Shown here piece by piece: positions 1-30,498 of a DNA stretch of 30,498 nt. Position 1 is the stretch's first letter, and each line of letters opens with the position of its first letter. This DNA comes from a virus, in the IMG/VR virus record IMGVR_UViG_3300044953_000078, positions 1 through 30,498 of that record. One strand, 5' to 3'. Under the pieces are notes generated by a model, which made no database searches, was not told the DNA's origin, and saw nothing but the letters and a program-made list of their open reading frames with translations. The position numbers and the translations under genes were made by a program.

Positions 1-66
1 TCCAAAGTTTGTTTTTGAACATAACGATTGTCTGTTGAAGTTACTCACTGAATGATGTTAACATGG

Positions 67-240
67 TCATTCTACTTTACAATCTGGATGCCATACTTTA
101 AGTTGTTTACAATACTCTTGTTTTGCAGTTTGTTTATCATATGCATCAAACAGTTTGTCATCACGTTGAGTGAGAAATGCATTCCAACCAAGTATAGCTA
201 TGAAAGCAAGAAAAATGTAAGTAGTATTTGTGAATTTCAT
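67..240 (-). CDS. small membrane-anchored protein, 57 aa
   Basis: Function not recognised. The ATG at 240 opens a 57-residue frame ending in TGA at 67. Residues 6-23 form a hydrophobic segment (YIFLAFIAILGWNAFL) typical of one transmembrane helix or an uncleaved signal anchor. The rest is a polar tail with two cysteines near the C-terminus, probably facing away from the cytoplasm. It follows the short genes at 247-423 closely and probably shares their transcript. The ribosome-binding site is weak. Codon use is ordinary for the window. Small single-helix proteins of this kind are common in cyanophage accessory regions, but no role can be assigned. Confidence 0.6.
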   Translation of the reverse strand: MKFTNTTYIFLAFIAILGWNAFLTQRDDKLFDAYDKQTAKQEYCKQLKVWHPDCKVE

Positions 241-246
241 TGTAAA

Positions 247-315
247 TTAAGATAACTTTTTATGCAGCATGACTGCAAGTCTATCGTTGAAATGTTTCTC
301 AATATCATTCCTCAT
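247..315 (-). other. 22-codon open frame, possible tail of the preceding gene
   Basis: The ATG at 315 begins MRNDIEKHFNDRLAVMLHKK, ending in TAA at 247. It lies in the same frame as the 34-codon frame at 319-423 and is separated from it by one TAA and one codon. The composition is protein-like (amphipathic, charged). Either it is a tiny separate peptide, or the two are halves of one roughly 58-residue protein split by a nonsense codon. The sequence alone cannot decide. Confidence 0.3.
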
Positions 316-318
316 TTG

Positions 319-423
319 TTACCCTTCATCAGATGATTCAAATTTGGCAATCTCATCATGAATATTGGTAAGAACAATGTCAAGAAAAGTAATTTGTTGT
401 TCAGTAGGATTGAGAGTAGTCAT
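319..423 (-). CDS. short hypothetical protein, 34 aa
   Basis: Function not recognised. The ATG at 423 starts MTTLNPTEQQITFLDIV and the frame stops at TAA, 319. It lies 24 bases downstream of a CTATAATAC promoter element (-10 at 447-452), the same arrangement seen before other small genes here, which supports a real transcription unit. The protein is acidic and probably helical, with no membrane segment or motif. The frame continues open after the stop into 247-315, so the gene may be a nonsense-truncated version of a longer protein. There is no clear Shine-Dalgarno sequence before the ATG. Confidence 0.45.
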   Translation of the reverse strand: MTTLNPTEQQITFLDIVLTNIHDEIAKFESSDEG

Positions 424-446
424 TGAGTTTGTTTGTGTATGAGAGT

Positions 447-452
447 ATTATA
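447..452 (-). promoter_or_regulatory. -10 element (CTATAATAC type)
   Basis: On the minus strand the sequence reads CCTATAATACTC, a perfect TATAAT with flanking bases shared by the elements at 4536, 4846 and 6566. No good -35 hexamer is placed 16-18 bases upstream; instead there is a GC-rich hairpin. It would drive the small genes from 423 downward. Confidence 0.5.
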
Positions 453-461
453 GGGCACAAG

Positions 462-481
462 AAAGGGGGCACGAGGCCCCC
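462..481 (-). terminator. hairpin after the ParB-like gene
   Basis: A GGGGGC/GCCCCC stem (465-470 with 476-481) has a 5-base loop and is followed on the minus strand by TTTC. It sits about 20 bases past the stop of the ParB-like gene. The U-run is short, so termination may be partial. The hairpin belongs to a recurrent spacer also seen near 3815-3860. Confidence 0.5.
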
Positions 482-502
482 TGTGACAGTTTTTCAAGTG
501 GA

Positions 503-1483
503 TCACCCGATAGGCGGGATCAGATTGTCAGGATCTTCTTCATCAAGAACTTGAGGAACAAAACCCTTTAAATTAAACAACCGAAAGTTGCTATCACGGA
601 AACGAAGTTCAAACGCTCGCTCAAAGAGTTCGTTATAACGATCAACAGTGAGTTGAGCAGATTTACGCACTTGGGGCAGATCTTCAGCAAGAACACCTTG
701 AGTATATCCCACAAATTGAGGAAGCTCAGGATTCTCTAAAGATTCTAACGCAGTGAAGAAAGCACGACGAACATATGTGGTGTTACCGCTAGCGTTGAAA
801 GGAACGATGTTGTTAGTGCCGATGTGTTGTTCGGCAAACTTTCGCACACTAAGAGCATCAAAAGATGCCACAGTGTTGGAACACAGACTAATCTTCAACA
901 CTTTCTCAGCGATGTCAGTAACTTGTTTTTGAGTAAAAGAATGAGGAATAGCATTCACCCAATCGATACAGTTACCGAGAGAAGGTAGTTGTTCGTTCTC
1001 GGAACGGAAGTTGCTAACCCAAGCAGCTAAACGCTTCTTGAAATCGTCTTGCGTAGCAGGCTTGCTAGGCGGGTGGTTGTTGGCACCAAGACCGATCTCA
1101 TCACGGACTTGTTGCTCAGTAAAACCTTCTTTCGGTTCAACGATGTTGAATACCCAGTGGGTGATACCGAGTTCAAGCAAAGCTTGATATCGAGTATATC
1201 CGTCAATCAAAGACAGAGACCCAGCCAAAGCATAAGGGGGTTGTACGCTAATAAGCACACCGTTCACAGAAATGCTAGACTTTAGAGCATCTTTGTTATT
1301 ATGATCAGTACCAACTGATCGTGCTAGGTTGAATTCGTATCCATTCACAATAGTGTTAACACTATCGAGACAGAGAACACGCCTCTCAACAACCACATAG
1401 GTGTTACCTTGTGGTAGAGAGAGTTTCGCAAACCATGACACTTCAGGAGTCACGGTCACAGAGGGGAGTTTGATGTATTCCAT
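503..1483 (-). CDS. ParB/sulfiredoxin-fold domain protein, 326 aa
   Basis: Probable DNA-binding or nuclease-like protein of the ParB/Srx superfamily. Residues about 80-115 hold the family signature: an isoleucine/valine-rich strand (SVNGVLISVQPPYAL) followed by LIDGYTRYQALLELGI, which matches the ParB box II pattern of a GHRR-like turn and helix. The remaining 200 residues are mostly helical and could bind DNA, but no clear helix-turn-helix stands out. Phage ParB-like proteins are variously annotated as nucleases, transcriptional regulators or modification accessories; none can be chosen here. The gene has its own sigma70-type promoter (1549-1577), an untranslated leader with a 5' hairpin, and a downstream hairpin. 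No Shine-Dalgarno sequence precedes the ATG. Confidence 0.7.
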   Translation of the reverse strand: MEYIKLPSVTVTPEVSWFAKLSLPQGNTYVVVERRVLCLDSVNTIVNGYEFNLARSVGTDHNNKDALKSSISVNGVLISVQPPYALAGSLSLIDGYTRYQALLELGITHWVFNIVEPKEGFTEQQVRDEIGLGANNHPPSKPATQDDFKKRLAAWVSNFRSENEQLPSLGNCIDWVNAIPHSFTQKQVTDIAEKVLKISLCSNTVASFDALSVRKFAEQHIGTNNIVPFNASGNTTYVRRAFFTALESLENPELPQFVGYTQGVLAEDLPQVRKSAQLTVDRYNELFERAFELRFRDSNFRLFNLKGFVPQVLDEEDPDNLIPPIG

Positions 1484-1514
1484 AATTAAGTAGTGAGTAG
1501 CAGTTTGCTTTGGT

Positions 1515-1542
1515 ATCAGTCTTTCGCTTTCGCTTGACTGAT
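1515..1542 (-). promoter_or_regulatory. 5' leader hairpin
   Basis: The inverted repeat ATCAGTC/GACTGAT (1536-1542 with 1515-1521) encloses a 14-base loop containing GCGAAAGCGAAA. Its first base falls at the predicted transcription start of the promoter at 1549-1577, so the ParB-like mRNA would begin with a stem-loop. Such 5'-terminal stems can slow mRNA decay. Confidence 0.5.
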
Positions 1543-1548
1543 GAGATC

Positions 1549-1577
1549 AATATAACAGAGATTTCTTGGTTTGACAA
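1549..1577 (-). promoter_or_regulatory. sigma70-type promoter of the ParB-like gene
   Basis: A -35 TTGTCA (1577-1572), a 17-base spacer and a -10 TATATT (1554-1549) face the ParB-like gene, giving a leader of roughly 60 bases. Five of six bases match consensus in each hexamer. It is probably an early host-polymerase promoter. The 200-base stretch 1484-1686 holds this promoter and leader and no convincing gene. Confidence 0.7.
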
Positions 1578-1686
1578 CCCCCCCGTAGGAAAAAACCACT
1601 CCCTTGTAAGAAGTAGCGTGCCAGTTCGTCAAGTGTCTTTTACTTGTTTTTCTGATAAATGGCGTTTATTCGGAATCCTGATAAAG

Positions 1687-1923
1687 TTACATTTTGAGAG
1701 TGGTTACTGTAACTTCTAGTTGTTTCATATACAACTTTACCATACTTTTAAGATTCATTTGTAGTTCTGCAATATCATCACACTCATCAATTTGTCGTGC
1801 TATTTTTTCATACTCAAACATCTTGGAAGGATTTGAGAGTATAATATTATCTGGATGTGATTCTAACATTTTACTGTCTCCGTAAAGTTCGTCACATAAC
1901 AAAGCCCATGAATTGAACATCAT
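1687..1923 (-). CDS. small hypothetical protein, 78 aa (paralogue of 2608-2787)
   Basis: Function not recognised. The last 59 residues closely match the 59-residue protein at 2608-2787: both contain NPSKMFEYEK, then ARQIDEC, then LKSM and LKLYMKQ-type helices. The N-terminal 19 residues (MMFNSWALLCDELYGDSKM) are unique to this copy. It looks like a small helical, mildly acidic cytoplasmic protein. The ATG at 1923 is one base from the TGA (1926-1924) of the preceding gene, so translation is probably coupled. The two copies flank two other small genes, indicating local duplication. Confidence 0.65.
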   Translation of the reverse strand: MMFNSWALLCDELYGDSKMLESHPDNIILSNPSKMFEYEKIARQIDECDDIAELQMNLKSMVKLYMKQLEVTVTTLKM

Positions 1924-2388
1924 TCACCATCCCATAAAAGAGAAGATGTACTCCATTCCCCAATCTAATGCGTGTGGTGGTATTTTGTCAACCAGATGGT
2001 CAAACACAACATCACGAGCACGAAGAATGCGTTCCTTACCACAAGCAAGCAAAGTAGCTCTTGAACCGATTAGAAACTCATCAAAATCTTCTGGATTATT
2101 TTGTTTCACACCACTGATATACAATCGTCGCATTTCAACAGAAAGTCTTGTAGTTTCAGGAGCAAATGTAATGACTTCTCCGTTGATAGGAATTGTCATT
2201 GTTTTCATACATCCCATAGAAAACTTCATGGCTTCTCGTGTTTCTTCTATGGTGAGAGCATCCTCATCACCATCACGAAACTTATGTTGAATCACACCAT
2301 TGCTACATTCAATCACACGCAACAAAGCGACCTTATTCAGTTCTTCATCAGGTAGTGATTGGTATTCTTTATTCCAGTCAATTTTCAT
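1924..2388 (-). CDS. hypothetical phage protein, 154 aa
   Basis: Not recognised. A soluble, mostly helical protein of 154 residues, with no signal peptide or membrane segment. Central features are a TIPINGEVITFAPE beta-hairpin-like stretch (about residues 65-80) and a C-terminal aromatic end (LDWGMEYIFSFMGW). It overlaps the upstream small membrane-protein gene by 11 bases and is followed at once by the gene at 1923, so it is part of an overlapping run going back to 3781. Such genes in cyanophages are usually early accessory functions. Confidence 0.65.
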   Translation of the reverse strand: MKIDWNKEYQSLPDEELNKVALLRVIECSNGVIQHKFRDGDEDALTIEETREAMKFSMGCMKTMTIPINGEVITFAPETTRLSVEMRRLYISGVKQNNPEDFDEFLIGSRATLLACGKERILRARDVVFDHLVDKIPPHALDWGMEYIFSFMGW

Positions 2389-2608
2389 AACTTAGTTCAA
2401 TAATTTTTGATACATCTATAACTGCAAAAAATGCCTGTAATACTACAACATCCCAGGTTTTAATTTGAATGGAGAAAGGAATCATTACTAAACCACCAAT
2501 CAAACGAAATAAACATCCTAATTTTATATCAACATACAAAAGAATAAAGTATCCAATTACTAATAAAACACTACCAATAATACGAAGAGACGTTGCTGTT
2601 AATTTCAT
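2378..2608 (-). CDS. small two-helix membrane protein, 76 aa
   Basis: Function not recognised. Two hydrophobic segments are visible, roughly residues 8-25 (LRIIGSVLLVIGYFILLY) and 30-45 (CLFRLIGGLVMIPFSI), with a third amphipathic stretch around VVVLQAFFAVIDV. It is therefore likely an inner-membrane protein. The start ATG overlaps the TAA of the upstream gene (TAATG at 2610-2606), a typical coupled junction. No charged active-site pattern or holin signature is clear, so a holin-like role is only a guess. Confidence 0.6.
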   Translation of the reverse strand: MKLTATSLRIIGSVLLVIGYFILLYVDIKLGCLFRLIGGLVMIPFSIQIKTWDVVVLQAFFAVIDVSKIIELSYEN

Positions 2609-2787
2609 TACATTTTTAATACTTGTGCTGTTACTTCTTGTTGTTTCATATACAGTTTTAGCATACTTTTGAGAGATAGTTGTAGTTCCTCTACATTCTC
2701 ACACTCATCAATTTGTCGTGCCATTTTTTCATACTCAAACATCTTTGAAGGATTTGTGATTATAATATCATCTGGATTACCTATCAT
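2608..2787 (-). CDS. small hypothetical protein, 59 aa (paralogue of 1687-1923)
   Basis: A 59-residue frame from ATG at 2787 to TAA at 2608. It begins MIGNPDDIIITNPSKMFEYE and aligns along its full length with the C-terminal 59 residues of the gene at 1687-1923. The DNA is also clearly similar, for example around the shared KLYMKQ coding segment. Conservation of reading frame between the copies is good evidence that both are translated. It overlaps the TGA of the upstream gene at 2784 (ATG at 2787-2785). Function unknown; probably a helical cytoplasmic protein. Confidence 0.65.
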   Translation of the reverse strand: MIGNPDDIIITNPSKMFEYEKMARQIDECENVEELQLSLKSMLKLYMKQQEVTAQVLKM

Positions 2788-3011
2788 CTTAAACTCCTCA
2801 ATACTTTACGAAGAAACTGAATAGAACCATAAAACTCTTCACCATCTTGACCACCAATCACCAACCAATCAATTTCTTCTAGTGCCAGTTGTATCTTTTG
2901 GTCTCTGGTGAGGTCTTCAAAATCTGTTTCAGCAAACTCCTTTCTTTCAATCGCAGCAAGATGTTGGATTTTTTCTGGTGTTAAATCCACCCAGGGCACA
3001 TCATCATTCAT
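2784..3011 (-). CDS. hypothetical phage protein, 75 aa
   Basis: Not recognised. The frame could be extended upstream to 3164, but that part would lie over another gene in a different frame. The start at 3011 (MNDDVPWVDLTPEKIQHL) is preferred: it has AGGA seven bases upstream and overlaps the TGA of the preceding gene by only 8 bases. The protein is acidic and helical, with a middle pattern LTRDQKIQLALEEIDWLV and a basic C-terminus (RKVLRSLR). It belongs to the overlapping gene run 3781-1687. Confidence 0.6.
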   Translation of the reverse strand: MNDDVPWVDLTPEKIQHLAAIERKEFAETDFEDLTRDQKIQLALEEIDWLVIGGQDGEEFYGSIQFLRKVLRSLR

Positions 3012-3177
3012 ACACATATCCTGTAGCATTGATAGTTTGATGACGGATGATCTCTTCAAAACATTCACCAAGAGTATCGGCAAATCCAGAGAACTTATCA
3101 ATATGTTCTGGACCATCTTCCAGTCCCCAGATATAAGTTCCAGTTCCTGTGATGTCTTGTTCAATTTGGATTTTCAT
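3004..3177 (-). CDS. hypothetical phage protein, 57 aa
   Basis: Not recognised. The ATG at 3177 has a strong ribosome-binding site (GGAGG, 4 bases upstream) and overlaps the TGA of the preceding gene as ATGA, so this start is chosen over the in-frame ATG at 3189. It begins MKIQIEQDITGTGTYIWGLE, suggesting a small beta-rich N-terminus, followed by a helix (FADTLGECFEEIIRHQ) and a C-terminal GYVYE. A cytoplasmic protein with no known motif. Confidence 0.6.
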   Translation of the reverse strand: MKIQIEQDITGTGTYIWGLEDGPEHIDKFSGFADTLGECFEEIIRHQTINATGYVYE

Positions 3178-3374
3178 AGTACCTCCCATTCAGTTTCCCA
3201 GTGACAATCGTTGCTTACATTGACCCAGAAGAAGTATTTCTGGTTCTCTGATGCAAGAAACAGCATACCATCACCTTTGTCTTGCTCTACAATACAAATG
3301 GGATTGCCATCCATAGAGTTAGCAAGACGGTTCTTAGCTTTACTGCTCTTCGGTTTTACAGTCACTCGTCGCAT
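3174..3374 (-). CDS. small conserved protein, 66 aa (paralogue of 6789-6983)
   Basis: Function unknown. It aligns over its whole length with the 64-residue protein at 6789-6983: both have a PKS..AKN start, a methionine-aspartate pair, a central basic/acidic turn, FLAS followed by the aromatic YFFW strand, and end with D/N.HWE. This pattern suggests a compact beta-barrel or ribbon of about 60 residues. The start at 3374 overlaps the end of the preceding gene by 13 bases. The DNA-level divergence implies an old duplication or separate acquisition of one family. Confidence 0.6.
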   Translation of the reverse strand: MRRVTVKPKSSKAKNRLANSMDGNPICIVEQDKGDGMLFLASENQKYFFWVNVSNDCHWETEWEVL

Positions 3375-3781
3375 TGTTCTTCCTCCTTAGGAAGTTCTCC
3401 ATCAGGTAATACAGTTCCCATAGGACCTTTTTTGATACGTGCCCACTCTTCTTCTGCCTGTTGCATATCTTCAAACTTACCACGCAGGTCTTCACCCAAA
3501 GTCAGTTCGAACTCATCAGCAACCTTACGCATGTCTTCTTCTCTTCGGTCCTCACCAAATGCGACAGCACAAGCACCTTTCATAATGTTGATGTCATCGT
3601 GACCCATTGCACGGGCAACAGTTGCGAAGAAACGGAACAGTTGATAAGTGTTGAGATCTTCGGCAGGAACCTGAAAAGTATAATGCTCTTCGGGGAGCAT
3701 CATATCATCAAAACCACCACTGTAATGAGTAGAAGTCCATTCAGTATCAAACTGAACTTTCAGGGTCGCTTTGTAAGTCAT
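3362..3781 (-). CDS. hypothetical phage protein, 139 aa
   Basis: Not recognised as a named family. A soluble 139-residue protein: an N-terminal beta-hairpin (TYKATLKVQFDTEWTS), a middle segment with QLFRFFATVARAMGHDDIN, and a highly charged coiled C-terminus (repeated EE, KK, EEEQCDE). The ATG at 3781 lies only 11 bases after a TATAAATA late-type element and has no Shine-Dalgarno sequence, so its leader would be very short. It heads an overlapping run of genes down to 1687. Confidence 0.65.
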   Translation of the reverse strand: MTYKATLKVQFDTEWTSTHYSGGFDDMMLPEEHYTFQVPAEDLNTYQLFRFFATVARAMGHDDINIMKGACAVAFGEDRREEDMRKVADEFELTLGEDLRGKFEDMQQAEEEWARIKKGPMGTVLPDGELPKEEEQCDE

Positions 3782-3792
3782 TGGGAGAATTT

Positions 3793-3800
3793 TATTTATA
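3793..3800 (-). promoter_or_regulatory. late-type promoter element TATAAATA
   Basis: An exact TATAAATA lies 11 bases before the ATG at 3781. A second -10-like hexamer TATTAT lies at 3810-3805. Compared with other late elements in this window the distance to the start is unusually short, so one of the two may be fortuitous. Confidence 0.45.
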
Positions 3801-3814
3801 AATGTATAATACCA

Positions 3815-3840
3815 GAAAGGGCACCTGAAATCAAGTGCCC
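3815..3840 (-). terminator. hairpin after the 57-aa gene
   Basis: A 10-bp stem (3831-3840 with 3819-3828, one G-T pair) has a 2-base loop and is followed on the minus strand by TTTC. It lies just after a stretch (about 3841-3858) nearly identical to one after the ParB-like gene. The U-run is short. Confidence 0.5.
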
Positions 3841-3870
3841 CTGTGACGGTTCTTCAACTGTCTTTTTATT

Positions 3871-4044
3871 TTAGGATGAAAGAATCTGTTTACATATTTT
3901 TTTACACTCTTGTTGATTATTTTGACATTCAATCAAACAGTTATAATAATCATTAATTAATTCATTCTGCTCGTTACATCGGTCTATGGTCTCCTCAAAG
4001 TGTTTCCATTCAGCTAATTGATTGTAAGAAATTAAATTGTGCAT
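3871..4044 (-). CDS. Cys-containing helical protein, 57 aa
   Basis: Not recognised. The ATG at 4044 has a perfect GGAGG five bases upstream, so it is preferred over the in-frame start at 4062. The protein (MHNLISYNQLAEWKHFEETI...) is predicted to be helical with regularly placed cysteines in the second half (CNEQ, NCLIEC, ECKKICKQ). This resembles a coiled-coil hairpin with CxxxC spacing that could form disulfides or bind metal. It overlaps the 27-codon frame at 4010-4093. Confidence 0.55.
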   Translation of the reverse strand: MHNLISYNQLAEWKHFEETIDRCNEQNELINDYYNCLIECQNNQQECKKICKQILSS

Positions 4045-4093
4045 AAGGACCTCCACGCACAAAGAATATCATAACAAAGAGATTTTCGTTCAT
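4010..4093 (-). CDS. possible micropeptide, 27 aa
   Basis: The ATG at 4093 is preceded by GAGGTGG at a good distance and by a TATAAATA element at 4120-4127. The product MNENLFVMIFFVRGGPYAQF continues to 27 residues, with a short hydrophobic segment at 4-12. It overlaps the next gene by 35 bases in another frame. It may be a real leader peptide, or translation from its start may serve mainly to open the downstream start at 4044. Confidence 0.4.
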   Translation of the reverse strand: MNENLFVMIFFVRGGPYAQFNFLQSIS

Positions 4094-4119
4094 TTGTACC
4101 ACCTCAGATATTCTAATAT

Positions 4120-4127
4120 TATTTATA
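4120..4127 (-). promoter_or_regulatory. late-type promoter element TATAAATA
   Basis: An exact TATAAATA sits 26 bases before the ATG at 4093, the spacing seen at structural late genes in this window. It suggests the small genes 4093-3871 are expressed late. Confidence 0.5.
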
Positions 4128-4153
4128 TCAATTGTCAGGGTTTCTTAACATAA

Positions 4154-4513
4154 CTATACGTCGCAAGTATCATAGCACAACCAATCACCAGATTGAGTAT
4201 AGACATAGGCAAACTCTTCACCATTCTGAAGATACTCTGCCAGGTCTTTATCATGACGAGGAGGAGTATCTTCACCACGTTGAGAGTAATATTGGGGACC
4301 ATAAACGCCCTTCACGCCACTATCATCCCAACGCTCATCAGTCCAACAGGATGACATATCACCGCCGTCAATCAGTTCGGCAGCAAGAGAACGGGCATTG
4401 TAATGGGTGTTAAGAACACGACCCAACCATTCAGGATAACCATCCCAGTGGTGATACACAGAGAGCACAGAACCATCCTTAAGTTCGATGCCAATACGAG
4501 AGCGGGTTGCCAT
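4154..4513 (-). CDS. conserved phage hypothetical, 119 aa
   Basis: Known to me only as a hypothetical protein type recurring in cyanophages; no function. It begins MATRSRIGIELKDGSVLSVY, a beta-hairpin, followed by HHWDGYPEWLGRVL, an aromatic/acidic central loop (CWTDERWDDSG), and a C-terminus rich in Tyr, Trp and Asp (AYVYTQSGDWLCYDTCDV). Conserved His, Trp, Asp and Cys could be ligand or metal contacts, but this is inference. It has its own CTATAATAAC promoter element (4536-4541) and stands alone, with a gap on both sides. Confidence 0.65.
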   Translation of the reverse strand: MATRSRIGIELKDGSVLSVYHHWDGYPEWLGRVLNTHYNARSLAAELIDGGDMSSCWTDERWDDSGVKGVYGPQYYSQRGEDTPPRHDKDLAEYLQNGEEFAYVYTQSGDWLCYDTCDV

Positions 4514-4535
4514 GGGTTTGTTTGATTACTTTGTT

Positions 4536-4541
4536 ATTATA
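4536..4541 (-). promoter_or_regulatory. -10 element (CTATAATAAC)
   Basis: TATAAT lies 23 bases before the ATG at 4513. A CTGACT hexamer about 16 bases upstream could act as a weak -35. Upstream lies the GC-rich spacer with several CTGCCCC copies (about 4542-4570), related to spacers near 450, 3830 and 6590. Confidence 0.5.
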
Positions 4542-4579
4542 GGGCAGACTGGGGCAGAGTCAGGGGCAGAGTAGACAGT

Positions 4580-4819
4580 TCAGTAACCGTCCCCATGTGC
4601 CTCCTGCCACGTTTCATCTGTTGCATGATTATGTTTTTCATCAACTTGATTCCAATACATATCATATCCTTCTTCGGACATTTCACATACTTTGCGAAAC
4701 TCTTCAATTTCTTCACTGGATATGGGATTTTGTCCAAGAGGAATAAGAATACCAGTATTAGGACATTCCCAAACACCTTGATTGTAAAGCTCAATTAAAA
4801 GGTTCTTCATTGCGCCCAT
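4580..4819 (-). CDS. hypothetical phage protein, 79 aa
   Basis: Not recognised. An acidic soluble protein starting MGAMKNLLIELYNQGVWECP; an N-terminal helix, a Cys-Pro turn and a central SSEEIEEFRKVCEMSEEGYD stretch that looks helical and negatively charged. The ATG at 4819 has AGAGG six bases upstream; the ATG at 4810 is an alternative. It is preceded by a CTATAATAC element at 4846-4851 and followed by a promoter-bearing spacer, so it is probably a single-gene unit. Confidence 0.6.
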   Translation of the reverse strand: MGAMKNLLIELYNQGVWECPNTGILIPLGQNPISSEEIEEFRKVCEMSEEGYDMYWNQVDEKHNHATDETWQEAHGDGY

Positions 4820-4845
4820 GAGGTTCCTCTCGCGTTGATTTCTGT

Positions 4846-4851
4846 ATTATA
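4846..4851 (-). promoter_or_regulatory. -10 element (CCTATAATAC)
   Basis: TATAAT with the same flanks as at 447 and 6566, 27 bases before the ATG at 4819. No good -35 hexamer is evident. Confidence 0.5.
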
Positions 4852-4933
4852 GGACTCTGAGCATCCCCAGAAAGGGTCTGTGTGCCACTTTGCTGCCTGT
4901 CCTCATATTTGATTTCAACCAAGTACAACATTA

Positions 4934-5101
4934 CTAGATGTCATGTTCAAATGTATTTTTTGAGATTTTTTCTTGAAGATCCTCTAAAATATCAACGGAA
5001 ACATAATCCTGAGAGTCTTTACACTTTTCAAAGTAAAAGTCAATCATTTCCCAAAGAAGATTGTTTTCTTCTTCATTCAAATCAACAACCATTCGTTTCA
5101 T
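4934..5101 (-). CDS. small acidic protein, 55 aa
   Basis: Function unknown. The frame runs from ATG at 5101 to TAG at 4934: MKRMVVDLNEEENNLLWEMI and onward. It reads as a helical acidic protein (NEEENNLLWEMIDFYFEKCKD) followed by a second helix (SVDILEDLQEKI). AGAGGA lies about 12 bases upstream of the start. The composition and periodic hydrophobic positions support a real two-helix protein, and similar small proteins recur in cyanophage accessory regions. Confidence 0.55.
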   Translation of the reverse strand: MKRMVVDLNEEENNLLWEMIDFYFEKCKDSQDYVSVDILEDLQEKISKNTFEHDI

Positions 5102-5145
5102 TTTTTTGAAGATTCCTCTGTGTGTTTGTTTATTATTTTATCAGA

Positions 5146-5403
5146 TTAGATAGAAAGGTCAACTTCTTCATGTATGCTGTTTCTTTTCCTTACATATTTA
5201 AGTTCATTCCAATTGCTTCGATAACAAATAACAAGTAATCTATCATTACGATGCAATTTGCAATGAAGATAATTCTCCTCATCTTTTTCCCAAACGTTTG
5301 ATTCTATTGTGATGTATTCGTTAATCTTAAAGTATACCCAACCACTAACGTTTTTACCGTTCTCCCAGATTACATAATCATTAACTTGTGGATCATAACT
5401 CAT
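5146..5403 (-). CDS. conserved phage hypothetical, 85 aa
   Basis: Resembles a small beta-rich hypothetical protein type that I recall from cyanophages; no function. Recognisable features are VNDYVIWENGK near the N-terminus, a GWVYFKINEYITIES strand pair and a basic NELKYVRKR stretch near the end. The ATG at 5403 overlaps the stop of the preceding gene as ATGA, suggesting translational coupling, so it is preferred over an in-frame ATG at 5421. Neither has a good Shine-Dalgarno sequence. Confidence 0.6.
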   Translation of the reverse strand: MSYDPQVNDYVIWENGKNVSGWVYFKINEYITIESNVWEKDEENYLHCKLHRNDRLLVICYRSNWNELKYVRKRNSIHEEVDLSI

Positions 5404-5591
5404 TTTTTTAATACGCGCCATTTACTTATGGAAGGACGACCAAGTTTCCAATCATTCCCAGGACATTCTTTTGATAGCGTAGTTTCTTCTCCACGCTTAA
5501 ATGGTTCGACTTCATAGGAATAACCTTCAGGAGCAGCATGAGGGAAATCAAATGCAAGTTGATGCAACTGTTCGTCAGATACGTAATTCAT
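5400..5591 (-). CDS. hypothetical phage protein, 63 aa
   Basis: Not recognised. It starts MNYVSDEQLHQLAFDFPHAA and is soluble, with a proline/glycine-rich middle (PEGYSYEVEPFKRGEE), one cysteine (KECPGND) and a basic end (SKWRVLKK). The start overlaps the end of the 55-residue gene upstream by 17 bases, and its stop overlaps the next gene as ATGA. The chain 5742-5146 is thus one operon of three small genes. Confidence 0.55.
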   Translation of the reverse strand: MNYVSDEQLHQLAFDFPHAAPEGYSYEVEPFKRGEETTLSKECPGNDWKLGRPSISKWRVLKK

Positions 5592-5742
5592 TGTGAGTCA
5601 GATTAGTAAATTGCCGTTGAAGCTCAACTTTAATTGAAATTAGGTGACCGTAGATGAACTTTTGATATTCATTTTCTTTAATGAGTTCTGTGATGTTGTC
5701 GATTTGTTGGATTGCCAAAAGTAAATGCAACTTTTCGTCCAT
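5575..5742 (-). CDS. small helical protein, 55 aa
   Basis: Function unknown. The frame from ATG at 5742 to TGA at 5575 encodes MDEKLHLLLAIQQIDNITEL and continues as helix (IKENEYQKFIYGHLISIKVELQ). GGAG lies eight bases before the start. The sequence has coiled-coil-like heptads of Leu/Ile and could form a helical hairpin dimer. It overlaps the next gene by 17 bases. A competing ATG four bases upstream in another frame gives only 22 codons. Confidence 0.55.
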   Translation of the reverse strand: MDEKLHLLLAIQQIDNITELIKENEYQKFIYGHLISIKVELQRQFTNLTHNELRI

Positions 5743-5784
5743 TCATAAAACTCCAAAACTTCATGGTACATGGAAGATGAATAC

Positions 5785-6021
5785 TTATTCAAATTCTTTC
5801 TCTACAAGATACTCATTGATCTCACCACTTTCTTTGTTGATCGTGAGAATATCAATATCCTTATTATCATCTAAAAGTTCTTGATATTCTTTATAGAGAG
5901 CAACAACATACATTTGTTCTTTCTTTTTGGTTGAAAGTGTCTTGATACGACACAGAACATCGTGCATTTGAATTGCAATCACATCATCCAAGTGCTCTGC
6001 GAGTTGTTGTTCGTTCATCAT
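5785..6021 (-). CDS. hypothetical acidic protein, 78 aa
   Basis: Not recognised. The open frame extends to a GTG at 6072, but that region contains an excellent promoter (6040-6068), so translation must begin downstream; the ATG pair at 6021/6018 (MMNEQQLAEHLDDVIAIQMH) is chosen. The protein is helical with a basic patch (RIKTLSTKKKEQ), an acidic loop (LLDDNKDIDIL) and a C-terminal GEINEYLVEKEFE. The leader would be only about 12 bases with no good ribosome-binding site, so it may be nearly leaderless. Confidence 0.6.
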   Translation of the reverse strand: MMNEQQLAEHLDDVIAIQMHDVLCRIKTLSTKKKEQMYVVALYKEYQELLDDNKDIDILTINKESGEINEYLVEKEFE

Positions 6022-6039
6022 GTTTGTGTTGGTTTTTCC

Positions 6040-6068
6040 AATATAGGATAAGAGGGTGGTTTTGTCAA
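6040..6068 (-). promoter_or_regulatory. sigma70 promoter TTGACA-17-TATATT
   Basis: On the minus strand TTGACA (6068-6063) is followed by a 17-base spacer and TATATT (6045-6040). The -35 is perfect and the -10 has five of six consensus bases. It should drive genes from 6021 downward and marks this cluster as early, host-polymerase transcribed. Confidence 0.7.
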
Positions 6069-6090
6069 CCACCTGAGTTGATGCTGGTAA

Positions 6091-6552
6091 TCAGCGAAGA
6101 TAAAGATAACTACCTGCCCAATCTGCATTTTCCAGCAGATACTCACGATCTTTGATCAGACGCAGATCAAAACGCACACCTTTGGCAGGTGTTTTCCAAG
6201 ATGCAGACTTGTAGACTTCACCAGTCTTTTTATCCACAAAAGCATGAACGGAGCGATGAGAACCATCACCATCACTCATGATGATTTTGTGATACTTACG
6301 ACCGTTTTCAATACGGAAGATGCGATCAATCACAAAGTTACCACTGTTGATAGCATCAATGCACTTTTGATGATACTCTACATCCTGTCCATGCTCAATA
6401 GCACGAGCATGAAGTTTGCGCTTTGAACTGACATAATTGCCCTCCAAAGCATCACACAGCATGTAAGACCATTTGAGAACGTTCAGTTGAACAGTGTTGC
6501 GAGCATCCTGCTCGGCACAATAATCAGAAAAGGCGGTGGGCATGTCTCCCAT
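6091..6552 (-). CDS. conserved phage hypothetical, 153 aa
   Basis: Function unknown. Residues 1-70 are helical with KWSYMLCDALEGNYVSSKRK; the second half looks beta-rich: FVIDRIFRIENGRKYHKIIM, then SDGDGSHRSVHAFVDKKTGE, then KSASWKTPAKGVRFDLR. The GRKYHKI...HAFVDKKTGEVYK pattern resembles small phage proteins that I remember only as hypothetical. An ATG three codons downstream (6543) is an alternative start. It has its own CTATAATAC element (6566-6571) and is followed by the promoter at 6040-6068, so it is a monocistronic unit. Confidence 0.65.
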   Translation of the reverse strand: MGDMPTAFSDYCAEQDARNTVQLNVLKWSYMLCDALEGNYVSSKRKLHARAIEHGQDVEYHQKCIDAINSGNFVIDRIFRIENGRKYHKIIMSDGDGSHRSVHAFVDKKTGEVYKSASWKTPAKGVRFDLRLIKDREYLLENADWAGSYLYLR

Positions 6553-6565
6553 TCGTTGTCTCTGT

Positions 6566-6571
6566 ATTATA
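6566..6571 (-). promoter_or_regulatory. -10 element (CTATAATAC)
   Basis: TATAATAC lies 14 bases before the ATG at 6552. The upstream spacer again has an AACC..GCACA segment and GCCC/GGGC arms, related to the spacers near 460, 3830 and 4560. Confidence 0.5.
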
Positions 6572-6612
6572 GAACGCCCGGGTGAGTTTCCAATAGGGCA
6601 TGTGCAGGTTCA

Positions 6613-6768
6613 TCAACTGTCCACTACTGGACAATCGGATGAGTTCTTTATTGTTTCAATGAGTTCCAGTTTAAGATAATCTGGGACTTTTTTATTTTCT
6701 TTAACTCTCTGTATGATGGCATTAACTTCGCCACATTGCAAAGATGCAATAAGTAGGAGAGTGTACAT
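6613..6768 (-). CDS. small exported or membrane-tethered protein, 51 aa
   Basis: Function unknown. The frame from ATG at 6768 to TGA at 6613 encodes MYTLLLIASLQCGEVNAIIQ and onward. The N-terminus is a short hydrophobic stretch ending in a cysteine and small residues, similar to a short signal or lipoprotein-like segment, although it lacks the usual positive charge. The rest is a charged helix (RVKENKKVPDYLKLELIETI) and a CPVV end. The stop codon lies inside a motif repeated at other gene ends in this region. Confidence 0.5.
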   Translation of the reverse strand: MYTLLLIASLQCGEVNAIIQRVKENKKVPDYLKLELIETIKNSSDCPVVDS

Positions 6769-6788
6769 GATAGTTTCCAGACTTAATA

Positions 6789-6983
6789 CTATTTAATGAT
6801 TTCCCAATGGTCATTACCACCCTCAGGAATCCAAAAGAAGTAACGTCCAGTGATTGAAGCAAGAAATACCTTGCCATTCTCACGTTTTTGAACCACACAA
6901 CTGTGCAGTCTATCCATCATTTCAACAAATTTATTTTTAGCTTGAATAGACTTTGGTTGAACATACAGAAACTCTTTTTTCAT
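6789..6983 (-). CDS. small conserved protein, 64 aa (paralogue of 3174-3374)
   Basis: Function unknown. It aligns with the protein at 3174-3374 over nearly its whole length: PKS..AKN, a methionine/aspartate pair, a K/G turn, then VFLAS and the aromatic YFFW strand, ending NDHWEI. The ATG at 6983 has AAGGA at about eight bases. It overlaps as ATGA the coding-like frame at 6980-7096. Having two divergent copies about 3.5 kb apart on one phage suggests the family has a role worth keeping twice, or different partners. Confidence 0.6.
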   Translation of the reverse strand: MKKEFLYVQPKSIQAKNKFVEMMDRLHSCVVQKRENGKVFLASITGRYFFWIPEGGNDHWEIIK

Positions 6984-7096
6984 GAAATTGGTCCTTGGGT
7001 TTGTTTTTGTTTGAGAGTTTTACGAAGTTTGTTGTAAAAATCAACAGCAGTATCCCATTTACGGAATGTCTTATACTGTTGATTATTATAGAGCAA
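6980..7096 (-). other. coding-like frame without ATG, 38 codons
   Basis: From a possible TTG start at 7096 the frame reads LLYNNQQYKTFRKWDTAVDF and continues to TGA at 6980, which overlaps the next gene's ATG as ATGA. Such an overlap and the balanced composition argue that it is or was translated. There is no ATG; immediately upstream in the same frame is the TAA that ends the 29-codon frame at 7100-7189. Options: TTG start, stop readthrough, or a recently broken gene. Confidence 0.4.
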
Positions 7097-7099
7097 AAC

Positions 7100-7189
7100 T
7101 TATTGTTCTGCTCCTGATTTTACTGGAAGTGGCATAAGCATGATACCAATCTTCCAGTCTACTAATTGTTTGTCATGATCGTCTGTCAT
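7100..7189 (-). CDS. possible short protein, 29 aa
   Basis: The ATG at 7189 opens MTDDHDKQLVDWKIGIMLMP and ends in TAA at 7100 after 29 codons. No clear ribosome-binding site. The N-terminus looks like a genuine acidic start. It may be the first part of a longer protein whose remainder is the frame at 6980-7096. Confidence 0.35.
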   Translation of the reverse strand: MTDDHDKQLVDWKIGIMLMPLPVKSGAEQ

Positions 7190-7200
7190 GGATTACATTT

Positions 7201-7314
7201 TTAAAAAAATCGTGAACTTGGTTGCAACGGATGAGCAATGGCACCTCCCAGGTAAAATTGCAGAAAAATCAGGTTTTGACCCCAGTGGTGGACTAGGGTC
7301 TCAATGAGACTCAT
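7201..7314 (-). CDS. possible short hydrophobic protein, 37 aa
   Basis: The ATG at 7314 opens MSLIETLVHHWGQNLIFLQF, continuing through a Gly-Gly-Ala-rich hydrophobic stretch to TAA at 7201. It could be one membrane-associated helix. Only a weak AGG eight bases upstream supports initiation, and the start lies inside a strong inverted repeat (7302-7316), which could control translation. Confidence 0.35.
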   Translation of the reverse strand: MSLIETLVHHWGQNLIFLQFYLGGAIAHPLQPSSRFF

Positions 7315-7324
7315 TGTTTAGACC
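7297..7324 (-). promoter_or_regulatory. inverted repeat over a start codon
   Basis: A perfect 7-bp inverted repeat (CAATGAG/CTCATTG, 7302-7308 and 7310-7316, one-base centre) is extended by GGTCT/AGACC arms at 7297-7301 and 7320-7324. It could be a dimeric repressor site or an RNA hairpin hiding the ATG at 7314. The stretch 7325-7368 holds nothing else clear. Confidence 0.4.
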
Positions 7325-7368
7325 TGCTGCCTCCTATTGGAACTCTCTTAATCACAATGAACATAAAC

Positions 7369-8142
7369 TTAATTCATTGCATTTAACAATGGATTGTTGA
7401 GAGTTGACTCAATCCATTGCTTCGCTTTGTTGAAGTATTCTGGATCACTTTCGATTCCAATATATTGACGACCAGTGTTAAGACAGGCAATGCAGGTAGA
7501 TCCAGACCCCATACAATTATCCAGAATTATCTCACCTGGATTGGAGTAAGTTTTGATGAAATACTCAATCATTGCCACTGGTTTTTGTGTAGGATGAAAC
7601 TTCAAAGGATCATCGTTATTAATGACAGAAAACCGTTGAATATCACGAGGATACCTGTCAGTTGTCGTACCATCGTTTCCGAATGTCTTGGTAACATGAT
7701 TGTAGTTGCGTTTCTTATCTGGTTCTGGAATATTATCCTTTGGTTTAACAGCACCAAATGGTTTGTGCCCAGTTGTCTTTTGGGGATTATATGTGGGCAG
7801 TTTGCGATAGAAAACCAAAATGTTCTCGTGTGCTTTCATTGGCATCTTTTTCGCATTGAGATGCCCAGTTGCCTTATTCTTCTCCCAGATCCACTCATAA
7901 CGGAAATCTTTGAGATTTGAACACGCAAGAATCTTATCAAATGGAGGCTGTGCTGTTAGAACAATCGCACCATTTTTTTTCACGATGCGATAGTATTGTT
8001 CCCATAATTTATCGAAGGGAATAAGCGTATCCCACTCGTTCTGCGTTGAACCATATGGAAGATCAGCAAAGATCATATCCACACAATCATCAGGAAGTGT
8101 GGACATAATCTCAATACATTCGCCTTGGAATATTTGATTCAT
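7369..8142 (-). CDS. DNA methyltransferase, N4/N6 type, 257 aa
   Basis: Transfers a methyl group from S-adenosylmethionine to adenine-N6 or cytosine-N4 in DNA. Motif IV is DLPYG (residues 27-31, a DPPY variant), near the N-terminus in FADLPYGSTQNEWD. Motif I, the AdoMet-binding loop, is DNCMGSGST in the C-terminal third, followed by GRQYIGIESDPEYF. This order (IV before I) is the beta class of the N6_N4_Mtase family. HPTQKP before motif I is typical. The length is normal for a solitary phage methyltransferase, and no restriction enzyme lies beside it. The start overlaps the helicase stop as ATGA, so the two are coupled. Likely role: protection from host restriction or epigenetic control; target sequence unknown. 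Confidence 0.9.
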   Translation of the reverse strand: MNQIFQGECIEIMSTLPDDCVDMIFADLPYGSTQNEWDTLIPFDKLWEQYYRIVKKNGAIVLTAQPPFDKILACSNLKDFRYEWIWEKNKATGHLNAKKMPMKAHENILVFYRKLPTYNPQKTTGHKPFGAVKPKDNIPEPDKKRNYNHVTKTFGNDGTTTDRYPRDIQRFSVINNDDPLKFHPTQKPVAMIEYFIKTYSNPGEIILDNCMGSGSTCIACLNTGRQYIGIESDPEYFNKAKQWIESTLNNPLLNAMN

Positions 8143-9323
8143 CGTCTTACCACACTCACAGCAGGTTCTCCTTTCTCAAAGATAGTATTCACAACTGCTT
8201 GCACGGAGCGAGCAGTGCTGATGCCAACTTTATCATACACTGGCACACAAACCAGTCCAAACTTCTTGGATTCATCGCCAAGTCTAATCACTCGCCCGAT
8301 TGACTGAGACAGACCCACATAGTCCATATTTCGCATAAACAGCACTGCTTCCAATCCAGACACATTGATGCCTTCAGATAGGATACTATGATGAAGAACA
8401 ACGAACTTCTTGGATGATTCTTTGCCCCAGGCATTAAGAGTGTCAAAGAACACTTCACGATCCACCTTCTTACCATCAATCACTGCGCCAGTCTTGGATG
8501 TAATCATCATCCAAGAATATCCACGAAGTTGCAGTTGCAAACAGAAATCAGATTCTGACACCAAACCCACAATTTGTTTGGTGCTGCGAGCACAAATCAA
8601 AACCTTTTTAACGCTTTGGTCGTCAATCGTTTTCAGCAGATGTTCAACATCACGCTCAAAAATCATCTGACGATCTTGCACCATCGGCAACTGCTTGACC
8701 ACAACTTTCGGGGGCAGAATGTAACCTTGCTCTACCAGTTCAGGTGCAGGAACCTGACAGATCACCTGACCATAAACCTCAGGCATGTTCATACCTGGTT
8801 TAGAAATAGTCAGAGAATGTTTAGGAGTCGCAGTAAAGAAGTAGCAACGGTCAGCATTAGCACTGAAATGCTCTGTTGCGGGAAAAAAGTGTCGCTGAAC
8901 GCTGTTATGTGCTTCGTCAAAGTAAATCGTATGCACATCAATTCCAGACTTCTGAATACGATTCAGAGAGTTGTAAGTGGTGAAGATGATACGATTGCGC
9001 TTGTATGTTTGCACTGCCCAATCATAGATTCCATCAGGATCAGTAGTAGATTCGTGATGTGTCTCTCCACTATGCACATGAAGCACACGAACCATAGGGT
9101 CAGTGATATGTTCCAGAAACTCAGCAGAGAGTTGTTCTGCAAGCAAAATGCGTGGAGCAACAACTACAACAGTTTGTGGAGTTTCTGACTGAAACTGACG
9201 CAGACAATCATAGATCATCGTTAGAGTTTTCCCCGAACCAGTCGGTTTAATTACCTGACCTTTGTTGTGCCGTTGCATAGCAGCAACAGCGCGATGTTGA
9301 TGAGGACGAAGTTGAATAACCAC
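8139..9323 (-). CDS. SF2 DEAH-box helicase, UvsW-like, about 394 aa
   Basis: ATP-dependent helicase. Motifs in order: an RPHQHRAVAAM start (Q-motif-like region), Walker A PTGSGKT, the Ia region VVVAPRILLAEQ, motif II DEAH in YFDEAHNSVQ, motif III FTATP, and motif VI QSIGRVIRLG near the end. The layout resembles T4 UvsW and related cyanophage helicases, which remodel forks and recombination intermediates, but it is shorter than T4 UvsW. The open frame reaches 9404, but its first codons lie across a transcription terminator (9358-9387), so the true start must be downstream. GTG at 9323 (VVIQLRPHQ) is the best guess, without a good ribosome-binding site. TTG at 9359 or GTG at 9356 are less likely. 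Confidence 0.85.
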   Translation of the reverse strand: MVIQLRPHQHRAVAAMQRHNKGQVIKPTGSGKTLTMIYDCLRQFQSETPQTVVVVAPRILLAEQLSAEFLEHITDPMVRVLHVHSGETHHESTTDPDGIYDWAVQTYKRNRIIFTTYNSLNRIQKSGIDVHTIYFDEAHNSVQRHFFPATEHFSANADRCYFFTATPKHSLTISKPGMNMPEVYGQVICQVPAPELVEQGYILPPKVVVKQLPMVQDRQMIFERDVEHLLKTIDDQSVKKVLICARSTKQIVGLVSESDFCLQLQLRGYSWMMITSKTGAVIDGKKVDREVFFDTLNAWGKESSKKFVVLHHSILSEGINVSGLEAVLFMRNMDYVGLSQSIGRVIRLGDESKKFGLVCVPVYDKVGISTARSVQAVVNTIFEKGEPAVSVVRR

Positions 9324-9357
9324 GAATTGCTTGACGCAACGAAATACAATATACACC

Positions 9358-9387
9358 AAAAAAGTCCACCATGGGAAAATGGTGGAC
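9358..9387 (-). terminator. intrinsic terminator, GTCCACCAT stem
   Basis: A perfect 9-bp stem (9379-9387 with 9364-9372) has a 6-base loop and six U residues at 9363-9358 on the minus strand. It ends the early operon that begins at 11842 and separates it from the helicase-methyltransferase pair. One of the best intrinsic terminators in the window. Confidence 0.85.
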
Positions 9388-9407
9388 AGTTTACAAACTG
9401 GCACAAA

Positions 9408-9515
9408 TTAAACAAGTTTTGTCTTTGCGATTGGAAGTAATCCACCTTGCATCCAAATTCGAGCCGACTCTACAAATTTAATCCAAGTTTTTCCATTCAA
9501 CGGAAGTATTTTAAT
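9408..9515 (-). pseudogene. coding-like remnant without start codon, 35 codons
   Basis: Reading KILPLNGKTWIKFVESARIW onward to TAA at 9408, this frame has balanced protein-like composition but no ATG, GTG or TTG; an ATT at 9515 stands where a start might be (ATT AAA ATA). It overlaps by 19 bases the end of the DUF218-like remnant in another frame. It may be the 3' end of a gene whose front was lost, or a gene whose start mutated. Not recognised as a family. Confidence 0.35.
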
Positions 9516-9650
9516 ACATCACCACCTTCACTGGATACAAAAATTTTAGCATCAGGGGTGTTCATTAGCAAGTTGAATACATTTATTTGCTCGATTTAAT
9601 CCACCACCAAGGTGTAGAATTAATTTCTTATTTATTCTGCTGATCTCCAT
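9497..9650 (-). pseudogene. frameshifted remnant of a YdcF/DUF218-like gene
   Basis: From ATG at 9650 the frame reads KKLILHLGGGLNRANK, then QLANEHP, and stops at 9552. Removing one C from the CCCC run (9555-9558) lets it continue DAKIFVSSEGGDVLKYFR to a stop at 9497. Joined, this resembles the N-terminal half of the DUF218 (SanA/YdcF/ElyC) fold: a hydrophobic strand ending GGGLNR, an alpha helix, then a strand with SSEG. Those domains are about 150-200 residues, so two thirds is missing. It follows the DUF4385 gene with overlap. The family call is from motif memory. Confidence 0.45.
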
Positions 9651-10126
9651 TTTTTTCTCATTCTTTGATATATAGGATTCGCTGCTGCCATATCTCTCAC
9701 ATGCTTGAATACTTGTGCTGCCTGTGATTTTTCGTTAGTAAGTGCATCAGGTTCTTGTGGTAATACTGCGACACCTCCACGATCACCAGTGTGATAATAA
9801 GGAGGCTTAGTAGCGTATTTTCTGCCAGTTTTGTGATTTGCATAACGACGAGCACGAGTGAATCCCATTTCTAGAAACTTACGACACATATCTGCACCGA
9901 TAAAATCACCAGCATTCAGATATTCTTCAAACATGAAATAGATTTTCCATGATGATTTCTTAGCGGTTTTTACATTTTTAAATCGCCAATACTTTCCAAT
10001 AATGTCTGTATAAGGGCGAACAATAAGAACACCCTGTTCCCCTCTGCCAATGCGATACTTTCTTCGATTGTCGGGTTCTGTAAAATCCAGAGCCTTGTAA
10101 TCAAGTTCATAATTAAATTCTTTCAT
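9632..10126 (-). CDS. DUF4385 family protein, 164 aa
   Basis: Matches the DUF4385 pattern as I know it: NYELDYKALDF at the N-terminus, YRIGRGEQGVLIVRPY, a WRFK segment, IYFMFEEYLNAGDFIGADM, then FLEMGFTRARRYANHKTGRKY and a charged C-terminus. The family occurs in bacteria and in T4-like cyanophages; its function is unknown. Length is about normal for the family and no motif is lost. It is the last complete gene of the early operon starting at 11765; its 3' end overlaps the decayed DUF218-like frame. The ribosome-binding site is weak. Confidence 0.8.
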   Translation of the reverse strand: MKEFNYELDYKALDFTEPDNRRKYRIGRGEQGVLIVRPYTDIIGKYWRFKNVKTAKKSSWKIYFMFEEYLNAGDFIGADMCRKFLEMGFTRARRYANHKTGRKYATKPPYYHTGDRGGVAVLPQEPDALTNEKSQAAQVFKHVRDMAAANPIYQRMRKKWRSAE

Positions 10127-10129
10127 AAT

Positions 10130-10192
10130 CTAGTTTTGGTCATCAATATTCAAACACTTCTCAAACTTACTTCGAAGTTCATTAAGTTTCAT
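10130..10192 (-). CDS. possible micropeptide, 20 aa
   Basis: ATG at 10192 is preceded by a good GAGGGG seven bases upstream and encodes MKLNELRSKFEKCLNIDDQN before TAG. Only the ribosome-binding site and the position just before the DUF4385 gene support it; it could be a coupling peptide or spurious. Confidence 0.3.
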   Translation of the reverse strand: MKLNELRSKFEKCLNIDDQN

Positions 10193-10246
10193 TTCTGCCC
10201 CTCATTTACCTGTGAAGATTGCACCCAACGCAGGCATCAGTATTCA

Positions 10247-10441
10247 TCAATCATAGACATTCTGTTTCTGTTGGATGCGGTCCAGATAATGATATAAAGT
10301 TACTTTGGAATACTTAAACTCCTTAAAACGACGTGAATTACTCTTCTCCATCTTGTGTAGCATGTTAATCCATTGGTAGCGACTATCTACCACCCAACCA
10401 TAACGGCGTTCATCATGAAACTGATCAAATATCGAATTCAT
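10247..10441 (-). CDS. basic hypothetical protein, 64 aa
   Basis: Not recognised. Starts MNSIFDQFHDERRYGWVVDS, with a middle rich in Lys/Arg (KMEKSNSRRFKEFKYSKV) and aromatic residues, ending with a helix YHYLDRIQQKQNVYD. The charge suggests nucleic-acid or partner binding, but this is inference. The start overlaps the stop of the zinc-ribbon gene as ATGA, so it is co-translated. Confidence 0.55.
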   Translation of the reverse strand: MNSIFDQFHDERRYGWVVDSRYQWINMLHKMEKSNSRRFKEFKYSKVTLYHYLDRIQQKQNVYD

Positions 10442-10698
10442 TTTAAGTAAGCATCTGACATTGAGTGTATCACAGGACGTGCTTCTGCGGGGTACACTGT
10501 GCTACAATCAGGACATTTCCAGTATTCCATTTCCCATGTTTCTAGATTACGACCACCCAGTAATCGAGAATGAAATGCACCAGATTCGCAAGTATGCTTC
10601 AATGCATCAGAAATCTCTGCGTCTACTAAACTACACTTGCAGTTTGGACAGTTTCTCCAAGATGTAGGTTTATACAAATGCCTGAATGTAAGTCCCAT
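10438..10698 (-). CDS. zinc-ribbon-type protein, 86 aa
   Basis: Two cysteine pairs frame the protein: CPNCKC at about residues 17-22 and CPDC at about 62-65, with a further Cys at about 37. The spacing fits a zinc ribbon/knuckle of the CPxC...CPxC type. Between them lie HLYKPTSW upstream and a GRNLETWEMEYWKC strand leading into the second knuckle. Such small proteins usually bind zinc and contact nucleic acid or protein; the target is unknown. The start overlaps the stop of the 29-residue membrane peptide (TAATG). Confidence 0.65.
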   Translation of the reverse strand: MGLTFRHLYKPTSWRNCPNCKCSLVDAEISDALKHTCESGAFHSRLLGGRNLETWEMEYWKCPDCSTVYPAEARPVIHSMSDAYLK

Positions 10699-10787
10699 TA
10701 TTTTTTAGAAGTAGTAAGAAAAATCCATAACCATAATTCTAGTAGAATTAAAACTATAATTTCAACTAAAATTGGAGAAATCTTCAT
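10698..10787 (-). CDS. single-helix membrane peptide, 29 aa
   Basis: ATG at 10787 encodes MKISPILVEIIVLILLELWL and ends TSKK at 10698. It is almost entirely one hydrophobic helix with basic residues at both ends, typical of phage membrane peptides. A longer reading in the same frame (to 10883) overlaps a better-supported gene in another frame and is not preferred. It overlaps 10762-10932 by 26 bases and the next gene by TAATG. Function unknown. Confidence 0.5.
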   Translation of the reverse strand: MKISPILVEIIVLILLELWLWIFLTTSKK

Positions 10788-10932
10788 GTTCCTCAATAAA
10801 TCCATTACAATAATCACCAATGACGCGAATGAAGTCTTCTTCTGTCCAGTCGTTAAACATAGACTCTGCGAGATCATTTGCATCCCATGAGATTTCTAGT
10901 CGCCCGTCTTCGCATTCATTCACTTGAATCAT
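10762..10932 (-). CDS. acidic hypothetical protein, 56 aa
   Basis: Frame from ATG at 10932 to TGA at 10762: MIQVNECEDGRLEISWDAND and onward with WTEEDFIRVIGDYCNGFIEEHEDF. Strongly acidic and helical. The start overlaps the preceding stop as ATGA, in line with the other junctions of this operon, and the composition is much more protein-like than the competing frame. No family recognised. Confidence 0.6.
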   Translation of the reverse strand: MIQVNECEDGRLEISWDANDLAESMFNDWTEEDFIRVIGDYCNGFIEEHEDFSNFS

Positions 10933-11132
10933 TTGTAATCTCCGTTTTGTTTCATACCTTCGATTTTATCTAGGATACCATCAAAAGATTGAATCTGATC
11001 GATTCTACAAATAATTTCAGAAATTGCATTACAAACCACAGCTCGTTCTTGTCGTGCAGAATATGCCAGTGCATTTCGAAGTGCTGCCTCTGCTTCTTTC
11101 AGAGATTCTTCAACAGATTGTGATAGTGCCAT
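10929..11132 (-). CDS. conserved phage hypothetical, 67 aa
   Basis: Resembles a cyanophage hypothetical protein type: MALSQSVEESLKEAEAALRN begins a long helix, followed by ALAYSARQERAVVCNAISEI and a second helix (RIDQIQSFDGILDKIEGMKQ). Likely an all-helical hairpin, perhaps a dimer. No catalytic motif. It sits in the middle of the early operon with one-base overlaps at both ends (stop/start sharing at 11132 and ATGA at 10932). Confidence 0.6.
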   Translation of the reverse strand: MALSQSVEESLKEAEAALRNALAYSARQERAVVCNAISEIICRIDQIQSFDGILDKIEGMKQNGDYK

Positions 11133-11374
11133 TATTTTTTACCGTAGAATAGGTTATGATAAGCAAGGATTTCAGGATTCTCCAAGTCTTTACAACGAGG
11201 ATAGAAGATGCCGTCACGATAACAAGCAGTTTCTGGATTTGGTTTATCATATTTTACCATATTTGCTGGATAATCTCTAATATTGCAAAGTTCTCCTTGT
11301 CTGTGAATATAGTTATCAAGGCATAGACCACCAACAAATGGTGCCAGTCCTTGTAGCATATAGAGTGTATACAT
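11132..11374 (-). CDS. hypothetical protein with conserved cysteines, 80 aa
   Basis: Not recognised. The start ATG at 11374 overlaps the TGA of the preceding gene (TGATG), so it is preferred over a GTG at 11380. The N-terminus MYTLYMLQGLAPFVGGLCLD is hydrophobic and could be a signal or membrane segment; after it come four cysteines in total (CLD, CNIRDYP, CYRDG, RCKDLE), suggestive of disulfides outside the cytoplasm. The end is aromatic and basic (HNLFYGKK). Confidence 0.55.
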   Translation of the reverse strand: MYTLYMLQGLAPFVGGLCLDNYIHRQGELCNIRDYPANMVKYDKPNPETACYRDGIFYPRCKDLENPEILAYHNLFYGKK

Positions 11375-11577
11375 CAGCACTCATCCATTCCAAGTGGTTC
11401 TGTTTTCTTAGTGAGACTATAAGATCCGTTGTTGTTATCTGTCCAGTAAACACTGTCACCTTCTTTTAGATTTGCTGCTTCTAGAAGATCATCAGGAAGT
11501 TGAATATAATAATCTCCACTTATCTCATCAACTTCTACTGGAAGACGCCATTTGATAACTTTATCTTCGGTACTCAT
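11374..11577 (-). CDS. AbrB-like DNA-binding domain protein, 67 aa
   Basis: The sequence WRLPVEVDEISGDYYIQLPD, then LLEAANLKEGDSVYW, then a short DNNNGSYSLTKK strand fits the swapped-hairpin AbrB/SpoVT fold: a strand, an acidic turn, DDLLEAANLKEGD as the conserved helix and turn, and a last strand. AbrB-like proteins bind DNA as dimers, as transition regulators or antitoxins. No toxin-like gene lies next to it, so a regulator role is more likely. It overlaps both neighbours by four bases or fewer. Confidence 0.6.
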   Translation of the reverse strand: MSTEDKVIKWRLPVEVDEISGDYYIQLPDDLLEAANLKEGDSVYWTDNNNGSYSLTKKTEPLGMDEC

Positions 11578-11765
11578 TTCTTAAATCCTCTCGGTTGTTT
11601 TTTATCTAGAACCTCTACATGACTCAAGAAATCTGATGGAGTATTCCACCATGCTTCTTGAATCTCCAGATATGTTTTGAATACAACAGACTCACTATTA
11701 CTATAAACTAACTTGTAATGATGTTTATCATAAGGTTCCGTTGAAGTTTGTGTAAAAGTTTCCAT
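11574..11765 (-). CDS. conserved phage hypothetical, 63 aa
   Basis: Resembles a cyanophage hypothetical type. METFTQTSTEPYDKHHYKLV begins the protein; VVFKTYLEIQEAWWNTPSDF and LSHVEVLDKK follow, suggesting a small beta-sheet plus helix. No function known. It is the first gene of the early operon: the perfect sigma70 promoter at 11814-11842 gives a leader of about 40 bases. Its ribosome-binding site is weak (AAAGAAA). Confidence 0.65.
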   Translation of the reverse strand: METFTQTSTEPYDKHHYKLVYSNSESVVFKTYLEIQEAWWNTPSDFLSHVEVLDKKQPRGFKK

Positions 11766-11813
11766 TGGTTTCTTTAAGATCTTAGACTTTTTCTATCAAC
11801 CCTGACAAAGCAG

Positions 11814-11842
11814 ATTATACTGAGTTTTTAAGAGTGTGTCAA
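11814..11842 (-). promoter_or_regulatory. perfect-consensus sigma70 promoter
   Basis: TTGACA (11842-11837), a 17-base spacer and TATAAT (11819-11814): a complete match to the bacterial housekeeping consensus. It drives the overlapping small-gene operon 11765-9400 and starts right after the terminator of the late gene at 11906-12157, so it marks the late/early boundary. Confidence 0.85.
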
Positions 11843-11848
11843 GCCATG

Positions 11849-11881
11849 AAAAAGACCCTCAGAATCGCTTCTAAGGGGTCT
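11849..11881 (-). terminator. intrinsic terminator with GCGA tetraloop
   Basis: On the minus strand AGACC/GGTCT plus CTTAGAA/TTCTGAG arms (one bulged C, one G-T pair) close a GCGA loop and are followed by TTTTT. It lies 25 bases past the stop of the 83-residue late gene. A GNRA tetraloop and a U-run make it a strong terminator. Confidence 0.8.
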
Positions 11882-11905
11882 CTAAGGTTTTCTAGATGTC
11901 TCTTA

Positions 11906-12157
11906 TCAGAGAGCAGCAATCTTCGCCTTTCCAGAGGCAATAGCAGCGTTCAGAGGACCGAGATCTTCTGATGTCCAATAAGACTGAGCAACCATGATTT
12001 TTAAATGATCTACATTACGTTGTAAAGTTTCTTTCCAATCCTCATCGGATTGACTCTCTGACTTTTCAGCGTTAATTACTGAAACACTGTCAAGAGCAGC
12101 AGAATAGCTTCCAGCAATTTCTTCTGCGGTAGGCACATACTCTTTTAAATTTGGCAT
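11906..12157 (-). CDS. small late protein, 83 aa
   Basis: Not recognised. The ATG at 12157 (MPNLKEYVPTAEEIAGSYSA) has GGAG six bases upstream, so it is preferred over the ATG at 12169. It is a helical acidic protein with NAEKSESQSDEDWKETLQRN in the middle and an Ala-rich C-terminus. A late promoter element (12180-12187) and a terminator (11849-11881) make it a single-gene late unit, suggesting a virion-associated or assembly role; no direct evidence. Confidence 0.6.
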   Translation of the reverse strand: MPNLKEYVPTAEEIAGSYSAALDSVSVINAEKSESQSDEDWKETLQRNVDHLKIMVAQSYWTSEDLGPLNAAIASGKAKIAAL

Positions 12158-12179
12158 GATTTTCTCCAATTTTCTAATT

Positions 12180-12187
12180 TATTTATA
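12180..12187 (-). promoter_or_regulatory. late promoter element TATAAATA
   Basis: Exact TATAAATA, 22 bases before the ATG at 12157 and after the end of the first sulfotransferase gene. Confidence 0.65.
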
Positions 12188-12252
12188 AAAGTTTATTGGT
12201 CTAGATACTCAAAGATTTTCTTTACGTCATATAAATCCTCAATTATTATCTT

Positions 12253-13212
12253 TTATGATTTTGATTCTTCTGGTGTTACAATTTTAATCTGATTTGGTGT
12301 CGTTGTCGAGTACTTAGAAATCTTCTGAATACCTTGAATATAGGATGTTTCTCTCCAAAAGTCCATACCCTTACACTTATCCAGCACATACTGCGACAAA
12401 ACTTTTGTTGGATCTTTGGATGTGGATTTGAGTTCTGATCGAACTTCGTGCATATCCTCAAGACCATAAGTTTCCATATCACGTTCACGATTGGAATTAC
12501 CCAGATTCTCAAATGTGTGCTCAAATGGTTCTTCACCCAGAAACTCATACAGTTTCTTGAATGTTTCTTCTGGACGATTCACCAAATCCTTGTATTCCAC
12601 ATAATGAAAACGATCACCAAATCCTGCATTAATACCTTCTAATGTTGCATTCAGTGATTGTCCAAGAATACCATCGGGACCTGCAATGTATTCACAACGA
12701 TTATCATCATTAATCGGAATATTCAGTTTCACCAGTTGTTCATCAATGAAGTTAATGCGTGGATTACCTTCTTTATAGGGATTACGACGAATCATTGTAA
12801 TCATTGAGGTTAAAATCTCCTCAATATCTCTTACGGGACAAATGATTTTTGCTCTTTGTTTAATGTATCCCTCAATGTAGGGCACTCGTGCAGTCCAGGC
12901 TCTGTTCTTATCAATCACAACTGGTTGCTCTACATCACCATAAAAATAATCAATTACACTTCCAAGCATTCGATTGACTTGATCTGGTTTTGGATATCCA
13001 TGATACAGTTCGTCTTGCAATAAATGATTCTCAATCACAAACATTGTGGAAAGAACTGGACTGGAGGGACCAGAATAAAATCTTGGATTTTGATTTAGAA
13101 TAGAAGATAGCAAAGTGCTTCCTGAACGTGGAAGACCAGCCATAAAATAATGTGTCTTTTTTAATCCAAGATCCTCAGGAGACATAAACTGAGATAAAAA
13201 TTCCAAGTTCAT
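12253..13212 (-). CDS. sulfotransferase, PAPS-dependent, 319 aa
   Basis: Transfers sulfate from PAPS to a hydroxyl acceptor. The 5'-phosphosulfate loop is GLPRSGSTLLSSILNQNP (residues 27-44); the 3'-phosphate motif is CPVRDIEEILTSMI (R..7..S, about residues 126-139). Both match Sulfotransfer_3/TPST-like enzymes. Other shared blocks are DKNRAW and INFIDEQLV. It is about half identical to the second sulfotransferase (17761-18630). The start ATG at 13212 lies 47 bases after the Cys-rich fibre gene, with no promoter of its own seen, so it is probably co-transcribed with that fibre. Acceptor unknown: fibre Tyr/Ser/Thr, fibre glycan or host surface glycan. The frame stays open 19 codons past the TAA. 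Confidence 0.9.
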   Translation of the reverse strand: MNLEFLSQFMSPEDLGLKKTHYFMAGLPRSGSTLLSSILNQNPRFYSGPSSPVLSTMFVIENHLLQDELYHGYPKPDQVNRMLGSVIDYFYGDVEQPVVIDKNRAWTARVPYIEGYIKQRAKIICPVRDIEEILTSMITMIRRNPYKEGNPRINFIDEQLVKLNIPINDDNRCEYIAGPDGILGQSLNATLEGINAGFGDRFHYVEYKDLVNRPEETFKKLYEFLGEEPFEHTFENLGNSNRERDMETYGLEDMHEVRSELKSTSKDPTKVLSQYVLDKCKGMDFWRETSYIQGIQKISKYSTTTPNQIKIVTPEESKS

Positions 13213-13259
13213 AGTAATGACGTAGTTACAAGTAAGTATAATCTATGTATGAAAATAAA

Positions 13260-15368
13260 TCAAGTGTTGGTTGCGATTCCAACGTGGGCTTCCAATGCTT
13301 CTAATCTGATATTAAGTGATGTGTTTTCTGCATCAAGTTCTTTGATTGCATTGACCAGGACTGGAATCATATATTCGTGAGTAAGTCCTAAATTCTCATC
13401 ACCATTCATGAAGTTGGTAATGACTGGAGCATCACCCTCTAATTCCATTACCTCTTGAGCACTGAAACCGTATCTTACCGTTTCATCAGTGATTTCATTG
13501 GTTTCACGGTCTTTAAATGAGTATTTGATTGGATTAATGCCTTTTAAGAAATCTCGACCGTGTGGAACACAACCAAAAACATGTTTGTCTCTCACGTCAG
13601 ATGTAACAGTCCAAGCAATCTTAATCGCAGCACAAGTATGATCATTATTACCCATAATAATGCAGTTAGAACCCGTCGTAAGGTTGATGAGACCTGATGG
13701 TGTATATGTTGTGGTTCCTGAATTTTGTCCAAAAGCAAGATTATTACTTCCAGTGCTGTTATTAATTCCTGCATACTTACCTAAGAAGTTATTATTACAT
13801 CCAGTGGTGTTATAAAATCCTGCATTATAACCTAAAAAGTTATTAGCAATTCCAGTGGTGTTACAAAATCCTGCATAAGTACCTAAGAAGTTATTACAAC
13901 TTCCAGTGGTGTTAAAACGTCCTGCATCAATACCTAAGAAGTTATTATAACTTCCAATGGTGTTACAATATCCTGCAAGACGACCTAAGAAGTTATTATG
14001 ACTTCCAGTGGTGTTACAAAATCCTGCACTATTACCAAAGAAGTTATTATGAATTCCAGTGGTGTTACAAAATCCTGCATAAGCACCTAAGAAGTTATTG
14101 TGAGTTCCAGTGGTGTTACATAATCCTGCACAACGACCAAAGAAGTTATTATGACATCCAGTGGTGTTACAAAATCCTGCACAACGACCAAAGAAGTTAT
14201 TATAACATCCAGAGCAGTTACAATATCCTGCATAAAGACCAAAGAAGTTATTAGAATTTCCAGTGGTGTTAAAACTTCCTGCCTGCAGGCCAAAGAAGTT
14301 ATTAAAATTTCCAGTGGTGTTACAATATCCTGCAACACAACCTAAGAAGTTATTATGACATCCAGTGCAGTTAAAAGTTCCTACATTCTGACCAAAGAAG
14401 TTATTATGACTTCCAGTGGTGTTACAATATCCTGCATAACGACCTAAGAAGTTATTATCACTTCCAGTGGTATTACAACGTCCTGCTTCACGACCTATGA
14501 AGTTATTAAAATTTCCAGTGGTGTTAGAACGTCCTGCTTCACGACCTATGAAGTTATTAAAACATCCAGAGCAGTTACAAAATCCTGCACAACGACCAAA
14601 GAAGTTATTATAACTTCCAGTGGTGTTATAACGTCCTGCATAAGTACCTATGAAGTTATTATGACTTCCAGTGCAGTTACGAAATCCTGCACTCTCACCT
14701 AAGAAGTTATTAAGACATCCAAGGGTGTTACAATATCCTGCATAACGACCAAAGAAGTTATTAAAACATCCAGTGGTGTTACAACGTCCTGCACTCTCAC
14801 CTAAGAAGTTATTATGATTTCCAGTGGTGTTACAACGTCCTGCACTCTGACCTAAGAAGTTATTATTACTTCCAGAGCAGTTACAAAGTCCTGCATAAAA
14901 ACCTAAGAAGTTATTAAGACTTCCAGTGGTGTTACAACATCCTGCATACTGACCTAAGAAGTTATTATTACATCCAGTGGTGTTACAACGTCCTGCATTC
15001 ACACCAAAGAAGTTATTATTACTTCCAGTGGTGTTACAACATCCTGCATAAAGACCTAAGAAGTTATTATGACATCCATTGGTGTTAGAAAATCCAGCAT
15101 TATTACCTAAGAAGTTATTATGACTTCCAGTGGTGTTAGAACGTCCTGCACTATTACCTAAGAAGTTATTATGACTTCCAGTGGTGTTACAACGACCAGC
15201 ATTAGTACCTAATCTAAGATTATTACAAGCACCTCCATTAACCTCAGTGAATGTAATTGCAGAACCACCAGTGAAAGTTGTCGTAGAAGCACTACTTACG
15301 ACCTTTGTAGTATCATCAACTGTGATTCTGTTCGCAAATTGTGATAATTCTCTGTTATTATTAGCCAT
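13260..15368 (-). CDS. YadA-like repeat fibre with S74 chaperone domain, 702 aa
   Basis: Probable trimeric tail/virion fibre. Residues 1-30 (MANNNRELSQFANRITVDDT) are a module shared with two other fibres. Residues 67-542 are 28 tandem 17-residue coils of NNF(L/F/I)GxxAGxCNTTGxx type, similar to YadA-head-like left-handed beta-rolls. The C-terminal 113 residues are a peptidase S74 intramolecular chaperone: SDVRDK at residue 590 (expected Ser-Asp self-cleavage), INPIKYSFKDRET, YGFSAQEV, then a coiled coil (VNAIKELDAENTSL). Known S74 domains fold the trimer and are cut off. Eighteen of 28 coils have Cys at position 11. Late promoter at 15400; a sulfotransferase follows. Confidence 0.85.
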   Translation of the reverse strand: MANNNRELSQFANRITVDDTTKVVSSASTTTFTGGSAITFTEVNGGACNNLRLGTNAGRCNTTGSHNNFLGNSAGRSNTTGSHNNFLGNNAGFSNTNGCHNNFLGLYAGCCNTTGSNNNFFGVNAGRCNTTGCNNNFLGQYAGCCNTTGSLNNFLGFYAGLCNCSGSNNNFLGQSAGRCNTTGNHNNFLGESAGRCNTTGCFNNFFGRYAGYCNTLGCLNNFLGESAGFRNCTGSHNNFIGTYAGRYNTTGSYNNFFGRCAGFCNCSGCFNNFIGREAGRSNTTGNFNNFIGREAGRCNTTGSDNNFLGRYAGYCNTTGSHNNFFGQNVGTFNCTGCHNNFLGCVAGYCNTTGNFNNFFGLQAGSFNTTGNSNNFFGLYAGYCNCSGCYNNFFGRCAGFCNTTGCHNNFFGRCAGLCNTTGTHNNFLGAYAGFCNTTGIHNNFFGNSAGFCNTTGSHNNFLGRLAGYCNTIGSYNNFLGIDAGRFNTTGSCNNFLGTYAGFCNTTGIANNFLGYNAGFYNTTGCNNNFLGKYAGINNSTGSNNLAFGQNSGTTTYTPSGLINLTTGSNCIIMGNNDHTCAAIKIAWTVTSDVRDKHVFGCVPHGRDFLKGINPIKYSFKDRETNEITDETVRYGFSAQEVMELEGDAPVITNFMNGDENLGLTHEYMIPVLVNAIKELDAENTSLNIRLEALEAHVGIATNT
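13743..15170 (-). repeat. 28 x 51-bp tandem coding repeats
   Basis: 51-bp units encode 17 residues each. Framework codons (NNF.G..AG..NTTG) are nearly frozen even at synonymous sites, while positions 6-7, 10-11 and 16-17 vary, mostly as NNT codons. The repeats are a substrate for recombination and copy-number change. Not a CRISPR array: no spacers, and they are in frame. Confidence 0.9.
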
Positions 15369-15399
15369 AAGAAGACACTATACTCTTGTAATTTATTTT

Positions 15400-15407
15400 T
15401 ATTTATA
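15400..15407 (-). promoter_or_regulatory. late promoter element TATAAATA
   Basis: Exact TATAAATA, 31 bases before the ATG at 15368, the same distance as for the 392-residue fibre. Confidence 0.7.
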
Positions 15408-15430
15408 AGAATAAAGACTTGATAGCAAAG

Positions 15431-15451
15431 GGGGGGTCATGAAGACCCTCC
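15431..15451 (-). terminator. hairpin after the 392-aa fibre gene
   Basis: GGAGGGTC/GACCCCCC arms (15444-15451 with 15431-15438, one mismatch) and a 5-base loop, then a short T-run (TTTGC). It lies 28 bases past the stop. Weak U-tract, so moderate efficiency. Confidence 0.5.
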
Positions 15452-15478
15452 TTAATTTTTGATGTTTTTGAATCTAGT

Positions 15479-16657
15479 TCAAGGAGCATCAAGTCTTGCT
15501 TCGAGTTCTGCAACTTTTGCGGAGAGTTCCTTGATTGCGTTAACAAGAACTGGAATTAATTGTGAACTTGTAACTTTGAGATTCTCTGGGTCTTGTACAT
15601 CTGCGATGACATGAGGATTACCTTCGAGTTCAACAACTTGTTGTGCTCTAAAACCATATCTCAATGTATCATCGGAAACTTCACCAGACTCACGATTCTT
15701 GAATTGGAACTTAATTGGTTCGAGACTTTGTATAAATTCAAGACCATGAGGAACTTCACCAAGAATGTTCTTATCTCTTTCATCGGAGGTAATTGTCCAG
15801 TCAATCTTAATGTACGATTTTGTATGAGCATTATTGCCAATAACAATGATGTTTGAAGTTGCACCCATAGCAACAGATTCACTAAAATTAAGAACTGCAT
15901 CAGTTCCAGCAGATTGTCCAATTGCAATATTATTTCCTCCCGTAGTGATTCCGAATCCAGATAATCTACCAATTAAAACGTTGCTGCTTCCAGTGCTAAC
16001 ATTATCACCAGATTGATATCCTAAGACAATATTATCATTACCAGTAGTATTACTTGTTAATACTTCAAAACCAATTCCAATATTTGCTGCGCCCGCTGCA
16101 TTAACAACTCCTGCACTTCTTCCAATAAAAACATTATCAGATCCAGTGATTACTCTACCTGCACTTGCACCAATTGCTACATTTTGATTTCCACTTATTG
16201 CTGCTTGTTCGTGACCAATTTGAACGTTATAAATTCCACTTCCAGTAACATATGAGTTGGAAAGAGATCCGATACCAATGTTTAATCCCTTGATCGGAAG
16301 TGCAGTAACACCAGTACCAAGAGTTGAAATACCACTTACATTAAGTTGTTGTGATGTCAAGTTAGTTGTTGAGGTTACACCAAGAGTTGAAATGCCACTT
16401 ACATTAAGTTGTTGTGATGTCAAGTTAGTTGTTGAGGTTACACCAAGAGTTGAAATGCCACTTACAACTAAACTAGAAAGAGTTGGATTTAAAACTGTTG
16501 CTGCACTAACTGTAACTCCTCCAACTGCGAGAGATCCGAAAGTACCAACGCCGGTAACATTCAGTGAGGCGATTGTTGATGCAAAAGATATTGTCTTGCT
16601 AGTATCATCAACTGTCACGAAACTTGCAAGTTGTGATAATTCTCTGTTATTTGCCAT
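15479..16657 (-). CDS. tail fibre with S74 chaperone domain, 392 aa
   Basis: Shares the N-terminal module (MANNRELSQLASFVTVDDTS) and the S74 C-terminus with the 702- and 605-residue fibres. Residues about 30-130 are a small beta region with a perfect 21-residue tandem repeat; residues about 140-275 hold six or seven 16-17-residue coils of N(V/I)xIGxxxGxxxTTG type, the same beta-roll idea but without Cys and without NNF. The S74 domain begins at SDERDK (residue 291), the expected Ser-Asp cleavage site, and ends in a coiled coil (VNAIKELSAKVAELEARL). It has its own late promoter (16689) and a terminator (15431), and no modifying enzyme in its unit. Confidence 0.85.
   Translation of the reverse strand: MANNRELSQLASFVTVDDTSKTISFASTIASLNVTGVGTFGSLAVGGVTVSAATVLNPTLSSLVVSGISTLGVTSTTNLTSQQLNVSGISTLGVTSTTNLTSQQLNVSGISTLGTGVTALPIKGLNIGIGSLSNSYVTGSGIYNVQIGHEQAAISGNQNVAIGASAGRVITGSDNVFIGRSAGVVNAAGAANIGIGFEVLTSNTTGNDNIVLGYQSGDNVSTGSSNVLIGRLSGFGITTGGNNIAIGQSAGTDAVLNFSESVAMGATSNIIVIGNNAHTKSYIKIDWTITSDERDKNILGEVPHGLEFIQSLEPIKFQFKNRESGEVSDDTLRYGFRAQQVVELEGNPHVIADVQDPENLKVTSSQLIPVLVNAIKELSAKVAELEARLDAP
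16321..16446 (-). repeat. 2 x 63-bp tandem coding repeat
   Basis: Two adjacent 63-bp units differ at one base, with a partial third unit from 16447. They encode a 21-residue unit (STLGVTSTTNLTSQQLNVSGI). A recent slip or unequal crossover in the fibre shaft. Confidence 0.85.
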
Positions 16658-16688
16658 GGGTTCAGACAGTAAATTCCTTATTTAAAGT

Positions 16689-16696
16689 TATTTATA
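16689..16696 (-). promoter_or_regulatory. late promoter element TATAAATA
   Basis: Exact TATAAATA, 31 bases before the ATG at 16657. The whole stretch 16658-16697 closely matches the leader of the 605-residue fibre (20500-20537). Confidence 0.7.
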
Positions 16697-16714
16697 ATGT
16701 GTTTCTCTTATATT

Positions 16715-16741
16715 AAAAAACCCTCAGGTTTTCTGAGGGTT
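16715..16741 (-). terminator. intrinsic terminator of the glycosyltransferase operon
   Basis: A perfect 9-bp AACCCTCAG/CTGAGGGTT stem (16733-16741 with 16719-16727), a 5-base loop and a T6 run on the minus strand. It starts 5 bases past the stop of the glycosyltransferase gene. Confidence 0.85.
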
Positions 16742-16746
16742 CTAAT

Positions 16747-17712
16747 TTAGTTTCCGAAACCTTTAATTGCATTTCTGGATGATTTAATGTTTTTTAGTCC
16801 TGTAACATCAACAACTTTACCATCATCACCAATTGCCTCTACAATCTCATCAAGATTATAAAGTTCTATGTCTTCGGTATAAGGATATTCATGTTCCTGA
16901 CCAAGAAAGTCAAAGTCAAAATAAAGACTTCCGGGAAGTTTGAAGTTTCCTGGTTGCTTGGCAGTAATGTTCGTATGAAGATCATGTCCAAATACAACTG
17001 GACTGGTGCCATTCCAAAGAACAACCGAAGGAAGATTCATTGCAGCAGCTGCGTGTTGAAGACAACTATCAATCAAAATACGTTTATCACTATTCGCAAT
17101 TAAACTGAACAACTCCATGTTTGTCATGGGTTGATCCACGATGTGTGCATTTACAAGTTTATCACTGTGCTGCTTACACACCTGATAGATTGTATATTTT
17201 TTATGATACTTATCTACAATCTGTTGAGCGAGATCAAAGGGCATATCCCGTGCCCAACAATACTTCCGTGATTGATCATTATGAATACCACCATTGGTAT
17301 GAATTACCATCACTGGTTTGTTTCCTTGACGCCAATGCTTCTCTGAAATTTCTCTTTGAAGTTTGTTGAATATAATCTCTGGTTGTTCTCCATTGTATTC
17401 AAGACCATACATCTTACACCAAGTTTGTGCAAGAGGAAGTCTCTTGTGAATATGATCAGTAGTGAAATAAGGTTCGTTATGGAAAATCAACGAATTTTTA
17501 TTCTCGATGTACTCCTGATAGAAGTATTGAGTTCCACCAAGTTGATAAACTCGATCAATCCAGTTAAGATTAATGAAAGCTTCTATATAGACACAAACAA
17601 CAATCAGTTTGCGATCTGGATGATTATTTTTGATGGCTTTGGCAACAGCAATTGCTGCAATATGCTTTCCAAGACCACCTTGAACATGAAAGATGCAATA
17701 TTTTTCAGACAT
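16747..17712 (-). CDS. GT-B glycosyltransferase, GT9-like, 321 aa
   Basis: Probably transfers a sugar from an ADP- or nucleotide-activated donor. The N-terminus FHVQGGLGKHIAAIAVAKAI is the Rossmann-like first fold with GGLG; the C-terminal half has ILIDSCLQHAAAAMNLPSVV followed by LWNGTSP, matching the donor-binding motif of heptosyltransferase-type GT9 enzymes (D/S...H.A.A...P.V...G). Its length fits the family. It is the last gene of the 605-residue fibre operon, after the second sulfotransferase (49-base gap), and ends at a strong terminator. Acceptor unknown: the fibre, another virion protein, or host envelope glycan. Confidence 0.75.
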   Translation of the reverse strand: MSEKYCIFHVQGGLGKHIAAIAVAKAIKNNHPDRKLIVVCVYIEAFINLNWIDRVYQLGGTQYFYQEYIENKNSLIFHNEPYFTTDHIHKRLPLAQTWCKMYGLEYNGEQPEIIFNKLQREISEKHWRQGNKPVMVIHTNGGIHNDQSRKYCWARDMPFDLAQQIVDKYHKKYTIYQVCKQHSDKLVNAHIVDQPMTNMELFSLIANSDKRILIDSCLQHAAAAMNLPSVVLWNGTSPVVFGHDLHTNITAKQPGNFKLPGSLYFDFDFLGQEHEYPYTEDIELYNLDEIVEAIGDDGKVVDVTGLKNIKSSRNAIKGFGN

Positions 17713-17760
17713 TTAAATTACTCGATAATAAGGTCATTATAGATCATGAAGAAAAAATCT

Positions 17761-18630
17761 TCAAGTTGGATCAACAATATTGACTTTGAATCCTTTTTGT
17801 TTCCAAAATTCCATTTGCTTGTAGCGACCAAGAATGGATGGTGGAAGAACATCTTTTGGATTTGCCGAGGTTTTTTTCAGTTCCTTGCGAACCTTGTGCA
17901 TATCAGCAAGACCATAGGTATTTAGGTCACTCTCCTCATGCTTGTTTAGAATGTTTGAGAAATCATGTTCATAAGGTTCCTCTTCCAGAAACTCATAAAT
18001 CTTTTGAAGAGTTTCCTCTGGATCTGAGATGAGATCATTGTAATCAACAAAATGCATATATTTTTCAGCACCTTGTTGAAGACCAGTGATCACTGCATTT
18101 ACAGATTCAAAAAGAATACCACCAGATGCTTCTGCAACTTGAATGCAACGATTCTCGTCATTCAAAGGAATGTTTTGTTTTACAAGTTGCTCATCAATAA
18201 AATTAATTCTTTCTTGTCCATCCTGAAAAGGGTTGCGACGAATCATTGAAATAAAAGAAGTCAGAATCTCATCAGTATCTCTTATTGGACAGATAATTTT
18301 CGGATTCTCAATGTTCAAATATTTTTGGATTAAATCAAGTCTTGCTGGCCATGCACGATTCTTATCAAAGATAACTGGTGCAGTAGTGTCTCCATACCAC
18401 TGATATGCAATATTTCTAATAATATCACTTGCTTGTTGTGGTTTTGGATAGGTATGATAAAGTTCATTGTTCCACAGATGATCAATGATTGTGTGCATCA
18501 TTGACAGAACTGGACTTGATGAACTTGAATTAAATCGTGGATTCTGATTCAAAAGAGACGAAAGGAGGGTGCTTCCTGAACGTGGAAGACCCCCCATGAA
18601 GTGAAATTTCTTTTGTGATGACAAAAACAT
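17761..18630 (-). CDS. sulfotransferase, PAPS-dependent, 289 aa
   Basis: Second enzyme of the same family. The 5'-phosphosulfate loop GLPRSGSTLLSSLLNQNP is at residues 14-31, the 3' motif CPIRDTDEILTSFI at about 115-128, and DKNRAW, MIRRNP and INFIDEQLVKQNIP blocks are shared with the 12253-13212 protein. It lacks the N-terminal 13-residue and C-terminal about 20-residue extensions of that copy. It lies 51 bases downstream of the 605-residue Cys-rich fibre and upstream of the glycosyltransferase, so the three probably form one late operon. No Shine-Dalgarno sequence is obvious. Acceptor unknown. Confidence 0.9.
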   Translation of the reverse strand: MFLSSQKKFHFMGGLPRSGSTLLSSLLNQNPRFNSSSSSPVLSMMHTIIDHLWNNELYHTYPKPQQASDIIRNIAYQWYGDTTAPVIFDKNRAWPARLDLIQKYLNIENPKIICPIRDTDEILTSFISMIRRNPFQDGQERINFIDEQLVKQNIPLNDENRCIQVAEASGGILFESVNAVITGLQQGAEKYMHFVDYNDLISDPEETLQKIYEFLEEEPYEHDFSNILNKHEESDLNTYGLADMHKVRKELKKTSANPKDVLPPSILGRYKQMEFWKQKGFKVNIVDPT

Positions 18631-18681
18631 AGTTTTAAGATAATCAATTCAAATTATATATAATCTTTTTTAAGATGTCAA

Positions 18682-20499
18682 TCAGAGGCCAACGTGTGCT
18701 TTGATTGCAACAATTTCTGCTTTCAGTGCTTCATTCTCTGCATTGAGTTCTTTGATTGCGTTTACAATAACAGGAATGAAGTGGTCATGAATAATACCCA
18801 GTTTATCTGGGTTTACATTCTGAGTAATAACATTATCTTCACCCTCTGCTGCAAGAACTTCCTGAGCACTGAAACCGTATCTTACAGTTTCATCAGTGAT
18901 TTCATTGGTTTCACGGTCTTTAAATGAGTATTTGATAGGATTAAGTCCCTTTAAGAATCCTAGACCATGTGGAACTTCTCCATAAACACATTTGTCTCTA
19001 ATATCTGATGCAACACTCCATGCGATTTGAATACATGCAAGAGTATGAGACGCATTACCCATAATAATGCAGTTAGAACCCGTCGTAAGGTTGATGAGAC
19101 CTGATGGTGATATTCCTGTGGTTCCTGAATTTTGTCCAATTGCAATATTATTACTTCCAGTGGTGTTACAACGTCCTGCATAAACACCAAAGAAGTTATT
19201 ATAAGTTCCAGTGGTATTACAAAATCCTGCCTGCGCGCCAAAGAAGTTATTATGACATCCAGTGGTATTACAACGTCCTGCATAACGACCAAAGAAGTTA
19301 TTATAACATCCAGAGCAGTTACGAAGTCCTGCACAACGACCAAAGAAGCTATTATTACTTCCAGTGGTGTTACAATATCCTGCATAAATACCTAAGAAGT
19401 TATTAGCAACTCCAGTGGTGTTACAACCTCCTGCATTAAAACCAAAGAAGTTATTATAACATCCAGTGGTGTTATAACGTCCTGCATTCAGACCTAAGAA
19501 GTTATTAAAACTTCCAGTGTTGTTACAACATCCTGCACAACGACCTAAGAAGTTATTAAAACGTCCAGTGGTATTACAACGTCCTGCATAACGACCAAAG
19601 AAGTTATTATAACATCCAGTGGTGTTATTACGTCCTGCACTCTCACCTAAGAAGTTATTATGACATCCAATGGTGCTAGCAAATCCAGCAAAGTCACCCA
19701 TGAAGTTATTACAACTTCCAGTGGTGTTACAAAATCCTGCACAACGACCAAAGAAGTTATTATGACATCCAGTGGTGTTACAACGTCCTGCCTGCGCGCC
19801 AAAGAAGTTATTATAACATCCAGTGGTGTTACAAATTCCTGCAAAACGACCTAAGAAGTTATTATGACTTCCAATGGTGTTACAAAATCCTGCATTCGAA
19901 CCAAAGAAGTTATTATGAGTTCCAGTGGTGTTACAACGTCCTGCATTCTCACCAAAGAAGTTATTATAACATCCAGTGGTATTACAACGTCCTGCATAAA
20001 GACCTAAGAAGTTATTATAACTTCCAATGGTGTTAGAAAATCCAGCATTATGACCAAAGAAGTTATTATGAGTTCCAGTGGTGTTACAAAATCCTGCACT
20101 AAAACCTAAGAAGTTATTATGATTTCCAGTGATGTTACAACGTCCTGCATAAAAACCAAAGAAGTTATTATAACTTCCAATGGTGTTACAACGTCCTGCA
20201 TAAACACCAAAGAAGTTATTATTATTTCCAGTGGTGTTACAACGTCCTGCACTAGCACCAAAGAAGTTATTATGACTTCCAGATGTTAAATTTAAACCAG
20301 CACAATTGCCAAGTGAGTTATTATTTGATCCAGTCGTTAAGGTATTGGGACCTCCTGCGCTAGACCCCAGAGCAACACTGCCACTCGTTTGTTTAACTTG
20401 ACCAGTAACACTGATTGAATTGGAAACGCTTACAGCATTTGTGGTATCATTAACTGTAACAAGACCAGCAAATTGTGAAATTTCTCTGTTGTTTGCCAT
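18682..20499 (-). CDS. YadA-like repeat fibre with S74 chaperone domain, 605 aa
   Basis: A sister of the 702-residue fibre. N-terminal module MANNREISQFAGLVTVNDTT; residues 77-450 hold 22 coils of the 17-residue NNF(F/L)GxxAGxCNTTGxx type, 17 with Cys at position 11; one degenerate coil (NNSLGNCAG) precedes them. The S74 domain begins at SDIRDK (residue 498), with KYSFKDRETNEITDETVRYG identical to the 702-residue copy, and ends in an Ala/Glu-rich coiled coil. Expected to trimerise, with the chaperone cut off at Ser-Asp. A late promoter at 20529 heads an operon with sulfotransferase and glycosyltransferase. Confidence 0.85.
   Translation of the reverse strand: MANNREISQFAGLVTVNDTTNAVSVSNSISVTGQVKQTSGSVALGSSAGGPNTLTTGSNNNSLGNCAGLNLTSGSHNNFFGASAGRCNTTGNNNNFFGVYAGRCNTIGSYNNFFGFYAGRCNITGNHNNFLGFSAGFCNTTGTHNNFFGHNAGFSNTIGSYNNFLGLYAGRCNTTGCYNNFFGENAGRCNTTGTHNNFFGSNAGFCNTIGSHNNFLGRFAGICNTTGCYNNFFGAQAGRCNTTGCHNNFFGRCAGFCNTTGSCNNFMGDFAGFASTIGCHNNFLGESAGRNNTTGCYNNFFGRYAGRCNTTGRFNNFLGRCAGCCNNTGSFNNFLGLNAGRYNTTGCYNNFFGFNAGGCNTTGVANNFLGIYAGYCNTTGSNNSFFGRCAGLRNCSGCYNNFFGRYAGRCNTTGCHNNFFGAQAGFCNTTGTYNNFFGVYAGRCNTTGSNNIAIGQNSGTTGISPSGLINLTTGSNCIIMGNASHTLACIQIAWSVASDIRDKCVYGEVPHGLGFLKGLNPIKYSFKDRETNEITDETVRYGFSAQEVLAAEGEDNVITQNVNPDKLGIIHDHFIPVIVNAIKELNAENEALKAEIVAIKAHVGL
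19150..20271 (-). repeat. 22 x 51-bp tandem coding repeats
   Basis: The same 51-bp unit as at 13743-15170, with long near-identical stretches shared between the two arrays. Variation is again concentrated in codons 6-7, 10-11 and 16-17. Confidence 0.9.
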
Positions 20500-20528
20500 A
20501 ACTCTGACACTAAGTTCCTATTTAAAGT

Positions 20529-20536
20529 TATTTATA
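20529..20536 (-). promoter_or_regulatory. late promoter element TATAAATA
   Basis: Exact TATAAATA, 29 bases before the ATG at 20499. Confidence 0.7.
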
Positions 20537-20592
20537 ACGAGTATATTTTAGATTAATTAATGATTGCAAAAATTTCAATCTTCACTCACTTT

Positions 20593-20691
20593 TTATACAG
20601 AAGCAGATGTTGATCCTATTGTAATTTGTCTGGTGGATTCATTGATTGTAAGGTAACTGGCAAGTTTACCAAGTTTTCTATTGGCAGGCAT
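20593..20691 (-). CDS. orphan fibre N-terminal module, 32 aa
   Basis: ATG at 20691 to TAA at 20593 encodes MPANRKLGKLASYLTINEST and 12 more residues. It aligns with the first 30 residues of the three S74 fibres (NR.L..LAS.(V/L)T(V/I)...T..I). Either it is a truncated fibre gene left after recombination, or a stand-alone adaptor using the same attachment module. A late-type element (AATAAATACTA) sits 22 bases upstream, so it may be expressed. No other feature is seen in 20537-20592. Confidence 0.6.
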   Translation of the reverse strand: MPANRKLGKLASYLTINESTRQITIGSTSASV

Positions 20692-20713
20692 TTTTATTTG
20701 ATACCACTTTTAG

Positions 20714-20721
20714 TATTTATT
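20714..20721 (-). promoter_or_regulatory. late promoter-like element AATAAATA
   Basis: AATAAATACTA, one base off TATAAATA and with the T4-like downstream ACTA, 22 bases before the ATG at 20691. Confidence 0.5.
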
Positions 20722-20727
20722 GTTTGA

Positions 20728-23700
20728 TTAGAGATAGAAATCGTTCCATGAAGAACCATCATAACCTTGATGCTTACCAGCGCTGCTATTGAAGACAATT
20801 GCACCAGTTGATGTAGAACCAATGGAGTTTCTTTGTGCAGTGGTCATTCTTGGTGGTAAGAAGACCTTAGATGTTGATTTCAGATCCAGAATTGCATCAT
20901 CTGCTGGGGTGAATGTTCCAACACCAACGCTATAACCAGTTCCGATTCCAAGAATGTTGTTGTCACCGCGAAGTGTGACGTTTCCATCAGAAACAAATGA
21001 TGCAGCAGTGATAACTCCAACCGTATTGATACTTGCATTAGTTGAAAGTGCAAGACCCACAGAAGCAACACTTGCGGTTCCAGTCAGATTGCCAACGAAT
21101 CCACCAGTTGCAGTGATAATACCAGAAGTATTAACACTTCCGTTTGTAGTAAGTGCAAGAGCAACTTGTGCAACACTTGCATTTGATGCAGTGCCAGTGA
21201 GATTACCAACGAATCCACCAGTTGCAGTGATGATACCTGAGGTATTGACACTTCCGTTTGTGGTGAGTGCTAGTGCAACCTGAGCAATACTTGCGGTTCC
21301 CTGAACGTTGCCAATCAGTGATCCGCTGAATGATCCAGCAGTGATGATACCACTTGTATTCAGAGAAGCAGTGCTGCTGATACCCAGAGCATTTGTTGCT
21401 GTGGTTGCAGTGCCTGTAAGATTACCAATGAAGGTTCCTGCGGTAACAATACCCGTGGTATTAATGTTAACCGTAGTTGTCAGACCCAGAGCATTTGTTG
21501 CTGTGGTTGCAGTGCCTGTTAGGTTGCCAACAAATCCACCAGTTGCAGTGATAATACCTGAGGTATTAACTGATATAGTTGTAGTTAGACCTGTTGCAGT
21601 TCCTGTAACATTGCCAGTGACGTTGCCAGTGACGTTGCCCGTGAGATCACCAACAAATGTGGTTGCAGTTGCAACACCAGACACAACTGCATTGGTGAAG
21701 CTACCGATGCCAGCAGACATCTTCGTTGCAGTTAGAATGCCAACAGTATTAATGCTGACACTAGTTGAGAATCCAAGAGCAGTGGTTGCGCTTGTAGCAG
21801 TGCCAGTTAGATTACCAACAAATCCACCAGTTGCGGTGATGATACCAGAAGTATTAACTGATGCAGTAGATGTAAGTCCAGTTGCATTTCCAGTAAATCC
21901 ATTTATGGCAGAGATTGAAGTTGCGGTGATGATTCCACTTTGTGCATTGATAATGATGCTGGAACCAACTCGGACCTCATTCTTGCTTCCGTCAATTGCA
22001 ACAGTTTCCTGACCAACCGAAAGAATACCAGTAACTCGTGCATCACCATGTACCCAAAGTGTGGTTCCTGCAATACCTGCATAACCAACTTCAAGTTGAT
22101 AATTGGTTGCCGTGGTTCCAACACCAACCTTAGGTGAGGTATTGTAGATACCAACAGAGGTCTTTCTCCATTCTGCAATAACTGTTCCTTCATAAGAAAT
22201 CAGTTCAACCAGAGCATTTGCGGCAAGAGCAGTGTTGAATACAATGTTTGTACCAGTATCTGCAACATAGTCATCAGGTGAAATTAATAGACCATTGACA
22301 TAAACATCGAGAAGTTTCTTATCAGTGTATGTAACTTGGAACTCTCTTTGACCAGCAAATGCACGATAATTTGCAGATGTTCTTCCAAGTTCGGTGAGAT
22401 TTGAGTTGTATTCAATAATTTCAAGAACATCACCAGCAGCAGCAGCACCAAGTCCTGATGGGTTAACATCAATTCTAACGTCATCATCAGTTGAATCAGT
22501 TGTGTATTGTGAAGTTGAATATCTAACACCATTTACAAATAATTCAAGAGTTCCAGAAGCATCATTAACTGGAATGATTGTCTGACCATCGACTCCCGCT
22601 GAATATTCGGTGAGAATACCAGATCTTGCAGTGGTCGCAAAACCAACAATTTCAATCAGAGAATTTGCACCTGGTGCAGTTGTGAATCCAATTGTAACTC
22701 CACTTCCAATTACAGTGTAATCACTTGACCCCAAGTGAACACCGTTGACGTATACATCATTGTTTGGAACACCAGTTCCAACTCCGACAGTATAATTTGT
22801 TTGCCCAGCACCAGTGGCAACGAACGTTGTAACACCAACTCTTGCCCATGACGCATATTCAAAGACTTCAATTTCATCACCAGATAGGAAGTTTTCACCA
22901 TTACCTTCAAGGTCAATATATTTTCCACCTTGTATAGAATCAACTACGATAGATTGCTGTTGACGAATGCCGTTAATAAAGACTTCTGTATAAGTAGCAT
23001 TATGATATCCAACTTCATATAGTTCTTCTGCGACAGTTGATGTATGTGCCGTTGCAATTCTTGCTGTGGTTGCAATACCAATAACCTCAACAACATCATT
23101 AATTGCAAGAGCAGTTGCAAATCCAATAGTATTTCCTGATCCAATTACTGTATACTCAACAGAAGGAATTTGAAGAACTCCGTTGACATATACATCATTG
23201 TTTGGAACTCGGAATGCAGCATTTGAGATTGTAACTGTGGTGCTTCCGATGCCAGATCTTACAGTTGCAGCAACACCAGCAGTAATCGTTGTAGAAATTG
23301 TGTTGTCTGTACCGATAAACACACCAGTTGCACCAACAGCAACAATTGGAATTCCACTGGCAAAAGTATTTCCGAGTCCAGTAATCTGAATTGTATCACC
23401 AACTGCAACGTTTGCAACAGAGGTAAGGAAGATCTGAGTAGATCCAATACCAACTGTACTTGCAATTGTTGTTACAAGTTGTCTTGCAGGCGGTGCTGTA
23501 ACTGTGGAAATACCAACTCTTGCCCATGATGCATATCTAAAAGTCTCATGAGTAGATCCAGCAGGTGATCCACCATTTAGATAGAGATATTCATTTGGTG
23601 CATACGTTGCTCTGTTTTCTCCGAGAACACGAACACCATTGACAAAGGTTTCTTGAAGACCATCATGCTTAACAATATCAAAATTATAATATGAAGCTTC

Positions 23701-26091
23701 ACCCCTATCAACAGCAACTTCTCTGGTATATGTTGCTTGGTTTGCTGCAATACCTACAATTTCAACCGTGTCACCAGCTTGAACACCAGTTGCAAGTTGA
23801 ACTGTATTGCCTGCTCCAAGAACTGTGTATTCTGGACTTGCTCCACCATTGTCTAATTTAACACCATTCAAGAATACTTGGGTATCAGGAACACCAGTTG
23901 AAATCCCTACGGTAAAGTTAGTTTGACCAACACTTGCAATTGGTCTTGTAATTGTAACTGCAATTCCAGCATTGATAACATCTGAAATTGTTGATGCCGA
24001 TCCAATAAAGACTGCGGTTGCTCCAACAGAAACAATTTGAGCTCCAACTGCAAAGGTTGTTCCTGCACCAGTAATCTGAATACTATCACCAACTGCTACA
24101 TTAGAAACAGAATCAATTGAGATCTGAGTTGATCCTGCACTTACACTTGCACCAACAGAAACTGCGGTGATTAAGGTAAAGTTTTCTGGAATTGAGAACG
24201 TAGTAATTCCATGACGAATACCAGAACCCCATTGTATAACTTCGAGTTTATCACCAATTTCTGCGGACAAACCACCAAGCACAGTAACAGTCTTTGCAGT
24301 TCCAACGATTGAAAAGTCTGTTTCAATTAGTTTAACACCATTGAAAAAGATATCTACATCGTTCTTAGAGAATGCCGTAACAGAAGAATCCGAGAATACC
24401 GTTTGACCAATACTTGTAGCAGTGATCGTTGTGAGTCCAGTTCTTCCACTTGAATAGCGAACGTTTTCAATGATAGATCCAACTTCTGGAACTTCACTTA
24501 GAGATGCGATTGAAGTAACACCAACACTATTAATTTCATCTTTGGAAATTTTAAGTCCATTAACAAAATGTTCATCATTTACTGTTCCAAGATGAATCGT
24601 TTCACCAGCACCAACTGTAATTGTTGCAACTCCAATCTTTGCATCATCTCGATAAGAATTAACAATTACTGATGAACCCGATATTGGAATTTCACTTATT
24701 TGAATTGCAGAAGACAACCCAACGTTTGTTCCATAAGGAAGTTTGATTCCATTGACAACAACATCTACTGCTGTTGCCGATGATATAACGGAATCAAGTT
24801 CAATGAATACTGACTGTTCGGTTGCAGTCGTTGTTCCGATTCCAACTTTTGAATTATTAGAATACGAGAATATGTCAATAGAATCTGATGCAAAAACATT
24901 AACATTTGAATTTAAAATAACTGCGTCGCCAAATGTTTTGAAATATGTCTCATTTTCAACCAGTTTGACACCACGATAATAAACATCAATCGGTCTACCC
25001 GAAGCAATTCTTCCTGGTGTTCCAATTCCAGTAACAAATACAAAAACTATATCGTTTGCAGCAGCAGTTGATGCAATACCAGTTCTAACTTCGTTATCGC
25101 GATATCCAACGAGGACAACATCAGAACCAACACCAACTGAATTATTAAAACCAATGTATTTCTCATTTGTTGGGAAGTTTAAATAAGTCTTATATTGTTT
25201 GTATCCTGCAACATATGCATCTGTATTATCATATGTGATTGAAGATGCAATTGGTAGGAATGAGAACTGTGTTGCTATTCCCGTTGGATCTTCATGAGAG
25301 ACATATGCTCTTGTGTCTCTACTATCTACAAATCCTTTTCTTTGTGGAATGTTGACGTTGACGCTGTTACCACTTCCAACAACAGAAATGTCGGATCCTT
25401 CAAAGTCAATAATCTTAATGCCACCTACGTTTGCTACGTTAGTCCCAGCGTAGCGAACAGTTAAGCTTCCAGTTTGACCAACATATCCAGAAACTGCATA
25501 TCCAACGAGGTTTACAATGTCTCCTGCTCTTGTAGATGCTGCAAGAGAAACGATTGTACCACCATCAGATGAATACTCAGTTGGTTCAAGTTTAATACCA
25601 TTAATGAATACGTTTAACTCATTTGGATCATGAGTGAATGTAAACTGAGTTGCACCAGCTCCTGCGGTAATATATACCTCAGATTTAATTCCTACTGGAT
25701 TTTGCCATGCAACTCCACTACCAGTAGATATGAGAACTTGTCCACTCTGTCCTATTGATCCGCCAGCACTTACTTGACTATTAACCGTTGTAACACCTGT
25801 AAGTGTAATATTATGAAAGTTTCCATCAAAAACTGTTCCACCAATATGAACAGTGTTAAATGTACTAATTCCAGTAACAAATAAGTTATTAATTGTCTGA
25901 CTGGATGCCGCAGAGAGAGCGATTCCAGTTAGATTTGAACCATCACCATAGTAAGTTACCGCAGAAACTGCGCCGCCGACTTGAATTTTCGCACCAATAT
26001 TTGTTGTTCCCAGACCAACCTGCGTTCGGATGGAATTCTGGTTAAACAGATTAGGTGTTACTAATGCCGCTAGATCTCTTGCTCTTGACAT
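20728..26091 (-). CDS. giant tail-fibre protein, 1787 aa
   Basis: Very large fibre-like structural protein. The N-terminus (MSRARDLAALVTPNLFNQNS) is distantly like the modules of the smaller fibres. About residues 140-1390 are roughly a dozen beta-repeats with a (V/D)(V/I)(Y/F)(V/I)NG(V/I)...(D/E)Y.V...G..I.F....GD.VE(I/V) pattern, typical of marine phage fibres. Two copies of a 75-residue VAVGD(S/T)IQITG module are interleaved. About residues 1470-1740 are repeats of (S)(V/I)NT(S/V)GI(I/L)TATGGFVGNLTGTA. The C-terminus is QGYDGSSWNDFYL. Probable host-contact fibre; precise T4 counterpart not assignable. No S74 domain. A late-type element lies at 26109. Confidence 0.8.
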   Translation of the reverse strand: MSRARDLAALVTPNLFNQNSIRTQVGLGTTNIGAKIQVGGAVSAVTYYGDGSNLTGIALSAASSQTINNLFVTGISTFNTVHIGGTVFDGNFHNITLTGVTTVNSQVSAGGSIGQSGQVLISTGSGVAWQNPVGIKSEVYITAGAGATQFTFTHDPNELNVFINGIKLEPTEYSSDGGTIVSLAASTRAGDIVNLVGYAVSGYVGQTGSLTVRYAGTNVANVGGIKIIDFEGSDISVVGSGNSVNVNIPQRKGFVDSRDTRAYVSHEDPTGIATQFSFLPIASSITYDNTDAYVAGYKQYKTYLNFPTNEKYIGFNNSVGVGSDVVLVGYRDNEVRTGIASTAAANDIVFVFVTGIGTPGRIASGRPIDVYYRGVKLVENETYFKTFGDAVILNSNVNVFASDSIDIFSYSNNSKVGIGTTTATEQSVFIELDSVISSATAVDVVVNGIKLPYGTNVGLSSAIQISEIPISGSSVIVNSYRDDAKIGVATITVGAGETIHLGTVNDEHFVNGLKISKDEINSVGVTSIASLSEVPEVGSIIENVRYSSGRTGLTTITATSIGQTVFSDSSVTAFSKNDVDIFFNGVKLIETDFSIVGTAKTVTVLGGLSAEIGDKLEVIQWGSGIRHGITTFSIPENFTLITAVSVGASVSAGSTQISIDSVSNVAVGDSIQITGAGTTFAVGAQIVSVGATAVFIGSASTISDVINAGIAVTITRPIASVGQTNFTVGISTGVPDTQVFLNGVKLDNGGASPEYTVLGAGNTVQLATGVQAGDTVEIVGIAANQATYTREVAVDRGEASYYNFDIVKHDGLQETFVNGVRVLGENRATYAPNEYLYLNGGSPAGSTHETFRYASWARVGISTVTAPPARQLVTTIASTVGIGSTQIFLTSVANVAVGDTIQITGLGNTFASGIPIVAVGATGVFIGTDNTISTTITAGVAATVRSGIGSTTVTISNAAFRVPNNDVYVNGVLQIPSVEYTVIGSGNTIGFATALAINDVVEVIGIATTARIATAHTSTVAEELYEVGYHNATYTEVFINGIRQQQSIVVDSIQGGKYIDLEGNGENFLSGDEIEVFEYASWARVGVTTFVATGAGQTNYTVGVGTGVPNNDVYVNGVHLGSSDYTVIGSGVTIGFTTAPGANSLIEIVGFATTARSGILTEYSAGVDGQTIIPVNDASGTLELFVNGVRYSTSQYTTDSTDDDVRIDVNPSGLGAAAAGDVLEIIEYNSNLTELGRTSANYRAFAGQREFQVTYTDKKLLDVYVNGLLISPDDYVADTGTNIVFNTALAANALVELISYEGTVIAEWRKTSVGIYNTSPKVGVGTTATNYQLEVGYAGIAGTTLWVHGDARVTGILSVGQETVAIDGSKNEVRVGSSIIINAQSGIITATSISAINGFTGNATGLTSTASVNTSGIITATGGFVGNLTGTATSATTALGFSTSVSINTVGILTATKMSAGIGSFTNAVVSGVATATTFVGDLTGNVTGNVTGNVTGTATGLTTTISVNTSGIITATGGFVGNLTGTATTATNALGLTTTVNINTTGIVTAGTFIGNLTGTATTATNALGISSTASLNTSGIITAGSFSGSLIGNVQGTASIAQVALALTTNGSVNTSGIITATGGFVGNLTGTASNASVAQVALALTTNGSVNTSGIITATGGFVGNLTGTASVASVGLALSTNASINTVGVITAASFVSDGNVTLRGDNNILGIGTGYSVGVGTFTPADDAILDLKSTSKVFLPPRMTTAQRNSIGSTSTGAIVFNSSAGKHQGYDGSSWNDFYL
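21092..21860 (-). repeat. GFVGNLTGTA-type coding repeats
   Basis: The segment encoding GGFVGNLTGTA recurs four times with near-identical DNA (about 21100, 21215, 21535, 21825), and variant copies (TFIGNLTGTA, SFSGSLIGNVQGTA) occur between. Around 21600-21650 a 12-bp unit encoding NVTG is repeated three times in tandem. Confidence 0.8.
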
Positions 26092-26108
26092 GGTGACAGC
26101 TTTTAGTT

Positions 26109-26116
26109 ATTTATTT
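26109..26116 (-). promoter_or_regulatory. late promoter-like element AATAAATA
   Basis: AATAAATA (within GTAAATAAATAAC), 17 bases before the ATG at 26091. Confidence 0.45.
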
Positions 26117-26133
26117 ACAAGTTTGTTTGATCA

Positions 26134-27627
26134 TTATGAAAGAAGGAAACTTGTTGACCCAATTCCTACCACAGTGAATATTAATGTGCTTCCAGACACA
26201 CTAATCTTAACTGGTGAATTTCCTGAACTTAGGAATCCATTTGTTGCCGTGACAATTCCAACAGAAAGATTGGTATTCAATGAAACAGTTGCAACCCCAG
26301 TTGAAGAATTGTAACCATCTACGATAATATTAGAACCAAAATTCAGATTATTTGCCAGACCAATTACAGAATTATCATCTTGAAGTTGAATGTAACTTCC
26401 TGCCGCACCAACAAATGGTTGTTGATGTGTAACTGCCTCTACTAAATCACCTTCTTTTGCACCCTCAGTAAGAACAAATGTTGCTCCGTTAGATGCAGTA
26501 AAGTCATTGTTGTATAATAGTCTAGTTCCATTTAGATAGACATCAAGATCACCAACTAAATATCCTCCACTAAAAGGAAAAAGTGTTTGATCGGCATTTG
26601 CAATGAAGTTTCTTCTGACAATGTAACCACCTAATACCTCACCAATTGGTGTAGAATAAGTGAGAACTTCTACAACATCACCATTAATAGCATTAAATGC
26701 AAGAATTACATTTGTGCCATCGGTAGCAGTAAAATCAGTTCCATTTAATTGTCTGACACCATTGTAATAACATTCAACGATAGCACCAGGAGAAGTTGAG
26801 TATCCTGCGGTAAAAGCAAATATGTTGGTAGTGATTCCAACATTATATGCTTGATTTTTAAATCCAAGCGTTGTTACACCAACATTAATATGTGCAACAC
26901 CACTAGAATCAATATTGACACTGGAAATACCAGGTCCATAAAAATTAATTGTTGTTCCAGATCCAATGGAAGTTCCGCTGGACTGAATTCCAACAGATGA
27001 TATTCCAGATCTACCGCTAACATAGACATTAGCAGTTGATCCGTTTACTGTAACAAGAGTTGCACCAACACCAGCAAAATTAATGGTTGTAACACCAGTT
27101 CCAATGACAACTCCACCAGATTGAATTCCAACTGCTGCATGGAAAGTAGTTGTGAATCCTGGTGCTAGTGGACCAAGAGTTGTTAATCCACTTAGAACTG
27201 TTCCACCATTTATAACCAGATTTTGGAGAGTTGCAATACCTGTTACGTTTAAATTTTTGGTGGTAATGATGCCAGTTACATTTAATTCATTTAGATTTGC
27301 AGAATCAAAGGTGATGTCATCTAAATTGATATCACCAGTAACTCTTAAATCTCCAATAACAGTGAGCGCAGTAACACCTGTACTGACACCACCATCAACA
27401 GTGGATATACCAGTAATATAAACATTATTTCCAAAGGTGGATATACCAGCAAAAGTAGATACCCCAGCGACTACTAAGTTGGTAACGCCAATTCCACCAT
27501 TTACATGCAAGTCATGTCTTGGATTAGTCGTTGCAATTCCAACCTTGCGTGTGTCAGCATCCGCAAAGATCAGACTTGTGTTGACCTCTATTCCATTCTT
27601 GACTGTAAAGTTTTTATTAATGGCCAT
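26134..27627 (-). CDS. tail-fibre/structural protein, 497 aa
   Basis: Starts MAINKNFTVKNGIEVNTSLI, followed by KVGIATTNPRHDLHVNGGIG, a beta pattern frequent at the start of cyanophage fibre proteins. Residues about 50-290 are short beta-turn repeats (GVSTFAGISTFG, VTG repeats). Residues about 250-420 hold two copies of the NG-type beta-repeat (YYNGVRQLNGTDFTATDGTN and YLNGTRLLYNNDFTASNGAT) that also builds the 1787-residue protein. No S74 domain. It precedes the giant fibre by 42 bases. Late promoter at 27661. Probably a virion fibre or connector; exact position unknown. Confidence 0.75.
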   Translation of the reverse strand: MAINKNFTVKNGIEVNTSLIFADADTRKVGIATTNPRHDLHVNGGIGVTNLVVAGVSTFAGISTFGNNVYITGISTVDGGVSTGVTALTVIGDLRVTGDINLDDITFDSANLNELNVTGIITTKNLNVTGIATLQNLVINGGTVLSGLTTLGPLAPGFTTTFHAAVGIQSGGVVIGTGVTTINFAGVGATLVTVNGSTANVYVSGRSGISSVGIQSSGTSIGSGTTINFYGPGISSVNIDSSGVAHINVGVTTLGFKNQAYNVGITTNIFAFTAGYSTSPGAIVECYYNGVRQLNGTDFTATDGTNVILAFNAINGDVVEVLTYSTPIGEVLGGYIVRRNFIANADQTLFPFSGGYLVGDLDVYLNGTRLLYNNDFTASNGATFVLTEGAKEGDLVEAVTHQQPFVGAAGSYIQLQDDNSVIGLANNLNFGSNIIVDGYNSSTGVATVSLNTNLSVGIVTATNGFLSSGNSPVKISVSGSTLIFTVVGIGSTSFLLS

Positions 27628-27660
27628 TAGTACTCCTGAGGTTCACTATCCCCTCTCGTT

Positions 27661-27668
27661 TATTTATA
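27661..27668 (-). promoter_or_regulatory. late promoter element TATAAATA
   Basis: Exact TATAAATA, 33 bases before the ATG at 27627. Confidence 0.7.
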
Positions 27669-27684
27669 TGTTTTGTTCTTATAA

Positions 27685-30498
27685 TTAGGTATCAATTTGA
27701 CCAAATACTTTCCATTCGTTTGTGGTTGTATACACCCAACCAATAAAGTCTCCGTTCATTGGGTTTGCATTGAAGACAATATCTCCAATAGATCCAGCAG
27801 TAGTTGGAGTCGCAATTCCAACTGTGTGTTTTCTAGATACAGTTGCATCACCTTGAATGAACAGAGATGAAACCTCCACACCCTTAGATGATGTTGAGAC
27901 AATCTTCTCATTAAACACAACTGGACCATCAAACTCAGAAACAACTGTATTATCTGGACCACCTTCAACACGAATTGAACGACTGATGTTAGCTTCCAAT
28001 GGAGTCAGAACATCGAATCCAATGCTAACATCATCCTGAGATAAATCTTGACTAGTGACAGTAGGAATTGGTGCATCAATAACTTCTTCTTTACCTGTTG
28101 CTGAGCTCACTTTCTTATTACCAATATAAAACTCACCAGCATCATTCATACCAGTGTAAACAACAATTCCGCCGTTTTCTTTGGATGCCTGAGACAAGAA
28201 CTTTTCTTTTATAGAAAGAATTTTATTTTGTCTTTGTGGAATCGCAGTTGAGTAGTTTCCTGGACCATAACCAACATACTCAAAAGTATGACCAGAAGCA
28301 CGAATAAATGAATTTCTCCTGAATTCAATTGGAATAACTCTAATTTTTTTAATCACAGATCCATTTAAGTGAGTTTGTCTGCGGGTTCCAAGAACTCCAC
28401 GGAAAACACGCAATGAATCGCCAGCAATAATAGATCTCTTAATTTTTACAATTTCATCATCAATTAACAAATAATCTCCAATATTAAAGTTGAGATTATC
28501 TGAATTAGTAACACTTACATTCTCATCAGTTAGACTTGTAATTGCTGCTGATAAAGTTGATCGAATGCCTCCATATGGAGGAATAAGTCTTCCACCAATA
28601 TTTTCATTTGCAATCGTGATGTTACCATCATTTGCACGGAAGTTTAAGATATCAGTTACAACAAATGAACTTCCAGTAAGTGCTGGTTCTGTTGTTCCAA
28701 TTCCGAGATTTACTGTGAACGTTGTGAGTCCAACAACTTCAATGACTGGGGTTTTTTGATTATATACAGACTGATTTGATCCAACAATTTCAATACCATT
28801 TCCAGGTCTGAAACCATGTGCAATTGTTGTTGTAACAGTTGCAATTCCAGTTGTTCTGGTATAACTAAGAGTGCTCACAGGTACAACTTGATCATTTACA
28901 TAAGCACTTGAAAAGAAGGTCTCAATAATCCCAAGTCCAGCAGTATTTGATGGACCATATGCAATCTCTTCAAAAGATCTAACATCTACACGATTTACAT
29001 CACCAGTTGTAATTCCAACAATTCTGTAATTGTTATTGTATTCATCGTATGCATCAGAAGAAATTCCAGCAACACTTACAAGACTATTAAAATTGTTGTA
29101 GATTGATGTTACACTTACAACTCCGACAGTGTGTCCAGATGAAGTAGTAATTCCAACGACAGCCAGAGTATTTCCAATTCCATAGGCACTTCCACCATCC
29201 ATAATTTCAACAGATGAGATTGTTCCTGCTACACTTACAGTAATCTTTGCTGTTGCAAACTTACCAGTGGTAGAAGTTCCAATTCCAACCAATTTAGCAT
29301 TATAATATCTCTCAACAGATCCACTACCAGATCCATATCCCGCACCAGCATTTACAATGCTTACAGAGGTAACTGGATTGAGTCTGTGTTCGGTTCTGAA
29401 ATAAAGCGTGTGTGATGTAGTTGAAGTTGACACAATATTTGTCAAACCAATTCCAATTCCGACAGCAGATAATCCTTTATCAAGAGTTTCTCTTGTGATG
29501 CTCTTTACTGGATCATCAACAATAACATCTCCAATTGGACTTGGTAGAGCAAATGTGACAGTTCCTCTTGGATCAATATTTGGATTATCTCGATCAGTTT
29601 GTGGATAAAAATTAGTGATTGGTTGCGAGAACTTATATTCAGTAAATGGTGCGACATTTGGTGAATTTGAGTTATTAACTAACAGAACATGATAGATACC
29701 ATCCTGTTGATTTGCAACATACTCTTTGTATTGAGTTGAACGATAGATTGTGAAAGTATCTCTAAAATCTTTCTGCACAAATCTTGGAAGATTTGTATCT
29801 CTTACAGAAGTATTGTTGCCGAATGTGCCTGGATTTGTTGTAATACCAACCGCAAATTGTTTTGCACTTGATACTCCAACAACAGTGTACAATCCGTTAA
29901 ATCCAGAGTTACCTGCTCCTGTTGTGTTGTTAGTGCTCTGTATTTTCTGTGTTTGTACAACAGCACCTGGTTGTAGATAATGAGGAAGTTCAGTATCAAT
30001 ATATGCTACATTACTTGCCCAATAAGCGTTTGAGATAAAGTTGAAGTTTCTAATCTCAGTTTGATCGGTTAATGTTGCAGTTGTGTCTGCAAAATATTTT
30101 TGAACAATTGATGTTGTAAATCCAGAAGTATTGCTGGAACTTTGAACAACATAACCATCAATTGGTGGTCTTGGATTTGATGACTCTTTTGGAATTACAA
30201 AACGAATTCTATAAACAGTATCAACAGATGTTCTCTTATCCTGAATTCGATTAAAGAATGTTCTTGGAGTTGCTGCACCTAATCCTGCCACACCAGCACT
30301 TTGAATTCTAGAATACAGAGTATTTTGTGTTGATGCTGTTGAGACATTAATGTACCATTGATTTACGTTTCTATCAAATTGAATTGGATGACCAATGTCT
30401 CCTGGTTTCTTATCAACAACTCTACTAATAACTTTGAGAGTCCCTCCTTTATTATTTAAACTTAAAGCATTATCATTATTGGCATCATTTAAGCTCGT
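27685..30498 (-). CDS. large virion structural protein, 5'-truncated, at least 937 aa
   Basis: The frame is open to the window edge: upstream of a GTG at 30291, 69 more codons read as good protein (GGTLKVISRVVDKKPGDIGH, FDRNVNQWYINVST), so that GTG is internal. Visible features: YRIRFVIPKESSNPRPPIDG, PFTEYKFSQPITNFYPQTDR, paired glycine-rich beta motifs (VNAGAGYGSGSG and MDGGSAYGIGN), a DDEIVKIKRSIIAGDSLRVF stretch, and a C-terminal FNANPMNGDFIGWVYTTTNE. Such proteins sit in the baseplate-to-fibre region of T4-like marine phages. No specific gp number can be given. Confidence 0.75.
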   Translation of the reverse strand, partial: TSLNDANNDNALSLNNKGGTLKVISRVVDKKPGDIGHPIQFDRNVNQWYINVSTASTQNTLYSRIQSAGVAGLGAATPRTFFNRIQDKRTSVDTVYRIRFVIPKESSNPRPPIDGYVVQSSSNTSGFTTSIVQKYFADTTATLTDQTEIRNFNFISNAYWASNVAYIDTELPHYLQPGAVVQTQKIQSTNNTTGAGNSGFNGLYTVVGVSSAKQFAVGITTNPGTFGNNTSVRDTNLPRFVQKDFRDTFTIYRSTQYKEYVANQQDGIYHVLLVNNSNSPNVAPFTEYKFSQPITNFYPQTDRDNPNIDPRGTVTFALPSPIGDVIVDDPVKSITRETLDKGLSAVGIGIGLTNIVSTSTTSHTLYFRTEHRLNPVTSVSIVNAGAGYGSGSGSVERYYNAKLVGIGTSTTGKFATAKITVSVAGTISSVEIMDGGSAYGIGNTLAVVGITTSSGHTVGVVSVTSIYNNFNSLVSVAGISSDAYDEYNNNYRIVGITTGDVNRVDVRSFEEIAYGPSNTAGLGIIETFFSSAYVNDQVVPVSTLSYTRTTGIATVTTTIAHGFRPGNGIEIVGSNQSVYNQKTPVIEVVGLTTFTVNLGIGTTEPALTGSSFVVTDILNFRANDGNITIANENIGGRLIPPYGGIRSTLSAAITSLTDENVSVTNSDNLNFNIGDYLLIDDEIVKIKRSIIAGDSLRVFRGVLGTRRQTHLNGSVIKKIRVIPIEFRRNSFIRASGHTFEYVGYGPGNYSTAIPQRQNKILSIKEKFLSQASKENGGIVVYTGMNDAGEFYIGNKKVSSATGKEEVIDAPIPTVTSQDLSQDDVSIGFDVLTPLEANISRSIRVEGGPDNTVVSEFDGPVVFNEKIVSTSSKGVEVSSLFIQGDATVSRKHTVGIATPTTAGSIGDIVFNANPMNGDFIGWVYTTTNEWKVFGQIDT

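Follow-up and report, generated by a model that had tools for sequence, protein, structure and literature searches.

Two fibre genes built of cysteine-bearing repeats in a viral DNA fragment are each followed directly by a gene for a sulfotransferase (ST), and the question raised by this locus is what such an enzyme modifies beside a fibre. The fragment (the window, 30,498 nucleotides) is a 30.5 kb piece of a viral record. It was assigned to a T4-like cyanophage because its UvsW lies near that of cyanomyoviruses (the best matches, with 60-80% identity, come from 26 of about 415 cyanophage records) and because it carries the late promoter TATAAATA. A search of phages for closely related DNA gave no match to the window.

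Gene order and promoters of the fibre locus

On the minus strand, the first unit consists of a late promoter, fibre605, a sigma-70-type promoter, ST289, a GT9-like gene and a hairpin (Table 1). It is followed by a late promoter, fibre392 and a hairpin, and then by a late promoter, fibre702 and ST319. The open reading frames and coordinates confirmed the observation of an earlier note that both Cys-coil fibres of the window have an ST directly downstream, with gaps of 51 nt (fibre605-ST289) and 47 nt (fibre702-ST319). The GT9-like gene, which follows ST289 after 48 nt, was omitted there. The description of fibre392 was also correct: it has neither Cys nor a coil array, and it lies between its own late promoter and a hairpin.

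Table 1. Features of the fibre locus in window coordinates
Feature	Position	Strand	Description or evidence
T4-type late promoter TATAAATA before fibre605	20529..20536	-	
fibre605	18682..20499	-	N-terminal anchor-like MANNREISQ, 22 coils of 17 aa, S74-like C-terminus
Perfect sigma-70-type promoter TTGACA-17-TATAAT, fibre605-ST289 gap	18653..18681	-	12/12 consensus
ST289, PAPS sulfotransferase, Sulfotransfer_3	17761..18630	-	Pfam, homologue conservation, AF2, PDB folds
GT9-like (heptosyltransferase-type) glycosyltransferase	16747..17712	-	Sub-cut-off profile matches, homologues
Terminator-like hairpin and T run after the GT9-like gene, closing the unit	~16715..16740	-	Read from sequence
Late promoter TATAAATA before fibre392	16689..16696	-	
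fibre392, paralogous S74 fibre without Cys, coil array or ST downstream	15479..16657	-	
Late promoter TATAAATA before fibre702	15400..15407	-	
fibre702	13260..15368	-	28 coils of 17 aa, S74-like C-terminus
ST319, PAPS sulfotransferase	12253..13212	-	Pfam, homologue conservation

Seven late-type TATAAATA sites exist in the window, versus 1.5 expected, and the T4-type late promoters stand before the three fibres, not before the STs. The claim that no promoter separates fibre and ST fails for fibre605 and ST289, where the 12/12 sigma-70-type site (18681-18653) ends 22 nt before the ATG of ST289; for fibre702 and ST319, only TTGATT-17-TATACT (9/12) is found at the equal distance upstream. Because ST289 has a sigma-70-type promoter of its own, the proposal of a purely late module is not supported. 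The whole window contains only two such 12/12 sites. The second (11842-11814, minus strand) lies upstream of several small genes in a row, which may be an early block. In cyanomyoviruses, early genes are thought to be driven by host sigma-70 and late genes by NATAAATA (PMC2984593).

Repeat structure of the fibres

The three fibres have a common N-terminus, MANN(N)RE(L/I)SQ, and an S74-like C-terminus. With a Peptidase_S74 cut-off of 22 bits, fibre605 (24.9) and fibre392 (31.5) score above and fibre702 (21.6) just under it; the Pfam match of fibre605 is to PF13884 (2.5e-5). The Ser motif of S74 autocleavage, SDxRxK, occurs in the fibres as SDIRDK, SDVRDK and SDERDK, so that cleavage is predicted. 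In fibre605 and fibre702 the coil unit is exactly 17 residues long, NNFFGxxAGxCNTTGxx. The numbers of 22 and 28 Cys-bearing coils given before are right as coil totals, and at least one Cys is present in 21/22 coils of fibre605 and 23/28 of fibre702, at the usual position in 17 and 18 coils, respectively. The single-sequence AF2 model of the fibre was poor (pLDDT 61; coil core 75-86) and all beta, and its comparison with the PDB gave no match.

The codons of the coils were unusual. Across the six variable codons per coil of both genes (13260-15368 and 18682-20499), 278/300 end in T versus 176 expected from the window codon usage, and Arg is encoded by CGT in 36/36 cases versus 25% elsewhere. 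This NNT signature is seen in both fibres, each of which has a T fraction of 0.93, the highest among 101 coil-fibre genes, whose median is 0.60. At framework positions, each residue is almost always encoded by a single codon. No reverse transcriptase of a diversity-generating element was found within the window.

Family and fold of the sulfotransferases

ST289 and ST319 are 53-54% identical to each other and match Pfam Sulfotransfer_3 at 1.7e-17 and 1.3e-15 (64.8 and 58.7 bits, cut-off 27), which predicts sulfotransferase activity for both. The P-loop of the 5'-PSB (PRSGST) and the 3'-PB (R...S) are present, with R17, G19, R117 and S125 conserved. In 56-61 phage homologues with identities down to about 24%, there is little or no variation at the Arg, Gly and Ser that bind PAPS and at several further residues, and R17, S39, P40, R92, W94, R117, S125, R161, Y212, H222, D235 and H245 are 94-100% conserved in 135 phage and bacterial members. 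The Pfam matches and these motifs bear out the earlier assignment of the two proteins as PAPS sulfotransferases.

The AF2 model of ST289 was confident (pLDDT 94.3), and its nearest PDB folds were tyrosylprotein sulfotransferase (TPST; TM about 0.6), with heparan 3-OST and others close behind. By sequence and fold together, TPST1/2 are the nearest solved structures. The PAPS motifs are alike, and a Lys of the ST aligns with the active-site Lys of TPST. In contrast, the identity is 13-18%, and the alignment puts Ser38 in the place of the catalytic Glu of TPST (GEE motif; Glu100 in human TPST1). Next to Ser38 is the pair Ser39-Pro40, common to phage and bacterial members, in an SSPV-type motif found throughout the family. 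Without the catalytic Glu, ST289 was not classed as a TPST. A TPST-like enzyme that sulfates tyrosines of the fibre directly would suit the nearest structures and the frequent Tyr at variable coil positions 7, 10 and 17. This reading is nevertheless improbable, given the Ser in place of the catalytic Glu and the lack of any coil position with a fixed Tyr; fold similarity, moreover, does not determine the substrate.

Linkage of sulfotransferase and fibre genes in phages

IMG/VR was searched in two ways, with an ST alignment and with a Cys-coil pattern at the DNA level. The ST alignment retrieved at least 586 relatives. Among the contigs found by the coil pattern alone, 65/87 also encode the ST family, including 42/49 of those of at least 30 kb and 10/10 of at least 100 kb; the contigs of these sets are fragments and share descent. 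In contrast, among about 415 cyanophage records with related UvsW, no more than 10 carry an ST, a comparison that is rough because these records are partly redundant. Genes of psbA/psbD type were present in 14/36 tested records, which points to cyanobacteria as hosts.

An ST lies directly after a fibre in 19/72 ST clusters versus 4.5 expected by position (about 4-fold), and 2000 permutations inside the same loci reached a maximum of 12. These results, together with the 65/87 contigs, support the earlier expectation that the two gene types are linked beyond chance in other phages. They do not support a general rule that each Cys fibre is followed by an ST: the next gene after 84 non-redundant coil-fibre genes is an ST in 18, a GT2-like gene in 14 and GT9 in 1, and some gene of an ST/GT cassette in 33/84. 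Contigs rich in coil fibres often carry one ST.

The Cys coils were considered as a cue for the ST and rejected, since an ST is next in 7/36 Cys-rich and 11/48 Cys-poor fibre genes (P = 0.79); kelch-type and Cys-free coil fibres also adjoin STs, so the tie to Cys coils drawn before is not upheld. The phage STs form two clades, one with coil fibres and GT9, the other with kelch-like 'YGYFGGG' fibre genes and no adjacent GT9. In one locus (L007) kelch-type fibre genes flank an ST and are coupled to it, with gaps of 4 and -1 nt, and Marine virus AG-345-L05 has one ST from each clade.

Passive co-location, in which a host-recognition cluster gathers unrelated accessory genes and the ST has no functional tie to the fibre, is consistent with the hypervariability of this region in T4-like marine phages (PMC7029224) and with the ST of S-SCSM1, which lies outside the fibre region. 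It is very unlikely in view of the adjacency above within-locus permutation and of a gene order that recurs among contigs (below).

Two further observations were made in these loci. Marine virus AG-345-O18 encodes two very Cys-rich proteins of 758 and 290 aa near its ST (L002:10016-13161), which differ from coil fibres. Genes for 2OG-Fe(II) oxygenases, which would suit hydroxylation of fibre residues, lie near ST and kelch-type fibre genes in L001, L002, L003, L007, L012, L020 and L021.

The glycosyltransferase cassette and its promoters

The commonest neighbour of a phage ST is not a fibre but GT9, which lies within two genes of the ST in 59/72 clusters versus 17 expected (2000 within-locus permutations). 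The GT9-like protein of the window matches PF01075 (9e-4), TIGR02193 (7e-4) and, weakly, RfaC, all below cut-off, and has homologues of 59-67% identity. It contains the C-terminal nucleotide-sugar motif of GT9, D-S-x3-H-A-A-A ... W-N-G-T-S-P, which is invariant in A2. A sequence search against solved structures gave no match. It was not classed with the bacterial autotransporter heptosyltransferases (BAHT; Aah/TibC), since no such NCBIfam model was among its matches up to E 0.1.

Besides GT9, the cassettes hold further glycosyl-, methyl- or carbamoyltransferases. In one recurrent order, the fibre is followed by GTA (GT2-like, 213 aa), GT430 (GT2-like with a methyltransferase, 430 aa), GT9 and ST; in another, it is followed by ST, a small protein, GT9 and a NodU-like carbamoyltransferase. 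GT430 was searched for in phages and no match was found. Across cassettes, 12/12 sigma-70-type promoters precede the first gene in 5/86 cases versus 3/963 for other genes (P = 1.5e-4); the signal is significant at 12/12 and 11/12 but lost at 10/12, and is therefore not claimed as general.

These features bear on the main rival to fibre sulfation, according to which ST, GT9 and their companions act early in infection on a surface glycan of the host (LPS or capsule) and thereby keep progeny or other phages from adsorbing. A need for receptor and fibre specificity to co-evolve would then hold the genes beside the fibre. Phages of the P22 or Sf6 type have O-antigen modification genes linked to their tailspikes. 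The perfect promoter before ST289 and its counterparts in other cassettes fit early expression, given the use of host sigma-70 promoters proposed for early cyanomyovirus genes (PMC2984593), and the GT9, GT2-like, methyl- and carbamoyltransferases look like surface-glycan enzymes; glycosyltransferases of the pelagimyophage host-recognition cluster were interpreted as O-chain modifiers (PMC7029224). Against it, the promoter signal is limited to a minority of cassettes, no membrane-spanning stretch was found in the cassette enzymes, leaving the core cassette without a membrane protein, and the kelch-fibre ST clade has no adjacent GT9. With the bacterial loci described next also counting against it, modification of the host glycan is considered rather unlikely.

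Bacterial relatives precede giant adhesins

The most telling result came from bacteria, which were scanned with one genome per species. ST relatives of 31-36% identity were found in Gamma- and Betaproteobacteria, cyanobacteria, Planctomycetes and others. A protein of at least 700 aa is encoded directly downstream of the ST in 23/39 evaluable clusters, versus 2/130 for background genes of comparable size from these loci (Fisher 6e-16), with a median gap of 30 nt and some overlaps. These large partners are giant surface adhesins: DUF4347 is present in 17/23 and the type V signal ESPR in 3, and most others have Ig-like, cadherin, fn3, RTX or type V secretion features. A homologue of the phage-type GT9 was found in only 1/80 bacterial ST loci.

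Since bacterial STs directly precede giant repeat adhesins, the association with a fibre or adhesin is a property of the ST subfamily. In cells and viruses alike, the constant partner of the ST is thus a repetitive adhesive protein, and the sugar enzymes vary. The same type of neighbour in bacteria argues against passive co-location, and adhesin neighbours with GT9 in a single locus argue against modification of the host glycan.

The bacterial loci held two other features. In Burkholderiales (L331-L333, about 7995-10678), the bacterial ST nearest to the phage ST (48% identity) adjoins a protein of 612-617 aa, which in L331 unites an Asp/Asn beta-hydroxylase and a second sulfotransferase domain; a divergent gene of about 910 aa lies beside it. 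This fusion gives the idea that such STs may sulfate hydroxylated side chains. Upstream of the ST-adhesin pair in L336, L339, L348, L353, L355, L381 and L384 there is a trio of 173-181 aa proteins, and those tested have the phage Tail Collar domain PF07484.

Discussion

The sulfotransferases stand beside fibres in viruses and beside giant adhesins in bacteria, so that sulfate decoration of the fibres is probable. The gene order of the window, the family and its intact PAPS motifs, the recurrence of the linkage among phages and the adhesin linkage in bacteria are direct observations. ST289 and ST319 are best regarded as members of a PAPS sulfotransferase subfamily for repetitive adhesive proteins, which most likely sulfate the adjoining coil fibres (probability about 0.55). 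Points that weigh against this reading are the small share of coil-fibre genes with an ST next (18/84), the often single ST of contigs rich in coil fibres, the greater constancy of GT9 as a phage neighbour, the early-type promoter of ST289 and the fragmentary contig sets of shared descent. As far as sequences can tell, fibre sulfation is favoured, on a side chain or on an attached sugar. A broader proposal, a shared 'adhesin sulfotransferase' subfamily of bacteria and phages, defined by the SSPV-type motif and sulfating giant adhesins as well as cyanophage fibres, is put forward tentatively, at slightly less than even odds.

Under the favoured reading of fibre sulfation, the STs would be active in the cytosol and would use the neighbouring fibre as acceptor before virion assembly. 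Sulfate would be placed on a repeat side chain, or on a sugar that the GT9-like enzyme has attached. PAPS may come from the cyanobacterial host; cyanobacteria make PAPS. Early transcription from the sigma-70 promoter and late read-through from the fibre promoter could make the enzyme ready when the fibre is made. The sulfate may then tune adhesion or mask the fibre.

In a literature search, no paper was found that connects phage fibres or DUF4347 adhesins with sulfotransferases. To our knowledge, there is no precedent for a sulfated phage fibre, or for a giant bacterial adhesin that a linked enzyme sulfates. The nearest known arrangement is the pair of BAHT and autotransporter, in which aah and tibC are adjacent to their adhesin genes. 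There, as proposed here, a cytosolic modifier is paired with a repetitive adhesin that it decorates (Aah/AIDA-I, TibC/TibA; PMC4358343), and the phage cassette too has a heptosyltransferase-like gene. In contrast, the linked enzyme here is a sulfotransferase with a putative acceptor, and the GT9-like protein lacks a match to a BAHT model; BAHTs have an iron-finger Cys cluster and form dodecamers (PMC4358343).

Other phage systems are less similar. Phage-encoded glycosyltransferases modify virion proteins of mycobacteriophages (Freeman et al. 2023, cited in PMC12619734), but in the account given by PMC12619734 the modified parts are capsid and tail tube rather than fibres, and sulfate does not appear. 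Pelagimyophages, also T4-like marine phages, combine fibre genes and glycan enzymes in one variable island, but the main text has no sulfotransferase and assigns the glycosyltransferases to the host O-chain (PMC7029224). Phages of OM43 carry Sulfotransfer_3 genes of the same Pfam family, similar to S-SRM01, which the relevant part of PMC10580990 treats as auxiliary genes of 'unclear' function without describing a fibre linkage.

If the favoured reading is true, sulfation would be a virion modification, placing a charged, host-supplied group on the part of the phage on which host range and adhesion in the sea depend. It would also provide a testable role for a large family (more than 580 IMG/VR matches), whose function in phages is called unclear where PMC10580990 discusses it.
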